DNA from: Sphaerochaeta sp.
Lineage (GTDB): Bacteria; Spirochaetota; Spirochaetia; Sphaerochaetales; Sphaerochaetaceae
Assembly (NCBI GenBank): GCA_022482495.1
Contig: JAKVPA010000003.1
Coordinates: 124,001-188,000 of the forward strand
DNA length: 64,000 bases
Direction: 5' to 3'
The stretch's first letter is position 1; every line of letters starts with the position of its first letter. The notes below the pieces were generated by a model. It searched no databases. It was not told the origin of the DNA and worked only from the letters and a program-made list of their open reading frames with translations. The translations under genes were made by a program, and so were the position numbers. Positions 1-64,000 of this stretch are shown in pieces.

Positions 1-359
1 TTGGCGATGGTCTGCGCCTCCACACCTTGGGACGCGTCGATCAACAGGAGAGCCCCTTCACAGCTGGAGATGGCGCGGGAGACCTCGTAGGAAAAATCCA
101 CGTGGCCCGGGGTATCAACCAGATTCAGGTTGTAGGTTTTCCCATCCTTTGCCGTGTAGGGAATGGTCACCGCCTGGCTTTTGATGGTGATGCCCCGTTC
201 CCGCTCGATGTCCATGTTGTCCATGATCTGCGTCTGCATCTGCCCACGGGTCGTCACCAGACGGGCTTTTTCAATAAACCGGTCGGCCAGTGTCGACTTG
301 CCGTGGTCGATGTGGGCGATGATGCAGAAGTTCCTGGTCAGTTCGGAATGACGATCCAT
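1..359 (-). CDS. lepA: Elongation factor 4 (LepA), N-terminal part, cut by window edge
   Basis: Ribosomal back-translocase GTPase that acts on stalled ribosomes. Reading the minus strand from the ATG at 357-359 gives a start [11 protein letters not shown] followed by the G1 loop [10 protein letters not shown], the switch region around [12 protein letters not shown], and the G3 motif DTPGHVDF, all diagnostic of the LepA G domain. Only about 119 codons lie in the window; the gene continues past position 1. It sits directly behind ftsH: the probable true ftsH stop (363-365) is three bases upstream of this ATG, with a GGGAAG ribosome site inside the ftsH tail, so the two are translationally linked. 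The N-terminal identification is very secure. Confidence 0.95.
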
Positions 360-390
360 CGGTCACTTCCCTTCCTGGGGAGCGGTCGGT

Positions 391-2388
391 TCAGCGGCAG
401 AGCCTTCGGTCTGGCGCATCCGCTTGCGGCATTTCCGCTTTGGCGGCATTGCCTTCTTCAGCGGCCTTCTCGTCATCCGGTTCCTGGTCAAGCGTCGGGA
501 AGCCCAACAGCTGGCGGACCTGAGCGTCATCCAGCGTTTCCTTCTCCGTCAACGCCAGAGCCAGCTTGTCCAACTGGTCGCGGTGCTCGGTGAGGATCTT
601 CCGCGTCTCATCCAGGCAATCGTCCAGAATCTTCTCCACCGCTTCGTCGATCCGTTTGGCCGTCGCCTCACTGTAATCCTTGTGCTGGGTGATCTCCCTG
701 CCCAGGAACAGCGGTTCGTCCTCATCTGCCAGATTCATGAAGCCCAGTTCGCTCATGCCCCATTCCGTGACCATTCTGCGGGCCAAGTCAGTGGCCTGCT
801 TGATATCGTTGCTGGTCCCGGTGGTCGTTTCCCCGTAGATCAACTCTTCGGCGACATAGCCACCCATGCAAACTTTGATCCAATCAGTCAGCATCGACCG
901 ATTCTTGGTATACGGATCCCGCTCAGGGAGCGAGACGGTAAGCCCCAACGCCCGGCCATGCGGAATGATGGTCACCTTGTGCAGCGGATCCAGGTTCTTC
1001 AGATAATAGTGCAGCAGTGTATGTCCCGATTCATGGTACGCCGTCGCCTTCTTCTCATCGTCCGTCATCACATGGCTCTTGCGCGCCACACCAAGGAGCA
1101 CCTTGTCGCGCGCCTGTTCCATGTCATCCATGTTGACGGTCAGCTTGTTGGCTCGGGCCGCGAACAACGCAGCTTCGTTGACCAGGTTGGCCAGATCGGC
1201 GCCACTGGTTCCCGCCGTGCCGCGGGCTAGCCGTTTCAGGTCAACATCCGGCGCCAGTTTCAACGGTTTGCAGTGAATTCTCAGGATCGCCTCACGTTCT
1301 TCGATGTCTGGCAGATCCACCACCACCTGGCGGTCGAACCGACCCGGACGAAGCAACGCGGGATCCAGGACGTCCGGACGGTTGGTCGCAGCCATGACGA
1401 TGACGCCATTGGTCGTTTCAAACCCATCCATCTCCACCAGAATCTGGTTGAGCGTCTGTTCCCGTTCGTCGTTTCCACCGCCAAGCCCACCACCACGGGT
1501 CCGGCCTACGGCATCCAGCTCATCGATGAACAAAATGCAGGGAGCGTGTTTGCGCGCTTGATCGAACAGGTCACGCACCCGCGCTGCGCCCATACCGACG
1601 AACATCTCGACAAAATCAGAACCACTGGTATGGAAGAACGAAACGCCACTTTCCCCGGCCACCGCTTTGGCAAGCAGGGTTTTTCCCGTTCCCGGAGGAC
1701 CGACAAGCAGCACGCCACGAGGAATCTTCGCGCCGACCTTGGTGAAGTGCTCCGGATGTTTGAGAAACTCTACCACCTCCTGGAGCTCGTACTTCGCCTC
1801 CGCTTGTCCGGCGACGTCAGCGAACGTGATATGTACGTCGCTGTCCATGTATTCCTTCGCCCGGCTCTTGCCCAGATTGCTCATCATCTTGTTGTTCAGT
1901 CCGCTGGACTGTCGGTACAGCATGATGGTGAACACGATGAAAATGATCCAAGGAACCAGCTGGAGGATTACCTGCAACGCGGATATCTCCTGTACCGAAC
2001 CGCTGACCGTCACATTGTTCTCTTTCAGAATGGTCAGCAATTGCTCGTCAAAATAGGGAATCCGTGTCCGCGCCTGTGTCCCATTGGTCAGGATGAAATC
2101 AATCTGGCTCTGTTCCTTGATCTCCGCGCTGGAGACCTGTCCCGCCTGGACGTACTGAAGGAAGGTAGTATATGGCACGCTTCCCGGACGGTTCGAACCG
2201 GAGGAATCGAACAGCATGTACAGGAACATGATGATCAGAATCACGAAGACGATGAACGCGAACCGGTTCTTCGGATCCCAAGGCTTTTTCATCGACGGAC
2301 GATCGCCACCTCCGAAGAAATGGTTGTTATCCTCGCGATGGTCATTCCCGGAATCCGGGTTATCTTTTGATTGGTTAAACAAAATCAC
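391..2388 (-). CDS. ftsH: ATP-dependent zinc metalloprotease FtsH (C-terminus probably frameshifted)
   Basis: Membrane-anchored AAA+ protease that degrades misfolded and short-lived proteins. The 665 residues show a cytoplasmic N-terminal extension, a membrane segment at about 43-60, a second at about 140-158, Walker A GPPGTGKT at 230-237, Walker [11 protein letters not shown] near 288-296, the second region of homology around 334-353, and the zinc site HESGH at 452-456. The start is GTG at 2388, overlapping the tilS stop (GTGA). As read the protein ends ...PDRRLCR at 391. Removing one base at the GG of 413-414 instead gives an Ala/Pro/Glu-rich tail ending APQEGK with a stop at 363, a 2,025-base (675-codon) gene ending just before lepA. 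I think the longer version is the real one. Confidence 0.95.
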
Positions 2389-3707
2389 ACTGGTTTCCTT
2401 TCTCCGATACTATAAACAATTGCATCCCGCGGGGCAAGGGATTTACAGGAAACGGACAAGCGGTCATGCCCTCCGCACCACCGCCCGAAGACGGCAAGCA
2501 CGCCGGTACCGCCCTCCAAGACAGGGATACGGAACCGCCGAGAAGGCGACACTTTCCAGTCTGACGCCAAATCACGGATCCGTACCGGACCATCAACGGC
2601 ATCCAACACATCACCAGAGAGCTGAGAACGCAACACCGCGTGGGAAAGCAACACCACCGGCAGACGGAGCAACAACGGGTCGACCTCCGGCCCATCGGAG
2701 AGCACCCGGAGTTCCAACTGGTCATCCAATGGCACCACATCTCCCGGCTTCAAGCCATTCACGGAGAGCACAAACCCCTGCTCCTTCCGTTCCGGTTCGG
2801 CGATCACCAGATCCCCGGAGCATCGGATCACCTTTCCATTGGCCCGGATGCGCCAATCCCCTCCCTTTTCCACCGCTTCCCTGATCCGTTTGACGCCAGC
2901 AGAGCGAACCCGTCGGTCAGCGTCAAGCAACCGCAGGATCACGCCATCCCGGGCAGGTGGTGGACAGGCGAGGAAGGCGCTACGGGAAAGCGGGGATACG
3001 GAGACCATCGACGCCAGGTTATCCAGATACCGGGACAATTCCCCACCGCTTTCCGCCGTCCTTGCCACGGCGTCAAGCGCCTGGGGAAACACGGACTTCA
3101 GCGTGGGAATGATCTGATGACGCACCCGGTTGCGCAGATACGCGTCATTGGCGTTGGTGGAATCCTCCGACCAGGAAAAGCTCTGCTCCTCCAACAAGGC
3201 ACACAGCTGAAGGTGGGAGAAGGAAAGCAACGGATGGAGCACCGTGACGCCATCCATCACGACACGCGGGGCGATGGCCAGCCGATGGCAGGGGGACCCC
3301 TGGCAGAGACGCATCACCATGGTCTCCAGTTGGTCATCCGCCGTATGGGCCGTCACCAAAACCGCGTTATGTTCCTTGGCGAACGAGAGCAACAGCTCGT
3401 ACCGCTGGCTTCGCGCGGCCTGCTCCGTCCCCACCCGTTTGGCATCCCCTGCCAACCGTTTGGGGTCAACATCCTTCACCACAAGCGTAAAACCAAGCGT
3501 CCTGCAGTTTTTTTGATTCAGCGCGATTTCCGCCTGTAATTCCATTTCCGTCCGGATGTGATGGTTCACATAGACCGGCCAGACCGGGCTTTTCCTCCCG
3601 GACAACGCGCACAGCAAGGCCAGGCTGTCCGCCCCGCCGCTGAAGGCGACGACAAGCGGAGTGCCAACAGGGATCAACTTACGAATCGAGGCGACGATTG
3701 TACGCAC
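2385..3707 (-). CDS. tilS: tRNA(Ile)-lysidine synthase TilS
   Basis: Modifies C34 of the tRNA-Ile CAU anticodon to lysidine with ATP and lysine, changing both charging and decoding from Met to Ile. The 440-residue protein has the PP-loop SGGADS at 23-28, the N-terminal nucleotide-binding domain, and a C-terminal domain ending in the small TilS C domain (LAPRDAIVYS near the end). The GTG start at 3707 lies inside the end of pth (stop 3679), so the genes overlap by 29 bases, and the stop overlaps the ftsH start. The order pth-tilS-ftsH is a widely conserved bacterial neighbourhood, which supports the call. Confidence 0.93.
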   Translation of the reverse strand: MRTIVASIRKLIPVGTPLVVAFSGGADSLALLCALSGRKSPVWPVYVNHHIRTEMELQAEIALNQKNCRTLGFTLVVKDVDPKRLAGDAKRVGTEQAARSQRYELLLSFAKEHNAVLVTAHTADDQLETMVMRLCQGSPCHRLAIAPRVVMDGVTVLHPLLSFSHLQLCALLEEQSFSWSEDSTNANDAYLRNRVRHQIIPTLKSVFPQALDAVARTAESGGELSRYLDNLASMVSVSPLSRSAFLACPPPARDGVILRLLDADRRVRSAGVKRIREAVEKGGDWRIRANGKVIRCSGDLVIAEPERKEQGFVLSVNGLKPGDVVPLDDQLELRVLSDGPEVDPLLLRLPVVLLSHAVLRSQLSGDVLDAVDGPVRIRDLASDWKVSPSRRFRIPVLEGGTGVLAVFGRWCGGHDRLSVSCKSLAPRDAIVYSIGERKPV

Positions 3708-4243
3708 ATTCCACCTCGCTCAAAGGAGTGCCACTCATCAGGGCGCGAAGGGCCTGGGCGGCGCGGTCAAGACCCTCCGCATAGCGGGGATCGGTCTCCC
3801 GCGTCAGCACATGATCCACCACCGTCTCCCCGGGCCGGGGACGACCGGTTCCGACATACAGCCGGGTGAAGTCACTGGATCCGAATCCCGGCAATGACGG
3901 ACTTCAGTCCGTTGTGCCCTGCCGAAGATCCTCCTTTGCGGATACGTATCGTACCCACGGGAAGATCCATCTGGTCACACACCACAATCATCGCTGCGGG
4001 ATCCTCAGCGGTGAAATCAGGGGCGATATCCCCGCTGTTGTTCATGAACGTCAACGGCTCCACCAAGAGCCAAGGACGATCCACTACCGTGACCGAGGCC
4101 GAACGATACAAACGAAAACAGCGTTTTCTCAGGCGAACCTGAAAAAACGCTGCGCATCGATCGACCACGTCAAACCCGGCGTTATGCCGCGTATGGTCGT
4201 ACTTGGTTCCTGGATTTCCCAATCCAAGCACCAACGGCATCAC
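3679..4243 (-). CDS. pth: Peptidyl-tRNA hydrolase, interrupted by a +1 frameshift
   Basis: Releases peptides from drop-off peptidyl-tRNA; normally essential. The first reading frame (4243 to 3872) carries LGLGNPGTKYDHTRHNAGF with the catalytic His, LVEPLTFMNNSG and GGSSAGHNGLKSV, then stops after IAGIRIQ. The next frame continues GFGSSDFTRLYVGTGRPRPGETVVDHVL to 3679, the usual Pth ending. Deleting one C from the CCC run at 3887-3889 fuses them seamlessly into about 187 codons, the normal family length. The start is GTG 4243 or ATG 4240, overlapping the rplY stop. Since the rest is intact and the gene is essential in most bacteria, I read this as an indel error rather than a dead gene. Confidence 0.9.
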
Positions 4244-4926
4244 TTCTTGTCTTTTCCGTCCGTTGCACCGGCAGCGGGAGCGACGCCAGCGGCAGGAGCG
4301 GCAGCGCCATCAGCGGCGGGTGCGGCGGCAGCCTCAGTCGTAGCTGCGGCAGGAGTCGCAACGACCTCTTCCTTCACCGTTCTGACGGACGCGATCGTCT
4401 TGTTCAGGTCATCCAGAATCTTGACACCAGCGGGAATCTTGATGTCGGAAAGATGCTTGACGGTGTTGAGCTGCATGTCCGCGACATTGCAGACCAACGT
4501 CTCAGGCAGGTCTTTCGGCAAACTCTCGATTTCCACTTCGTACATGACCTGATCCAGAACACCACCGTCGCGGCAACCGGCAGGATTGCCTTCCAGCGTG
4601 ATGGTGACGAATGTGCGCAGGAGCTGGCCACGAGTGACTTCGTAGAAGTCCACATGCTGGACGATGCCCTTCAGCAGGTTATCCTGATAATCCTTCATCA
4701 GGCATTCATATTCCTTGTCGCCCACCTTGATGACCAACAGCGCCGTCTCGGTGAAATGGCGCATCTTCAGGTTGAATTCCTTCGCATCAAGCGTGATATG
4801 GACCGGTCTGTTCTTGCCGTAGATGACGGCGGGGATTCTTCCCGCGCGAACCACACGGCGGCTCCCCGCGGAACCGAAATCTTCGGTCCTCAGCTGGGCG
4901 CTCAGTTGTTTCTCTTCTTTTGTCAT
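4240..4926 (-). CDS. rplY: 50S ribosomal protein L25/Ctc family
   Basis: Binds 5S rRNA in the large subunit; this is the long two-domain Ctc form. The N-terminal L25 domain (SAGSRRVVRAGRIPAVIYG) is followed by the TL5 beta domain (VHVDFYEVTRGQ..., about residues 90-180) and a low-complexity tail of about 40 residues rich in Ala, Pro and Thr. A frame is open upstream to 4956, but the ATG at 4926 has an AAGGAG site six bases upstream, so I start there. It follows tRNA-Gln and overlaps pth. The Ala-rich tail resembles those on L27 and the restored FtsH in this window. Confidence 0.93.
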   Translation of the reverse strand: MTKEEKQLSAQLRTEDFGSAGSRRVVRAGRIPAVIYGKNRPVHITLDAKEFNLKMRHFTETALLVIKVGDKEYECLMKDYQDNLLKGIVQHVDFYEVTRGQLLRTFVTITLEGNPAGCRDGGVLDQVMYEVEIESLPKDLPETLVCNVADMQLNTVKHLSDIKIPAGVKILDDLNKTIASVRTVKEEVVATPAAATTEAAAAPAADGAAAPAAGVAPAAGATDGKDKK

Positions 4927-5013
4927 GTGAGACTCCTTACTACTCTCATTGGCCAAGAGCCAATTACCATGGGCAGGACATCAACGATATCCTCACAACA
5001 CCCTTTCAAACGA

Positions 5014-5085
5014 CTGGGAAGGAGGGATTCGGACCCCCGATGCCGGCACCAAAAACCAGAGCCTTAACCACTTGGCTACTTCCCA
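5014..5085 (-). tRNA. tRNA-Gln (anticodon TTG)
   Basis: A full 72-base cloverleaf is visible. The acceptor stem is TGGGAAG with CTTCCCA and discriminator G. The anticodon arm CTGGT-TTTTGGT-GCCGG places TTG in the anticodon position. The T arm is GGGGG-TTCGAAT-type (GGGGGTCCGAATCCCTC). CCA is not encoded; the gene is followed by TCG. It lies between ispE and rplY in the same direction and may be cut from their common transcript. Confidence 0.93.
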
Positions 5086-5135
5086 ATTGAAACGCTATGA
5101 AGCCTAGCGTAAAATGGTCGGTTTGTCCAGCGTTC

Positions 5136-6017
5136 CTACACACTGTCCGTTTCAGTCACGACTGCGCTTCCCGCGGAAACCACCCAGGTGTCCACGGAAC
5201 ATGGCATCACTTCAGTCACCCGCCGGCAGAACGCATCTACCTGATCCTTCTTCTCACTGAGGAAAAACCAACAGGCGCCGCTCCCGGAAAGCGAACCATA
5301 TCCATCAAGCCCTTGCTGCAGTTCCGCCAGTTGTTGATACACCAGACGACCATCAACAACAGAGAGAAAATCATTGCGGAAAATACCGTCCCACGTGTTC
5401 AGGCCTTTGGCTAACGCCGCAAGCACCGCTTTCCGAGAAGGCAACGCGGGACGGGATACCGCATCCAACGCGCGATAGGCCAGACCGGTGGAAACAGACA
5501 GGTTCCGTGGCATTACCAGGCAGACATGCCATGCTCTGGAGGAAAGAGGCTCAACCCGCTCGCCCCGACCGGTCACGTAAGCGCAAGGATACCCGGACAC
5601 AAAGAAGGAAACATCGGAGCCGACAGCGCAGGCCACGGTTGCCAAGCGATCCTCACCGATGGGATGGAAGCGATCCAACGCGCGGAGCACCGCGGCGGCG
5701 TCAGAGCTTCCACCACCCAGCCCCGCCTGGACGGGAATCCGCTTGACGCAATCCACTGTTACTTTCAACGAAACCCCGCTTTCCCCCATCCAGGCAAGCG
5801 CAGCTTTGGCCATCGTATCCGAGCCAGGAGCGCAGTATGCCTCCACCCCGGTCACCGTCACCGAGGGAACGGACGCAGGCTGATACCGCACGCGCACCGT
5901 ATCGCAAAGCCCCGTCGTGCAGAACACAGAAGAAATCTCATGGAATCCATCCGGCTGTTTGTTCCCGACGGCCAGATGGAGATTAATCTTGGCGGGGGCA
6001 GGAAATCCGCACGTCAT
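5136..6017 (-). CDS. ispE: 4-diphosphocytidyl-2-C-methyl-D-erythritol kinase IspE
   Basis: GHMP kinase of the non-mevalonate isoprenoid pathway that phosphorylates CDP-ME. The 293-residue protein starts MTCGFPAPAKINLHL, the family's typical substrate-binding N-terminus, and has the ATP-binding glycine-rich stretch PVQAGLGGGSSDAAA near residue 90-105. The C-terminal GSGACWFF motif near 245 also fits. It follows the SMUG-type gene with a 12-base gap and precedes tRNA-Gln, so it is probably expressed with the translation genes downstream. Confidence 0.95.
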   Translation of the reverse strand: MTCGFPAPAKINLHLAVGNKQPDGFHEISSVFCTTGLCDTVRVRYQPASVPSVTVTGVEAYCAPGSDTMAKAALAWMGESGVSLKVTVDCVKRIPVQAGLGGGSSDAAAVLRALDRFHPIGEDRLATVACAVGSDVSFFVSGYPCAYVTGRGERVEPLSSRAWHVCLVMPRNLSVSTGLAYRALDAVSRPALPSRKAVLAALAKGLNTWDGIFRNDFLSVVDGRLVYQQLAELQQGLDGYGSLSGSGACWFFLSEKKDQVDAFCRRVTEVMPCSVDTWVVSAGSAVVTETDSV

Positions 6018-6029
6018 TCCACGTTTCCT

Positions 6030-6803
6030 TCATTGGATATCTTCCTTCCCAAAGCCAATGGCTTCAAAAATTTCCTGGAACGTAATTTCCGTTTTCTCCG
6101 CCCATCCGTGATTGGCCTGGGGGTTTCCCGGACTGGGGTGGATGATCGAGGAAAGCACCCGTCCTTGGGAGAAAGGTGCAAGCTTCGCCTTGGCATACTG
6201 CCCCACACCCACCAACGCTTTCGGTTGGAAATAAGCGATGACATCCTCCAGATAGGCGTCGCAGATGGCGTCCAGACGTTGGCGCTCAGACCGATCCAGA
6301 TGGTCCGGCGTGATGTTCTTCCCCATCGGACCAGGGTCGACAAACGCCAGCGGACAGTAGTTCATCACGCACAATTGGGAAAAGCAAGCGGAAGCGGTAT
6401 GGTATCGGTTCTGTAAAAAGCCCCAGAGCCTCCGGCCACTCACTTCGCTCCGGGTACAGGAAAAGCCCAGCACAGGGCGTTTGGGATGCATTCGTGATGG
6501 CTGTCCTACCGGAGCCTGGATGCCCAAGAAGTCACGTACGGCATTCACCTCTCCGAACGGAACCCCGGTCTGGGCCATGCCGAACGGACCGGGATTCATC
6601 CCCAGGAGCAACAGGTCGACCGGATGGTCGCACCACGTCTCCAGATATATCCGATGGGGTTCCCAGGCGTACTGGAGGGGATTGTACACATACAAAGCGG
6701 GATCAAACGACAGTCGTGCAACATCATCCCGAAGTTGTTCCGTCCGCCGCACCAGTTGCCGCACATCCTCCATATCCATCTCCATCCGGAGAAACACTAC
6801 CAT
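6030..6803 (-). CDS. SMUG1-type single-strand-selective uracil-DNA glycosylase
   Basis: Base-excision repair enzyme removing uracil and oxidised uracils. The 257 residues contain the SMUG family active-site motif GMNPGPFGMAQTGVPFGEV (Asn as key residue) and the C-terminal motif HPSPGNPQAN that inserts into the DNA duplex. Three in-frame Met codons lie within the first 11 residues; the first (6803) lacks a good ribosome site, so the true start could be 6785 or nearby. It is the first gene of the minus-strand block leading to ispE. Bacterial SMUG genes have a patchy distribution and are often thought to be transferred; composition here does not stand out. Confidence 0.88.
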   Translation of the reverse strand: MVVFLRMEMDMEDVRQLVRRTEQLRDDVARLSFDPALYVYNPLQYAWEPHRIYLETWCDHPVDLLLLGMNPGPFGMAQTGVPFGEVNAVRDFLGIQAPVGQPSRMHPKRPVLGFSCTRSEVSGRRLWGFLQNRYHTASACFSQLCVMNYCPLAFVDPGPMGKNITPDHLDRSERQRLDAICDAYLEDVIAYFQPKALVGVGQYAKAKLAPFSQGRVLSSIIHPSPGNPQANHGWAEKTEITFQEIFEAIGFGKEDIQ

Positions 6804-6829
6804 GAAGGAAGCATTCCGACAAGCAGAGA

Positions 6830-6859
6830 TTGCTCCGCCTCGCAGAGACGTGGTATGGT
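6830..6859 (+). promoter_or_regulatory. Putative leaderless promoter of mtaD
   Basis: TTGCTC (6830-6835), an 18-base spacer, and TATGGT (6854-6859). The mtaD ATG begins at 6866, six bases after the -10, so the transcript would start at or next to the ATG. No Shine-Dalgarno is present. Confidence 0.55.
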
Positions 6860-6865
6860 GAAACC

Positions 6866-8152
6866 ATGAATACTTTGATCACCAACGCCTTGGTCATCCC
6901 GATGACCAAAGAAGGGTACACCATCCAAGGAAACATCGGTATCAACGGAAAAGAAATCGTCTTCGTAGGGCAAACTCCCGCATCGTTCCATCCCGACCGT
7001 GTGATCGACGCAAACGGCTCGATCGTCATGCCGGCACTGGTCAACGCCCACACTCATCTGGCGATGGAACTGATGCGTAACTACAAGGACACCGAACCCA
7101 ATCTGATGGCCTGGCTGTCCCAAATCTGGCCGATCGAAGCCAAACTGAACGACGAGGACATCCTCTGGGCTTCCCGATTGGGAGTCTGTGAGTTGATCCA
7201 AAGCGGCTGCACGCTGTTCAACGACATGTATTTCAACGAACACATGACGGCGCGGGCGGCAAACGAAGGCGGCATCCGGGCATCCATCGGCCTGACGTTG
7301 TTCGGGGACATCGATGACACCCGGAAACGCCTTGCGGAGAAACCGAAAAACTGTGCGCCGGAAGTGGAGAAAAGCAATGGAAGGATCAAGCTGGCCGTCG
7401 CGCCCCATGCCATCTACACCTGTACCGAAGTGACCTATCGTTACGCCCATGACTGGGCGAAAGAGCATGCCGCCGTTCTGCACACCCACCTGTCTGAAAC
7501 CAAAGGGGAAGTGGATGACTGCGTCAAAGCCCATGGGCAAACTCCTCTGGACTATCTGGACGGAATGGGATATTTCGACGACACCAAACACCTTCTGGCC
7601 CACTGCGTCCATCTGACGGACAGCGAGATATCCCGTCTTTCCCAGTTTGACGCGGCAGTGGCCACCAACCCCACCAGCAACTGCAAGCTGGCTAGCGGTG
7701 TGGCTCCGCTTGGCAAACTGGGCAAGGCAGGCGTCAAACTCTGCATCGGTACGGATGGATCTTCCAGCAACAACAACCAGAACCTGTTTGAGGAGATGCA
7801 TGTGGCGAGTCTGGTCAGTACCGTCTCCACGATGGACATCACTTCCCTTCCCCCGTACCGGGTGCTGGAAATGGCGACGAAAAACGGTGCTGATGCATTG
7901 GGATTCCCCCAAATTGGGACGATCCAACCGGGAAAGGAAGCCGACCTGATCATCGTTGACATCCACAAACCCCACCTGACGCCGCTGAACGATCCGTTCT
8001 CCGCGTTGGTCTACGCCGCGCAGGCAAGTGACGTGGATACCGTCTTCTGCCAGGGTGAGATGGTGATGGAACATCGTCGTATCACCGGTCTGGATTTGGA
8101 AGAAACGATGCGGAAAACCAATGAACGGTGGGAAGACATCAAAAGACGATAA
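6866..8152 (+). CDS. mtaD: S-adenosylhomocysteine / 5-methylthioadenosine deaminase-type amidohydrolase
   Basis: TIM-barrel metal-dependent deaminase of the TrzN/MtaD subfamily, which deaminates SAH, MTA or related purines for methionine and purine salvage. Visible metal ligands are HTH (VNAHTHLAMEL, near residue 58-60), the His of HTHLSET (about 205), and the Asp of CIGTDGSSSNNN (about 295), the last motif being characteristic of this subfamily. The length, 428 residues, is usual. An upstream frame is open to 6830, but the ATG at 6866 matches the family start and sits six bases after a -10. It is followed by a terminator, so it is probably monocistronic. Exact substrate is uncertain. Confidence 0.85.
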   Translation: MNTLITNALVIPMTKEGYTIQGNIGINGKEIVFVGQTPASFHPDRVIDANGSIVMPALVNAHTHLAMELMRNYKDTEPNLMAWLSQIWPIEAKLNDEDILWASRLGVCELIQSGCTLFNDMYFNEHMTARAANEGGIRASIGLTLFGDIDDTRKRLAEKPKNCAPEVEKSNGRIKLAVAPHAIYTCTEVTYRYAHDWAKEHAAVLHTHLSETKGEVDDCVKAHGQTPLDYLDGMGYFDDTKHLLAHCVHLTDSEISRLSQFDAAVATNPTSNCKLASGVAPLGKLGKAGVKLCIGTDGSSSNNNQNLFEEMHVASLVSTVSTMDITSLPPYRVLEMATKNGADALGFPQIGTIQPGKEADLIIVDIHKPHLTPLNDPFSALVYAAQASDVDTVFCQGEMVMEHRRITGLDLEETMRKTNERWEDIKRR

Positions 8153-8184
8153 CTGATATCAATATTTTTATATATTTATCAAAA

Positions 8185-8217
8185 GACGCAATCATCCATC
8201 CGACGATTGCGTTTCTT
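8185..8217 (+). terminator. Rho-independent terminator after mtaD
   Basis: Perfect 8-bp stem ACGCAATC (8186-8193) with GATTGCGT (8205-8212), an 11-base loop, and a TTCTTT tail. Confidence 0.75.
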
Positions 8218-8295
8218 TCCATCAAATCTGTTGTACATACGCATAAACACTCAGAAAATTGAAATCCTCCCCTTCTGATCGGACCATTTCCTCTC

Positions 8296-8356
8296 TTTAC
8301 CTCGGATGGTACTTCTTTATATAATTCATGCATATTTTTGTATTTTTATACAAAAA
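8296..8356 (+). promoter_or_regulatory. gdhA promoter with downstream inverted repeat
   Basis: TTTACC (8296-8301), an 18-base spacer, and a consensus TATAAT (8320-8325). Just downstream is a perfect 8-bp inverted repeat, TTTTTGTA (8335-8342) and TACAAAAA (8349-8356), in the transcribed leader ahead of the AGGAG ribosome site. It could be an operator or an RNA hairpin. The rest of the 219-base gap from mtaD holds only the mtaD terminator. Confidence 0.5.
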
Positions 8357-8371
8357 TTAGGAGTACCCAAC

Positions 8372-9733
8372 ATGCATCAAGCAACAGAAACCATTGTGAA
8401 TCGTGTGATCCAACAGGATCCACACCAGCCTGAGTTCCATCAGGCGGTTGTCACCTTCATGCGGTCCATCGACAAAGTCGTCGACGACATGCCAGAGATC
8501 GTCTACCACAAAATCCTCGATCGGATCGTGGAACCGGAACGAGTCGTGATGTTCCGTGTTCCCTGGATCGATGATGACGGCGTCCTTCAGCTGAACCGCG
8601 GCTACCGGATCCAGATGAACAGCGCACTCGGCCCGTACAAAGGCGGTCTTCGGTTCCACCCGTCGGTGAACCTTTCCATCCTGAAGTTCCTGGCATTCGA
8701 ACAGACCTTCAAGAACAGCCTGACCGGGCTTCCCATGGGAGGCGCGAAGGGAGGATCGGACTTCAACCCCAAAGGGAAGAGTGAGGGAGAAGTGATGCGC
8801 TTCTGCCAGAGTTTCATGTCGGAGCTGTACCGGCACATCGGACCGGATACCGACGTACCCGCCGGCGACATCGGAGTCGGGGGACGGGAAGTCGGCTATC
8901 TGTTCGGGGAGTACAAACGGCTGACCAACACGTTCTCCGGCGTACTGACGGGAAAAGGCAAGAGCTTCGGAGGCTCGAACATCCGTCCGGAAGCCACCGG
9001 TTACGGGCTGGTGTACATCGCTGATGCCGTCCTGGAAGGGGAAGGCATGAGTCTGAAGGGAAAGCGCTGTCTGGTTTCCGGCAGCGGGAATGTGGCGCAG
9101 TTCACCACGGAAAAGCTGCTGCAGATGGGAGCCAAGGTGCTTACCCTTTCCGATTCCAGTGGCGTGATGATCGATCCGGAAGGCTTCGACGAGGAGAAAC
9201 TGGCGTTCGTCAAGACGCTGAAGAACGTCAAACGGGGCCGCATCAAGGAATACGCGGAGAAATATCCGAAATGCACCTACATCCCCCACGACGGGAACGC
9301 CACCAGCAATCCCCTGTGGGATGTCCCTGCTGATTACGCGTTCCCCGCAGCAACGCAGAACGAGATCAACAAGGAAGACGCCCAGCACCTTGCAAAGAAT
9401 GGCGTGAAGATGGTCGCCGAAGGCGCCAACATGCCCTCCACCATCGAGGCGCAGCAGGTGTACCGGGAAGCTGGCATGCTGCACATTCCTTCCAAGGCGG
9501 CGAATGCCGGCGGCGTCGCGGTTTCCGGACTGGAGATGAGCCAGAATAGCGAACGGCTCTCCTGGAGCCGGGAAGAGGTTGACCAGAGGCTGCAGCACAT
9601 CATGCGGGACATCTACCGGAACATGAGCGAGTGCGCCGTGAAGTATTCCGAAAAGAACGACTTCGTCGATGGCGCCAACATCGCGGCGTTCCTCAAGGTG
9701 TCCGACGCCATGCTGGCCCAAGGATACGTGTAA
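8372..9733 (+). CDS. gdhA: NADP-type glutamate dehydrogenase GdhA
   Basis: Reversible reductive amination of 2-oxoglutarate to glutamate, the likely ammonium-assimilation step. The 453 residues have the substrate motif GPYKGGLRFHPSVN, the catalytic-Lys region LPMGGAKGGSDFNPKGKS, the Rossmann fingerprint VSGSGNVAQF, and the C-terminal SKAANAGGVAVSGLEM. The length and insertions are those of the hexameric small GDH class. The ATG at 8372 has an AGGAG site eight bases upstream; the frame is open to 8306 but that part overlaps the promoter. It is bounded by a promoter and a terminator and so is monocistronic. Confidence 0.95.
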   Translation: MHQATETIVNRVIQQDPHQPEFHQAVVTFMRSIDKVVDDMPEIVYHKILDRIVEPERVVMFRVPWIDDDGVLQLNRGYRIQMNSALGPYKGGLRFHPSVNLSILKFLAFEQTFKNSLTGLPMGGAKGGSDFNPKGKSEGEVMRFCQSFMSELYRHIGPDTDVPAGDIGVGGREVGYLFGEYKRLTNTFSGVLTGKGKSFGGSNIRPEATGYGLVYIADAVLEGEGMSLKGKRCLVSGSGNVAQFTTEKLLQMGAKVLTLSDSSGVMIDPEGFDEEKLAFVKTLKNVKRGRIKEYAEKYPKCTYIPHDGNATSNPLWDVPADYAFPAATQNEINKEDAQHLAKNGVKMVAEGANMPSTIEAQQVYREAGMLHIPSKAANAGGVAVSGLEMSQNSERLSWSREEVDQRLQHIMRDIYRNMSECAVKYSEKNDFVDGANIAAFLKVSDAMLAQGYV

Positions 9734-9742
9734 GATACGATG

Positions 9743-9765
9743 AAGGCCGGCATGATGCCGGCCTT
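9743..9765 (+). terminator. Strong terminator after gdhA
   Basis: Perfect 10-bp stem AAGGCCGGCA (9743-9752) with TGCCGGCCTT (9756-9765) and a TGA loop. The following 80 bases to tyrS are an unusual T/C-rich tract. It lies between convergent gdhA and tyrS. Confidence 0.8.
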
Positions 9766-9849
9766 CAATCTCTTTGTTCCTTTTCTTTCTTCTTACCTTT
9801 TTATCTTTCTTTTTTATTACGTTTTGTTCTTTGCTTTTTCGATCTGTGA

Positions 9850-11100
9850 TCAACGGACCAGCACGCGGAAGAACCGCTTCTTGCCGGCCTTGAGGATCAA
9901 CTCACCCTGTTCATCCAGCCAGGAAGCATCAATGAGCATCTTCGGGTCATCCACCTTCCTGCCGTTGATGGACGCTCCTCCGCCCTGCACCAGCCTTCTC
10001 GCGTCGCTGTTGGTCGAGGCGAGATCGGTGGCGGAAAACAGTTCCAACACCGGGTATCCGGTCTGGAGCTTCGCCTTGTCGATGGTGATGCTCTTCATGC
10101 CGTCCCGGCTGGCTTCCCCACCGACGGAGAACAACGCCTTCGCGGCATCCCGTGCCTTTTCCGCCTCTTCCTCGCCATGGACGATCTTGGTCTGCTCAAA
10201 GGCCAGTTTTTCCTTGGCGTCGTTGATGTTGACCTTCGGATCCTCGTAGGTGGCGATCTCATCCATGCTCATGAAGGTGAACAGCTTCATGAACCGGATG
10301 ACATCGGCGTCGGCGACATTTCTCCAATACTGGTAGTAGTCGTAGACCGGGTACATCGTCTTGTCCAGGAACACGGCGCCGTTCTCGCTCTTCCCCATCT
10401 TCTTGCCGTCGGCACGGGTGATCAGATTGAAGGTCAGGCCGTAGCACTGCGGCCCGTCCATCCGTTTGATCAGATCAATGCCCGCCGTGATGTTGCCCCA
10501 TTGGTCAGCTCCACCGAGCTGCAGGCGGCATCCTTCATTCTTGTTCAGCATGTAGAAGTCATAGCTCTGCAGGAGCTGGTAGTTGAACTCGATGAACGAC
10601 AATCCCCGTTCCAGCCGTTGCTTGGTCCCTTCGTAAGTCAGCATCTTGTTGACGGAGAAATACTGTCCGATGTCCCGGAGAAACTGGATGTAGTTCAGCC
10701 CGATCAGCCAATCGGCGTTGTTCAGCATCTTCGCAAGTCCCATGCCGGGTTTGGGAGGATTGCTGAAATCGACCACGGTGGCCAGTTGTTGCTTGATGTG
10801 CTTGCAGTTTTCCTGGATCTGCTCCAGCGTCAGCATCTTGCGCATCTCCGTCTTGCCGGAGGGATCCCCGATCAAGCCGGTGCCGCCGCCGACCAGCGCG
10901 ATGGGCTTGTGGCCGGCCATCTGCAGGTGATGCATGGCGAAGAACGGCACCATGTGGCCGATATGCAACGACGGTCCCGTCGGGTCGACCCCGACGTAGA
11001 ACGTCACCTTCTCATGATCCATCAGATCGGACAAGCCATCGAAATCGGTGCAGTCCTTGATGAACCCCCGCTGCTGAAGTGTTTGGAGCGCCTGGTTCAT
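9850..11100 (-). CDS. tyrS: Tyrosyl-tRNA synthetase
   Basis: Class I synthetase charging tRNA-Tyr. The 416 residues contain the HIGH-type signature PSLHIGHMVPF, GGGTGLIGDPSG, QLGGADQWGN, the KMSKS-type loop KKMGKSENGAVFLD, and a C-terminal S4 domain (RRLVQGGGASINGRKV) that holds the tRNA. The length fits the bacterial TyrRS class with this short linker. It starts two bases after the glyS stop, so gltX-glyS-tyrS form a run of three synthetase genes on one transcript. Confidence 0.95.
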   Translation of the reverse strand: MNQALQTLQQRGFIKDCTDFDGLSDLMDHEKVTFYVGVDPTGPSLHIGHMVPFFAMHHLQMAGHKPIALVGGGTGLIGDPSGKTEMRKMLTLEQIQENCKHIKQQLATVVDFSNPPKPGMGLAKMLNNADWLIGLNYIQFLRDIGQYFSVNKMLTYEGTKQRLERGLSFIEFNYQLLQSYDFYMLNKNEGCRLQLGGADQWGNITAGIDLIKRMDGPQCYGLTFNLITRADGKKMGKSENGAVFLDKTMYPVYDYYQYWRNVADADVIRFMKLFTFMSMDEIATYEDPKVNINDAKEKLAFEQTKIVHGEEEAEKARDAAKALFSVGGEASRDGMKSITIDKAKLQTGYPVLELFSATDLASTNSDARRLVQGGGASINGRKVDDPKMLIDASWLDEQGELILKAGKKRFFRVLVR

Positions 11101-11102
11101 CG

Positions 11103-12426
11103 TTACGCCCTCTTGTACTCGGCGTCCGCCTTGGCGACTTCCGCGGGAATATCCTGGATCTTGATCCGTTTCTGCTCCATGCTGTCACGGTAACGGATCG
11201 TCACCGTGTTGTCGTTCAGCGTGTCATAGTCAACGGTGATGCAGTACGGTGTCCCCACCTCATCCTGCCGGCGATATCTGCGGCCAATAGCGCCGCTGAC
11301 ATCGTAGTCGGTGACAAAGTAATGGCGCAGGTCATGCTCCAGCTTGCTGGCGAACTCGGCCAAGCCATCCTTCTTCTGAAGCGGCAGCACCGCCACTTTG
11401 ATCGGAGCGATGGCCGGATGCAGGTGGAGCACCACACGGGTGTCATCGGCAAGCTGCTGCTCCTCGTAGGCGTCGCTGAGGACCATCAACACGTTGCGGG
11501 TCAGACCGGCTGACGTCTCGACGATGTACGGGATGTACTTCTCGTTGGTCATCGGATCCAGGTAGCTCATATCCTTGCCGCTGAACTTCTGATGCTGGGT
11601 GAGGTCATAATCGGTACGGTCATGCACACCCTCCAGCTCCTGCCAACCCATCGGGAACAGGTACTGGATGTCATAGGCGTCCTTGGCGTAGAAGGCCAGT
11701 TCGTCCGGTCCATGCTGGTGCCAGCGCAGATGATCCATCTGAATGCCCATTTTTCCGTAGAACGCCATCCGCTGCTCCCTCCAGTACGGGAACCATTTGT
11801 CGTCCGTACCCGGTTTGCAGAACCACTGCATCTCCATCTGCTCGAACTCACAGGAGCGGAAGATGAAGTTCTTCGTCGTGATCTCGTTGCGGAACGACTT
11901 GCCCACCTGGGCGATGCCGAACGGCACTTTCATCCGGGCGCTGGTCACCACGTTCTTGAAGTTCACGTAGATGCCCTGGGCGGTTTCCGGGCGAAGGTAG
12001 ACGGTGCTGGCGTCATCGGCCTGTCGGACCGATATGGGTGACGAACATCAGGTTGAAGTTCCGGGGGGCGGTGAAACTTCCTTTGTTGCCGCAGTTCGGG
12101 CAGGGCCCGTTCAGGTCGATCTGGTCGGCGCGGAAACGGGCGTGGCAGACCTTGCAGTCCACCATCGGATCGGTGAAGTTGCTCACATGTCCGGACGCTT
12201 TCCACACCTGGCTGTTCATCAGAATGGAAGCGTCGATGCCGACGATGTCATCGTGGATCTGGGTCATCTCACGCCACCAGAAATCCCTGATGTTGTTTTT
12301 CAGATTGACTCCGAGAGGACCATAGTCATAGGCGCCATTGAGCCCTCCATAAATCTCGCTTGACGGGAAAATGAATCCACGTCGTTTGCAGAGTGATACG
12401 ATTTTGTCCAATGTTACTTCCGCCAT
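11103..12426 (-). CDS. glyS: Glycyl-tRNA synthetase (dimeric type), interrupted by a +1 frameshift
   Basis: Class II synthetase of the single-chain alpha2 type (bacterial glyQS equivalent). The first frame (12426-12013) runs through [18 protein letters not shown], the zinc-like [11 protein letters not shown]...CPNCG, and [14 protein letters not shown], then stops. The second frame (to 11103) carries [36 protein letters not shown] and the C-terminal anticodon domain. Deleting one base in GGCC at 12018-12021 joins them as ...[16 protein letters not shown]..., giving 1,323 bases (441 codons). The ATG at 12426 follows AGAGAGG. Essential and otherwise perfect, so an assembly indel is likely. Confidence 0.9.
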
Positions 12427-12438
12427 ACCCAACCTCTC

Positions 12439-13914
12439 TTAGTTTTTCAGGAACGCCAACGCGTTCCCCAGTCTTGTACATGTTTTCTCTTGCCCAAGCA
12501 AGCGGATCGAATCAAACAACGGCAGGCTTACCTGGCTGCCGGTGATGGCGACCCGGATCGGCATGAACACGCCGTTGACCTTGACCTGGAGACGACCGGC
12601 AAGATCGGTCAGCTCCTGTTCGATCTCCTCATCCTTCTTCCCCGCCTTCAATCCCGCTTCCAAAATAACGGTGCCTTGCTCCAACGCCGTAATGGTGGCG
12701 GGAATATCCACGCCTTTGCCGCAGAACGTTTCTTTGTCCGTGTAGGTGATGTCGGTGAACAGGAATCGGGACAACTCCACCACATCGGAGAGCACCTTCA
12801 TCCGTTCCTTGACCACCGGCGTAAGGATATCCAGCTTGTGCTGCTGCTCCGCCGTCGGAGGATTGGAGAAGAAGCCTGCTTTCTCCAGATACGGGACAAG
12901 CAATCCTTTCAGGCGCGTGTCATCGCACATGCGGATGTACTGTCCGTTGAACCAGTCAAGTTTCTTGTAATCGAAGATGCCAGGCGCCTTGTTGATCTTC
13001 TCCAGGCTGAACAGTTTCTCCAGCTCTTCCTTGGAGAAGAACTCTTTCTGTCCATCGTATGACCAGCCAACCAGACTGACGTAGTTGATCAACGCTTCGG
13101 GCAGATACCCTTTCTCCCGGAAATCGCGGACCGCGGTGGAACCATGGCGCTTGGACAGTTTCTGGCCGTCCTTGCCCATCACCATCGGAAGATGGCAGTA
13201 TACCGGAGGCTCCCATCCGAACGCCTGGTACAGCAGGATGTGCAACGGGCCGGAAGGAATCCATTCCTGGGCGCGCATGATGTGGGTGATGCCCATCAGA
13301 TGGTCATCGATCACATTGGCCAGGTGATAGGTCGGGAACCCATCGCTCTTCAACAAAATGGGATCAGGAGAGACATCCCTGTTTTTGCGGGTGATGTCCC
13401 CCATCAACACATCATGGAACGTCGTCTTTCCTTCGGTGGGGACGATCAGGCGGATCACCGGCCTGATGCCTTTGGCGATCGCCTCGTCCCGCTCCGCTTG
13501 GGAGAGATGCAGGCAGTGCCGGTCATAGCCCTGGTACTGGCTGTGGCTGGCGGTCTGCTCCTCCCTGAGCGCTTCCAAGCGCTCGGGTGTGCAGTAGCAG
13601 TAGTAGGCCTTGCCCATATCAACCAACATTTTGGCGTATTTCTGGTAGATGGCCGTCCGCTCGCTTTGGATGTACGGACCGTACGGGCCACCCACTACCG
13701 GACCTTCGTCCCAGGTGATGCCAAGCCATGCCAACGTATCGTACAAATCCTGAAGCGACGCATCGGAATACCGTTCGCGGTCAGTGTCCTCGATGCGAAG
13801 GATGAACTTGCCCCCGTTTGCGCGGGCAAAGAAATAATTGAACAGCGCCGTCCGGATTCCGCCGATATGCTGCAAACCGGTCGGAGAAGGCGCGTATCTC
13901 ACACGAACTTCCAT
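12439..13914 (-). CDS. gltX: Glutamyl-tRNA synthetase
   Basis: Class I synthetase charging tRNA-Glu (and, in many bacteria, tRNA-Gln). The 491 residues begin MEVRVRYAPSPTGLQHIGG with the HIGH-type motif, then RIEDTDRERYS, and the KMSKS-type KLSKRHGS near residue 254. The C-terminal all-helical anticodon domain is the normal length. The ATG is preceded by AAGGAGA. It opens the gltX-glyS-tyrS run. No glutaminyl-tRNA synthetase is in this window, so whether it is discriminating cannot be judged here. Confidence 0.95.
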   Translation of the reverse strand: MEVRVRYAPSPTGLQHIGGIRTALFNYFFARANGGKFILRIEDTDRERYSDASLQDLYDTLAWLGITWDEGPVVGGPYGPYIQSERTAIYQKYAKMLVDMGKAYYCYCTPERLEALREEQTASHSQYQGYDRHCLHLSQAERDEAIAKGIRPVIRLIVPTEGKTTFHDVLMGDITRKNRDVSPDPILLKSDGFPTYHLANVIDDHLMGITHIMRAQEWIPSGPLHILLYQAFGWEPPVYCHLPMVMGKDGQKLSKRHGSTAVRDFREKGYLPEALINYVSLVGWSYDGQKEFFSKEELEKLFSLEKINKAPGIFDYKKLDWFNGQYIRMCDDTRLKGLLVPYLEKAGFFSNPPTAEQQHKLDILTPVVKERMKVLSDVVELSRFLFTDITYTDKETFCGKGVDIPATITALEQGTVILEAGLKAGKKDEEIEQELTDLAGRLQVKVNGVFMPIRVAITGSQVSLPLFDSIRLLGQEKTCTRLGNALAFLKN

Positions 13915-13944
13915 CTTGGGAAATCTCCTTCACCTTGTGTGGTA

Positions 13945-13973
13945 GTTGTACCCGAAAACCTCGGTAAAAGCAA
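13945..13973 (-). promoter_or_regulatory. Putative promoter of gltX-glyS-tyrS
   Basis: On the minus strand TTGCTT (13968-13973), a 17-base spacer and TACAAC (13945-13950), followed about 20 bases later by the AAGGAGA site of gltX. Confidence 0.35.
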
Positions 13974-13987
13974 CAACAAGCAAGGCT

Positions 13988-14842
13988 TTACGTGGTGAAC
14001 CACGTCACGATCTCCCCCATCCCCTGATCCTGCGAAGCCTTGTCCTTGTCATAGGGAATCAGATGGGTGGCGTTGGGCAGATGGACGTGCCGATTCTTCC
14101 CCAGCGGTTTGGCGGCGACCATCTCTCCCGCCTTGCGGTCAACCGCATCATCCTTGCCACCGGTCAGCACCAGCGTATCCGCCTTGACGGCATCAAGCGC
14201 TTTGACCGCTTCGACGCACATCCGGTGCAGGTCCCACACCTTTCGGGGGAACAGCCATGACCAGTACTGGGAACCCAAATACGCGTCATCGTCCGGATCC
14301 CCTTCATACAGGAAGTGGTAACCGGGATCCCTGTTCCAAGGAACGGCGATCTTCTTGGGGGAAAACACCTGGGCGAAGGTCAATTGGAATTTCCGCCATC
14401 CTGTGGCAAGGGATTTCATCACCAACGCCGGGGCGATCAACGCCATTTTCTTCACTTCCGGGTGACGTGAAGAGAGCAACACGGCGACCGAGCCTCCCAT
14501 GGAGTGTCCCACCAGATAGACTTCATGATAACGGGACGCAAGATCCTGGTAAGCGTTTTCCGCCGTACCCAGCCAGTCTTCCCGTCCGGAACGCTGGAAA
14601 TCGTCCCCGCTGGTGCCGTGTCCAGGATACCGGACGGCGTAGCAATCGAAACCGGCATCGTACAGATCAATGCCCGGCCGGATCAACTCACCAGGATAAC
14701 CGGTATATCCGTGACATAAAAGAACGGCCACGTCGCTCGGGGCGTCGTGGACCATCTTCCAAGGCCGGGCGCACCTCCGCACCGGCGCCTTATCCTGATA
14801 CCACCCGGCTGACCAGTCGGGTACATCATACGAAATATGCAT
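13988..14842 (-). CDS. Alpha/beta hydrolase, carboxylesterase or monoacylglycerol-lipase-like
   Basis: Serine hydrolase of unknown substrate. Of about 284 residues, LLCHGYTGYPGE forms the oxyanion region, GHSMGGSVAV the nucleophile elbow (Ser), TGGKDDAVD carries the acidic residue and NATHLIPYD the catalytic His, so the triad appears complete. A lid of about 60 residues lies between LIAPALVMKS and ALDAVKADTLVLTG. There is no signal peptide, so it is cytosolic. The ATG at 14842 has an AGGAGG site; the gene follows the membrane LuxR gene by nine bases. Family assignment is firm, role unknown. Confidence 0.8.
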   Translation of the reverse strand: MHISYDVPDWSAGWYQDKAPVRRCARPWKMVHDAPSDVAVLLCHGYTGYPGELIRPGIDLYDAGFDCYAVRYPGHGTSGDDFQRSGREDWLGTAENAYQDLASRYHEVYLVGHSMGGSVAVLLSSRHPEVKKMALIAPALVMKSLATGWRKFQLTFAQVFSPKKIAVPWNRDPGYHFLYEGDPDDDAYLGSQYWSWLFPRKVWDLHRMCVEAVKALDAVKADTLVLTGGKDDAVDRKAGEMVAAKPLGKNRHVHLPNATHLIPYDKDKASQDQGMGEIVTWFTT

Positions 14843-14851
14843 CAATCCTCC

Positions 14852-15745
14852 TCACCACGGCTGCTTCAGCAGGTTGAGAAGGTCGATCCTGCTCCGTACC
14901 TTGGTTTTCGCGAAAATGTTCGCCACGTGGTTGTTCACCGTGTTGACACTGATGTCCAGATCAGCGGCGATCTCCTTGTTGGTCAATCCACGGGAGATCA
15001 ACTTGATGATGGCTAACTCGCGCTCTGTTATATGGTACTCAGAAAGATCCTGTAAGGAAAGCTCTTTGTTTCGTCCCGCCTTGGCTTCCTTACCCGTTTG
15101 GGCGAAATATACGAACAGATAACTCATCACGGTAATGGAGAATGCCAGAAAATAAATGCCGTACATCAGGGTACGCACCTTGGGGAAGACCAACGTGGCG
15201 CCGATGGCGGGAAGCATGGCGACACTGACGATCATGATGGTGATGCAGACAGCGCGGACATCCTTCTCCTCGATGGAATTGAGGTTCTTCGTCAAGACGA
15301 TCAAACAGAAACCGATGACGACGACGAACAGGATCTCCATCAGGTTGGAGTAGACGATCTTCGGCCTGATGATGTTCAGCACCCCGGAGACCAGATACAC
15401 CCCGGAGAGGGTGAAGAAGAACGTCTTGTACGGATTCCGCCACGGATGCCCGATGACCCAGGTGATGAAGTACGGGATGAACGAGACGAGGAACACCACG
15501 TTGGCCGTCAGGATGGATTGGATGATGATGGAGACGATCCGCTTGGCGAAATCACTTTTCATAAACACGCTGGCGATCATCTGGAGCGCAGAGAGCATCA
15601 TGCATCCCATCAGGCTGGAAATGCAGACGATGAACAACTGGGTCCAGGAATGCGGTTTCTGAATCTGATACACAACGGCCAATGCCAGGGTCATGCAACC
15701 CAAGGCAAAGGCCAGCATGTAAATGAACAGGATGATACCGTTCAC
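14852..15745 (-). CDS. Membrane protein with C-terminal LuxR-type DNA-binding domain
   Basis: Probable membrane-tethered transcription regulator. Residues 1-210 hold about seven hydrophobic segments (for example LAFALGCMTLALAVVY, IIIQSILTANVVFLVSF, LMEILFVVVIGFCLIVL). After a linker with GKEAKAGRNKELS comes a GerE/LuxR helix-turn-helix, about 234-297: TERELAIIKLISRGLTNKEI then NTVNNHVANIFAKTKV. This architecture recurs in spirochaetes and gut bacteria but has no known signal. The start is GTG at 15745, four bases after the RloB-like stop, with no strong ribosome site, suggesting translational coupling to the PHP-RloA-RloB operon upstream. Targets unknown. Confidence 0.8.
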   Translation of the reverse strand: MNGIILFIYMLAFALGCMTLALAVVYQIQKPHSWTQLFIVCISSLMGCMMLSALQMIASVFMKSDFAKRIVSIIIQSILTANVVFLVSFIPYFITWVIGHPWRNPYKTFFFTLSGVYLVSGVLNIIRPKIVYSNLMEILFVVVIGFCLIVLTKNLNSIEEKDVRAVCITIMIVSVAMLPAIGATLVFPKVRTLMYGIYFLAFSITVMSYLFVYFAQTGKEAKAGRNKELSLQDLSEYHITERELAIIKLISRGLTNKEIAADLDISVNTVNNHVANIFAKTKVRSRIDLLNLLKQPW

Positions 15746-15749
15746 AAGG

Positions 15750-16379
15750 CTACTTCAGTTGCCGCTGGTTATGCGTGATGTCCGCCTGTCCACACACTCG
15801 TGTGATGTCGTTGATCAACGGAATCATGTTCGCCGCGGCCACACCGGTCTCCCGCTCGGCCAGCATGTTGTACGCGCTGGCGTTGTTCGCCGCCGTTGCC
15901 TTGCTGGCGAACAAGGAAAGATGCAACGTCAGGCCATCAGAGAGCAGATACTCCGGCGTATCAGAGAACCCGGGGATCAGATGAGCCACCGCGCTCTCCA
16001 ATACCTTGGGATCGGTGACCACGCCACGAGGACTCTGGAAGTGCAGCAGGTACCACAGGCTCTGGGACGGGTTGTTCCACGCCAACCCCACCTTCTTCTG
16101 CTGGGCAAGCGGCATCGCTTCCTTCACCTGATCAGCAGTCACCTGCAGGTCGGCGAAATCAAAGACGGCCCACGCGACGGTGAATCCCCCGAGGTTCCTC
16201 CGTCGCGCCGTCTTCTGGATGAAATCTTCCAGATTCTTCGCCGCAGGCTCATATTCCACGTTCATGTTGGAAAAGCGGCAGTCCTTGCGCATCTGGGAAA
16301 AATACAACGCGTTCGCCTGGTTGGACGTAACGATCAGAATGGTGTTGAGAGGACTCACCGTAATTTTTTTCCTTGCCAT
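15750..16379 (-). CDS. RloB-like (AbiLii-type) protein with degenerate TOPRIM-like active site
   Basis: The 209-residue protein has the RloB layout: a start strand ILIVTSNQANALYF (14-27), AVFDFADL (71-78), and the hallmark NNPSQSLWYLLHF (102-114), equivalent to the family's SNPSFELWLLLHF. In typical members the first motif is C-E-G-x-x-T-E-x-x-YF and the second VFDxDD; here the catalytic Glu and the second Asp pair are missing. RloB partners an AAA ATPase in RloAB/AbiL modules linked to phage abortive infection. The RloA-like gene lies two bases upstream. Loss of the acidic residues suggests a non-nuclease or repurposed function; family membership is fairly secure, function is not. Confidence 0.7.
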   Translation of the reverse strand: MARKKITVSPLNTILIVTSNQANALYFSQMRKDCRFSNMNVEYEPAAKNLEDFIQKTARRRNLGGFTVAWAVFDFADLQVTADQVKEAMPLAQQKKVGLAWNNPSQSLWYLLHFQSPRGVVTDPKVLESAVAHLIPGFSDTPEYLLSDGLTLHLSLFASKATAANNASAYNMLAERETGVAAANMIPLINDITRVCGQADITHNQRQLK

Positions 16380-16381
16380 AA

Positions 16382-17632
16382 TCAGACCTCCTTGCCTTTC
16401 TCTGCGTCAACGAAATGGAATTCGCTGAGCAGCGGAAGCGCGCCGAACGCGCCGGCCATGTACTGCGCGGGAGTTTTGTCCTTGCTGCGGGAAAACTTGT
16501 AGTTGGCCAACGAGTAGTACACTGTGGCGCTTTCTCCGTTCTTCTCAGCGAAGTAAACACCATCCCGTCGAAGCAATCCGGGCTGAAGCAGACTGGGATT
16601 GCAGTCGACAACCAACATCTGGGAACCAAATGTCTGGTCGCATTCCTCGAAGATATCCACGACGTGGCACAGGACATTGGGATGCAGCAGCATGCCGAAA
16701 TCATCAATGACCAGCGTCCGACCCTGGGTGAAGCTCTCAAAGAACGCGACGCCCATCAGGCAAAGTCTGCGCAGTGAGAGGCTCTCCGTGCTGAAATAGG
16801 AAGCGTAATGCTGGGTGACATTGGTATGGATGAAGATCAACCGATCATTCTTCACCACGATGTCACGAATATCGGTGATATCCATGCTCCACAGGAAATT
16901 CTTCAATTGCTCAACCCAACCGGGATGCGCCGTGATCTGTTCGATCAAATACTTCTCACTGGACTGGGAAACTCCCATCGGAAGCAGGTTGAGCGTCACA
17001 TCAATCCACCCATACAGCTGGGAACTGGTTTCCCCACCTTTGTGCGCCGAAGCGCCAAGGAAGGTATGCGTGCCATCCAGCTTTCCCACCAGGCGCTTCT
17101 TCTCGCCACGGTACATTTTGCCCCAACGGTACGTATAGGTGATGTCCGAAGAGCCAGCCAGCACAGCGGCTTCATCCGCCTTGCGCTGGAACATCAGCTT
17201 CTTTGACCGACCGATGATATGATACAGGCTTTCCTCGTAAATCCGGCTGTTATCCGCCACCAGCTTGTATTGGGCGATGACGGAATCATCATTCCCCGTC
17301 CCTTTGTCCAGCACGACGCGGATGATGATGGTCGCCGGTTCCGTCTTGGACTCGGGATCATAGGCGAACGCTGTACCGGCGAGGATACGAAGCGGGTTCT
17401 CCTGGTCATCCGGCGCCGTCACAATGAACTTCAGCGCCTCAAGCGCTCTGACGAACGAGCTTTTTCCCGCCCCGTTCGGCCCGATGATGGCCGCCGTTCT
17501 GATCAGCCTGAGCTTCTCATTCACGACAACCGTCTTCGACTCGTCCAACCTGCTGTCCCGAACCGCCTCAAACGAAATCGTCTGGGCCTCTTTCACGGAT
17601 TTGAAGTTGGCAATCGTCATGTCCACTAACAT
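16382..17632 (-). CDS. RloA/AbiLi-like AAA ATPase of the OLD/ABC type, altered Walker B
   Basis: The 416-residue ATPase has an N-terminal MTIANFKSVKEAQTISFEAV start, Walker A GPNGAGKS (51-58), a long coiled or regulatory insertion, a signature-like ESLSLRRL (283-290), Walker B LVIDDFGMLLHP (307-318), and the RloA tail RRDGVYFAEKNGES (355-368). Usual members have IDEF at Walker B and a TTHD switch; here these are IDDF and VVDCN (341-345), so the catalytic Glu is Asp and the switch His is absent. The ATG follows TAGGAGGATAGC, which overlaps the PHP stop. It forms an operon with the RloB-like gene. Nucleotide binding is likely; hydrolysis is doubtful. Confidence 0.72.
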   Translation of the reverse strand: MLVDMTIANFKSVKEAQTISFEAVRDSRLDESKTVVVNEKLRLIRTAAIIGPNGAGKSSFVRALEALKFIVTAPDDQENPLRILAGTAFAYDPESKTEPATIIIRVVLDKGTGNDDSVIAQYKLVADNSRIYEESLYHIIGRSKKLMFQRKADEAAVLAGSSDITYTYRWGKMYRGEKKRLVGKLDGTHTFLGASAHKGGETSSQLYGWIDVTLNLLPMGVSQSSEKYLIEQITAHPGWVEQLKNFLWSMDITDIRDIVVKNDRLIFIHTNVTQHYASYFSTESLSLRRLCLMGVAFFESFTQGRTLVIDDFGMLLHPNVLCHVVDIFEECDQTFGSQMLVVDCNPSLLQPGLLRRDGVYFAEKNGESATVYYSLANYKFSRSKDKTPAQYMAGAFGALPLLSEFHFVDAEKGKEV

Positions 17633-17641
17633 GCTATCCTC

Positions 17642-18280
17642 CTAAAGCCCAAGTGCTTCCATACGCGCAAACACTTTTGGCCATTTCGTCATTTGCATCA
17701 CCAGCTGGGCTGGTGTTTCATCATCCAACCCATGGTTGTCCGTCGCCATCACATCCACCACATCAGCTTCAAGATATGGCAACGCCGATCCATCCAACGC
17801 CGCGCTGACATTCACTTGGATCAAGCAACCCAATGCTTTGATCCGTTGGAAATCAACACTTTCCACCGTCAACCACCGATACCGCTCCACATGAGCGACC
17901 AGCGGCACCAACCTCTGGGAGACCAACGTCTCCAGTTTCTCAAACCAACCCGCCAGCGGAAGCGTCGTGGGAAACTCACACAACGCGTATCTGCCGGCGA
18001 TGGGAATGGAGATGATTTCCTGTTGGGAGCCGAGAAACAATTCGCTCCCCAGATGCATCCTCAACCCCATTGCCTCCCCAATTCTTTTCCCTTGGTTCCA
18101 CGCCTCCCGAAGCCGTTCCGTCTTCGTCGTCACATACGGGTTGAAGATATGCGGCGTGAACGCAAGCCCATCAAAACCACTTTCTTTATAAATCTGGAGA
18201 ACCCGAGGAAGACCTTCTGCCGGCACTTTGCCGTCATCAATATCCGGAAGCAGATGGCAGTGAAGATCAAACAACCCCAT
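17642..18280 (-). CDS. PHP-domain phosphoesterase, CpsB/YwqE-like tyrosine phosphatase
   Basis: Metal-dependent phosphatase related to the capsule regulators CpsB and YwqE, which dephosphorylate bacterial tyrosine kinases. The 212 residues keep the metal ligands: DLHCHLLPDIDDG at 4-16, TPHIFNP near 41, GSELFLG near 78, AHVERY near 130 (the family's HPERY), and TDNHG near 184. It is shorter than usual CpsB (about 250). It leads the operon PHP-RloA-RloB-LuxR, and a tyrosine autokinase lies at the far end of the window, a plausible substrate. Alternatively it serves the RloAB pair. Family call firm, substrate inferred. Confidence 0.78.
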   Translation of the reverse strand: MGLFDLHCHLLPDIDDGKVPAEGLPRVLQIYKESGFDGLAFTPHIFNPYVTTKTERLREAWNQGKRIGEAMGLRMHLGSELFLGSQQEIISIPIAGRYALCEFPTTLPLAGWFEKLETLVSQRLVPLVAHVERYRWLTVESVDFQRIKALGCLIQVNVSAALDGSALPYLEADVVDVMATDNHGLDDETPAQLVMQMTKWPKVFARMEALGL

Positions 18281-18301
18281 GTTCCCCGCTCCTTGCTCTT
18301 A

Positions 18302-18329
18302 ATTATACCCAGAATAGCGTAAATGGCAA
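18302..18329 (-). promoter_or_regulatory. Promoter of the PHP-RloA-RloB-LuxR operon
   Basis: Minus-strand TTGCCA (18324-18329), a 16-base spacer and consensus TATAAT (18302-18307), followed by an AAGGAG ribosome site before the ATG at 18280. Confidence 0.65.
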
Positions 18330-18381
18330 AGAATAATCAACAACCGTTGCGGGTTGAGGCTATCATCTTGGATTTGATGGC

Positions 18382-18927
18382 CTAAAATTCAATCATGGGA
18401 AGCGGTTCGCGACCCTTTTGGGCAAACGAGTGCTTGATTTCCTTCACTTCACTGACGATATCGGCGATGGAAACCAATGCGTCAGGGCATCCTCGCCCAG
18501 TAATGACCAGGTTGGGGAACCCTTTTTTCCCATGATGGTCATCCAGCCACAACGCAATCTGCAGAGGATCCAGATAGCCGAAGGTGAACGCATAGGTGAA
18601 TTCATCCAACACCAGGAGGTCGAAATCCCCAGAGGAAATCCATCGTTTCGCCTGTTCCCAGCCCTGGATGCAGAAGGCCTTGTTGGTTTCCTTGTTGTCC
18701 CCTTCCCAACTGAAGCCGGAACCAAAACTCTTCCACAAGACGCCCAGTTGCTGCGCTTCCTTCCATTCCCCGCAATCCAGTTTGGAGGGATCCTGTTTGA
18801 TGAACTGGATGACGGCGCACTTGCCGCCGTGGCCCAACGCGCGGAGCATCTGCCCCATGGCGGCAGTGGTTTTCCCCTTGCCGTCCCCGGTATACACGAT
18901 GATCTGCGGATTCCCTGTTCCTTTCAT
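18382..18927 (-). CDS. cobO: Corrinoid adenosyltransferase CobO/CobA type
   Basis: Transfers adenosyl from ATP to cob(I)alamin or corrinoid precursors, giving adenosylcobalamin. The 181-residue protein has the P-loop YTGDGKGKTTAAMG near residue 12-25, KCAVIQFIK, and LLVLDEFTYAFTFGYLD near 104-120, matching the CobA/CobO/BtuR family rather than PduO or EutT. No other cobalamin genes are in the window, so salvage of exogenous corrinoid is plausible. It follows the lipoprotein gene by eight bases. The 101-base gap to the PHP gene contains a weak hairpin and that gene's promoter. Confidence 0.93.
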   Translation of the reverse strand: MKGTGNPQIIVYTGDGKGKTTAAMGQMLRALGHGGKCAVIQFIKQDPSKLDCGEWKEAQQLGVLWKSFGSGFSWEGDNKETNKAFCIQGWEQAKRWISSGDFDLLVLDEFTYAFTFGYLDPLQIALWLDDHHGKKGFPNLVITGRGCPDALVSIADIVSEVKEIKHSFAQKGREPLPMIEF

Positions 18928-18935
18928 ATCTTTCT

Positions 18936-20075
18936 TCAGCTCCCTGTGATGATCTGTGTGGTCGTCACCTTGGACTCTCCGACCGAAGTCGTTCCGTTGA
19001 TCTGGTTATGCGCTTCCTGCTGCGCCTTCTGCGCGGCCAGCATCCGGTGCACCGCCGCCGAAGCCTTCACATCCCCCGTCCTGCTGGCAACTTGGTTCAT
19101 CAGCGTCAACGCGTCGGAAAGATTGCCCATCGCTTCCTGCATCAACGCGGCGTTATACCCGGAAGGTAGATGCCCGGTGGCGTCCCACTGGGCGCGGAAC
19201 AGGGCGTACGCCTGCTCGACCTGACCAGCGTCGGCCATCCGATAGGCATCCTGTACGTTTGCCTCCTTCGGTTTGTTCGGCATCAACGCCAGGGTGGTAT
19301 ACTTCCACGTTGGCATCAGTTGCTGCGCGATTTTGTTCTGGAACGCGTCCAGAATGGAGGAGATCATGCTGGTTACCGACGGCGCGTAAGCAAAGGCGTA
19401 CCTGCGTTCGTCAACGAACGACGAGCCACGGTAGACGCGACGGGCGATCTCCGTATCCCGGCTTCGCCGGTCGGTAAAGGAATTGCTGGCCAGGATTGTT
19501 CCGCTCTCAATGTCCCTGACCAGGTACGAGAAGGTCAAAGTCACCCGTTGGGAGACATAATACTTCTTTCCGGTCACCACCTGTTTGTTTTTCTTGGTGG
19601 TGGGATCCAGTTGATTCTCCACGATGTCTTCCGTGAAGGGGCGCTCATCCAGATCCAGATAGGAGATCGAACTGGTGACGATCGCCTTGACGCCCTTCTG
19701 CTTCAACAAAGCGACACCATCATCCCCCAACGCCAAGTACTTGTCTGTCTGCTCGGGAGGGAGCACGGTGAAGAAACCGGAACTCTGCAACGTGCTGGTG
19801 AATGTCTTGGTTGCCAGTTCCGCAGCATTCTTTGCCGCGTTGCGCTCATACCCGGTGGAGAGACGATACCCAAAGTCATCAAAGTTGATGCTCCATGTCG
19901 GGTAATAGTTCAGCGCGGGAGCACTGAGGCTGGTGGAGGCGACGGCAATCGTCCGATACGAGCCCATATTCACCCCGGCGGGGACGAGATGCCGTACCGT
20001 CACCGTGCTTTGGCAGGAGGCGAGCATGACAACCAACGCCAGGACAAGCCATCCGAACCATTTCTGTTTCTTCAT
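18936..20075 (-). CDS. Lipoprotein of unknown function with tetratricopeptide-like C-terminus
   Basis: The N-terminus MKKQKWFGWLVLALVVMLASC is a signal peptide with lipobox LASC, predicting a lipid-anchored envelope protein. The middle (about 30-230) has repeated beta-strand-like blocks including YRTIAVASTSL and VKAIVTSSISYLDLDE, resembling CsgG or LpoB-type periplasmic domains. Residues 275-340 contain two helix pairs like TPR repeats (DAYRMADAGQVEQAYALF, MQEAMGNLSDALTLM). The ATG has a GGGAG site. It is transcribed with cobO. I cannot name a function; a role in assembling an envelope complex would fit the architecture. Confidence 0.65.
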   Translation of the reverse strand: MKKQKWFGWLVLALVVMLASCQSTVTVRHLVPAGVNMGSYRTIAVASTSLSAPALNYYPTWSINFDDFGYRLSTGYERNAAKNAAELATKTFTSTLQSSGFFTVLPPEQTDKYLALGDDGVALLKQKGVKAIVTSSISYLDLDERPFTEDIVENQLDPTTKKNKQVVTGKKYYVSQRVTLTFSYLVRDIESGTILASNSFTDRRSRDTEIARRVYRGSSFVDERRYAFAYAPSVTSMISSILDAFQNKIAQQLMPTWKYTTLALMPNKPKEANVQDAYRMADAGQVEQAYALFRAQWDATGHLPSGYNAALMQEAMGNLSDALTLMNQVASRTGDVKASAAVHRMLAAQKAQQEAHNQINGTTSVGESKVTTTQIITGS

Positions 20076-20130
20076 ATTCTACTCCCTTTTCCCTTACTCC
20101 TTCTGCAAGAATACCACCAGAAGAAAACCG

Positions 20131-20159
20131 TTGACAAGCCAGACTCATTTCCCTATGGT
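20131..20159 (+). promoter_or_regulatory. Promoter of the small acidic protein
   Basis: Consensus TTGACA (20131-20136), a 17-base spacer and TATGGT (20154-20159), with a GGGGAG ribosome site just upstream of the ATG at 20181. Confidence 0.65.
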
Positions 20160-20180
20160 GATGCTGACGGGGAGATTGGC

Positions 20181-20462
20181 ATGAGAAAAACGCATAGCGC
20201 GCTGATTGATGACGAGTGCAATCCAGAAGAGGACCGCTATTTCAATACCATTGACGATGAGGAAGATGAAAAGCTGGAATGGCGGGCCCAAACGGTGGAT
20301 GACCCCTTGAAGGATCCTGAAACGGCGGATAACTTGATGCTGGCCGACGACTCCGACGCGGACGAACAAGAAGAAGAAGATGACGTGCTCCGGGACGAAA
20401 CGGACGCCACGGAAGAGAAAATGTTCGAACAGGTCGACGACGCCGACGATACCGACAATTAA
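20181..20462 (+). CDS. Small highly acidic protein of unknown function
   Basis: A 93-residue protein starting MRKTHSALIDDECNPEEDRY and running into long Asp/Glu stretches (DSDADEQEEEDDVLRD) with almost no hydrophobic core. It has its own TTGACA/TATGGT promoter and a strong GGGGAG ribosome site, which is why I accept it although no family is recognised. Composition suggests an intrinsically disordered, nucleic-acid-mimicking or cation-binding protein, somewhat like the acidic tail of the RNA polymerase delta subunit; that is only analogy. It is followed by the promoter of the first TrpX-like gene and has no clear terminator. Confidence 0.6.
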   Translation: MRKTHSALIDDECNPEEDRYFNTIDDEEDEKLEWRAQTVDDPLKDPETADNLMLADDSDADEQEEEDDVLRDETDATEEKMFEQVDDADDTDN

Positions 20463-20504
20463 CCGTATCCTCTTAAAAAATCGCATGTTTCTCTCAAAAG
20501 TATC

Positions 20505-20559
20505 TTGACAACCCTATTGTTACTATGTAAAGTAGCATCATCAGGAGATTGTTACTATG
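20505..20559 (+). promoter_or_regulatory. Promoter and 12-bp direct repeat before first TrpX-like gene
   Basis: TTGACA (20505-20510), a 17-base spacer and TAAAGT (20528-20533). The string ATTGTTACTATG occurs twice, at 20516-20527 inside the promoter and at 20548-20559 covering the start codon, 32 bases apart. It may be a regulator site or a chance duplication. Confidence 0.45.
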
Positions 20560-21567
20560 AAAAGAATCAACTTGCTCGTCATTTCCCTTTGTCTGATCAT
20601 GACCGCCGCGTTCGCGCAACCCCAGACGGAAACCACGGCGGCACCGCAAAAAACGTATACCATCGGAGTTTCGAAAATGGTGTCCCATCCGGCGTTGGAC
20701 GCCATTGAACAAGGCATGCAGGATTATATGGCCACCACGGGAATTCCGGTGAAGTACGATTTCCAGAACTGCAATGGAGAAGTTTCCACCGCAGCGTCCA
20801 TCGCCCAGAAGTTCAAGAGTGACAACGATGACATCGTCGTCGGCATCGCCACTCCCCCCGCCCAGGCGCTGGCGTTGGTTTTCAAGGATCGCCCGGTGAT
20901 CTTCGGAGCCATCAGCGACCCGTTGGCCGCCGGCCTGGTCTCCAACTATGACAAGACGGAAGACACCAATGTCTGCGGCGTCTCCGACATGAACCCGATC
21001 GACCTGCAGCTGAAGACCTTCTTTGAAGTGGCCCACATCAAGAAACTCGGCATGGTCTACACATCCGGAGAAGCAAACGGCGTGGCGCAGATGGAAGTCG
21101 CCAAACAGGTGTGCGCCGACAACGGAGTCGAGTTCATCTCCGCGGCGGTCAGCAACTCAGCCGAAGTGAAGACCGCGGCGCTGTCCATCATCGACCGCGT
21201 GGACGGCATGTATGTGGCCATCGACAACACCGTCGTTTCCGCCATCGCCAGTGTGGATGAAGTGTGCTACAAAGCGAAGAAACCGTTGTTCAACACGGAC
21301 ACCACATCCAGCGAGAACACCCACTTCTTCATGAGCTGGGGCTTCAACTACTACACCGTCGGTGTGGAGACCGGAAAGGTGATCGAGCGGGTGATCAAGG
21401 GAGAGAAACCGAGGGACATCGGAGCGATCTTCTTCAATGATCCGTCCCAGTTCGATCTGATGTTCAACCTGGACAGCGCCAAATACCTGGGCATCGACAT
21501 CAGCGACGAGATGCTGAAGAAAGCCTCGTATCTGGTCAAAGACAACGTAAAAGTATCAAACAAGTAG
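20557..21567 (+). CDS. ABC transporter substrate-binding protein, TrpX-like (copy 1)
   Basis: Periplasmic binding protein of the ABC_sub_bind family, often part of TrpXYZ tryptophan uptake systems. The 336 residues start with a Sec signal peptide ending AAFAQ without a convincing lipobox, then TYTIGVSKMVSHPALDAIEQGM, FKSDNDDIVVGIATPPAQAL, the hinge VFGAISDPLAAGLV-type segment, and SWGFNYYTVGVETG. It has its own promoter and an AGGAG ribosome site. The next gene is a paralogue with the same plan, and permease and ATPase genes follow. Family is clear; tryptophan specificity is from family context, as no T-box or TRAP site is visible. Confidence 0.85.
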   Translation: MKRINLLVISLCLIMTAAFAQPQTETTAAPQKTYTIGVSKMVSHPALDAIEQGMQDYMATTGIPVKYDFQNCNGEVSTAASIAQKFKSDNDDIVVGIATPPAQALALVFKDRPVIFGAISDPLAAGLVSNYDKTEDTNVCGVSDMNPIDLQLKTFFEVAHIKKLGMVYTSGEANGVAQMEVAKQVCADNGVEFISAAVSNSAEVKTAALSIIDRVDGMYVAIDNTVVSAIASVDEVCYKAKKPLFNTDTTSSENTHFFMSWGFNYYTVGVETGKVIERVIKGEKPRDIGAIFFNDPSQFDLMFNLDSAKYLGIDISDEMLKKASYLVKDNVKVSNK

Positions 21568-21610
21568 TGCATATTAGCTGAATTAATATTCAACATCGTG
21601 CATAATCAGA

Positions 21611-21639
21611 TTTACAAATGGATGTCTTTCCGTTATAGT
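21611..21639 (+). promoter_or_regulatory. Promoter of second TrpX-like gene
   Basis: TTTACA (21611-21616), an exact 17-base spacer and TATAGT (21634-21639), 30 bases before the ATG with a GGAGG site between. Confidence 0.65.
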
Positions 21640-21668
21640 TACGGTCAAGCACATTCTGGAGGAATCTC

Positions 21669-22658
21669 ATGAAAAAAGTTTGCTCAACGTTGCTCGTCGT
21701 CCTGTTGCTGGCCTTGCCGCTCTGCGCGCAGGGAGCCAAAGAGGCTCCTGCCGCCTCGACGGAAAAGGTGTACAAGATTGGTATTTCTAAGCTTCTGCCC
21801 CATCCGGCGCTTGACGCCGCGGAGAAGGGCATGATGGATTACCTGGCCACCACCGGTCTGAAGGTCACCTTCGACCAGCAGAACGCCAACGGAGACATCT
21901 CCACGGCTGCGTCCATCGCCCAGAAATTCAAGAGCGACAAGGATGATGTCGTCGTCGGCATCGCCACCCCGTCCGCTCAGGCTCTGGCCAACGTGTTCTC
22001 CGACATCCCGGTGGTCTATTCCGCGATCACCGATCCGGTCAGCGCGGGACTTACCGCCGACAACGTCTGCGGTGTCTCCGACGCCAACCCGGTGGAAAGC
22101 CAAATCAAGCTGCTGATTGACGTGACCGGCTGCAAGACCATCGGAAACATCTACGCCTCTGGCGAAGCCAACGGCGTCGTGTTGATGGAAGCCGCAAAAG
22201 CGGCCTGTGAGAAACTCGGCGTGAATTTCGTCACGGTCGCGGTGAGCAACACCAGCGAAGTGAAGATGGCCGCCCAGTCGATCATCGACCGTGTGGATGC
22301 CGTGTATATCTCAACGGACAACACCGTCATTTCCGCGCTTCCTTCCATCGATGATGTCTGCACCAAAGCGGGTAAGGCGCTGTTCAGCGCGGATCCCAGC
22401 GGTGTTGACGGACTGAACTTCCTGATCGCTTGGGGATTCAACTACTACAGTGTCGGAACGGCGACCGGCAAAGCGGTCGAGCAGGTCATCAAGGGCGTAT
22501 CTCCGAAGGATGTCGGAATCGTCTACCTCACCGATCCGAAGGATTTTGAGCTCTGGTTTAATCTTGATACAGCCAAGAAGCTTGGCTATACTATCGATCA
22601 GTCGTACATTGATATGGCCGCTGTCCTGGTCCAGGATGGCAAAAAGATTACGAAGTGA
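21669..22658 (+). CDS. ABC transporter substrate-binding protein, TrpX-like (copy 2)
   Basis: Paralogue of the preceding gene, 329 residues. The signal peptide is MKKVCSTLLVVLLLALPLCAQG; the Cys is not in a good lipobox. It shares YKIGISKLLPHPALDAAEKGM, STAASIAQKFKSDKDDVVVGIATPSAQALA, and AWGFNYYSVGTATGKA with copy 1, differing mainly in the binding-cleft loops around residues 115-130 and 215-235. It has its own promoter and a GGAGG site, and a strong terminator separates it from the permease. That arrangement should give far more binding protein than membrane complex. Confidence 0.86.
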   Translation: MKKVCSTLLVVLLLALPLCAQGAKEAPAASTEKVYKIGISKLLPHPALDAAEKGMMDYLATTGLKVTFDQQNANGDISTAASIAQKFKSDKDDVVVGIATPSAQALANVFSDIPVVYSAITDPVSAGLTADNVCGVSDANPVESQIKLLIDVTGCKTIGNIYASGEANGVVLMEAAKAACEKLGVNFVTVAVSNTSEVKMAAQSIIDRVDAVYISTDNTVISALPSIDDVCTKAGKALFSADPSGVDGLNFLIAWGFNYYSVGTATGKAVEQVIKGVSPKDVGIVYLTDPKDFELWFNLDTAKKLGYTIDQSYIDMAAVLVQDGKKITK

Positions 22659-22685
22659 TCGATAACCGAGCCGGTTTGTAGGTAC

Positions 22686-22713
22686 ACCGTCGGCTTCGCG
22701 CCGACGGTTTTTT
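22686..22713 (+). terminator. Intrinsic terminator between binding protein and permease
   Basis: Stem ACCGTCGGC (22686-22694) with GCCGACGGT (22700-22708), a TTCGC loop and a run of six T. It lies inside the transporter operon, so downstream genes depend on read-through. Confidence 0.85.
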
Positions 22714-22730
22714 CTGTAAGGGGTTCACTG

Positions 22731-23681
22731 ATGATTGAGGGTATTTTTGTTGACGGATTGATCTTCGCCATCATGGTGCTGGGGATTCTGATCTCCTTCA
22801 GAATCATGGACATGGCAGACCTCACCTGTGATGGCTCGGTGGCGACCGGGGCGGCGGTGACGGCGGTCTGCATCACTCATGGCACATCGATTTTCGTCGC
22901 GTTGCTGATCGCGTTCATCAGCGGGGTGCTGTGCGGGATGGTCACGGCTGAGATTCACAACAAGCTGCACATTCCCGCGTTGCTTGCGTCCATCCTCACC
23001 ATGACGATGCTGTATTCCATCAACCTGAGGATTCTTGGCAACAAGGCCAACCTGCCGCTGCTCAGGGTCACGACGCTGTACACCCGGCTTCCCCAAGTCT
23101 TCTCGTTCCTTCCAGAGGAATGGGCAAGCTTGCTGGGCACCCTTCTCGTCGTGCTGTTGATCAAAGGGATCTTCGACCTGTTCTTCCGCTGTGATCTTGG
23201 CATCGCCATCGGAGCGATGGGATCCAACGAACAGATGGTCATCAGCCAGGGGATGAACCCGGAACATCTGAAACTGCTCGGTCTTGGTGTTTCCAACGGC
23301 TTGATCGCCCTCTCCGGCGGAATGCTCGCCCAGTACCAAGGCTTCGCTGACGCCAACCTGGGACAGGGCATGGTCGTCCAAGGGCTTGCCGGCATCATGT
23401 TGGGTGAGTTCCTGTTCTCCAGCAACAAAATCTATCTGATCACCCTACGTGCCGTCTTTGGCGCCATCATGTACAAGGCGTTGATGTTCTTCGGCCGCAA
23501 GTACGGCTATTTGATCCACATCACGCCGAATGACTTCAAGCTGTTGACCGGCATTCTCGTCATCATCAGCCTGTTCGTCGCGTCCACCCGGAGCAAGGCC
23601 TCCAACAATGACGCGAAGAAGAAAGCGCTGGCGCGCAACGCCGAGCGTCAGAACACCCATCTGAACGTGGAGGCGAAGTGA
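22731..23681 (+). CDS. ABC transporter permease, TrpY-like
   Basis: Membrane subunit of the transporter, BPD_transp_2 family (branched-chain amino acid / ribose type). The 316 residues have about eight hydrophobic segments (FVDGLIFAIMVLGILISF, GAAVTAVCITHGTSIFVALLIAFISGVL, LLGTLLVVLLIKGIF) and the family loop GMNPEHLKLLGLGVSNGLIALSG that contacts the ATPase. The basic C-terminal tail is cytoplasmic. The ATG follows AAGGGG. The stop overlaps the region of the ATPase start, so the two are coupled. Confidence 0.88.
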   Translation: MIEGIFVDGLIFAIMVLGILISFRIMDMADLTCDGSVATGAAVTAVCITHGTSIFVALLIAFISGVLCGMVTAEIHNKLHIPALLASILTMTMLYSINLRILGNKANLPLLRVTTLYTRLPQVFSFLPEEWASLLGTLLVVLLIKGIFDLFFRCDLGIAIGAMGSNEQMVISQGMNPEHLKLLGLGVSNGLIALSGGMLAQYQGFADANLGQGMVVQGLAGIMLGEFLFSSNKIYLITLRAVFGAIMYKALMFFGRKYGYLIHITPNDFKLLTGILVIISLFVASTRSKASNNDAKKKALARNAERQNTHLNVEAK

Positions 23682-24472
23682 TGCTTGAATTATCCCATGT
23701 CACCAAAGTTTTCTATCCTGGCACGGTCAACGAGAAAATCGCCATCGAGGATCTGAACCTCAAGGTGCAGGATGGAGACGTGATCTGCATCATCGGTTCC
23801 AACGGAAGCGGGAAAACCACGTTGTTCAATTTGATCTCCGGCACCTTCCCGGTGACCAGCGGAACCATCATGGTCAACGGCAAGGACATCACCAAGATGC
23901 CGGAATACAAGCGGGCCTTCACCATCGGCCGGATATTCCAGGATCCCACCAAGGGGACGGCGGCCAGCATGTCCATCGAGGACAACATGATCACGGCGTC
24001 CACCAAAGGAAGGAAGGGGCTACGCATCAGCCTGAACAACGAGAAACGTGCTGAGTTCCGTGAACTTCTCAAACCGATCGGTTTGCAGGATCGGCTGAAG
24101 GACAACGTAGGGCTTCTCTCCGGCGGACAGCGGCAGGCGCTTACCCTGTTGATGACCGTCATGAGCAAACCGCAGATGGTGCTCCTTGATGAGCATACCG
24201 CCGCGTTGGACCCCCGCAACGCCCAGACGGTGATGGATCTGACGACCAACTATATCCAGCAGTATCACCTCACCGCCATGATGGTCACCCACAACATGCA
24301 GTTCGCCATTGACTATGGCAACCGGTTGATCATGATGGATGAAGGCCAGATCGTGTTGGACCTCTCCGGGGTCGCCAAACAGCGGATGACGGTCGAAGGA
24401 CTGGTCAAGCTGTTCAAGGACATCAAGAACAAGGAATTCAGCAACGACGAGGGGTTGCTCACCACCGACTGA
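23681..24472 (+). CDS. ABC transporter ATP-binding protein, TrpZ-like
   Basis: Energises the TrpX/TrpY-like transporter. The 263 residues show Walker A IGSNGSGKTTLFN near 36-48, Q-loop FQDPTKGTA, signature LSGGQRQALTLL near 146, Walker B PQMVLLDEHTAALDP near 165-180, and switch His in MMVTHNMQ. I start at ATG 23681, with GGAGG seven bases upstream, rather than the in-frame GTG at 23678. The unusual EHTAALDP (Glu-His) at Walker B is typical of this subfamily. The MATE gene follows four bases later. Confidence 0.9.
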   Translation: MLELSHVTKVFYPGTVNEKIAIEDLNLKVQDGDVICIIGSNGSGKTTLFNLISGTFPVTSGTIMVNGKDITKMPEYKRAFTIGRIFQDPTKGTAASMSIEDNMITASTKGRKGLRISLNNEKRAEFRELLKPIGLQDRLKDNVGLLSGGQRQALTLLMTVMSKPQMVLLDEHTAALDPRNAQTVMDLTTNYIQQYHLTAMMVTHNMQFAIDYGNRLIMMDEGQIVLDLSGVAKQRMTVEGLVKLFKDIKNKEFSNDEGLLTTD

Positions 24473-24476
24473 AAAC

Positions 24477-25826
24477 GTGGAAACGAATCCGCAGCCACTG
24501 ATGTTTTCAAACGCCTATCTCAGGCGGTTGATTCTCCCTTTGGTGGGGGAATCATTTCTTGCCGTGACCATCGGCATGGCGGATACCGTGATGGTCGCCG
24601 TCAACGGGGAGATGGCCGTCTCCGGCATCAGCCTGGTGGACGCGTTTTCCCAGTTGATGATCGCCCTGTTCGCCGCGTTTGCCACAGGCGGCGCCGTCGT
24701 CTCCAGCCAATACCTGGGCAACCAGGACCGCGCCAGCGCGTGTGACGCCGGCAGACAACTGTACAGCCTCTCCTTGGTGGTCGGTTCGGCGTTGGTCATT
24801 TTGCTCCTTCCCATCCGCAGACCATTCCTTGCTTGGTTGTTCGGGCGTATCGAGCAAGGCGTGATGGACAACGCGTCCACCTATTTCTTCTGGATTCTGC
24901 TGAGTTTTCCGTTTCTGGCAGTCTACAACAGTTGCGCGGCATTGTTCCGCTCCATGGGCAACAGCAAAGTATCCCTGCAGGTAAGTATTCTGATGAACGT
25001 CATCAACATCGGCGGAAACGCCGTATTGATCTATGTGATGCACATGGGAGTCGCCGGAGCAGGCATCGCCACGCTCGCCAGCCGGGCGGTCAGCGCCATC
25101 GCCATGACGATACTCCTGCAAAACAAAAAGAATGATATTTTCCTGTCTGACATGTTCCCGTTCCGGTGGAAGAAACAGATCATATCCAAAATTCTCCAAG
25201 TGGGCATTCCCAGCGGCGTGGAGAACTCCGTCTTCCAGATCGGCAAGCTGCTGGTGCAGAATTTCATCGCGGGTCTGGGAACGGCAAGCCTGGCGGCGAA
25301 CGCCATCTGCAACTCGGTGGCAGGTTTCGCCAACATTCCCGGCAACGCCATGGGGCTGGCGGCCATCACCGTCGTCGGACAGTGCATCGGTGCCGGACAG
25401 CCGGAACAAGCGTCCTCGTATTCCAAGCGGCTTTTGGGAAGGACGTACCTGTACATGGGGATCACATCGCTTGCCATCTACGCGTTCTCCCCTACCATCG
25501 TCAGCTGGTTCAAACTCAGCCAGGAAGCAATGGATATCGCGGTGAGCGTTCTGAAGCAGTGCATGCTGTTCACCGCTTTGATCTGGCCGGCGTCCTTTGA
25601 GCTTCCCAACAGTCTTCGGGCCGCCGGGGACGCAAAATACACCATGTTGATCTCCATGATCAGCATGTGGGGGTTCCGTGTGGTGTTCGCCTATTTCCTT
25701 TCCACCGTGTTGGGGTTGGGATTGAACGGAATCTGGATGGGAATGTACATTGACTGGATCTTCCGGGCAGGATGTTTCATCCACCGGTTCCGTGGCGGCA
25801 AATGGCAGGAGAAACGGCTGATCTGA
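24477..25826 (+). CDS. MATE-family multidrug/efflux transporter (first copy)
   Basis: Twelve-helix Na+ or H+ coupled exporter. The 449 residues carry the duplicated MATE pattern: LVGESFLAVTIGMADTVMV, GGAVVSSQYLGNQD, FRSMGNSKVSLQVSILMNVINIGGNAVLIY in the first half, and IPSGVENSVFQIGKLLVQNFI, NAMGLAAITVVGQCIGAGQPEQA, LPNSLRAAGDAKYTM in the second. GTG start at 24477, four bases after the ATPase stop, so co-transcribed with the transporter. A second, divergent MATE gene lies at 43 kb. Substrate unknown; proximity to an amino-acid importer may be accidental. Confidence 0.9.
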   Translation: METNPQPLMFSNAYLRRLILPLVGESFLAVTIGMADTVMVAVNGEMAVSGISLVDAFSQLMIALFAAFATGGAVVSSQYLGNQDRASACDAGRQLYSLSLVVGSALVILLLPIRRPFLAWLFGRIEQGVMDNASTYFFWILLSFPFLAVYNSCAALFRSMGNSKVSLQVSILMNVINIGGNAVLIYVMHMGVAGAGIATLASRAVSAIAMTILLQNKKNDIFLSDMFPFRWKKQIISKILQVGIPSGVENSVFQIGKLLVQNFIAGLGTASLAANAICNSVAGFANIPGNAMGLAAITVVGQCIGAGQPEQASSYSKRLLGRTYLYMGITSLAIYAFSPTIVSWFKLSQEAMDIAVSVLKQCMLFTALIWPASFELPNSLRAAGDAKYTMLISMISMWGFRVVFAYFLSTVLGLGLNGIWMGMYIDWIFRAGCFIHRFRGGKWQEKRLI

Positions 25827-25834
25827 TCAGCCGT
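25814..25834. repeat. Near-perfect palindrome spanning two convergent stop codons
   Basis: ACGGCTGATC (25814-25823) and GATCAGCCGT (25825-25834) are exact inverted copies around one T. The TGA stops of the MATE gene and of rsfS both lie inside. No T-run follows on either strand, so it is at best a weak bidirectional terminator or 3' end protector. Confidence 0.4.
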
Positions 25835-26171
25835 CCACCTTCTTCGCCCAGAGTTTCTCCAACGAGTAGAACTCCCGCAGCTCGGCGCTCATCAAATGGA
25901 TGACGATGTCGCCGCAGTCGACCAACGTCCAGCCATCCCCTGCGGGACTCTTGTGACGGTTGTTCACCGACAGATGGAGCGAGGTCAGCTCACCCCAGAG
26001 TTCATGGACGACACCGGCAAGGTGTCCCATGCTGTTCACCGTGCCGATGATGAAACAATCGGCCCAGCTGCATTCCGGATTCACATCCAGGATCTCCACG
26101 TCCTGACACTTGCTGTCCGTCAGGAACTGCGCGATCTTCTTGGCGTTCTCCGCCGTCTTTTCCGGCATCAT
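25827..26171 (-). CDS. rsfS: Ribosomal silencing factor RsfS (YbeB/Iojap)
   Basis: Binds L14 and blocks subunit joining when nutrients are low. The 114-residue protein is the normal size, with LTDSKCQDVEILDVNPECSWADCFIIGT, then GWTLVDCGDIVIHLMSAELREFYSLEKLW, the highly conserved RsfS C-terminal block. Two adjacent ATG codons at 26171/26168; an AGGAG site lies about ten bases upstream in the end of the lipoprotein gene. It closes the rplU-rpmA-obg-nadD-yqeK cluster, the expected neighbourhood. Confidence 0.93.
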   Translation of the reverse strand: MMPEKTAENAKKIAQFLTDSKCQDVEILDVNPECSWADCFIIGTVNSMGHLAGVVHELWGELTSLHLSVNNRHKSPAGDGWTLVDCGDIVIHLMSAELREFYSLEKLWAKKVDG

Positions 26172-26174
26172 CGT

Positions 26175-26729
26175 TCAATTTCTCCTTCCGCCTTCTTCCA
26201 AGGCACCCGAAAGCCATACTCGGAAGTATGCCTCCATACCTGTCCAATCCAGCGTTTCCGAATCAAGGAAACGAGCCACATCATAATGGCGCCACACGGA
26301 TTTGTCCACCATCATATCCCACAATCCCGCCCAACCGGCAAGCCGGTCAAGCGTAGCACCAAACGACGTATGGCGCAAAGCCCCCACCTGGGTGCGCAGC
26401 GCCAACACGCCATCGGCCATATCCGTCTCCTGTCCGATAGCATCAAGCAGGTCACGGATTTCGTGAAGGTTCTCCGCTGACCCACCCGCGACGGTTCCGA
26501 CCGGAAGGCCGAACAACCCAGGAAGCGCCTGGGACACCTCCAACCCCTTCGCTTTGGCGTATCCGACCGTCACGGAAGCTGGGACATCCACCACCACGAG
26601 GAGATTCCCTTGGGTGACCATCACCACCGCTTCGTTTCCAAAATAGAGATAGTCGGCGTGCGCCGCGGGACGGGAACAGGAAAGCAGCGCCAACGAAGCG
26701 AAAAGGACAAGGAACGGGAACCGTCTCAC
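26175..26729 (-). CDS. Hypothetical lipoprotein between yqeK and rsfS
   Basis: 184 residues beginning MRRFPFLVLFASLALLSCS, a lipoprotein signal peptide with lipobox LLSC. The rest has a beta-rich start (YLYFGNEAVVMVTQGNLLVVVDVPASVTVGY) and a helical end, and I recognise no domain. In several bacteria including treponemes this position holds a LytR-CpsA-Psr envelope enzyme; whether this is a shortened or unrelated replacement cannot be told by eye. Its start overlaps the yqeK stop by four bases, so it is surely expressed with the cluster. Confidence 0.6.
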   Translation of the reverse strand: MRRFPFLVLFASLALLSCSRPAAHADYLYFGNEAVVMVTQGNLLVVVDVPASVTVGYAKAKGLEVSQALPGLFGLPVGTVAGGSAENLHEIRDLLDAIGQETDMADGVLALRTQVGALRHTSFGATLDRLAGWAGLWDMMVDKSVWRHYDVARFLDSETLDWTGMEAYFRVWLSGALEEGGRRN

Positions 26730-27310
26730 ACCCGCCCTCCGCCAGCAAGGAGCTGTTCCAACCGATCGGTCGTCGCGGCGTTTTTCCTCCCCTTCCGGGC
26801 AAAATAAGCATCCTGCATCCGAAGGACCGCCAGGCAGACATCGTCCAGCGTCGTTGGTTGGAGCAACTGTTGCCGTTCCAGTTCGGTGATATGGGTCCGC
26901 CTCGGCTCCAGGTAATCACTGACGAACACCACCAGACCCAGGCGTCCCATGGACACCGAACCGAGCGTGTGCCAGCGGATGGCCAGGCACATCGGCTCAG
27001 GATATCCCTGCTCACGGAACAACTGTGCCGCCACCGGGCCGTGGAGCAGCCACGGACACGCTTTCTCCTCTTCCTCAAGCGCCACATGATGGATATCGCA
27101 GAACGTGTACAACCGCTGTGTGCCCCACTCCCTGCAGTAGTCATGCAGAAGCCCGGTGGCTTCCAGCACGGTGTCATCCAAATCCTCGTGATACCGATGG
27201 GCGAGCATCAGGTTGGTCTCAGCCACGCTGATGCTGTGCTCTGCGCGGTGGGGACTTTCCAATTTCCGGATTTCCGCTTCAATCGCGGTACAATCGATGC
27301 GCTTCGACAT
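26726..27310 (-). CDS. yqeK: YqeK-type HD hydrolase (Ap4A symmetrical hydrolase)
   Basis: HD-domain phosphohydrolase; members of this family split diadenosine tetraphosphate into two ADP. The 194 residues contain the metal ligands in order: SPHRAEHSISVAETN (His), ATGLLHDYCREW (HD), PWLLHGPVAAQLF (His), AIRWHTLGS (His), and FVSDYLEPRR (Asp). It overlaps the end of nadD by 32 bases and the lipoprotein start by four. The nadD-yqeK-rsfS order is conserved across many phyla, which supports the call. Confidence 0.9.
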   Translation of the reverse strand: MSKRIDCTAIEAEIRKLESPHRAEHSISVAETNLMLAHRYHEDLDDTVLEATGLLHDYCREWGTQRLYTFCDIHHVALEEEEKACPWLLHGPVAAQLFREQGYPEPMCLAIRWHTLGSVSMGRLGLVVFVSDYLEPRRTHITELERQQLLQPTTLDDVCLAVLRMQDAYFARKGRKNAATTDRLEQLLAGGGRV

Positions 27311-27911
27311 ACTCCGCCACCCCCTTCGGCATCAAGGCCTTTGTCTCTTCCGGCATCGGCTCGTCAGGCCCCAACGAGGCAAGCTGGGCACGTATCTCCG
27401 AGGAACTGTCCTCAAACACATCCCCCCCGACGAACTGGATGTCCACGCCTTGGGGAACCACCGGTGTGACGGACTGCCTCCGAATGACGACAAACGCCAC
27501 CATCCGTTTCAGTTCGTCAAACGCGTGCCACGCCGGCAATCCGGAGACCAGATCATCACCCATCACCACACCAAGTTTTCCCTCAAGCGCGTACCGCTCT
27601 TTGATATCCCGCGCCGTATCGGCCGTATAGGAGACCCCGCCACGGACCAGTTCGCAGTCATCCACCACAATCTCCCGCGGGGGATCATCCGGATACAGGG
27701 AAGCGTACGCCTCAACGGCAAGACGGAGCATGGCAAGACGATCATCTGCGGGAGCCGGTCGTTGGTCTCTCTTGAAGTTGTTGTGCGCGACGGGAACCAG
27801 AATGATCCTCCGATAATCCGTCCGGTTCAGAACGGTGTGGATCAGATGCAGATGGCCCAGATGCACCGGGTCAAAACTTCCGCCGACCATTGCCGTACGT
27901 CTGGATTCCAC
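27279..27911 (-). CDS. nadD: Nicotinate-nucleotide adenylyltransferase NadD
   Basis: Makes deamido-NAD from nicotinate mononucleotide and ATP. The motif MVGGSFDPVHLGHLHLI is the HxGH nucleotidyltransferase signature, and DVFEDSSSEIRAQL near the end is the SSTxIR motif. The open frame extends to 28061, but that overlaps obg. I start at GTG 27911, one base after the obg stop, with AGGAG seven bases upstream; the family's first residues fit this. Length about 210, usual. Confidence 0.92.
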   Translation of the reverse strand: MESRRTAMVGGSFDPVHLGHLHLIHTVLNRTDYRRIILVPVAHNNFKRDQRPAPADDRLAMLRLAVEAYASLYPDDPPREIVVDDCELVRGGVSYTADTARDIKERYALEGKLGVVMGDDLVSGLPAWHAFDELKRMVAFVVIRRQSVTPVVPQGVDIQFVGGDVFEDSSSEIRAQLASLGPDEPMPEETKALMPKGVAEYVEAHRLYRD

Positions 27912-27912
27912 C

Positions 27913-29278
<1,366 letters not shown>

Positions 29279-29290
29279 AATTCTCTCTCC

Positions 29291-29608
29291 TTATGCGATC
29301 ACGTGATCAATCTTGATCAGTGAATATTGCTCGCGGTGTCCCTGCGTCCTGCGATACCCCTTACGGCGTTCATACTTGAACACACGTACCTTATCGCCAA
29401 GCTTGTCGCCGACGTAGGAAGCCTGCACTTTGGCGCCTTCCACGTACGGAGTCCCGAACTTGGCGTTGTTCTCGTCTACGATGGCGAGGACAGAAGTGTA
29501 CTCCAGCTGGTCTCCGGCTTTCTTATCCAGATTGATGTGATCGATCTGAATGGTTTCACCTTCGATGGCCTTGTACTGCTTTCCGAGAATCTCTACAAGT
29601 GCGTACAT
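29291..29608 (-). CDS. rplU: 50S ribosomal protein L21
   Basis: Large-subunit protein binding 23S rRNA. MYALVEILGKQYKAIEGETIQ and KVRVFKYERRKGYRRTQGHREQYS are the family blocks; 105 residues. The frame is open to 29692 but the ATG at 29608 matches the family start and has an AAGGA ribosome site. It begins the rplU-rpmA-obgE-nadD-yqeK-lipoprotein-rsfS operon. The 135-base gap to the divergent TetR gene contains a 14-base palindrome, CAAGCA-AA-TGCTTG at 29676-29689. Confidence 0.96.
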   Translation of the reverse strand: MYALVEILGKQYKAIEGETIQIDHINLDKKAGDQLEYTSVLAIVDENNAKFGTPYVEGAKVQASYVGDKLGDKVRVFKYERRKGYRRTQGHREQYSLIKIDHVIA

Positions 29609-29675
29609 GTACCTATCCTTTCTCCAAGATGCCACCATCCTGCCCTGTTTTAAAAAAAATGACAACCTGTTTTTA

Positions 29676-29689
29676 CAAGCAAATGCTTG
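29676..29689. repeat. Short palindrome between rplU and the TetR gene
   Basis: CAAGCA-AA-TGCTTG, six-base arms with a two-base centre, lying between divergent rplU and a TetR regulator. TetR proteins bind such palindromes, so it is a candidate operator, but its short length means chance is possible. Confidence 0.3.
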
Positions 29690-29708
29690 CAAATCAAGAA
29701 AAACCCAC

Positions 29709-29737
29709 TTGAAAACCTACCGATCGTTCGCTAGGAT
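29709..29737 (+). promoter_or_regulatory. Putative leaderless promoter of the TetR gene
   Basis: TTGAAA (29709-29714), a 17-base spacer and TAGGAT (29732-29737), then exactly six bases to the ATG at 29744. Confidence 0.55.
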
Positions 29738-29743
29738 AATGGC

Positions 29744-30316
29744 ATGAGCCCCCAACAGACCAACCAGCAAATCACCCTGCTTGCCCTCCAGATCGCCTCC
29801 GAACGGGGGTTGGACAACCTCTCTCTTTCCGACCTTGCGGAAGCCGCGGGCATCAGGAAAGCGACACTGTACAGCCATTTCGTCAGCAAGGAAGCGTTGG
29901 TGGACGCAATGTACCACCTCATCGACTCCTTCTCCGGAGCGGAATCCGTAAGCTTGTCCGGAGAAGCAGAGACGGTATTGCAGACGACGGTCCGCCATTG
30001 GGTGGCCGCCTACACCACCACCCCGATGCGTTGGGCATGGCGGGTGGTGTTCCAGATGCGGTTCACCGACCCACGGGCCGCCTCACGCGCCCGAGCCATC
30101 CACAACATGTTCCTGGCTCAGACCCAGGCGGTACTGGAGACGCTCTCCGACACGGGAAGACTGGACATCCCTGACCTCGACCTAGCCACCACGCTGTTCG
30201 CCAGCGCGGCAGAAAGCTTCATTGATGAGGAGAACATCACGGAAAACGATCAGGAAGACTGGCAACTATCCCGCATGGTCAGCAGGTTCTGCCGGACCTT
30301 CATGCCACGACAATGA
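29744..30316 (+). CDS. TetR-family transcriptional regulator
   Basis: 190 residues with an N-terminal helix-turn-helix, LDNLSLSDLAEAAGIRKATLYSHFVSKEALVDAMY (about 23-58), of classic TetR type. The C-terminal ligand domain (TVRHWVAAYTTTPMRWAWRVVFQMRFTD) is not one I can assign. Transcribed alone, divergent from rplU and converging with the RarA-C-like gene at 30326. No efflux or enzyme gene sits beside it, so targets are unclear; the palindrome in its upstream gap hints at autoregulation. Confidence 0.85.
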   Translation: MSPQQTNQQITLLALQIASERGLDNLSLSDLAEAAGIRKATLYSHFVSKEALVDAMYHLIDSFSGAESVSLSGEAETVLQTTVRHWVAAYTTTPMRWAWRVVFQMRFTDPRAASRARAIHNMFLAQTQAVLETLSDTGRLDIPDLDLATTLFASAAESFIDEENITENDQEDWQLSRMVSRFCRTFMPRQ

Positions 30317-30325
30317 TGCGTGCGT

Positions 30326-30952
30326 TCAGTATTGCCAGCTGTTATATTCAAACGGCTGTACGTCAGGCTTCCCTGTATCTTCCTTTTCATGTTTGCAGTA
30401 ATCCAGATATTCCTGATAGATATTCTTGATGTCCTCCCCTTCCAACTGGGGGATGACCTTGCTGGAATCGGTGAGGAAATCCAATTCCGTCTTCCCCATC
30501 TCGCGCCCCTTGCGTGTATGCAGGTCATACGCGTATTCAGGGACCTGCAACGTCCTGCCATGGGCGAAGTCCTTGATGACCATGTTCTTGATGTTGTCAC
30601 TGGACCGTTCCTTCTTTTGACGACACAGGTAGCGGATGGCATGGACGAAGAACATAGGGCGGTCTCCATCCTGATACAGGAACTCCTTGCGCATGCAGTA
30701 CAGCGTATAGATCAATTCCGGGGCGTGCACATCACCAAAACCAATATCTTCCACGCTGATGGATAACAATCTTCTCCACATCTTGTCTTCAAACTGCGGA
30801 CTGGTGATATACATCTCATAGGCGGCACACAACGCATTATGTTCCAATCCACGACGGATTGATTTCTGCAACATGGAAATGATTTCATCGCCAGGAATCC
30901 CATTACGGGTGGTGACATTCGACCACGGATCATACGACATGAATACACTCAT
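30326..30952 (-). CDS. RarA/MgsA C-terminal-domain-like protein, copy B
   Basis: 208 residues without any ATPase domain but resembling the C-terminal tetramerisation region of RarA/MgsA: DEIISMLQKSIRRGLEHNALCAAYEMY then MWRRLLSISVEDIGFGD and FVHAIRYLCRQKKERSSD. A second block EYAYDLHTRKGREMGKTELDF is shared with copy A at 33971. It is the last gene of the sugar transporter operon, eight bases... more exactly directly after the UgpE-like stop at 30958, with AAAGGA as ribosome site. Function unknown; the domain match is by eye and should be checked by profile search. Confidence 0.6.
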   Translation of the reverse strand: MSVFMSYDPWSNVTTRNGIPGDEIISMLQKSIRRGLEHNALCAAYEMYITSPQFEDKMWRRLLSISVEDIGFGDVHAPELIYTLYCMRKEFLYQDGDRPMFFVHAIRYLCRQKKERSSDNIKNMVIKDFAHGRTLQVPEYAYDLHTRKGREMGKTELDFLTDSSKVIPQLEGEDIKNIYQEYLDYCKHEKEDTGKPDVQPFEYNSWQY

Positions 30953-30957
30953 AACCT

Positions 30958-31779
30958 TTATCCTTTGATGCCGGACGCGGAAACGCCGGCAACGAAATAC
31001 TTTTGGGTAAACACAAAAAGAAAGACGACGGGCATGACGGCAAGCGTCGCGCCTGCCAATTGCATGGGAATGTTTGCTCCTCCATGCTCCTGAAAATATT
31101 TCAATGCGGGGGTAACCAACTGATTCCCGACGGTATTGATGAACAAATACGGATCCAGGAAGTTGTTCCAGATATTGATGAAACTGAAAAGCACCACCGT
31201 GGTGATGGACGGCCCGGACAATGGAAGAAAAATCCTGGTGAGAATGGTACCATGCCAGGCTCCATCAATCGTCGCGGCTTCTGAAAAGTCTTCAGGAATC
31301 TGATGAAAGAATTCGGTGAGCACCATCAGATACAATACCTCGCTTACTTCCGGGAGAATGATGACCCACAGGGAATCCAACAGGTGCATCTGTCGGAAAA
31401 ACAGATACCGAGGAACCATCGTGGTTTCTCCCGGCACCATCAGAGTGGTCATCAGCCCCCCCATGATCAGCCGCCTCCCGCGGAAACGTAACCGGCTCAG
31501 CGCATACGCCGCGGGAAACGTAACCAGCAACCGCAGGACAATCGTCACACACACCGTGATGGCCGTATTGCGATACCACGCGCCAAAATACCGATTGCCC
31601 AAAACCTGACGATAGCTGTCCAGCACCGGTTTCACCGGAGTGAACAAAGGACGGTACGCCAGTCCTGCCGGACGGAACCCGATCACGACCATCATGACAA
31701 ACGGATACAAAGAGCAGATGGCCAGACACCACATCACCGCAATGAACACATATTCCCGTTTTGTCAGTCTTTTTCCCAT
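30958..31779 (-). CDS. Sugar ABC transporter permease, UgpE/MalG type
   Basis: Second membrane subunit of a CUT1-type carbohydrate importer. 273 residues with six hydrophobic segments (VFIAVMWCLAICSLYPFVMMVVIG at the start) and the ATPase-contact loop FSEAATIDGAWHGTILTRIFLPLSGP (EAAxxDGA...G...P). It overlaps the first permease by 16 bases. As usual for CUT1 systems, no ATPase gene is in the operon; a shared MsmX-type ATPase elsewhere is presumed. Confidence 0.9.
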   Translation of the reverse strand: MGKRLTKREYVFIAVMWCLAICSLYPFVMMVVIGFRPAGLAYRPLFTPVKPVLDSYRQVLGNRYFGAWYRNTAITVCVTIVLRLLVTFPAAYALSRLRFRGRRLIMGGLMTTLMVPGETTMVPRYLFFRQMHLLDSLWVIILPEVSEVLYLMVLTEFFHQIPEDFSEAATIDGAWHGTILTRIFLPLSGPSITTVVLFSFINIWNNFLDPYLFINTVGNQLVTPALKYFQEHGGANIPMQLAGATLAVMPVVFLFVFTQKYFVAGVSASGIKG

Positions 31780-32648
31780 CGTCCCCTCCCAAACACCACC
31801 ATCTGGTTGATCAGCACAATGAAAGCGGTGAACAAAACACCTTCTGCAGACGCAATGGAAAATTTTTGATACAGGAACGCATCATTATAAATCTGAAGGG
31901 AAAGCACCATTGAAGCCGTCCCGGGACCTCCGTTGGTCAACCCGACAATGGTGGTATAACTGCGGAAGGAATTGATAATCGCAATGGTAAGCATCAAGAA
32001 GAGCGTTGGAACCAATGCAGGCAAGGTTACATAGACCAAACGCTGCCAAAACGTCGCTCCTTCCAAATCCGCTACCTCATACCATTCTTTCGGAATATCC
32101 TGCAATCCCGCGAGAATCGTGATGATGGTGAACGCAAGCGCCACCCAAGCGCCGATTACGGCGGAAACGGGCAGCGCCAGATGGGGATCGTTCAGCCATT
32201 GCGGCCCGGAAGTTCCAAACACCCGCCACAGGGCATTGACCGGGCCTTTGGACGGATTGAGCAGATACCGGAAGACGATTCCAATGGCGATCATGTTGGT
32301 GACATACGGAATGTACCAGCAGGTGCGGACAAATGTTCTGCCAGGGAAACGTCGGTTGAGGAGCACCGCCAACATTACACCAAGCACCATGATGGTAACG
32401 GTATACACCAATGAGAACTCCAGGGAACGTCCGAACGCAGCCCAAAACGAAGCGCTCTGCAACACTTTCAGATAGTTCGCCAAACCGACAAAGGAACGAT
32501 CCATCATCCTCGAAGCGGCGTTCCTGTTCCAAAAGCTCACCAAGAAACCATAGAGGATGGGATAGAGTTTGAAGATGGCGAACATGACGAGGAACGGCGT
32601 GATGAACAACCACGCCGTCCGTTCCTCGCCTTTGCAACGACGATCCAT
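31764..32648 (-). CDS. Sugar ABC transporter permease, UgpA/MalF type
   Basis: First membrane subunit of the importer. 294 residues, six membrane segments, with the N-terminal TAWLFITPFLVMFAIFKLYPILYGFLVSF and the loop WYEVADLEGATFWQRLVYVTLPALVP that docks the ATPase, plus LTNGGPGTASMVL at the substrate gate. It lies six bases after the binding-protein stop. The family fits di- or oligosaccharide or glycoside uptake; the substrate is not visible. Confidence 0.9.
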   Translation of the reverse strand: MDRRCKGEERTAWLFITPFLVMFAIFKLYPILYGFLVSFWNRNAASRMMDRSFVGLANYLKVLQSASFWAAFGRSLEFSLVYTVTIMVLGVMLAVLLNRRFPGRTFVRTCWYIPYVTNMIAIGIVFRYLLNPSKGPVNALWRVFGTSGPQWLNDPHLALPVSAVIGAWVALAFTIITILAGLQDIPKEWYEVADLEGATFWQRLVYVTLPALVPTLFLMLTIAIINSFRSYTTIVGLTNGGPGTASMVLSLQIYNDAFLYQKFSIASAEGVLFTAFIVLINQMVVFGRGRWEKD

Positions 32649-32654
32649 CGCCCC

Positions 32655-33960
32655 TTACCGAGCGCTCTTGATGGCGTCGTTCACTCTGGAAACGATGTGA
32701 GCAATCGTGTCTTCCAGAGACTGCAGATCCATGCAGAAGGAAGAGACCTCCTCCTTCACGATATTGTTGTATTCAGTTGCCGGCAGTTCCGACGATATCG
32801 AATCAACGACTCCCCATGCCGTTGTCAAGCATGGCGTCATACAGGTTTGAAACCGTCACCTGTCCGTCAGAGGCAGACGCAACAGCAGAGAACGCGGCGT
32901 TCTGCTGCTCCGGCGTAAGCGTCGCGAGCGCGGGGATTCCGCCCTCATACCGCCATTGGTTCTGCGCGACCCACAGCATATAGGTCAACGCCTCCTGGGG
33001 ATGGGCCGCATTCTTGTTGATGGAAACATATGCTTGGGACACCAGATTGTTGTTGCCATCCGCACCGGTACTTGGCAACTGCGTGACGCCATACTTCCAG
33101 GAACGGGGATAATCCTTCTGGCTGTTCAGCAACCGGACGAACCAGTTTCCCTGGGGGAACATCGCCAGATGATCGCCAGCCAACGCGTAATAGTTCCAGC
33201 TGGCGCCTTCTGCATTCAGATCCGAAACTGACATCTGGATTCCCTGCACCGAGGCAAGTTTCTTGTACCACGTAATCGCTTCAGCAAACGCGGGATCATC
33301 GAAATTTGAGGTTCCGTCCACTTTGTAGAACGGCACGTTTTTCTGACGGGCAGGAAGATACATGTATTGGGTATCAGCCTGCATGAAGGAACCATACACA
33401 CCCTTGGTAGCATCCGTCAATTTCTTCGCCGTGGCGATGTAATCGTCCCATGTCCACGAACCAGAGGGATAGGGGACCCCGGCCGCGTCAAACAGATCCT
33501 TGTTGTAGTAGACGCACCACATTTCCTGTTTGAACGGAATCCCGTAATACTCGCCTTGTGCGTTCTTGGGAAGATTCACACCCCAGAGCGTCTCTGCATC
33601 AACACCAGATCCCGCAACCAGTTTGCTCAAAGGCATAAAAAATCCACCTTCATTCCGGATGGTGTAGTTTTTTGCTCCCAAGGATTCCACAACATCCACC
33701 GTTCCACCGGCAAGGAGATCGATGTTCACCTTTGCGTCATGATCATCATCATTTCCCGGGGTAGGCGTCACATCGACATGAATTCCCGTTTCCGCTTCAA
33801 AATCGGCATTCATTTTGGTGTACCATGCCTCATTGGCGTATGATGCGCGGCAAACAGTCGTCACCACACGCTGGGTGTTTCCCGATTCCTTCGAACCAGC
33901 GGGAAAGGCCATAGCGGTTGCGAAAAACGTCACGACAGCAATCAACAGGTTCCGTTTCAT
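32655..33960 (-). CDS. Sugar ABC transporter substrate-binding protein, with a +1 frameshift near the C-terminus
   Basis: Family 1 extracellular solute-binding protein. ATG 33960 follows AAGGAG; the signal peptide is MKRNLLIAVVTFFATAMAFPAG. The body has FEAETGIHVDVTPTPGND, YGIPFKQEMWCVYYNKDLFDAAGVPYPSG and FPQGNWFVRLL. The main frame stops after DNGMGSR at 32803, but the other frame continues GVVDSISSELPATEYNNIV... to 32655. Dropping one base from CCCC at 32812-32815 joins them into 1,305 bases (435 codons), normal length. Probably an assembly indel. Confidence 0.88.
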
Positions 33961-33970
33961 AGCAGACTCC

Positions 33971-34555
33971 TTACGCTTGCGTGCCGGATTTCCTGCATTC
34001 CGCAAGAATCTTCACGATCCGGTCACGATATGTCCTGTCCCTGCCTTCCCATTCCGGGGACACTTGTGAAGCCACATCATAGAAATTTTGTTCGTCCAAT
34101 CCTTTCTTTTGCCCAGCCAGCGTATGCTTGTCCAGCGCATAGGGAGGAATATGAGGCCGAAGATTACCGGCATCATATTCCTTGATGATCCAATTGAGCA
34201 TCTCGTCACTGGATCGGTCCTTCAGGCTTTGGCACAGGTATCGCACCGCATGAATGGCCAGAAGCCGTCTGTCACCATCATGTTTGGGAACCAGGCGCCG
34301 CATCTGATCCAGGCTGTTGATCAAAATCGGCGCGATGGGATTAGCCATCCCGACATCTTCGACGCTGATCGTCCGCAACCGATACCAGAGATATTCTTCC
34401 ATATCATCGCTGGTGATCATCATTTCATACGCCAACACTGCAGCGTTCTCTGGATGATTTCTCCGGATTTCCTTTTGCAACGCGGAAATCACCTCGTCAG
34501 CGGCCAGCCCACTGATAGTCTTGCATTTCTGCCACGGGTCGTATGCGTATGCCAT
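33971..34555 (-). CDS. RarA/MgsA C-terminal-domain-like protein, copy A
   Basis: 194 residues starting MAYAYDPWQKCKTISGL, paralogous to the gene at 30326. Shared blocks are (A)DEVISALQKEIRRNHPENAAVLAYEM, LWYRLRTISVEDVGMANP, AIHAVRYLCQSLKDRSSDEM and YALDKHTLAGQKKGLDEQNF. The VEDVG-type motif and helical pattern resemble the RarA C-terminal domain (IASEDVG), without the AAA+ part. ATG 34555 has an AGGAGG site five bases away. First gene of the transporter operon and divergent from an AraC regulator. Role unknown; being first and last in the same operon suggests the pair acts together. Confidence 0.62.
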   Translation of the reverse strand: MAYAYDPWQKCKTISGLAADEVISALQKEIRRNHPENAAVLAYEMMITSDDMEEYLWYRLRTISVEDVGMANPIAPILINSLDQMRRLVPKHDGDRRLLAIHAVRYLCQSLKDRSSDEMLNWIIKEYDAGNLRPHIPPYALDKHTLAGQKKGLDEQNFYDVASQVSPEWEGRDRTYRDRIVKILAECRKSGTQA

Positions 34556-34601
34556 GGACACCTCCTACGTATCAACCATCATTGTTGTTTTGTATGGTTC
34601 C

Positions 34602-34615
34602 TTTTCTCGAGAAAA
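34602..34615. promoter_or_regulatory. Candidate operator between AraC regulator and transporter operon
   Basis: Perfect 14-base palindrome TTTTCTCGAGAAAA in the 138-base gap between the divergent operon and regulator. It precedes a possible minus-strand -10 (TACAAA) by a suitable distance, so a regulator bound here could control the transporter. Confidence 0.4.
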
Positions 34616-34658
34616 AGGGAAAGGGCAAAACATTTGAATTTGTCTCATTCTTTTTTCT

Positions 34659-34687
34659 TTTCAAGCAAGACGATGATGACATACCAT
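34659..34687 (+). promoter_or_regulatory. Putative leaderless promoter of the AraC gene
   Basis: TTTCAA (34659-34664), a 17-base spacer and TACCAT (34682-34687), six bases before the ATG at 34694. Confidence 0.4.
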
Positions 34688-34693
34688 GTTTGC

Positions 34694-35620
34694 ATGAAAT
34701 TCATACGGGAAATCGTGCATGAACCGAAACGATACGACAAACGGCATTTGACGTCCGCCGCCATCAACGCGCCAACCTTTGCCATGGCGCGGATCAAACA
34801 AGGGGGATATGGGATTCTTGATGAAACCTTCTGGGTGCAACGCACTCCTCAACGTGGGTTTCATGTCATCGTTCTGACACTTTCCGGAAAAGGAAGATAC
34901 TATATGGAGGACGGAACCGTGTTGACATCCGCTCCAGGACAAGCCTTCATCAGCAACGCCATGGGTCAAGGACATCGGGAAGAAACCATTGGACCGGCAC
35001 CTTGGGAAATGATCTGGCTGACCATTTGGAAAGAAGAAACCCCAGATTTCCTTCCTCATTGTCAGGATTATGAGATCATCCCGTTCACCAATGGTCCGTT
35101 GTTAAAGACACTGTTTCTTTCTTTGATGAAGGAGGAAGTGTATTCAGACACCCGCTCACCACAGGCGGTGGATTTGTTCGAACAATTATTCTTACTCTAT
35201 TTGGAACGGGCTCTCGGCGTCACCGAAGCTCTGGATATCCGATACAACCGAAGCAGGATTCTCCCCCTTTGGGAAAGCGTGACAAGCAGGATTGGGGAGC
35301 CATGGAGCGTCCCTGACCTTTGCAAGGAAGCAGGCATCAGCAGACCGCACCTTTCCCGTCTGTGTCTCGCATTGTACCAAAAGGGACCGGGAGAAATGGT
35401 CAGAAGTTTGAAAATGGATCAAGCAAAACAGCTTTTGATCAATTCCTCCATGACCATCAAGGAAATCGCCAATCTCATCGGCTACAGTTCCGCCGCCAAT
35501 TTCACCACCGCATTCACCCATGTGGTTGGTATGTCCCCCAAGACATACCGAACCCACATGACGCAAAACGGCGAAAGAATGTCAGAGGTTACATCTTCTC
35601 CAGAAACGGCACCCCGATGA
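34694..35620 (+). CDS. AraC-family transcriptional regulator
   Basis: 308 residues: an N-terminal cupin-like sensor (VIVLTLSGKGRYYMEDGTVLTSAPGQAF) and a C-terminal double helix-turn-helix, EPWSVPDLCKEAGISRPHLSRL and MTIKEIANLIGYSSAANFTTAFTHVVGMSPKTYR. The frame is open upstream to 34088 over an opposite gene; the start at 34694 (MKFIREI) fits the -10 spacing, with 34673 and 34676 as alternatives. Divergent from the sugar transporter operon and so probably its regulator, responding to the transported sugar. Its end overlaps argS by 32 bases. Confidence 0.85.
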   Translation: MKFIREIVHEPKRYDKRHLTSAAINAPTFAMARIKQGGYGILDETFWVQRTPQRGFHVIVLTLSGKGRYYMEDGTVLTSAPGQAFISNAMGQGHREETIGPAPWEMIWLTIWKEETPDFLPHCQDYEIIPFTNGPLLKTLFLSLMKEEVYSDTRSPQAVDLFEQLFLLYLERALGVTEALDIRYNRSRILPLWESVTSRIGEPWSVPDLCKEAGISRPHLSRLCLALYQKGPGEMVRSLKMDQAKQLLINSSMTIKEIANLIGYSSAANFTTAFTHVVGMSPKTYRTHMTQNGERMSEVTSSPETAPR

Positions 35621-37409
35621 GGGTGAACGCGTTCTGGAAGACCGTCACCACCATGCTGCACAGCGCCACCCGGGCGACGACCAGGTCTTTGCTCGAAGCG
35701 CGAAGCACCGGATTGTCGTGGTACCAGGAACTGAACAGCTTGGACAGGTCGTACAGGTAGGAACAGATCAACGAGGGATCGTAGGTGGCCCCTGCCTTGG
35801 CGACGATGGATGGGTACTTGGCCAGCAATCCCACCATCTCCCGTTCCTGCGCCTGGGAAAGCAGTCTTCCATCAAACGGAACATCCGTATATGCATCCTT
35901 CGTTTCGTCGAACTTACGCAGGATGGAGGAGATACGGGCTCCCATGTACTGCAGGTATGGACCGGTGTTTCCGCTGAAACTGATGCTCTCCTTGGGATTG
36001 AACACCATATCCCGTTCCGGAGAGACCTGCAGCAGGTAGTAGTTCAACGCCCCCAACGCGATGGCGGCGCTGGTTCCCTTCACGTCCCCCACTTCCTCTT
36101 CACGGCCTTTCTCCGCGATCTCCTCGCCCGCCAACGTGGAAAGCTGCTCCACCAGATCATCGGCATCGACCACGGTGCCTTCCCTGCTCTTCATCTTCCC
36201 CTCGGGCAGGTTGACCATACCATAGGAGAGATGATGCAGTTCCTTTGCCCATGGATAGCCAAGCTTACCCAGCACATAGAACAGCACCTTGAAATGGTAC
36301 TGCTGCTCGCTGGCCACCACGTAGATCAGGCTGTCAAACGGCCAATCCTTGTGCCGGGTGATGGCGGTTCCGATGTCCTGGGTCATGTACAATGAGGTGC
36401 CGTCTTTGCGAAGCAACACTTTCTTGTCCAGTCCGATCGGAGCAAGGTCCACCCAGACCGAACCATCCTGCTCCCGGTAGAACACCCCCTGCTCCAGCCC
36501 TTTGAGCACTTCCGCCTTGCCCAGTTTGTAGGTGTCCGATTCATAATAATACTTGTCGAAGCTGATGCCCATCGTCCGGTAGCTTTCCTCAAGCCCCTGC
36601 AGCGTCCAGCCATTCATCAGGTTCCACAACCGGAGGACCTCAGGATCCCCTTTCTCCCACTTTTCCAGCATCGCCTGCGCCTGGGCGTCCGGGGAATCCG
36701 GCGTTGCCTTCCAGGCGTCCTCATCCAGCGGACCGCCGGCGGCCTGGTAAGCGGCGAACGCCTCTTTCTCCCAGGTGGCGAACCGGACATAGTACTTGCC
36801 GACAAAGTGGTCGCCTTTCATATGAGTGGACTGAGGCGTCTCCCCACCACCAAACTTCTGGTAGGCGAGCATCGACTTGCAGATGTGCACCCCTCGGTTG
36901 TTGATCAAATTGACTTTCTTCACTTGGGCGCCGTTGGCTTTCAGGATGGCGCTGACCGCGCTGCCGATGGAATCGTTGCGCATATGTCCCAGATGAAGCG
37001 GCTTGTTGGTGTTGGGGCAGCTGAACTCCACCATGATGCGTTTGCCTTCCAACGAGTCATTATTCCCGTACGTGCCGCCCAGTTGGGTGATGGCGGTGTA
37101 CAGGTTGTCCGCCATATTGGCCATGTCCAGCCGGATGTTCAGATAAGGACCGGCGACCAGCATCTCCCCGTCAGGCCGGCCTTCCTGCTGTTCGATCCGT
37201 TCCTTCAGCTTTCCCGCAAGGATGGGAGGCGCCATGTGAAACACTTTGGCGAATGCGAACAGCGGGAACGCGATGTCCCCCATTTCCGGTTTTGGAGGAG
37301 TCTGCACCACCAAGGAAGGCATCTGAACGTCCCCCACGGTCTCCTTGGCCATTTTCCCCAGTTCCGTCTCCAGCAAGGATTTCCATTCCTGTCTCACATC
37401 GTCAAGCAT
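35589..37409 (-). CDS. argS: Arginyl-tRNA synthetase
   Basis: Class I synthetase charging tRNA-Arg. 606 residues with FSCPNTNKPLHLGHMRNDSIG (HIGH motif), a long insertion before LRKDGTSLYMTQDIGTAI, KMKSREGTVVDADDLV (KMSKS equivalent), and the C-terminal anticodon domain SGNTGPYLQYMGARISSI...PVLRASSKDLVVARVALC. It overlaps the end of birA by eight bases and converges with the AraC gene with a 32-base overlap. Good match throughout. Confidence 0.95.
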   Translation of the reverse strand: MLDDVRQEWKSLLETELGKMAKETVGDVQMPSLVVQTPPKPEMGDIAFPLFAFAKVFHMAPPILAGKLKERIEQQEGRPDGEMLVAGPYLNIRLDMANMADNLYTAITQLGGTYGNNDSLEGKRIMVEFSCPNTNKPLHLGHMRNDSIGSAVSAILKANGAQVKKVNLINNRGVHICKSMLAYQKFGGGETPQSTHMKGDHFVGKYYVRFATWEKEAFAAYQAAGGPLDEDAWKATPDSPDAQAQAMLEKWEKGDPEVLRLWNLMNGWTLQGLEESYRTMGISFDKYYYESDTYKLGKAEVLKGLEQGVFYREQDGSVWVDLAPIGLDKKVLLRKDGTSLYMTQDIGTAITRHKDWPFDSLIYVVASEQQYHFKVLFYVLGKLGYPWAKELHHLSYGMVNLPEGKMKSREGTVVDADDLVEQLSTLAGEEIAEKGREEEVGDVKGTSAAIALGALNYYLLQVSPERDMVFNPKESISFSGNTGPYLQYMGARISSILRKFDETKDAYTDVPFDGRLLSQAQEREMVGLLAKYPSIVAKAGATYDPSLICSYLYDLSKLFSSWYHDNPVLRASSKDLVVARVALCSMVVTVFQNAFTLIGVPFLEKM

Positions 37410-38424
37410 TCGTTTCTCCTCCGTGCTGATGATACTGATTCATCGGGCTCTGGGCAAGACGGATGGAAATCTCACCGGTGCCCAACACGAGGGAAGAACC
37501 ATCGCCACGCCGCAAAACCAAGTGGGCGTTCTCGTCCACCCCGGTGGCAGTCCCTTGGTCGGTCAGCATCCCACCTTGGAATACGGACACGTCCTTTCCG
37601 ATGACGATACACCGCTTCCGGTATTCCTCCAGGAACGCCCGGCCGGACAAGTGGTGGGAAGAGGCCAGAAGCCGGCTTGCCAAAGAAGCGACCAGCCGGT
37701 TTTGATCGACCCCATCCGGCACCTGGGACGGACCGGCATACAGGGATCCGGCGATGGACCGGAACTCAGGAGGAAAATCCTGCTGCTGGGTACAGAAGTT
37801 GATGCCGATCCCCACCACCACGGCGGAAAGTCTCCCGTTCTCCATGTCCATCACTCCTTCGGTGAGGATCCCCACCACCTTTTTGTTCTGGTAGTACAGG
37901 TCATTGACCCATTTGATGCCACAGGAAAGGCCGGTCTCCTCCTGGATGGCCTGTGCCGTGGCGACCGCCGCCGCGCTGGTGACAAGGAGCGCGTCCGCCA
38001 TCTCCCACCGGGGACGCAGCACAAGGGAAAGATAGATGCCGCCATGGGGACTGGAGAACGGACGCCCCAGACGGCCCCGCCCCCCGGTCTGCCTTCGGGC
38101 GACGATCAGCGTGCCGTCAGGACAACCGGAGGCCGCCTTTTCCTTTGCCAGACGATTGGTGCTGTCCACCTCTTCCAACACCGTTACGGAAAGGTTGGGA
38201 AGCAGTCCTGACAGTTTGGTTCCCGAGAGTCTTCCATCTCGGTCATCAAACCGATATCCGTTGTGGGTTTTTGCCTGGATGACATACCCGTCATCCCTCA
38301 GTTTCTCCACCGCTTTCCAGATGGCTGACCGGCTCACGCCAAGGTTCCGGGACAACTGTTCGCCGGAGACGAACTGTCCTTCCTTCTTCCGTAAATATTC
38401 CACGACCCGTTCCTGTGTACGCAT
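37402..38424 (-). CDS. birA: Biotin-protein ligase and biotin repressor BirA
   Basis: Attaches biotin to acetyl-CoA carboxylase and represses biotin genes. The 340-residue product has an N-terminal winged helix-turn-helix (VSGEQLSRNLGVSRSAIWKAVEKLRDDGY) and the ligase core with biotinyl-AMP loop ARRQTGGRGRLGRPFSS and KWVNDLYY, then a small SH3-like C-domain. The frame runs to 38499; I start at ATG 38424, six bases after TATGAT. Divergent from bioY, with overlapping promoters, so autoregulation and bioY control are likely. Confidence 0.92.
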   Translation of the reverse strand: MRTQERVVEYLRKKEGQFVSGEQLSRNLGVSRSAIWKAVEKLRDDGYVIQAKTHNGYRFDDRDGRLSGTKLSGLLPNLSVTVLEEVDSTNRLAKEKAASGCPDGTLIVARRQTGGRGRLGRPFSSPHGGIYLSLVLRPRWEMADALLVTSAAAVATAQAIQEETGLSCGIKWVNDLYYQNKKVVGILTEGVMDMENGRLSAVVVGIGINFCTQQQDFPPEFRSIAGSLYAGPSQVPDGVDQNRLVASLASRLLASSHHLSGRAFLEEYRKRCIVIGKDVSVFQGGMLTDQGTATGVDENAHLVLRRGDGSSLVLGTGEISIRLAQSPMNQYHQHGGETNA

Positions 38425-38430
38425 AGCCGC

Positions 38431-38459
38431 ATCATACCGCAAATTGTCAACCTCTACAA
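38431..38459 (-). promoter_or_regulatory. Putative leaderless promoter of birA
   Basis: Minus-strand TTGTAG (38454-38459), a 17-base spacer and TATGAT (38431-38436), six bases before the ATG at 38424. Confidence 0.6.
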
Positions 38460-38468
38460 TGTTTACAT
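38444..38468. promoter_or_regulatory. Candidate BirA operator between birA and bioY
   Basis: TTGTCAACC (38444-38452) matches the known BirA half-site TTGTnAACC, and TGTTTACAT (38460-38468) is an imperfect inverted copy. It covers both divergent -35 regions. The 7-base spacer is shorter than the usual 14-16, so the assignment is tentative. Confidence 0.4.
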
Positions 38469-38491
38469 TTGAGAAGAAAATCTGGTAGCCT
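38462..38491 (+). promoter_or_regulatory. Putative leaderless promoter of bioY
   Basis: TTTACA (38462-38467), an 18-base spacer and TAGCCT (38486-38491), six bases before the ATG at 38498. No ribosome site is visible. Confidence 0.5.
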
Positions 38492-38497
38492 CTGGGC

Positions 38498-39031
38498 ATG
38501 CAGACGAAAAAGATCCTTGTGGTGGCGCTGTACTGCGCCTTGATGACGGTAGGCGCCTATATCCGTTTTCCCCTTCCTCCGGTCCCCATCACGCTTCAGA
38601 CGATGTTCGTCCTGATGCTTGGGTTGACCACCAGCTGGAGCGTCTCCCTGGAGACGATGGTGTTGTATCTGTTCCTGGGAGCCATCGGGTTGCCGGTATT
38701 CACCGGCGGCGGAGGCCTGGGAGCGTTGCTCGGTCCGACCGGGGGGTTCCTGTTCGGCATGGCCGTCGCCGCTCCGATCATCTCCCTGATCGCCATGAGG
38801 CCGAACCGCAGGGGCTTGGGATGGGATATTCTGGCCGTCGTCGTCGGAGAAATGGTCATTTATGCCATCGGCATCAGCTACCTGAAGTACCAGCGGAGCA
38901 TGGAATGGGGGACGGCGTTCAAAGCCGGCATGCTTCCCTTCCTGCCGGGAGACGCGTTAAAAGCGACCGTCGCTATTCTCCTGGCCAAGGCGTTCCGGGG
39001 ACGGATCGAGGAATTCTCCTCGACCAGATGA
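38498..39031 (+). CDS. bioY: Biotin transporter BioY (ECF S component)
   Basis: Membrane S-component for biotin uptake. 177 residues, about six segments, with the family start ALYCALMTVGAYIRFPLPPVPITLQTMFV and GPTGGFLFGMAVAA. No bioMN genes are adjacent; BioY can work with a shared energy-coupling module or alone. Divergent from birA. Its stop overlaps ATGACA, which may act as the -35 of cysE. Confidence 0.93.
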   Translation: MQTKKILVVALYCALMTVGAYIRFPLPPVPITLQTMFVLMLGLTTSWSVSLETMVLYLFLGAIGLPVFTGGGGLGALLGPTGGFLFGMAVAAPIISLIAMRPNRRGLGWDILAVVVGEMVIYAIGISYLKYQRSMEWGTAFKAGMLPFLPGDALKATVAILLAKAFRGRIEEFSSTR

Positions 39032-39057
39032 CAGAGTTGTACCACTGTGGATATACT
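39028..39057 (+). promoter_or_regulatory. Putative leaderless promoter of cysE
   Basis: ATGACA (39028-39033), an 18-base spacer and TATACT (39052-39057), six bases before the ATG at 39064. The -35 overlaps the bioY stop. Confidence 0.5.
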
Positions 39058-39063
39058 CGAGGC

Positions 39064-39987
39064 ATGAGTGACTTTGACAGCACGTCCTACGCCGACAACC
39101 TGCTTTCCACGTACAACCGCGCGAAAGGACAGGCCCAGTACTATCTCCTGAAGCGCATCCCGGAAATGAAGCTGATGCGCTTGCTCTCCAAGGACATCAT
39201 GGAACTGATGTTCCCCGGCAGAAGTGGAGATTGTCCGGAGGATTGTACGTTGGATTCCGTCGTCCGGAGGGAACTTGCCGAAGTCTGTGACATCCTGCTG
39301 GAACAGATTGCCATCGCGTACACCTACGACAAGCCGGAAGAAGATGAAGCCAGCCACCGGGCAAAAGCGAAAGAAGATGTCATCGCGCTGTGCGAAGCGT
39401 TGCCGTCCATCCGCAGGATGCTCAAGCTGGACGCCGTCGCAGGGTATGAAGGGGATCCCGCAGCCGGATCGGTGCGGGAGGTGATCCTCAGCTATCCATG
39501 CATGAAAGCGCTGACCATCTACCGGGTGGCACACGTCCTGTATATCCGGAAAGTCCCGTTGATCCCCCGCATGCTGACCGAACTTGCCCATGCCGAGACC
39601 GGCATCGACATCAACCCCGGCGCGCAGATCGGAGAATCATTCTTCATCGATCATGGCACCGGCGTGGTCATCGGGGAAACGACGATCATCGGCAACCATG
39701 TGAAGATGTACCAAGGCGTCACGCTGGGAGCGTTGAGCTTCCCCCGGGATGCCTGCGGACTGTTGATCCGGGGAACCAAACGGCATCCCACCATCCAGGA
39801 CAACGTGACGATTTACTCCCACGCGACGATTCTGGGGGACATCACCATCGGGAAGAACGCCGTCATCGGCGCCGGGGTATGGATCAAGAATGACGTACCG
39901 CCGGACACCATGGCGATGCTCGATCCCCCGAAGATCACCTATCGGGATCTTTCCAAACGGAAAACGGGCCAGCCGGACATCAGCTGA
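39064..39987 (+). CDS. cysE: Serine O-acetyltransferase (CysE/EpsC type)
   Basis: First step of cysteine synthesis, acetyl transfer from acetyl-CoA to serine. 307 residues: an N-terminal helical domain (to about 190) and a left-handed beta-helix, AHAETGIDINPGAQIGESFFIDHGTGVVIGETTIIGNHVKMYQGVTLGALS, with hexapeptide repeats and the catalytic His/Asp pair. I prefer ATG 39064 over 39028. The C-terminus overlaps mtaB on the other strand by 49 bases. No cysK is nearby. Confidence 0.92.
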   Translation: MSDFDSTSYADNLLSTYNRAKGQAQYYLLKRIPEMKLMRLLSKDIMELMFPGRSGDCPEDCTLDSVVRRELAEVCDILLEQIAIAYTYDKPEEDEASHRAKAKEDVIALCEALPSIRRMLKLDAVAGYEGDPAAGSVREVILSYPCMKALTIYRVAHVLYIRKVPLIPRMLTELAHAETGIDINPGAQIGESFFIDHGTGVVIGETTIIGNHVKMYQGVTLGALSFPRDACGLLIRGTKRHPTIQDNVTIYSHATILGDITIGKNAVIGAGVWIKNDVPPDTMAMLDPPKITYRDLSKRKTGQPDIS

Positions 39988-41286
39988 GGGGAACGGAAGG
40001 GATCCAGCCGGACTGTCGTGCCGCCTTCCTGGAAGATGATGGGAAGAAGATCTCCTTTTCGTGAGAACGATGGTGCGTCGAGGACTTTTACCTCCAAGTA
40101 ATTACCCGTCGTTCCGTACCAATACCCACCTTTGCGCTGTTCCAGAATCACTTCCCCATGGCGGCCGGCCTGCCGAAGCAGATAGGCGGCATGGTGCCGC
40201 TCTGCCAGTTCCCTGAGGATTTTCGCCCGTTCGTCCCGCACCGATTCGGGAACCCGGTCCTTGGCCGTGAACAATGGGGTGTCCGGACGGGGAGAGAACG
40301 GGAAGACGTGCAGCATGGAGAAATCGTAGTTCTGGAAGAAATCGTACGTTTCCTGGAATTCCTTCTCCCCTTCGGCGGGAAGTCCGGTGATCACATCGGC
40401 GGCGATGAACGGATCATCCTTCATCTTTCGAAGGGTGGCGATGATCGTGCCGATCCGATCCATGTCGTTGTACCGGTTGACCCGGCGGAGCACCGTCCGG
40501 CTGGCAGACTGGATCGGAAGGTGAAAATGCGGTTGCATCCGGTAGTCGGCGAACGTATCCAACAGGCGGTCGTCCACATGGTCCGGTTCCATTGAGCTGA
40601 GACGCAGGCGGATGTCCGGTCCCAGGCGGGAGAGCAGTTTTTCCACCAACGCGCCCAAGCCTTCGCCCCGATGATCGTACATCGTCAGGTTCACCCCGGT
40701 CAGCATGATCTCATGGAACCCTTCCTCCTCCAATTGCAACGCCCGCTTCACCACCGTATCGGCATCCAGATCCATCGCCCTGCCCCGGGCGACATGCACC
40801 CTGCAGTAGGCACAGGCATTGTCGCACCCATCCTGGATCTTCAGGTAGGCCCTGCTGTGATAGGAAAATGAGTTGGCATCGAACGCGAAGCGGTCCGTCT
40901 CTCCTCCATGATAGGAACGTAAGGGCGGCAAGCAGGTCCGTTCCTTCGTCCATCGCGTTTTCCACGTAGGAAGGAAGCTCAAGCAGACTTGCCTTGCGGT
41001 CCAACGAGTAGACGACGACATTGGGGGACAATGAGGAGAGTTCATCAGCGTTCAGCTGGGCGTAACAGCCGGTGGCTACCACCGGAGCCGTCTGGGCGAA
41101 CTTCCGGATCATCCGCCGGCACTTCTGCTCTGCCTTGCTGGTCACCGTACAGGTGTTGACGATGTACAGGTCAGCATCCTCACCTTCCGGAACGATGGAG
41201 AATCCCGCCTTGCCGAACGCGTCGGCCACCGCCTCGCTTTCCGCCTGGTTCAGACGGCATCCCAGCGTGTATACCAACAGTCTCAT
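39939..41286 (-). CDS. mtaB: tRNA threonylcarbamoyladenosine methylthiotransferase MtaB, with a +1 frameshift
   Basis: Radical-SAM enzyme making ms2t6A37. The first frame (41286 inward) gives MRLLVYTLGCRLNQAESEAV and IVNTCTVTSKAEQKCRR, the UPF0004 cluster-binding domain. The second frame carries the radical-SAM CDNACAYCR, HEIMLTGVNLT, and the TRAM end. They meet in TDLLAAL/RSYHGGE; deleting one base of GGG at 40923-40925 gives 1,347 bases (449 codons), the expected length. Its start overlaps the tyrA stop (ATGA). Likely an assembly indel. Confidence 0.88.
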
Positions 41287-42014
41287 GTTTCCTGTTCTTT
41301 CAGTTCCTGCATGACGACATCCAGGGCGCTCTTCAGGCTCATCCGCATCTCTTTGGCGTACGGGTTGTACCGTTGCAGATCATAGAACAACTGGATGGGG
41401 TCATTGCAGGTCTGTTCGACGATGGACATCAGCAGTTTGTATCCGGTGGTAGCCAACCGGGTGTCCTTCAGGTGCAATTGATCCAACGTCCGGCCGACAA
41501 AGTGGGTGACTCCTTGGCTCCAGGCCGCTTCCTTGTCATGTTCGTCACAGGTCATGCGGATGACATCCAACCCCCATTTCTTGAACAAGGCAAGCCATTT
41601 GTTGACGATGACCACCGGGCAGGAGAGCGGGCAGACCACCATGGGAAGCCCCTTGATGCCGTGCTTGCCGGAGTCCGGGCCGAACATCGGATGGGTGGCG
41701 ATGGTATAGACCGCCTTGCTGAGCTTCTTGTCCATCACATCGGCGGGGTACAGTTTCACCGAGCAGGTATCCATTACCAACGTTCCCGGCTTGATCCGGT
41801 CCTTGACCCGTTCGATCACCTCGGAAAAACTGGAAATGGCGACGCAGAAGAAAATCGTCTCACAGGAGAGCACGGTATCCTCGTCCACCATCTCCACTCC
41901 CTCGATGGGAGGTTTCTGATGGAGGCTGTACCCACAGACATCCAGGTTCTGCATGGCCAGTTGCCGTGCCCAGAAGGCGCCGAAGCGCCCCAATCCATAT
42001 ACCCCTACGCGCAT
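41283..42014 (-). CDS. tyrA: Prephenate/arogenate dehydrogenase-like protein TyrA
   Basis: NAD(P)-dependent step of tyrosine synthesis. 243 residues, with the Rossmann start MRVGVYGLGRFGAFWA, the middle VMDTCSVKLYPADVM, and the substrate motif IATHPMFGPDSGKHGIKGLPMVVCPL (HPMFGP is diagnostic). A short form with no regulatory ACT domain and no chorismate mutase. The frame opens at GTG 42020 but ATG 42014 is six bases after TAGAAT. Co-transcribed with mtaB downstream. Confidence 0.85.
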   Translation of the reverse strand: MRVGVYGLGRFGAFWARQLAMQNLDVCGYSLHQKPPIEGVEMVDEDTVLSCETIFFCVAISSFSEVIERVKDRIKPGTLVMDTCSVKLYPADVMDKKLSKAVYTIATHPMFGPDSGKHGIKGLPMVVCPLSCPVVIVNKWLALFKKWGLDVIRMTCDEHDKEAAWSQGVTHFVGRTLDQLHLKDTRLATTGYKLLMSIVEQTCNDPIQLFYDLQRYNPYAKEMRMSLKSALDVVMQELKEQET

Positions 42015-42020
42015 GGGCAC

Positions 42021-42050
42021 ATTCTACACGATAACGCGACTATTTATCAA
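42021..42050 (-). promoter_or_regulatory. Putative leaderless promoter of tyrA-mtaB
   Basis: Minus-strand TTGATA (42045-42050), an 18-base spacer and TAGAAT (42021-42026), six bases before the ATG at 42014. Confidence 0.6.
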
Positions 42051-42133
42051 CGAACAGAATCGTGCTACACTTTTGGGGAAACGTGAGTGCTATACCCTGC
42101 AAAGGGTTGCCCATATTTTGTGAGGAGAAAAAC

Positions 42134-43135
42134 ATGACTTTTGCGGAAAAAATGATCAAGAAAGCCGTCGCCGCCCAGAAACGGTTGGTGTTGGCCGAAG
42201 GGACCGAGCCGAGGACCTTGCAGGCCGCCCGGAAAATCAAGGACCAGAAGATCGCCAAGAGCGTGATTCTGGTAGGCAACGTGGAAGCGGTGAAAGAAGC
42301 CGCCAAGAAGGTCAACGTGTCGGTTGATGACATGGAGATCGTTGATCCGGCGACCAGCCCCAAACTGGACGCCTACGCAAACGAGTACTACGAACTGCGC
42401 AAAGCCAAGGGGATGACTCCGGAGCAGGCGCATACCGACATCCAGGACATCCTTCGCTGGGGTGCCATGATGGTTCGCCTGGGAGACGGGGACGCGCTGG
42501 TAAGCGGCGCTGAATCCACCACGGCCGACCTGCTTCGCGCCGCATTCACCATCATCAAATGCAAACCGGGCGTCAAGTATGCCTCTTCCTGCTTCGTCAT
42601 GGTGACGGACAAGAAGGAGTATGGAGCCAACGGTTCCTTCATCTTTGGTGACTGCGCCACCATCCCCAACCCGACCAGTGAACAGCTGGCGGACATTGCC
42701 GAGGAATCAGCCGTATCCTGCCGCACCTTCCTGGAAGTGGAGCCGTGCATCGCGCTGCTTTCCTATTCCACCAAAGGCTCCGCCAAAGGAGAGTTGATCG
42801 ACAAGGTCACCGGCGCTCTGGCCATGCTGAAGGAGAAGGACCCCGATCTGAACGTCGACGGAGAACTGCAGCTTGACGCCTCCATCGTGCCGACGGTCGC
42901 AGCCAAGAAGGCTCCGGGCAGTAAGGTTGCCGGACACGCCAACACGTTGATCTTCCCCGACCTGCAGGCGGGAAACATCGGTTACAAACTGGTGCAGCGC
43001 CTTGCCGGTGCGGAAGCCTATGGTCCCGTGCTCCAGGGCTTCGCCAAACCGTGCTCCGACCTGTCCCGTGGATGCTCTGTGGACGACATCGTCGTCACCA
43101 GCGCCATCACGCTCAGCCAAGCCGCGGCGAAATAA
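42134..43135 (+). CDS. pta: Phosphate acetyltransferase
   Basis: Interconverts acetyl-CoA and acetyl phosphate, the fermentative acetate route. 333 residues, the short Pta class without the regulatory domain: KRLVLAEGTEPRTLQAA near the start, GDALVSGAESTTADLLRAA, and APGSKVAGHANTLIFPDLQAGNIGYKLVQRLAGAEAYGPVLQGFAKP-type ending blocks. The ATG has a GAGGAG site and a leader, unlike the leaderless genes around it. A possible -10 (TACACT) is at 42066. Followed by a terminator; no ackA is adjacent. Confidence 0.94.
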   Translation: MTFAEKMIKKAVAAQKRLVLAEGTEPRTLQAARKIKDQKIAKSVILVGNVEAVKEAAKKVNVSVDDMEIVDPATSPKLDAYANEYYELRKAKGMTPEQAHTDIQDILRWGAMMVRLGDGDALVSGAESTTADLLRAAFTIIKCKPGVKYASSCFVMVTDKKEYGANGSFIFGDCATIPNPTSEQLADIAEESAVSCRTFLEVEPCIALLSYSTKGSAKGELIDKVTGALAMLKEKDPDLNVDGELQLDASIVPTVAAKKAPGSKVAGHANTLIFPDLQAGNIGYKLVQRLAGAEAYGPVLQGFAKPCSDLSRGCSVDDIVVTSAITLSQAAAK

Positions 43136-43154
43136 CCACATACCAAACCCATCG

Positions 43155-43183
43155 GGCCGTACCCTCTCGGTACGGCCTTTTTT
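43155..43183 (+). terminator. Rho-independent terminator after pta
   Basis: Perfect 9-bp stem GGCCGTACC (43155-43163) with GGTACGGCC (43169-43177), loop CTCTC and six T. Confidence 0.85.
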
Positions 43184-43210
43184 GTCCTAGCCACGAACAT
43201 GCTTTTTCGC

Positions 43211-43216
43211 TAGGAT
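43211..43216 (+). promoter_or_regulatory. Putative -10 of the second MATE gene (leaderless)
   Basis: TAGGAT seven bases before the ATG at 43224, with no ribosome site. No good -35 is visible, so this is the weakest of the set. Confidence 0.35.
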
Positions 43217-43223
43217 GGTCACC

Positions 43224-44612
43224 ATGAAGGTACATGAAGTCAACGTGCTGGATACGACCAAGCCGATCGGGAGCATCATCTGGTCGTTGGCCTGGCCTGC
43301 CATTTTGGAGCAAGTGCTCCAAGTGATGGTCAATTACGTTGACTCGGCGATGGTCGGCTCCCTGGGGGCGGCGGAGACCGCCGCCATCTCGGTCAATTCC
43401 TCCACCATTTGGTTGATCAACGGCCTGATGAACGCCCTCGCCATCGGCTTCGCCGTCCTGATGGCACGCCATCTGGGAGCGGGAAACCGGGGGATCGCCA
43501 AGAGCGTGGTGCGCCAGGCCTTGGCCTGCCAGAGCCTGTTCGGTCTGGGTATCTCACTGATCATGCTGGTCATCGCCCGGTACCTTCCTTCCTGGCTGCA
43601 TGCCGATCCGGCCATCCAGGCCGAGGCGACCGGATACATGCGGTGGATCGCCGCGGGGTACCTCCCCACCATGCTGATGATCGGTCTGAGCGCCATGCTG
43701 CGCCTCTCCGGGGATACCAGGACACCGCTGTACCTCAACGCGTTGAACAACCTGTGCAACATCATCCTGAACCTGTTCTTCATCTTCCCTGGCTTCCATC
43801 TGTTCGGATTCTTCGTCCCCGGTCTGGGCAAAGGCGTCGCCGGCGCGGCGATGGCCACCTCCATCGCGGCGACCATCACGGCGATCTTGCTGTTCGCCTC
43901 GCTGAAACAGCCCCAGCGGAACATCCATCTGGAAAAAGGAAGCTGGAGATTCGACCCGGTGGTGCAGAAAACCGCCATCATCCTCTCGTTGCCCATCGCG
44001 CTGGAGCGGTCAACGTTGAGTCTGGGACAGATCGCCTTGACGGCGATGATCACACGGCTTGGCATCACGGCGCTCGCCGCCCACTACCTGGCCAACACCG
44101 CCGAGCAGATCACGTTCCTGCCACCCTCCGGCTTCGCCACGGCGGCCACCACGTTGGTGGCCCAGGCCCTTGGAGCGAACAACGAATCCCTTGCCAAACG
44201 CTATGCTGACACCTGTGTGCGGTGGGGTTTCATTCTGATGACCACCATGGGCGCGTTGATGTTTGTCTTCGCCCCGCAATTGATCGGTATTTTCACCACC
44301 GATGCCGCGGTGATCCTCCTGGGAGCCACCGTGCTGCGCATCGAAGCGTTCGGAGAGCCGGGATTCGGCCTCTCACAGTTGATCTTCGGCGTCCTCCGTG
44401 GCGCCGGGGATACCAGAATCCCCTTTTTGATCTCCCTGCTTGGCATGTGGGTGGTGCGTATCCCCTTCGCGGCGATTCTGTTGAAAACCACAGGGTTGGG
44501 ACTGAAAGCGATCTGGATCGCCATGATGACCGACATGACGGTCCGTGGGATCGTCAGCTGGGTGTACTATCGGAAGGGGAGCTGGAAACGTAGGTGGAAA
44601 ACGTCCGGGTAA
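43224..44612 (+). CDS. MATE-family multidrug/efflux transporter (second copy)
   Basis: 462 residues, twelve membrane segments with the two-fold MATE repeats: LEQVLQVMVNYVDSAMVGSLGAAETAAISV, RLSGDTRTPLYLNALNNLCNIILNLFFIF, and GFATAATTLVAQALGANNESLAKRYAD, GVLRGAGDTRIPFLISLLGMWVVRIPFA. Nearer to the NorM/DinF group than the copy at 24.5 kb. ATG 43215 is upstream in frame but overlaps the presumed -10. Its end overlaps rsmA by 59 bases tail to tail. Confidence 0.9.
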   Translation: MKVHEVNVLDTTKPIGSIIWSLAWPAILEQVLQVMVNYVDSAMVGSLGAAETAAISVNSSTIWLINGLMNALAIGFAVLMARHLGAGNRGIAKSVVRQALACQSLFGLGISLIMLVIARYLPSWLHADPAIQAEATGYMRWIAAGYLPTMLMIGLSAMLRLSGDTRTPLYLNALNNLCNIILNLFFIFPGFHLFGFFVPGLGKGVAGAAMATSIAATITAILLFASLKQPQRNIHLEKGSWRFDPVVQKTAIILSLPIALERSTLSLGQIALTAMITRLGITALAAHYLANTAEQITFLPPSGFATAATTLVAQALGANNESLAKRYADTCVRWGFILMTTMGALMFVFAPQLIGIFTTDAAVILLGATVLRIEAFGEPGFGLSQLIFGVLRGAGDTRIPFLISLLGMWVVRIPFAAILLKTTGLGLKAIWIAMMTDMTVRGIVSWVYYRKGSWKRRWKTSG

Positions 44613-45447
44613 GGGAGAGCAACTCGTCCCATCCCAGCTCTTCGGCGCGACGGGACGGGGCGATGCTGCTTCTCTCCAACACGGCGGATACGCCACCGGA
44701 GAGGATCATCCCACCACATTTTCCCTGAAGCAGATTGTTCCGGACCGTCTTCCTCCGTTGGGCAAACAAGTCCCGGACCAGCATCAGGAACGTCGCTTTC
44801 AATTCGGCGGGAATGCGTCCTTCCGGTCTGCGCCGGAACGAAAGCACGCTGCTCTGCACGTTGGGTTCGGGATAAAAACTCCCCGGTTTGATGGCAAACA
44901 GCACCGATGGCTGATAGTCCATCTGACAGAGCAACGAAAGGGATGACCATTCTTTTGAACCGGGGGCGGCACAGATCCGCTCCGCCACTTCCTTCTGCAA
45001 CGTGAAGACCATCAGATCAGGACGCAGCGGACTTTCCATCACCTGGGCAAGCAGCACCGACCCGATGTTGTACGGCAGGTTTCCGCAGATCCGCTGGGGG
45101 ACATCCGTCCGCTCCCCCATTGTCTTCAGGACATCCCCTTCCACCAGTTCGAACCGATCCTCTCCGGGAAACGCGAATTCCCGAAGCACCCGGCAGAACC
45201 CATGGTCGATCTCAAAGGCCGTCACCGACGCCCCACGGTCAAGCAGTTCCTTGGTCAGCGACCCGATGCCCGGGCCGACTTCCCACACCTTCATTCCTTC
45301 CCCAATGACGAGCGCGTCGGCGATTTTTCTTCGAATGGACGCCGAAGTGAGGAAATTCTGCCCGAACTTCTTGCACATCGCCAGATCCTGGGCTTCCAAG
45401 AGCAGCTTGATCGCCCCAGGGGAATCGTAATTGAAGTTCCAGATCAT
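44554..45447 (-). CDS. rsmA: 16S rRNA dimethyladenosine transferase RsmA (KsgA)
   Basis: Dimethylates A1518 and A1519 of 16S rRNA in 30S maturation. 297 residues, with the N-terminal YDSPGAIKLLLE then LAMCKKFGQNFL, which I recognise from spirochaete homologues, VWEVGPGIGSLTKELL (SAM motif I), and CGNLPYNIGS (target-base motif IV). The ATG at 45447 overlaps a TGA at 45444 that may be the true end of comEC. Transcribed after comEC. Confidence 0.92.
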   Translation of the reverse strand: MIWNFNYDSPGAIKLLLEAQDLAMCKKFGQNFLTSASIRRKIADALVIGEGMKVWEVGPGIGSLTKELLDRGASVTAFEIDHGFCRVLREFAFPGEDRFELVEGDVLKTMGERTDVPQRICGNLPYNIGSVLLAQVMESPLRPDLMVFTLQKEVAERICAAPGSKEWSSLSLLCQMDYQPSVLFAIKPGSFYPEPNVQSSVLSFRRRPEGRIPAELKATFLMLVRDLFAQRRKTVRNNLLQGKCGGMILSGGVSAVLERSSIAPSRRAEELGWDELLSLTRTFSTYVSSSPSDSTPS

Positions 45448-46828
45448 ACCGTTGTTTCCTCACCTTCTCTACAATCAGCTTAGCATAGCCGAGGAGCGGA
45501 AAACAGGTCAACAGAACCCCGAGGAACACTCCGTACCCGTTCCAATCGATGGCCCCGCCCACCACTACTCCCCAGGAGAGCATCCGCACCAGGAGGTTGG
45601 TGGCCTGTTGCAACACCCACGGAACTCCAGGAAGCGGAGTCAAGGAGAACAGGGACAAATACAGGATCAGTTTGATCAACAACGACGTGGGATCGGTCAG
45701 CACGACGGAAAGAAGATTGGCGTTCCCCATGACAACCAGCGTGACAGGAGCGGTGAACGCCACCGCCATCATCCCCCTGAAAATCGGAGCGAGGAATGGA
45801 TGGAACAACGGGGCAAGGAAGCGGGCGGCGACCAACGCTCCGAATGCCTGATGACTCAGCACGAACCCCAGCGTCTTGACGGAACACGGAAACAACCAAG
45901 CCTGCAAGACCAAGGAAGCCCACCAACCGTATACCACGGCAAACTTCCGTTTCCCGATGACGGCAAGCGATCCCGAGAGGAGCGCGGCCCGCATCAACGA
46001 GGGTTTCGGCCCAACCACCACCAAAAACCCCGCCGCCAACGCCAAGCCCGCGATCCTCCCGATCCGATACCCGAAGATCCTTCCCAACAGCGCGCTTCCC
46101 AAGGCGATGACGAAGCCCAGATGCATGCCGGAGAGAGCCAGGATATGGCTGCATCCGCTCTTCAGGGCAAGGTCTTTCAACGGAAACGAAGCGCTGTCGC
46201 TCTGTCCGAGGAGCAGCATCCCGGCCAGCGATCGGGAGCGAGGGTCCGGCACCCGACGAGAAAGCGCCAAACCGACACGTCGCATCAGGGTATGACGCTT
46301 TTCCCCAAAGCGGGGAATGCGAAGCACCTGGGTTTGCTTCGCCACAAAGAAGGCGGGATCCTTGAAGCTTCCCCTGACATTCAGCGTCGTCCCATAGGGA
46401 AGCGTGGTATCCTGGGGGATCATCACCGAAACCAACCCTTTGGCGGATGCCGTCTGGCCCCATCTGCCGGAACAATCAACCAGGCGAACCCGAAGCACCT
46501 GGCCTCCAGAACGGGTAAGACTGCTGTCATCCTCAAGAATCCCGGTGAGGGCAACCACCTCCACCTGCGGCAAGCCTAGGGAAAGCTGTCCCTGGGCGTC
46601 CGCCCAGGAGAGCGTCACATACAGGCTGTAGCAGAGAAACGCGCCGACCGTCATCGTTCGACGAAGACGCGGTGCAAGAAGAAATCCCAACGAAAGGAGC
46701 GCCAGAAATCCACAGCACAGGACGAACGGATGTCCCAGGAGCGGACTGGCTACGAAAGCGAGAAAGACACCCAACGCAATGACGACAGGCGTGGCGACCC
46801 CAAGGACCCAACAGCTCATAACGAGCAT
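45239..46828 (-). CDS. comEC: ComEC/Rec2-type competence membrane protein (3' end uncertain)
   Basis: Inner-membrane channel family for DNA uptake. The protein has an N-terminal membrane pair, a periplasmic OB-like part (VVALTGILEDDSS...LNVRGSFKDPAFF), then the Competence core SRSLAGMLLLGQSDS...SHILALSGMHLGF...GPKPSLMRAALL with about eight segments. There is no C-terminal metallo-beta-lactamase domain, so it is the short form. The open frame runs 209 bases into rsmA with unlikely sequence from about 45440 on; a TGA in the next frame overlaps the rsmA start, so the real end is probably 45444. ATG 46828 may have a GAGGA site. Confidence 0.82.
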   Translation of the reverse strand: MLVMSCWVLGVATPVVIALGVFLAFVASPLLGHPFVLCCGFLALLSLGFLLAPRLRRTMTVGAFLCYSLYVTLSWADAQGQLSLGLPQVEVVALTGILEDDSSLTRSGGQVLRVRLVDCSGRWGQTASAKGLVSVMIPQDTTLPYGTTLNVRGSFKDPAFFVAKQTQVLRIPRFGEKRHTLMRRVGLALSRRVPDPRSRSLAGMLLLGQSDSASFPLKDLALKSGCSHILALSGMHLGFVIALGSALLGRIFGYRIGRIAGLALAAGFLVVVGPKPSLMRAALLSGSLAVIGKRKFAVVYGWWASLVLQAWLFPCSVKTLGFVLSHQAFGALVAARFLAPLFHPFLAPIFRGMMAVAFTAPVTLVVMGNANLLSVVLTDPTSLLIKLILYLSLFSLTPLPGVPWVLQQATNLLVRMLSWGVVVGGAIDWNGYGVFLGVLLTCFPLLGYAKLIVEKVRKQRYDLELQLRFPWGDQAALGSPGSGDVQEVRAEFPHFGVHSKKNRRRARHWGRNEGVGSRPGHRVADQGTA

Positions 46829-46989
46829 ACCAGGAAATCCTCATCATTGTATCAACAACGGTAACATTTTTCCGGTTTGATGTTCTATTTGGAAATATAT
46901 CGTTTGGATAAGTCATGTGATGTATAGAATGAGGACATCGTCCCGATCTCTGGTGATCGTGATCAAAGAGTGTATGCCGTACGGATTTT

Positions 46990-47742
46990 CTAGGAAGGGA
47001 TCCTTCCCAACTTGGTTTCTGTGGCAGGGATGGCTACCAAAAGACCCAAGAGCGGGCCATCGACCTTCTTTCCCAGAATGGCATCGGAAAGGCGGATCGC
47101 CTGCAGTTCCGGCTTACGAAGTTTTCCGCCCAACCGCTCAAGCCAATCATACGTTTCTTTTTGATGGACGGAAGCGTAGGCGATCATCAGGGGTTTCAGC
47201 TCCGGTTCCGGCCAGGAAAACCGAAGTTTTCCCTGGATGATGGCATCGGCCAGATCATCATGATCCATCCCGCCCAGCGTGGTGAGGAAGTTCTCCACGA
47301 CGATCAACGTGGAGTCGATGACCACCGTCGCCGAAGATGCTTTCTCCTTCAGTTCGTTCTTTTCCTTGCGTGCCAATGCGGAGGCCACGTCCCTGCGGGA
47401 GAGGAACCTCCAGAACAGAATGGAGATGACCAGGCTGACCACCAGCTCATCCACCATCGGAATGGGGTCCCGGACGGCGAGCGCACCGATGAAGTAGACG
47501 ATGAGGAACACCCCGGCGGTCAAGAGGAGACGAGGCACGTATCGCTTCTCCATGATCCACGTCTCCACCGACCAGTCAATGTCGGCGAACAGGGCGATGC
47601 TCGCCTTATCCTTCTCCATAGGAGAAAGCGGCGCGTCGCTCTGGATGGTCACCGCCTCGGTGGCGTCCACCTTGCCTTCCCCCAGATACGGGGTGACGTA
47701 CATCGCCTCTCCATTGTCGCGAAGGATACGGTAGGCACGCAT
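46990..47742 (-). CDS. Membrane protein of unknown function
   Basis: 250 residues. An N-terminal soluble part of about 70 residues, two adjacent membrane segments (LLLTAGVFLIVYFIGAL and LVVSLVISILFWRFLS), then about 130 charged cytoplasmic residues with a coiled-coil-like start (ALARKEKNELKEKASSATVV). I recognise no domain. It overlaps pgm by one base and so belongs to the gph-pgm operon. The 161-base gap to comEC (46829-46989) shows no gene; a T/A-rich stretch there may hold the comEC promoter. Confidence 0.6.
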   Translation of the reverse strand: MRAYRILRDNGEAMYVTPYLGEGKVDATEAVTIQSDAPLSPMEKDKASIALFADIDWSVETWIMEKRYVPRLLLTAGVFLIVYFIGALAVRDPIPMVDELVVSLVISILFWRFLSRRDVASALARKEKNELKEKASSATVVIDSTLIVVENFLTTLGGMDHDDLADAIIQGKLRFSWPEPELKPLMIAYASVHQKETYDWLERLGGKLRKPELQAIRLSDAILGKKVDGPLLGLLVAIPATETKLGRIPS

Positions 47743-49442
47743 CAGAGCGCCCTCTCAAATTCCGCCTTGATCACTTCGACGTTTGGCTCCAGCTCTTCCC
47801 GCTTGCCGGAGAGGAACAGGTAGTATTTGATCTTCGGTTCGGTTCCCGACGGACGCACCACCAGTTTCTCCCCGCTCTTGAAGTGGATGATCACCACATC
47901 ACTCTTGGGAAGCCCGGTGCCGTCGGCAAGCAGATCGGTCATCCGCAAGATATTCCGGCCGGCGATCTGGTCGCCGTCCTTCAGCGCCCGCATCCCCGCC
48001 ATGATTCCCTTCATCGTTTCCTTTCCTTCCTGTCCCGGATAGTCCCGATTGAACACCGCTTCGGCGCTGTACCCGTATTCCTGGTAGATCTCGTTCAGGC
48101 GATCCTGCAACGTCATTCCTTTGCGGGCGTAATAACACATCATCTCCACCGCGGCCAACGAACTGGAGACAGCGTCCTTGTCCCGGACGGACGGAACGGT
48201 GAGGAAGCCATAGCTCTCCTCACATCCGAACAGGAAATAGCGATCCTTGCTCCGGGGATTCTCCAGATGGTCGATCTGCTCGGCAATGTACTTGAATCCG
48301 GTCAGCACATCCTTCTCCACGCCACCATTCGCCTCAGTGATGCGTTTGATCAGATCGGTCGTCACGATGCTCTTGACCACCATCGGGGTACGGCTATCCT
48401 TGTGGAGTTCCTTGGCGGTATGGATCAGATAGTCGCAGAGCAACACACCGATCTGGTTTCCGGTAAGCAGCTGGTACTCCGTCTTTTCCTTGTTCTTTGG
48501 GATTGCCAACCCCATCCGGTCAGCGTCCGGATCGGTGCCGATGACAATATCCGCCTTTTCCTTTTTGGCCAGCTGGATGACACGGCTCATCGCTTCGGCG
48601 CTCTCCGGATTGGGAAGCTTCACCGTAGGAAACGCGCCATCGGGGAGCTGCTGTTCCTTGACCACCACCGTCCGGATCCCCAACAGGGAAAGCAAGTGGG
48701 TGACCGGAACATTGCCGGTGCCATGCAACGGGGTATACGCCACGGTAATGGGGCTCCCCTGAACCAAGGCGGGCCTACGGAGGCTGGCAAGCGCCATGTG
48801 GTAGTATGCCTGATCAACCTTGGGGGAGACGCTTTTCAACATCTTGGTGCTTCGCGCTTCCGCTTCACTGATCCGCTTGATCTGATCAGCCGTCACGGCA
48901 TTGGCACGTGTGGCGATGCCGGTGTCATGGGGCGGCGTCACCTGTCCCCCGTCGCTGTAGTACACCTTGTATCCGTTGTAGATGGCGGGATTATGGCTTG
49001 CCGTGATGACGATGCCCGCCGTGGCACGGAGGTACCGGACGGAAAAACTCAACATGGGAACGGGATGCAGGGTATCGAACAGTTGCACCTGCACGTGGTT
49101 TGCGGCAAGCACCAACGCCGCCGCGAGAGCGAATTCTTTGCTGAAATGCCGGCTGTCATAGGCGATGACTACGGAAGGATCTTCCGCCTGGGACACCAGG
49201 TATTCCGCCAAGCCCTGGGAGACTTTCTCCACCATGAACGTGTTGATGCGGTTGGTTCCCCCGCCGATGACGCCCCGCATTCCCGCCGTTCCGAAACTCA
49301 AACTGGTGTAGAAGCGGTCGTTCAGGTCCGCCCAATCCTTTTTCTCCAGGCTCTGCCGCACCTCATCACGAAACCTGGGTGTCTGTTCCGCCGCCATGTA
49401 CGCTTGTGCTTTCTGCCACAAGGATTGCTCATCATATTGCAT
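47742..49442 (-). CDS. Phosphoglucomutase/phosphomannomutase family
   Basis: Moves phosphate between C1 and C6 of hexoses. 566 residues in the four-domain alpha-D-phosphohexomutase fold: TASHNPAIYNGYK with the phospho-Ser, metal loop GTDPDADRMG, sugar loop GCEESYG, and phosphate loop RPSGTEPKIKYY. It is closest to the phosphoglucomutase/phosphopentomutase (PgcA-type) group. ATG 49442 has a GAGGAA site in the overlapping end of gph. Specificity between glucose and mannose cannot be read. Confidence 0.88.
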   Translation of the reverse strand: MQYDEQSLWQKAQAYMAAEQTPRFRDEVRQSLEKKDWADLNDRFYTSLSFGTAGMRGVIGGGTNRINTFMVEKVSQGLAEYLVSQAEDPSVVIAYDSRHFSKEFALAAALVLAANHVQVQLFDTLHPVPMLSFSVRYLRATAGIVITASHNPAIYNGYKVYYSDGGQVTPPHDTGIATRANAVTADQIKRISEAEARSTKMLKSVSPKVDQAYYHMALASLRRPALVQGSPITVAYTPLHGTGNVPVTHLLSLLGIRTVVVKEQQLPDGAFPTVKLPNPESAEAMSRVIQLAKKEKADIVIGTDPDADRMGLAIPKNKEKTEYQLLTGNQIGVLLCDYLIHTAKELHKDSRTPMVVKSIVTTDLIKRITEANGGVEKDVLTGFKYIAEQIDHLENPRSKDRYFLFGCEESYGFLTVPSVRDKDAVSSSLAAVEMMCYYARKGMTLQDRLNEIYQEYGYSAEAVFNRDYPGQEGKETMKGIMAGMRALKDGDQIAGRNILRMTDLLADGTGLPKSDVVIIHFKSGEKLVVRPSGTEPKIKYYLFLSGKREELEPNVEVIKAEFERAL

Positions 49443-50103
49443 CGATCCGTTCCTCCAGTTCTGCTATTGTATCACAGATGACGGTGCTGTCCAATTTTCC
49501 CAGCGCGTCCCGTCCCCGGAATCCCCAGGAGACCAACGCGACCCGACAGCCAGAGGCCTTGGCGAACTGCCAGTCCACTTCGCTGTCACCCACATACAGC
49601 ATCTCGTCCCGGCCCAACCCTGTGGCGTTCAGAAACAGGGAAAGCGCCTTGGGGTCGGGCTTGTGGGGCAGACTGGCTTCCATCCCCTGGATCAACGCGA
49701 ACGGCAAGGAAGGAAACAGACGGCGGATGATCATACGCACCAGCACGTCCGCCTTGTTGGATAATACGCCGACCTGCACCCCTCGGGCGACAAGATTGCG
49801 CAACAACGACGAGACCCCAGGATACGGCTTGCTGTGCTCACAGGGATGGGCTTCGTAAAAGGAGATCAAAATCCGGTAGAGCTCATCGAACCGTGCGGTA
49901 TCCATCGTATCCAGGGCAGGCCCCAACGCGCCGCGGAGCGCGTTGGCCAGGCCTCGCCCCACCACCGTTTTGGTCGTCGCTTCGTCAATCGGAGCCACAC
50001 CGGAAGCGGCAAGCGCCGCGTTGATGGCCGCTTGGATGTCAGAAATGGTATTCACCAAGGTGCCGTCAAGATCGAACAGCACCCCTTTTCCACTGCTTTG
50101 CAT
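49432..50103 (-). CDS. gph: HAD phosphatase, phosphoglycolate phosphatase-like
   Basis: 223 residues with HAD motif I VLFDLDGTLVNT, motif II VGVLSNKAD, the Lys in PHKPDPKALS, and motif IV YVGDSEVDWQFAKASG. A helical cap of about 70 residues follows motif I, the C1 type of Gph/PPase. The frame is open much farther upstream over the divergent gene; I start at ATG 50103, six bases after CATACT. The substrate could be phosphoglycolate or pyrophosphate. First gene of an operon with pgm. Confidence 0.85.
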   Translation of the reverse strand: MQSSGKGVLFDLDGTLVNTISDIQAAINAALAASGVAPIDEATTKTVVGRGLANALRGALGPALDTMDTARFDELYRILISFYEAHPCEHSKPYPGVSSLLRNLVARGVQVGVLSNKADVLVRMIIRRLFPSLPFALIQGMEASLPHKPDPKALSLFLNATGLGRDEMLYVGDSEVDWQFAKASGCRVALVSWGFRGRDALGKLDSTVICDTIAELEERIDAI

Positions 50104-50109
50104 GCAGCA

Positions 50110-50138
50110 AGTATGGCAGATGCAGTTCTCTTGCTCAA
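50110..50138 (-). promoter_or_regulatory. Putative leaderless promoter of gph
   Basis: Minus-strand TTGAGC (50133-50138), a 17-base spacer and CATACT (50110-50115), six bases before the ATG at 50103. Confidence 0.45.
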
Positions 50139-50154
50139 GGGATTCTGGTATGAT
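50126..50154 (+). promoter_or_regulatory. Putative leaderless promoter of the RlmI-like gene
   Basis: TATGAT (50149-50154) six bases before the ATG at 50161; a poor -35 TTCTCT (50126-50131) at 17 bases. It overlaps the divergent gph promoter. Confidence 0.45.
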
Positions 50155-50160
50155 GTGCTC

Positions 50161-51381
50161 ATGCAGACCATCACGATACAAGGCGGGAAGGAGAAGCAAC
50201 TGCTCCGCCATCACCCATGGGTGTTCTCCAAAGCGATCACGCCGGGACAGAGCCCGGAAGAAGGCCCGTGCAGGGTGGAAACCAGCGAAGGCCGGTTCAT
50301 CGCATGGGGCTGGTACGACGAGAAAAGCCATATTCCGCTCCATTTGCTCTCCTGGGACGAAGCGGATGTGATCGACGAGCTGTGGTGGGAAGCCAGAATC
50401 AAGGATGCCGTGCAACGAAGAGCCCGGTTTTTCCGTGACAAACGTACGACAACCACCACGTTCCGGATCATCTTTTCCGAAGCGGACATGTTGCCCGGAC
50501 TGGTGGCCGATGTGTATGGCACGATGATCCGGATCATCATCTCCAGCCACATCGCCTGGGGAAAGAAGGATCTGATCGTCCGCACGCTGGATGGGTTGCT
50601 CAAACCGTCCCTCCAGGTGATCACCACGGACAGCGCCTACACCGGGGTGGAATCACTTCCCGGTGGCGCGCTGTTCTGGAAAGACGGAGCGTACTTCACG
50701 CCGGATGGCAAGCTTCCCGCCGTGCGGTTCCGTGAAGACGGGTTGTGGTACGAAGTCGTTCCCGGCATGGGGCAGAAAAGCGGTTTCTACTGCGACCAGC
50801 GGGACAACCGTAGAGCCATCGAGACGTACTGCGCCGACGCCGTGGTGCTGGACGCCTTCTGCTATACCGGCGCGTTCACCCTTCACGCGCTTCGCGCAGG
50901 AGCCCGCAGGGTGGATTGTCTTGACTCAAGCGAAGACGCGCTCCGTCAACTGCTCTACCACATTCACCTGAACCAGAATGAAGGAACCATCCCTCAGGAC
51001 GGCAGGGACAAAGTCACCACGACGACCTGCAACGTGTTCGAACAGATGCGTTCCATCCCGCACAACACCTACGACGTGATGATCCTGGATCCCCCGAAGC
51101 TCGCCCAGACGAAGAGCCAGGCGGAAGCTGCGTCCAAAGCGTACAAGGATCTCAACCGGCTTGCCATGGAGCGGATCAAACGGGGTGGCATTCTGGTGAC
51201 GTTCAGTTGCAGCGGAGCCATCACCAGCGAACTGTTCCGCACCATCCTCGCCTGGAGCGCCCAGGACGCCCATCGGGAAGCGCAGGTACTGCGGATTCTT
51301 GGGGCGGGAGAGGATCATCCGATCCGTCTCTCGTTCCCCGAATCAGAGTACCTGAAAGGATGCGTCGTCCGGGTGCTGTGA
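50161..51381 (+). CDS. RlmI-like 23S rRNA (cytosine-C5) methyltransferase
   Basis: 406 residues with an N-terminal PUA-type RNA-binding domain (KQLLRHHPWVFSKAI, the family's R-x-x-x-G-H-x-W-V-F region) and a Rossmann methyltransferase core: QKSGFYCDQRDNRR, VLDAFCYTGAFTLHALRAGA, and motif IV ILDPPKLA. RlmI methylates C1962. The frame is open upstream of 50161 but overlaps gph. It ends one base before the YkgJ stop on the other strand. Confidence 0.9.
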   Translation: MQTITIQGGKEKQLLRHHPWVFSKAITPGQSPEEGPCRVETSEGRFIAWGWYDEKSHIPLHLLSWDEADVIDELWWEARIKDAVQRRARFFRDKRTTTTTFRIIFSEADMLPGLVADVYGTMIRIIISSHIAWGKKDLIVRTLDGLLKPSLQVITTDSAYTGVESLPGGALFWKDGAYFTPDGKLPAVRFREDGLWYEVVPGMGQKSGFYCDQRDNRRAIETYCADAVVLDAFCYTGAFTLHALRAGARRVDCLDSSEDALRQLLYHIHLNQNEGTIPQDGRDKVTTTTCNVFEQMRSIPHNTYDVMILDPPKLAQTKSQAEAASKAYKDLNRLAMERIKRGGILVTFSCSGAITSELFRTILAWSAQDAHREAQVLRILGAGEDHPIRLSFPESEYLKGCVVRVL

Positions 51382-51382
51382 A

Positions 51383-52024
51383 TCACGAAGCCATCGGAGA
51401 GGGCGTTGAATCATCATCATCGTCGTCAAGACGGATGCCGGCCAGGCTCCACAGGAGCCGGACGATGGAAAGCGCCTCGGTGACGGCGACGGAAAGATCC
51501 TCCACCTCCCCATCCCCGCCATCCAGCGCGCGCAGTTGCACGCCGTACTCACCCATCACCGGAACCGGTTGGGAAAAGACCAGATGTTCCGGCATCGTCT
51601 TCACATCGTTGTACTTGCAATGCCGGAACTCAGCCACTCCGTCTTTGTTCAGGGACGCAGAGGCACCGAACAGCCGGCAGACCAGCGGGCGTGCCGGATA
51701 GACGGTGCAGTGATGGGGGTTCTGGGGATTGAACAACGGGCAATGGTCGCTGCCAATGCCATTCTCCAGCCGGTCGATCAACGAGAGGTCCCGCCGCACC
51801 AACAGCAGATAGGCTGCGACCATCCTGGCTTCCAGACTGGTGATGTCCGGCATGAAATGCTCACAGCAGGTGCCGCATCCCTGTCCGCAATGGATCGCGT
51901 AGGCGTCACAGAACGCCAACGTCTCGTCCTCCACCCTGTCGTACAGATCCGACAGATGGGCGAGGCTTTCTCCAAGAAACGTCCCACCCAACAGCCGGAC
52001 GATCTTGTCCCGTTCGTAGTTCAT
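51383..52024 (-). CDS. YkgJ-type cysteine cluster protein
   Basis: 213 residues with the cluster CGQGCGTCCEHF, CPLFNPQNPHHCTVYPARPLVCRLFGASA, and CKYND, the Cys spacing of the zinc- or iron-chelating CxxCxxCC family. Function of the family is unknown. The tail ends with a run of seven Asp (RLDDDDDDS). The start overlaps the corA stop (ATGA), so it is in the corA transcript. Confidence 0.75.
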   Translation of the reverse strand: MNYERDKIVRLLGGTFLGESLAHLSDLYDRVEDETLAFCDAYAIHCGQGCGTCCEHFMPDITSLEARMVAAYLLLVRRDLSLIDRLENGIGSDHCPLFNPQNPHHCTVYPARPLVCRLFGASASLNKDGVAEFRHCKYNDVKTMPEHLVFSQPVPVMGEYGVQLRALDGGDGEVEDLSVAVTEALSIVRLLWSLAGIRLDDDDDDSTPSPMAS

Positions 52025-52999
52025 AGGGATTTGTTCCTTTCCTTCTTTTTCTCTTCCGTTTTCAACATCCGCATGCTTCTCCGGTCACTGAAGATGTACA
52101 GCGCGACGACGACGGAGATGCCACAGGCGACCAACATGAACAGCCACGCCAACGGATAGCCGGTAAACGGCAACTTGACGTTCATGCCGAAGAAGCTGGT
52201 GATGAACGTAGGCAGCATGAAGCTGATCGACACGATGGTCAACCGCTTCATGATGATGTTCATGTTGTTGCTGATGACGCTGGCGAAACAATCCATCGTC
52301 CCGGTGAGGATGTCGGTGTAGATGTTGGCCATCTGGATGGCCTGCTTGTTGTCCGTGATGGTGTCTTCCAGAAAATCCTGCTCAGTCCGGGCCGTCCAGA
52401 TGGAAGAACGTCCCTTTGTTGTTCAGCCGCTCCAGAAGCGCCTCGTTGGTCGTCAGGCTGGTGGTAAGGTACACCAGGGACTTCTGGATCTGCAAAAGCT
52501 GGAGAAGTTCGTAGTTCATGATGGATTTATGCAGCTGGCCTTCCACCTGGTCCTTGCGGCGGTTCAGGTATTTCAGCACCCTGATGTACACCATGGTGGC
52601 ACGTCCCATCAGGGAGATGACGAATCCTTCCATGGTGGATACGGGATAATGGCGGTACCGCTTCTTGGCGAAATCATCCAGCACCACGCTGTCCCCCTGG
52701 CAGATGGTGATGATCATCTCAGGGAACATCACGATGCCCAGCGGGAGGGCCTGCTGGTCCAGCGTATCCTCACTTTCCGACAAGGCGGGAAGCCGGAGGA
52801 TCAGATCAACATACGTGTCTTCCTTCTCAATGCGGCTTTGCTCGTCCTGGTCCATGATGTCCGCAAGGAGATCGCTGTCGATGTTGTATTTCTCTTGGAG
52901 CAACGTGATGTCGTCCCGGTTGACGTCACGGGCGTCAACCCAGGTATACCCTCCCGTTTCTCCGGGACCTTTGGAATAACTTTCATGTATGGTGATCAT
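52021..52999 (-). CDS. corA: CorA-type magnesium/divalent cation transporter, with a +1 frameshift
   Basis: Pentameric Mg2+ channel. The first frame (52999-52382) gives the cytoplasmic domain (ITLLQEKYNIDSDLLADIMD, EDTYVDLILRLP) and the long stalk helix. The second (to 52021) carries ITDNKQAIQMANIYTDILTGTMDCFASVISNNMN, the first membrane helix, selectivity motif FFGMNVKLPF and the second helix. They join at FFHLDG/RTEQDFLED on removing one base of GGG at 52389-52391, giving 978 bases (326 codons). GMN is intact. Preceded by a leader peptide and hairpins; followed by the YkgJ gene. Confidence 0.9.
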
Positions 53000-53000
53000 A

Positions 53001-53050
53001 GGCGCCTCTTGTCAATAAAAAATCAGGCGCGCTCAACTCGGAGAGCGCCG
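53001..53050 (-). promoter_or_regulatory. corA leader attenuator with competing hairpins
   Basis: Minus strand: arm 1 GGCGC (at 53046-53050, extendable as GCGCTC 53043-53048), arm 2 GCGCC (about 53026-53031), a TGA, six T (53017-53022), then arm 3 GGCGCC (53001-53006) just before the corA ATG. Arm 2 can pair with arm 1 (terminator-like) or arm 3 (masking the GAGG ribosome site). Confidence 0.5.
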
Positions 53051-53091
53051 CAGGTACGTTCTGGTAATGGGACGGTGTCTTCCGTATGCAT
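53023..53091 (-). CDS. corA leader peptide (22 residues)
   Basis: ATG at 53091 after a strong GGAGGAGGAG site; the peptide begins MHTEDTVPLPER and ends at the TGA at 53023-53025, inside the hairpin and directly before the T-run. The acidic pair followed by P-L-P resembles enterobacterial MgtL, whose acidic/Pro stretch destabilises ribosomes at low Mg2+ and opens mgtA. That mechanism here is inference from analogy. The promoter is TTGCAA/TAGTAT at 53112-53140. Too short for ordinary gene calling. Confidence 0.5.
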   Translation of the reverse strand: MHTEDTVPLPERTCGALRVERA

Positions 53092-53111
53092 GGCCTCTCC
53101 TCCTCCGGTCG

Positions 53112-53140
53112 ATACTATCATAGCGACGGGGGGATTGCAA
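53112..53140 (-). promoter_or_regulatory. Promoter of the corA transcript
   Basis: Minus-strand TTGCAA (53135-53140), a 17-base spacer and TAGTAT (53112-53117), a few bases before the leader-peptide ribosome site. Confidence 0.55.
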
Positions 53141-53209
53141 AGATGGCTGGCTCGCTTTTTCCCATTGCAACTCCAAGGAAAAAAACGAACAATACGGAGG
53201 GAGGCTACG

Positions 53210-53763
53210 ATGTTCACCAGAGACGAAGCATTGGGATTACTGAGGAAATACACCAAGAACGAGCATTTGATCTACCACGCATACTGCGTGGAGGCGGTGA
53301 TGCGCCGTTTCGCCACGGAACTGGGGGAGGATCCCGAGTACTGGGGACTGGTCGGTCTGCTCCACGATGTGGACTGGGACCAATTCCCCGAGCAACACTG
53401 CCACAAAGCGCCGGAACTGCTCAGGGAGATCGGTGCGGATGATGACTTCATCCACGCGGTGTGCAGCCATGGCTGGGGAATCTGCTCCGACGTGGAGCCG
53501 ACCAAACCGATGGAAAAAGGTGCTGTACACGGTGGACGAACTGTGCGGCCTGATCTACGCCACGGCATTGATGCGCCCGGAGCACATGGAGGGCATGACA
53601 CCCAAGTCAGGTCAAAAAGAAATGGAACAGCAAGGGATTCGCCGCCGGCGTCAACCGCGATCTGATCGACAAAGGCATCGGAATGATCGGGATGGACAAG
53701 GACAAGGTGATCACCCTTGCCATCGAAGCGCTTACCGGAGTGGAAAAAGAAATAGGCCTTTAA
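53210..53763 (+). CDS. HD-domain hydrolase with two +1 frameshifts
   Basis: HD phosphohydrolase of the small type often annotated as hydrolase or HDIG protein. Frame one: MFTRDEALGLLRKYTKNEHLIYHAYCVEAVM, LVGLLHDVDWDQFPEQH, HAVCSHGWG. Frame two: VLYTVDELCGLIYATALMRPEHM. Frame three: WNSKGFAAGVNRDLIDKG and TLAIEALTGVEKEIGL. Removing one base at AAAAAGG (53514-53520) and one at GG (53610-53611) yields 552 bases (184 codons) reading through. GGAGG precedes ATG 53210. Substrate unknown. Confidence 0.8.
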
Positions 53764-53772
53764 TATTCCGTA

Positions 53773-54840
53773 TCAAGAACGATATTTAAGAAAACTATCA
53801 TACGGATAGGCGGTTGCAACGGCATCTGAACGGTTTCGGCAATCCGAGGGAGAAACCATGGTGATGTCCATGGAAGGCAATCCGAACACTTCCCTGACCC
53901 GTTCTCCGAACAGGGAACGGATGCGGGATTCAGGAACACCTTCCCGGTACAGGCGGTCCAGCAGCAACAGGGAACCGGAGAAACCGGGAATTCCCGATGC
54001 TCCCTTCTCCTTGTCTTGGATGGTATGGGGCGCGTGGTCGCTCTCCACCCAGTCGATCCTCCCATCACAGAGTGCCTGGAACAATAAGGCCCGATGGGCT
54101 TCATCCCGAAGAGGAGGATTCATCTTGGCATACAGCCGATGATCCTTGGCGTCGTCTGCATTCAACAACAGATGATGGGCCGTCGCCCCCGAGGTGATCC
54201 GCAGCCCATCCTTCCGTCCTTGTTCGATCAACGGCAGGCACTCGGCGACGCTGAGGTGGCAGACGTGCAGCACCCCCTGGAATCCTTCTTCCTTTGCAAA
54301 GCGTATTTGGTCCTTCACCGAGGCGATCTCCGCCTCAATGGGACGGGCCAGAGAATGGGAAGAGAAATCCGACGGATCTTCAAGATCCGGACGGAGCAGG
54401 CTCTCTTTCTCACAGTGGACGGCAAGCACTCCGGTGTATCCCAATCGGGAGAGTGTGCGGTACACCTTCCGTTGGGCTTCCTCGGTGACCTGACCCATAT
54501 TGCCGGTTGAGTTGCCGGCGAACAGCTTCAAACCCACTACACGGGGAAACCACTTCCTCCATGCATCCACCACGGTCTTGATTGCTTGCTCATCGGCCAT
54601 CAACCCCGCGTAGACGGAATACCGGATGGGACGACCCGTCTGCGCAAGCACCTGCTCCTCCGCAGTTCGTCCCATCTCCAGACGGGCTTGGATCGCCTCC
54701 GTTCCCGTCAAAGGAGGATTGCAGTTGGGCATGTCGAACACCCAATCAAAGCCACAGCGTGAGGCAACGGTCAAACCGTGCAAAATCGTTTCCTTGGAAG
54801 CTTGGACACCATCCCGAAGATGCACATGAGGATCGATCAT
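53773..54840 (-). CDS. pyrC: Dihydroorotase
   Basis: Cyclises carbamoyl aspartate in pyrimidine synthesis. 355 residues, amidohydrolase fold: MIDPHVHLRDG with the HxH ligands, VVGLKLFAGNST with the Lys that is probably carboxylated, HVCHLSVAECL and the Asp of VESDHAPHT. It is shorter at the C-terminus than typical PyrC (about 425), ending in SFLKYRS. Its start overlaps the pyrDK stop. Last gene of the pyr operon. Confidence 0.9.
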   Translation of the reverse strand: MIDPHVHLRDGVQASKETILHGLTVASRCGFDWVFDMPNCNPPLTGTEAIQARLEMGRTAEEQVLAQTGRPIRYSVYAGLMADEQAIKTVVDAWRKWFPRVVGLKLFAGNSTGNMGQVTEEAQRKVYRTLSRLGYTGVLAVHCEKESLLRPDLEDPSDFSSHSLARPIEAEIASVKDQIRFAKEEGFQGVLHVCHLSVAECLPLIEQGRKDGLRITSGATAHHLLLNADDAKDHRLYAKMNPPLRDEAHRALLFQALCDGRIDWVESDHAPHTIQDKEKGASGIPGFSGSLLLLDRLYREGVPESRIRSLFGERVREVFGLPSMDITMVSPSDCRNRSDAVATAYPYDSFLKYRS

Positions 54841-56540
54841 CTGAGGAGCTCCTTGGCGTTGGACATGAGCCAGTCATACTCCATGAACGTCCCCCACTGG
54901 CAGGCGAGACGATCTCCGACGGCACATTCTCCGCACAGGCCAATGCCACAGCGGGTCATTTTCTCCAGTGACACGCTGATCATCCCCGACGGAACCCCGC
55001 GATCCACCAGCTTCTTTGCCGCAATCGCCATGAATTTCGTCGGTCCGACCAGGTAGGCGGCCGTATCCCTGGGAATATCCATCGTATCCAACAAGCCGAG
55101 GACCCGACCAGGAACACCGTCATCCGCTACGGTGTGGAATGAGCCGTACGGACTGAGTACCGGCTCGAACAGGCCAGGACCGGAAACCGGCACGCTGGTC
55201 CCCACCAGCATGGTAATGTCCGTTCCCTGCTTCTTCAGCTCGTCGCAGAGCATCGGCAGCACGGCCACTCCGGTCCCCCCGGCAATGAGCAACGCGTGCC
55301 GGCTTTGCTTCACCGCCACCGGCATGCCATACAGGCCTCGGACGAACAGTTCATCCCCTTTTTTGAGCGCGCACAGGTGTTTGGTGAACGGACCCCTGTC
55401 CTTGATGATGAACCGCAGCGGGCTGGTCGTCGCCACACTGAACGGTTTCTCACCGACCTCAGGGATCCACAGGAACACGAACTCCCCCGCCTTGCTGGGC
55501 AGTTCCCCGTCCAACGTGAGGATCACCGTATCCGGGCCATACGTCTCTTTTTCCACGATGCGATGACGCCGGTAAGCCATTTTGCGTTCCGTACGGAGGT
55601 ATCCCTCACTTCGAAGCACGGGATTCTCTCCATGGAGCATGGCAAACGCCTCGCTTCCCACCGCCTCCAGGTATCGTGGCCACTCTTGTTGGTTCACCAT
55701 GCCCAGGGCACTGCCGATGCCGACCACATCGGCTCCCGCCTGCACCATGGCGGCGGCATCCGTTCCGGTGGATACGCCTCCCATACCGATGATCGGGATA
55801 TCGGCTCCGACGGCATTTCGGATGGCGCGGACCGCATGAAGCGCGTCTTCCTTCACCCAACGACCGCTTTTTCCGCCTTTGCCTCCCACCTTGTTGATCA
55901 AAATGGAATAGCCGCTGTCTGGATCCCGGTGTTCCACCGGACCGACGGTGTTGATGGCGGTGATGCCATCAGCGCCGGCTTCCATCACCGCTTTGGCGAT
56001 GGACCCGATATCCGGCACATTGGGGGTCAGCTTGACGAACAGCGGGACGGAAAGATCCGGGATCGCTTTCCGGATGGTACGTACGTACATCGATGCGATG
56101 GACGCGTCACAGCCGATGGACGCCCCATACCCTTTTGCCGCGTGAGGGCAGCTGAAGTTCAGTTCGACCAGGTCAGCGTACGGGCAGAGGGTACGGATCA
56201 ACGTGATGAAGTCCTCGGGACTGTTTGCCGAAAGGGAGACATTCAGCAAGGCACGCATCCTTTCTCCTCGCAGCCGTTTCAACTCCGCCTGCGCTTCCTT
56301 CATCCCGACATTCTTCAATCCCACCGAGTTGCCGAAGCAACCGGTTTGGGTTTCGCAGATCACCGGTTCGGGATTCCCCGGGTTTGGCACGACCTGGAAA
56401 CTTTTCGTCGTGATGAGATCAACATCAGGAATCTCCCGATCAAAATACCGGATCATCTCCTCATTGGTCGTCGCCACTCCGCTGACGGTGGCCAACGGAA
56501 TCCTTCCGGTAAGGGATTTCAGGGAAGCGAAGGGATTCAC
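54837..56540 (-). CDS. Fused dihydroorotate dehydrogenase PyrD and electron-transfer subunit PyrK
   Basis: One 567-residue chain carries both subunits of NAD-dependent DHODase (class 1B). Residues about 1-320: LTGRIPLATVSGVAT, ELNFSCPHAAKGYGASIG, FVKLTPNVPDIGSIA, ILINKVGGKGGKSG and GMGGVSTGTDAAAMVQAGAD (FMN site). Residues about 330-567: GEFVFLWIPEVGEKPFSV (FAD), LIAGGTGVAVLPM (NAD) and the 2Fe-2S motif CGIGLCGECAVGDRLAC. The join is around LRTERKMAYRRHRIVEKE. GTG 56540 overlaps the pyrF TGA (GTGA). The two are separate genes in Gram-positive bacteria. Confidence 0.9.
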   Translation of the reverse strand: MNPFASLKSLTGRIPLATVSGVATTNEEMIRYFDREIPDVDLITTKSFQVVPNPGNPEPVICETQTGCFGNSVGLKNVGMKEAQAELKRLRGERMRALLNVSLSANSPEDFITLIRTLCPYADLVELNFSCPHAAKGYGASIGCDASIASMYVRTIRKAIPDLSVPLFVKLTPNVPDIGSIAKAVMEAGADGITAINTVGPVEHRDPDSGYSILINKVGGKGGKSGRWVKEDALHAVRAIRNAVGADIPIIGMGGVSTGTDAAAMVQAGADVVGIGSALGMVNQQEWPRYLEAVGSEAFAMLHGENPVLRSEGYLRTERKMAYRRHRIVEKETYGPDTVILTLDGELPSKAGEFVFLWIPEVGEKPFSVATTSPLRFIIKDRGPFTKHLCALKKGDELFVRGLYGMPVAVKQSRHALLIAGGTGVAVLPMLCDELKKQGTDITMLVGTSVPVSGPGLFEPVLSPYGSFHTVADDGVPGRVLGLLDTMDIPRDTAAYLVGPTKFMAIAAKKLVDRGVPSGMISVSLEKMTRCGIGLCGECAVGDRLACQWGTFMEYDWLMSNAKELLR

Positions 56541-57391
56541 AGGGCCGTCTCCTCGGTAAGGGTACGGATCGCCGCGATGCACTGATCCAGCCAATCCTCA
56601 GGGGCGGGACCATGCTTCCACGGCTGGGTCAAGCCACTGGAACTGTTGATGCGCACCAGCTCCAACGGATACCCGTGGGAACGGAGCACCTCCATCACCT
56701 GGGTTGCCGATCCTCCTTGGCTCCCCACTCCGGGGATCAGAAGGGGTACGGGGGATTTCTGATAGAACGATACCAAGTCTCCCAACTCCTGCATGTTGGT
56801 CGCCCCCACCACGGCGCCGGTCTTCCATGTCTGGATCAGACGCGCCACCTGGAGGTACAACGGACCATCGCCGCAGATCAGGTCCTGCAGGTCTTTTCCT
56901 CCGGGATTGCTGGTCCGGTTCAGGACGTACACCCCTTTCTCCGGACCATAGGCGGAGAACGGAGAGACGGAATCCGTCCCCATATACGGAGCGACGGTGA
57001 CGGAGTCCACTCCCCAGACATCGAACGCCTCAATGGCGTAATTCTGGCTGCTGCGGGCGATGTCCCCCCGCTTCGCGTCCAGAATCACCGGAATACCGGG
57101 GAAGAAATTCTCCACCATGTCCAGCACATCACTGAGCGCCTGGGAACCGGAGAAATCCTCTTCCCGCGGATGGTCAAGCAGGGCGAAAAACCCGATGTTC
57201 GGTTTGAACGCCGCAGGGGCCAACCCGGAGAGATTCATCCGGCGAAACAGCTGGCGGTAGTACGTGTTGAGCCGGTCACGGACCGGTTCACTGTCTTCGC
57301 CGGGAAGACAGGACAGTTGGGGATCCAGCCCCATGCAGGTGCAGTTGCCGACATCTTTTGCCGATGTGCAAAGCAGTTCTTGGTAGGTCAT
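56537..57391 (-). CDS. pyrF: Orotidine 5'-phosphate decarboxylase (PyrF, subfamily 2)
   Basis: Final step to UMP. 284 residues, longer than the E. coli type; the catalytic motif is VILDAKRGDIARSSQNYA, with TVAPYMGTDSVSPF and LIPGVGSQGGSATQ (phosphate loop). The start is ATG 57391 with GGAGG; the open frame reaches 57613 but overlaps pyrE. Subfamily 2 is the longer, often mycobacterial-like form. Confidence 0.92.
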   Translation of the reverse strand: MTYQELLCTSAKDVGNCTCMGLDPQLSCLPGEDSEPVRDRLNTYYRQLFRRMNLSGLAPAAFKPNIGFFALLDHPREEDFSGSQALSDVLDMVENFFPGIPVILDAKRGDIARSSQNYAIEAFDVWGVDSVTVAPYMGTDSVSPFSAYGPEKGVYVLNRTSNPGGKDLQDLICGDGPLYLQVARLIQTWKTGAVVGATNMQELGDLVSFYQKSPVPLLIPGVGSQGGSATQVMEVLRSHGYPLELVRINSSSGLTQPWKHGPAPEDWLDQCIAAIRTLTEETAL

Positions 57392-58071
57392 TTCTTTTCC
57401 TCCTTCGGCCATCCGTTGGCCTCGCCCCACCCAAAGGGATCTTCTCGCCACGCGGCAAGGGTCTTCACCTGCGCCGAGGTGAGGTATCCCCGCTTCTCTG
57501 CGTGGAACAACAAGGTAGGATAGTCCAGAATGGTTTTCAATGTGCAGGCAGGGAGTAACGCGGCGAACGCGTCCGTGCTTGCCTGCAGTCCGTAGGTGAA
57601 GATGGCGAAGCAATAATCACACGAGCCTTCCGCCTGCACGATGGAAGTGACCGCGTCCACCGAAGAGCCTCCGGTGGAGATCAAATCCTCGATCAGCAAC
57701 ACCTTTGCGTGGTGATAGCTCCCCGACGCGTCCAACCCCTCGATCTTCTGATGCAGTCCGTGGTCTTTGGAAGCACTCCGTACATAGGACAGGCTTTTGT
57801 GCAGGCGATCGGCCAGCGTGGTGGCGTGGGGGATGCCTGCCGTTGATGTCCCTGCGATGTTCTGGGGGTCGTAGCCAGTCTGCGCCAACAAGTCGCAGAA
57901 CGCGTCAGCGATCATCGCCCTACTTTTCCAATCCGCCAGGAACTGCCGGTTGTCGTTGTAGATTGGCATCCGGTATCCGCTCGCCCAGGTGAACGGATTG
58001 TCCGGACTGAGCCGGATGGCTCCGTTCTCCAACGCTTTTTCCGCCAGCAAGGCGGCATAGTCTTCACTCAT
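57388..58071 (-). CDS. pyrE: Orotate phosphoribosyltransferase
   Basis: Adds PRPP ribose-phosphate to orotate. 227 residues: NGAIRLSPDNPFTWASGYRMPIYNDNRQ near the start, the PRPP loop KVLLIEDLISTGGSSVDAV, and YVRSASKDHG. The C-terminal extension after the core (AEKRGYLTSAQVKTLAAW...) is family-typical. ATG 58071 with a GGGAG site; overlaps the pyrF start. Confidence 0.92.
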   Translation of the reverse strand: MSEDYAALLAEKALENGAIRLSPDNPFTWASGYRMPIYNDNRQFLADWKSRAMIADAFCDLLAQTGYDPQNIAGTSTAGIPHATTLADRLHKSLSYVRSASKDHGLHQKIEGLDASGSYHHAKVLLIEDLISTGGSSVDAVTSIVQAEGSCDYCFAIFTYGLQASTDAFAALLPACTLKTILDYPTLLFHAEKRGYLTSAQVKTLAAWREDPFGWGEANGWPKEEKK

Positions 58072-58094
58072 GGTTATCTCCCGTTTCCTCGCCG

Positions 58095-59702
58095 TTATTT
58101 GGCGTTCTTCCAAATTTCCTTGAACGTATGGGTACGTCCGCAGTAGGCACATTCAAACTGGTTGTCCTTGGTACGGTAGAACATCGCCGGAACCCCTTCG
58201 CACTCAGTGGGATTGGAGATGCACGCCTCGTTGGAACACTGCAGGTCATCAAAGTTGTAGATGCGGGGCGGCATATGAAGCCGGTACTTGCGTACCACCT
58301 TGCCATCCTTGACGATGTTCAGCGTACACCCGGGAGCGACGGCAGCCAAGCGTTTCAGGTCTTTCCTGTCCAGTTCCGGCGCGTCAGGACGGAAAATGAT
58401 TCCCTTGTAGGTCTTCTCCTCCCCTTCTTTGTGTCCGTTTGACACCCACTCCCCGCCTTTGGATTCATCCAGGTGGAGCACCCTGCTGATCAACCGCATG
58501 TGGTCCCGTATCTCCGACGGGCTGTCCCCCCGGCAGATATGGTCGATGACGATGCCATTCTTGATGGGGTGCACACCTTCGCTGACCATCTTCTCCTTCA
58601 CCGGATGGCGTGAGAGATCCACCTGAACGATGTAATCCTCCTCTTCCGATGTGTCCGGAGCAACGGGAGGCACATAATCCCCGCCGATCTGGCCGGCGAT
58701 CAAGGAGAGCAGGCAGATGCGGACATACATCCCGTTGATGGATTGCCGCTCCCACGCGTTCAGCGGCGTGTTGTCCAGGAACGTCGGGATGGTCGGATGG
58801 AGTTTGTGCCGGGGAAGCGGATGGTAGAATTTTGTACCGGGAAGCAGTTTGTCCATGAATTCCTTGCGGAACGTGATGGCAGAGCGGAGCATGTCCGCTT
58901 TCTGCAGGATCTGCTCGCCCATCCGCTCCAGTTGCGGCCGGGTGAAGTACCACATGGCGCTGATGTCCTTCTGCGCCAGGTATTCCTCGATGGAACTGAA
59001 GACGCGTACGGTGAATCCATTCTCCTCCATCTTGATGCGGTAGTTGTCCGGCATCTGCAGCTCCGGTGGCGCGATGAGATCCACCTTGACGTGGGAGAAC
59101 AGTTTCAGGCCATCCGCCTTGGAGTGGACGGTCCGGCCGTGGAACAGATCGCCAACCAGGGCGATGTGCAGGTCGTCATAGTCAAATCCGTTGTCTTCCA
59201 GGATGGTGAACTCATCCAGCAACTCCTGGGTGGGATGCTCATGCCGGCCGTCTCCGGCGTTGACGAACGCTGGGGTGTACGGCAGTCCGTTGCGCTTGGC
59301 GTAGGCGCTGCAATCCTCCTTCAGCCAGCGGCAGAGGCCTTCCACCTTGCTGCGGATGATGAAGATGCAGTTGTGGTATCCGGCAAGCGTATGGAACGTA
59401 TCGGCGAAACTCTCCCCTTTGTTGATGGAGGAGACGGTGGTGTTCAGTTCGTTGACCTTCACCTGGAGAAAATCCGCCGCGTTGCGAAAACTCTCCTTGG
59501 TGCGGGTGCTGTCTTCCAAAAACACCTCGTAGATGCCGAAATCCGGCTGTTTCACCCGATACCGGTCCATCGTGGCCTCATCGTTTTCCTGAATCGCCTT
59601 CTTCAAGGTGCGTACTTGTCCAAACAGGTACTTCCGCTCGTCGATGGTGAGATCAGAGATCTCGCACAAGGACCGTGACGCAAACAGATTGCTTTCCGCC
59701 AT
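58095..59702 (-). CDS. Fused aspartate carbamoyltransferase catalytic and regulatory chains PyrBI
   Basis: One 535-residue chain. Residues about 1-360 hold ATCase: LEDSTRTKESFRNAA (carbamoyl phosphate loop), DGRHEHPTQELLDEF, ALVGDLFHGRTVHSKA, FYHPLPR. Residues about 380-535 are PyrI-like: DLSRHPVKEKMVSEGVHPIKNGIVIDHI and the zinc-ligand Cys in CSNEAC, CEG and CAYCG. Such fusions occur in some anaerobes and spirochaetes. ATG 59702 follows GGAGG; the frame is open into the leader (59807). Confidence 0.92.
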   Translation of the reverse strand: MAESNLFASRSLCEISDLTIDERKYLFGQVRTLKKAIQENDEATMDRYRVKQPDFGIYEVFLEDSTRTKESFRNAADFLQVKVNELNTTVSSINKGESFADTFHTLAGYHNCIFIIRSKVEGLCRWLKEDCSAYAKRNGLPYTPAFVNAGDGRHEHPTQELLDEFTILEDNGFDYDDLHIALVGDLFHGRTVHSKADGLKLFSHVKVDLIAPPELQMPDNYRIKMEENGFTVRVFSSIEEYLAQKDISAMWYFTRPQLERMGEQILQKADMLRSAITFRKEFMDKLLPGTKFYHPLPRHKLHPTIPTFLDNTPLNAWERQSINGMYVRICLLSLIAGQIGGDYVPPVAPDTSEEEDYIVQVDLSRHPVKEKMVSEGVHPIKNGIVIDHICRGDSPSEIRDHMRLISRVLHLDESKGGEWVSNGHKEGEEKTYKGIIFRPDAPELDRKDLKRLAAVAPGCTLNIVKDGKVVRKYRLHMPPRIYNFDDLQCSNEACISNPTECEGVPAMFYRTKDNQFECAYCGRTHTFKEIWKNAK

Positions 59703-59717
59703 ACGCTTCGTTCCTCC

Positions 59718-59750
59718 AAAAAAAAGGGGAGTCGGAAAAAACCGGCTCCC
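59718..59750 (-). terminator. Leader terminator (attenuator) ahead of pyrBI
   Basis: Minus strand GGGAGCCGG (59742-59750), a six-T loop (59736-59741), CCGACTCCC (59727-59735) and eight T (59718-59725), immediately before the ribosome site of pyrBI. An in-frame leader reading (from about 59807) runs through it. The T-rich loop and tail fit UTP-sensitive attenuation as in enteric pyrBI. Confidence 0.6.
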
Positions 59751-59873
59751 TGACATTTCATCTGAAATGGAAACAGACACCCTGCAATGGTATCCGCACA
59801 ACATCACACCATCCGCCCACGTCTGTCTCCTTGGACGCTACGGTACCAAGAACAAGGAAGATTGTCCAGAGGA

Positions 59874-62405
59874 TCAGTGCCCTTTTCCACCTTTGGCGGA
59901 GGGATCCTTCTCAATGGCATTCAACCCAGCAAGGCTGTCAGGATCATCATGCATCGTCGCGCTGGTGTGAAGCGAATGCATCAACGGATTGTATACCGGC
60001 GTCTCGAACTGCTCTTCCGGCATTCCCTCGGGGAACGCCAACGGAGCCGTCCCAAGTGCCCCCTTGACGCTGCTTCTTGCTTTCACATCCTTCCGATACC
60101 GTATCTTGTACCAACGGGAAGTATGTCTCTGTTGGGGAGTACCATCACCATAACCGTAGCCATACCCTTTGCCGTAGTAAGAGTACGCATAGGAACCATA
60201 CCGGGAACTTCCGTTGGCGGAAACCAGCGCGGAGCGTCCGCAGGCATTGAGCACCGTTCCGGAAATACGAATACTGGCGGAATTGAACGTGTCGATCAAC
60301 TCACGTAATCCGCTCTTTGTGGTTACTTCAGAACGGACAACGATCAACATACCGTCAACCAGATTGCCAATCGTGAGAAGTTCGGACGCATGGAGCAGCG
60401 GAGGTGCGTCAATGATAATGTAATCATACAGTTTCTCCAGTCCCTGCAACGTTTCCTTCATGGCGGGATTGGTGTAGATGGCCGACGGAACCAACGGCTT
60501 GGTGCCGCTGGGAAGCAGATGCAGGTTGGGGATATCGGCGATGGGTATGAGAATGACCTTGTCCAAGGTCTCCTGCCCCATCACGACATCCACCATTCCC
60601 TTGACATCCTTTGGATCAAGCTTGAAGAACGGCATCAAACTGGGGAGCCGGAGGTCACCATCAACCAGCAACACTTTTTTGCCCATTTCCGCCAAGGATA
60701 CGGCAATGTTGGTGATGATGGTGCTCTTTCCTTCCGCCATACCGCAACTGGTGATGGACAGCAGTTTTCCCGTTGGTTTGTTGGTGTAGAACAGATTGGC
60801 GATCAACTTGAACCGTTCCGCCTGGAAGGAAAGCGGTTGGTTGTACACCACCAGCGTAGGATATTTGGACTTCTGGTTCGGAAGGAAGAACGGTATCCAT
60901 GTCAGCATCGGGATGTCCTTTCCCTGCGTTTTCTTCAACTCTTCAATGGTGGAAATCGTATCATCCTGGGAGTTGATCAACAATGCAAGAAGGACGCCGA
61001 ACGCCAATCCGAGCAGAGCGGAAACAGCGAGAATCGACATCTTGTTTGGCTTGACCGGTTTGATCGGCATGGACGCCGCGTCAATCACCGTGACGTTACT
61101 GTTGACGGCCGCCTCCACCAGTTTGGTCTCCTGCAGCATATCCCGAAGTTTCAGTCCAACCGACTCATACACCTTCACTTCCCGTTCCAGATCAGCCAGC
61201 TGGGTCTGCAGGTCAGGGAGTTTGGAAAGTTCATCGCTGTATACTTTTTCTCGACTCTGCAACACGGAAATCAATACTTCCGTGGAGAGAAGTTTGGACA
61301 CCGACTGATAATAGGTGTCCGCCCCTTTCACGCCACAGATCACCCCGATCCGATCCAGAATCTGCTTTTTCACCTGGAGGATTGAATTGTTCAGGTCGTT
61401 GGTCCGTGTTTGCGTCTGGGTGGTTCTGCTGACGGCAGCGGCGTTCATGCCGAGCACCGTACCGGTGCCACCGGCGTTGGCGCTCCCGCTGATGTTCAGC
61501 GCTGCGACCGCCTCATACATGGTCAGCTCTTCCTGCAGATCATTCAGGCGACCCAACAACGAGGTGATCTCTTTGTCCTGCTTGATCTCCTCTACCGTCG
61601 GCAACGGAGTGGAGAATGCGGATGCCCATCCCTTCTGGAACTGCGCGATGCCGATCTGCGCTTCCTGATACTCCATCTGCAACGGTTCAAGCTTCATCTG
61701 GTAGTACACGTCTCCACTGACCAGAAGCGAGGTTTTGTCGGTCAGCTGGATGATGTCACTGGCTTTGCGGAAATTCCCCAGCGCATCGGTCGCCTTCTTC
61801 AATTCGGCATCGTTCTCCGGAATCTGGTTTTCGATGAACTGCCGTTGGGCGCTCTTGGAATTCCGTGCGATATCGGTGAGGATCACATCATAGCTGCGGC
61901 ACAGTTTCTCGGTGAAATCATGGGCGAACTGGGGATTACTGTCGGTAAAGGTCAATTTGACCAAGTTGGTGTCCTTCACCGTGGTGACGGTCAGACGCTT
62001 TTTCAGCGACTCCACCGCTCCCGGACCACCAAGCACCGTAGGATCGCTGTACGGAATACCGTCATGGTTGAAATATGAACTCAAATCGAGTTGATCAAGA
62101 GTACGTTGGATATTCAATGAACTGGAGAGCAATTCCGTTTCCGTTGCGATCTTTTTCGTCCCATTGGAAAAACTTTCCGAAAGCAGGCTGTCCATTGTGG
62201 AACTTTCCTGAATGGGGTTGACCAGAATCGTCGCTGAGGATTCGTACTGGGGAATAGCCGTCATCACATAGGCGATCCCTATACCGACGACGATCAGGAA
62301 ACCGAAGATACACCATCCGATATACTTCTTCAGAATGCCAAAAAGTTCAGAGAGGGAGATGCCTTCCTCTTCATATGCCATGGTATTGTTTTCTTGTTCG
62401 TTCAT
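59874..62405 (-). CDS. Wzz-type chain-length regulator fused to a bacterial tyrosine kinase
   Basis: 843-residue BY-kinase for polysaccharide assembly. Wzz domain with segments at about 28-50 and 457-478 around a long periplasmic coiled-coil region. The kinase domain shows Walker A GMAEGKST (555-562; usual P-G-E-G-K-S-T, so Pro-Gly is Met-Ala), Walker A' LLVDGDLR (579-586) and Walker B YIIIDAPP (about 660). The Tyr cluster is YGSYAYSYYGKGYGYGYG (about 738-755). A further 90-residue tail follows. ATG 62405 lies behind the SLBB stop. Dephosphorylation by the PHP protein is possible. Confidence 0.9.
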   Translation of the reverse strand: MNEQENNTMAYEEEGISLSELFGILKKYIGWCIFGFLIVVGIGIAYVMTAIPQYESSATILVNPIQESSTMDSLLSESFSNGTKKIATETELLSSSLNIQRTLDQLDLSSYFNHDGIPYSDPTVLGGPGAVESLKKRLTVTTVKDTNLVKLTFTDSNPQFAHDFTEKLCRSYDVILTDIARNSKSAQRQFIENQIPENDAELKKATDALGNFRKASDIIQLTDKTSLLVSGDVYYQMKLEPLQMEYQEAQIGIAQFQKGWASAFSTPLPTVEEIKQDKEITSLLGRLNDLQEELTMYEAVAALNISGSANAGGTGTVLGMNAAAVSRTTQTQTRTNDLNNSILQVKKQILDRIGVICGVKGADTYYQSVSKLLSTEVLISVLQSREKVYSDELSKLPDLQTQLADLEREVKVYESVGLKLRDMLQETKLVEAAVNSNVTVIDAASMPIKPVKPNKMSILAVSALLGLAFGVLLALLINSQDDTISTIEELKKTQGKDIPMLTWIPFFLPNQKSKYPTLVVYNQPLSFQAERFKLIANLFYTNKPTGKLLSITSCGMAEGKSTIITNIAVSLAEMGKKVLLVDGDLRLPSLMPFFKLDPKDVKGMVDVVMGQETLDKVILIPIADIPNLHLLPSGTKPLVPSAIYTNPAMKETLQGLEKLYDYIIIDAPPLLHASELLTIGNLVDGMLIVVRSEVTTKSGLRELIDTFNSASIRISGTVLNACGRSALVSANGSSRYGSYAYSYYGKGYGYGYGDGTPQQRHTSRWYKIRYRKDVKARSSVKGALGTAPLAFPEGMPEEQFETPVYNPLMHSLHTSATMHDDPDSLAGLNAIEKDPSAKGGKGH

Positions 62406-62412
62406 GTTCCGC

Positions 62413-64000
62413 CTATTGCAAACTGCTTACGCCTTTGTATGTCAACACCGAATAGTACAGGATCGACAGAACGGAACTCACCAGACCGATGACCGCTACT
62501 GTTGGCGCGAGATCCCTCACAAAGGTATTCTCTTTCACCTTGACGCTGTACTCCTTCCCCACAATCGAATCCGAACGCATCTTGTTTCCACTTCCATCCG
62601 TCACACTGACGGAAATCGGTTTGTAGGCATCCGTGGTGACGCCTCCCGCAAGGGCAATGTAGTAATCCGCCGTCTTGTCCGGGACATACGCGTACGGTAC
62701 CCGGCCGGGTGACCGCCCCGGTGACGGTGACAAAGCGCTGCGCGAACGGAATGATCAGTTGGTCGTTCGTCTGCAAGACCAACGGCTCACTGGTGTCCAT
62801 GCCGGAAAGCATGCTCTTGAGATTCAGCGTCTGTTTTTTCCCGTTGCGAATAAATGACGCGTGCTCATAGTCGCTGGAGGTCATCAACCGTCCCTGCAGG
62901 GAACGAACCATCTGCTGGAGTGTTTCCCCAGGATAGAACTGGTAGAAAATCCGACCACTGGCCTGTCCGACAATCGCCGTTGAGGTTGTGGCGTCATACG
63001 CCTCGTCACTCCGAATGGCGCCTTCAATCGTCACGCTTCCTGTTGTCTGTTCGACAGAATCAACGATTACCTGGTCATAGGAGACAAGTGAACTGTCCCT
63101 TTCCAGAAGATCGACGTACTCGGCGTTCCATTGCGAGGTATTGCCGTCAAACCGTTGAACACGAATCCGCTGGATATCCGCTCCCGGCATCAGGCCACCA
63201 CCATAGGTGGTCACCAGATCCTTCAGGTTCTCACCGGAGAGCAATTGGTAGGTTCCTGGACGGAACACACGGCCGGAAAGCGTCACGATACGATCGGCGC
63301 GCCCCACCGTCACCACATCACCCGCCTTCAGGAGCGGGTCCTGGGTAAGATCGCCTTTGCGAAGCGCCCTATAGAGATCATACTGGCGTTCCGTTCCATC
63401 CAGAGACTTGACAACCACATCTCTGCTGGAAGCGAAATTGGTCGCGTCGGATACCACGGAGGAGAGACGGGACAACCCCCATGCCGGATACGAACCTGTG
63501 GAATTCACCTCACCCTTCACCGTAACAAAGAACGAACCCGTTCCCGTCATCGTCAGTTGGGGATTTGAAAACGCAAAGTATGTCCCCACCAGCGCAAAGA
63601 TTTTTTCTTTCAGTTGGGGCAGCGTCATACCTTTGGCGTCAATTGTCCCCATGGCAGGAATATCCACCGTGTAATTGCTGTCCACCTGAAGATCGGTGAC
63701 GATACGGTTGACACTATCCGTGTAGGAAAGCCGGAACGTGTCCCCCGGGGTAATCGGATATGAAACATCACTGACGGCCATGAGAATCCGCTGCTGCAAT
63801 TCCGTCGCCGTTCCTGAAAAAGTTTGTACGGTCGTTGACAACCCAAGTTGTTCAGAGAAAGTCCCAAATGGTATGATATCCACAGCTGTACCGGTCGTTT
63901 CACTTCCGTACAAAGGAGAACGAACCACCAACCCCACAGGCTGGTTTGCAACGGGGGAGGCTGAAAACAGAGGCACATAGGCCCACATCAAAAACACAGC
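62413..64000 (-). CDS. SLBB-domain polysaccharide export protein (Wza type), partial, with a +1 frameshift
   Basis: Periplasmic or outer-membrane export channel. The 5' end is cut by the window; the visible start is signal-peptide-like (FLMWAYVPLFSASP). The domains are the Poly_export region (PGDTFRLSYTDSVNRI...VDIPAMGTIDAKGMTLPQLKEKI) and two or three SLBB repeats (VKGEVNSTGSYPAWGLSRLSSVV, LSGRVFRPGTYQLLSGENL). The main frame ends at about 62402 after a shift; the next frame continues YVPDKTADYYIALAGGV through a C-terminal membrane helix to 62413. The surplus base lies in 62700-62708, probably CCC at 62700-62702. Partner of the downstream kinase. Confidence 0.83.

Follow-up and report, generated by a model that had tools for sequence, protein, structure and literature searches.

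Does the short open reading frame (ORF) ahead of corA in this spirochaete serve as a leader through which Mg2+ sets the synthesis of a Mg2+ importer? Our understanding of translation abortion on acidic and proline-containing leaders comes from E. coli and Salmonella, and to our knowledge ribosomes giving up on such a peptide have so far been described in enteric bacteria; corA is often called constitutive. MgtL destabilizes or aborts ribosomes at low Mg2+ (PMC8934632; PMC11282234), and in MgtQ acidic codons, together with helices 1:2 plus 3:4 versus 2:3, free the mgtB ribosome site (PMC8092293). E. coli corA itself is under the control of the leader corL, for which the signal is intracellular Mg2+; corA falls when corL is well translated, and the RNA has two exclusive folds (PMC11552253). 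No report of a corA leader switch in spirochaetes was found in searches of an open-access library.

Organization of the corA leader

The window is a stretch of 64,000 nucleotides (G000:C3:124001-188000) from a 2.25-Mb assembly of 14 contigs. Close relatives of the source genome are Sphaerochaeta and other Sphaerochaetaceae. Coordinates of the leader and of corA are given in Table 1.

Table 1. Features of the corA leader region in the window.
Feature	Position	Strand	Description	Basis
Promoter	53112..53140	-	TTGCAA-17-TAGTAT, extended -10 (TGnTAGTAT)	read from sequence
Promoter hexamer TTGCAA	53140-53135	-	17 nt before TAGTAT	
Promoter hexamer TAGTAT	53117-53112	-		
Leader Shine-Dalgarno region	53092..53106	-	GGAGGAGGAGAGGCC	read from sequence
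Arm A	53100-53092	-	GGAGAGGCC	partner of B in the minimum-energy fold
Leader ORF	53023..53091	-	MHTEDTVPLPERTCGALRVERA, 22 codons and stop; ATG at 53091, TGA ends at 53023	counterparts in family genomes with this corA
Arm B	53040..53049	-	GGCGCTCTCC, within the leader ORF	partner is A or the terminator-like 3' arm
Hairpin	53048-53029	-	GCGCTC-8 nt-GAGCGC, then GCC, stop TGA and six T	
Arm C'	53034-53026	-	GAGCGCGCC	terminator-like hairpin with B, or pairs with the arm of the corA ribosome site
Leader stop	53025-53023	-	TGA	
T run	53022-53017	-	six T	
Arm D	53001..53008	-	GAGGCGCC, contains the corA ribosome site	pairs with C'
corA	52021..52999	-	Mg2+/Co2+ transporter, in two frames; ATG at 52999	PF01544 above cut-off in both pieces

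The initial annotation described a promoter and a 22-codon peptide with a strong ribosome site. Both are present on the minus strand, and the promoter additionally carries the TG of an extended -10. The Shine-Dalgarno sequence (SD) of the leader ORF reads GGAGGAGGAGAGG, and the ribosome site ahead of the ORF is GGAGGAGGAG. The promoter lies 20 nt from the leader ORF, and the gap between the leader stop and corA is 23 nt. The window promoter was below the strict cut-off of the scan of the region. Of 93 family loci, 70 have an extended -10 motif ahead of the leader, as opposed to 13 of 93 after shuffling; in many loci of the largest group, as in the window, it ends 20–22 nt ahead of the leader ATG.

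The leader stop had been placed inside a hairpin followed by six T. The six T are there, and the TGA comes after the stem and before the T run rather than within the stem. The minimum-energy fold (-32.4 kcal/mol) consists of A:B (GGAGAGGCC with GGCGCTCTCC) and C':D (GCGCC with GGCGC), and with the terminator-like hairpin B:C' formed instead, the energy is -30.7 kcal/mol. The pairing of the 3' arm GCGCC with the GGCGCC before the corA ATG, suggested from the first reading, is thus part of the most stable structure. That reading had missed a fourth arm, namely the stretch of the leader SD that pairs with the 5' arm of the hairpin.

Leader peptide in Sphaerochaetaceae

This corA was present in 95 of 139 Sphaerochaetaceae genomes. 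The two other genomes of the source genus (G001 and G002) were without it, and therefore this corA seems to be often lost or replaced in the group; for the same reason the leader comparisons are those of the family, with none within the source genus. When the upstream DNA was read, an SD-preceded leader ORF starting with an acidic pair or near-pair was found in all 95 genomes. In most of them Gly/Ser and PLP follow the acidic start (MDEGGSINPLP, MDDGSYPLP, MSTLDDGGSITPLP, MSDDSGSPLP). Some genera keep the acidic pair and have YRP, HPHP, NPLS or none of these in place of PLP; since such members exist, proline may be dispensable in the leader, or the signal may differ. A strict motif, defined as ATG with a strong SD, two acidic residues and then P.P, preceded corA in 75 of the 93 family loci as opposed to 1 of 1860 dinucleotide shuffles, by which a chance ORF was ruled out.

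Among 23 distinct MDEGGS..PLP leaders of the largest group, pN/pS was 0.10 for codons 2–11 and 1.13 for codons 12–18. These values indicate that the start of the leader is selected as a peptide and the remainder is not. In Sphaerochaeta (g16) the contrast was weaker (0.65 for the motif and 0.74 for the tail). As arm A is formed by codons 2–4 in one group, conservation of the first codons could partly reflect RNA pairing. The frame predicted to be kept in relatives is retained over its first 10–14 residues, with the acidic start family-wide and PLP in most members, but not over the rest of the 22 codons.

Leader in other Spirochaetia

Orthologues across the class were searched for with a self-written Sphaerochaeta-like CorA sequence, not a deposited protein, which was used only for finding orthologues. 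By our count, 29 of 51 readable corA orthologues from other Spirochaetia families are preceded by a comparable ORF, in most cases behind a clear SD. The peptides begin with MDSDPGS, MDTDPGS, MDPDPDS, MPDPDSCS, MPDSDGHSS, MDPDGSCPSP, MSDPDGGGSS, MNDSDGGS, MSDNDG or MTEDDTGPLD, and leader length ranges from 14 to over 50 codons. Among the 51, the leader was not found in the remaining treponemal loci and in a few other families. Four distant loci (L197, L205, L207 and L211), unreadable with the probe, stand outside the class counts. In eight treponemal loci (L167, L169, L171, L172, L175, L179, L215 and L216) the leader crosses the corA start out of frame, with an overlap of about 30–85 nt.

The leader was absent from corA of the phylum's other classes (20 loci, with one doubtful ORF, at L234) and from the second corA copies of the family (16 loci, the starts of which are uncertain). 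Upstream of corA at L178, which belongs to the treponemal group mostly devoid of the leader, what may be a decayed leader was noticed (ATGGATAGTGGCAGT..., MDSGSC...); it has a single acidic residue and lacks a clear SD.

Mutually exclusive helices

In the relatives, arm A is the leader SD or the first codons, arm B lies late in the leader ORF, and arm C just before the corA SD. In each lineage arm B can pair either with A or with C, and A:B and B:C are mutually exclusive. The arm letters differ between lineages (A/B/C): AGGAGGA/TCCTCCT/GGAGGA in Sphaerochaeta, GAAGGC/GCCTTC/GAAGGC in g11 and CGGCTG/CAGCCG(GG)/CCCGGC in part of g2. Per-sequence duplex energies compared with shuffled arms gave weak and inconsistent results, in Sphaerochaeta (g16) alone no better than the shuffles, and a partner-swap test was used instead. 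In 51 non-redundant genomes, A:B had -20.33 kcal/mol with own partners versus -17.11 ± 0.44 with swapped ones, and B:C had -20.07 versus -16.78 ± 0.44 kcal/mol. The observed values were reached in 0 of 20,000 permutations, also when swaps were made within genera; owing to relatedness these permutations are less independent than they appear, and the control pair A:C, which has equal relatedness, showed no partner-swap effect in the same 51 genomes. Both helices use some of the same nucleotides of B in 34 of the 51 genomes versus 11.1 expected. In the other 17 an overlap of 3 or more in B is missing, and in several genomes the arms are weak or unclear.

In one group (n = 27), the consensus fold comprised the core of A:B together with a GGC:GCC hairpin (C:D), with 99.6% of cells paired and the corA SD in the hairpin loop. 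By fold comparison, both the largest group and the window have the corA ribosome site within the C:D hairpin. Pairs flanking the B:C core show double changes (GC 12, AU 11, UA 1). Within genera, RNAalifold recovered A:B with few double changes, because close relatives barely vary. From lineage to lineage, A:B and B:C are rewritten together. Covarying arms, the search for which had been recommended in the initial annotation, are seen both in these double changes and in the loss of energy upon partner swaps of A:B and B:C. Conservation of the frame or of the arms had been set beforehand as the test of the proposal; the proposal passed it, since relatives conserve the acidic start of the frame and have arms that are mutually exclusive and co-varying.

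The pairing choices in the window match those of the relatives, with the six T after the leader stop added. The partner-swap rank of the window sequence was unremarkable (of 51, 22 other B arms were better for A:B and 10 for B:C), and the case for it therefore comes from the family.

Attenuation at an intrinsic terminator, as read from the hairpin and the six T, was not supported. No T run after B:C was found in the leaders of the relatives, and the combination of hairpin and T run occurs only in this genome; with the T run not conserved, an intrinsic terminator was rejected as the general mechanism. The terminator scan gave 5 hits in the region, not clearly more than in shuffles (1.9 on average, sd 1.3). 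Control of corA in the relatives looks translational, the arms acting on the corA ribosome site instead, and a transcriptional component, of either sign, is possible in this genome, given its six T after B:C'. Rfam covariance models of Mg2+ families had no match in the window leader and in eight relatives.

Proposed control of corA

Acidic residues followed by Pro/Gly are the kind of sequence that destabilizes ribosomes at low Mg2+. The leader ORF 53091-53023 (-) would be translated and would control corA, the nascent chain starting with acidic residues and then Pro/Gly (EDTVPLP in the window; DEGGSINPLP, DDGSYPLP and DSDPGS in relatives). With enough Mg2+, the ribosome would complete the leader, A:B would re-form and C:D would pair, keeping corA low. 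At low Mg2+, ribosomes would pause or drop off at the acidic/Pro codons and so keep arm A occupied; B:C would then pair, the corA ribosome site would be free, and the Mg2+ importer would be made. We infer Mg2+ as the signal from the gene controlled and from the peptide, and a Mg2+ response with translation abortion is presumed for the spirochaete leader by a strong analogy. That drop-off switches corA on is likewise a presumed direction; the out-of-frame overlap in treponemes supports it, as only a completed leader would cover the corA start. On balance, the leader probably exerts Mg2+-responsive, ribosome-destabilizing control of corA in the manner of MgtL and MgtQ with a different RNA. We lean, by a little, towards an old sensor spread over the class Spirochaetia, with an origin separate from that of the enteric leaders. 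The nascent leader peptide would set corA expression through ribosome instability and by translational control, in some treponemes by out-of-frame overlap of the leader with the corA start.

With mgtL of mgtA (Salmonella, E. coli) the leader shares a short ORF before a Mg2+ importer, the position of this ORF within alternative hairpins, and an N-terminal acidic/Pro peptide (compare spirochaete MDEGGSTNPLPRRT and MDSDPGS). The phylum and the transporter are different, and the spirochaete leader has no Rfam match; mgtL acts by Rho-dependent termination, whereas the spirochaete arms involve the ribosome site of corA. The interpretation given with the first reading is partly supported. MgtQ, encoded by a Salmonella mgtC-mgtB intergenic ORF, has acidic codons that abort translation, and its 1:2 plus 3:4 versus 2:3 helices, by which the ribosome site of a Mg2+ transporter gene is hidden or freed, follow the logic of A:B plus C:D versus B:C. 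However, mgtQ has eight codons, is located inside an operon and has one Pro acting through the RNA, while the spirochaete ORF is a 5' leader of 14 to 50 codons on corA. Like corL of E. coli and Salmonella, the spirochaete ORF is a leader that precedes corA and has two exclusive RNA folds; corL has few acidic/Pro residues and acts via Rho (PMC11552253), in contrast to the spirochaete leader, an acidic one with a strong SD that gave no evidence of Rho. The spirochaete leader combines MgtL chemistry, MgtQ RNA logic and the target gene of corL.

A classical attenuator could sense some other slowdown of translation, i.e., charged tRNA-Pro, the activity of EF-P or EttA, or ribosome stress in general, and not Mg2+ itself. 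EF-P and EttA also act on PLP and acidic codons in E. coli (PMC11282234), and in the Salmonella mgtCBR leader a Pro-reading ORF stands beside an ATP-reading one (PMC8092293). We nevertheless consider another signal unlikely, as the core kept class-wide is acidic with Gly/Ser/Pro (DSDPGS, DDGS, DPDGS), has no Pro-codon runs and is without Pro in several leaders, and the controlled gene is a Mg2+ importer.

It is quite improbable that the ORF has no sensing role, either as a translated leader holding the corA mRNA open or as a housekeeping attenuator, of Rho type or linked to a terminator, whose set point is fixed. The exclusive helices by themselves would yield a translation-coupled switch, and the terminator-like hairpin of the window agrees with such a device; fixed-set-point coupling, however, requires no specific amino acids, and yet the first residues have a pN/pS of 0.10 (23 sequences), and acidic leaders are found again in distant families, where the nucleotides differ. 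A small functional protein, e.g., one binding CorA, would explain an ORF kept beside corA over much of the class, but was rejected as very improbable on the free drift past residue 10–14 (pN/pS 1.13), and lengths of 14 to over 50 codons and a 3' end that is the corA start in another frame in the eight treponemal loci also speak against it.

If Mg2+ control by the leader is true, sensing of Mg2+ via ribosome stability is widespread and arose more than once, and the locus shows how corA may be regulated in spirochaetes. About 120 natural variants are available for learning which residues and RNA arms matter.

State of corA and the adjoining gene

A one-base shift near 52384 splits corA of the window; in tblastn, the protein of a Sphaerochaeta relative changes frame between 52385 and 52383. 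In the relatives read, corA is intact, unlike the window copy. The shift is an assembly error or marks a recent pseudogene; a sequencing error is likely, because the neighbouring divergent gene also looks broken. This gene (53210-53762, plus strand), which adjoins the leader, is HD-domain hydrolase-like, judged by the HD motif. Its apparent frame shifts beside A runs, one close to 53508 and one close to 53610, suggest homopolymer errors in the assembly.
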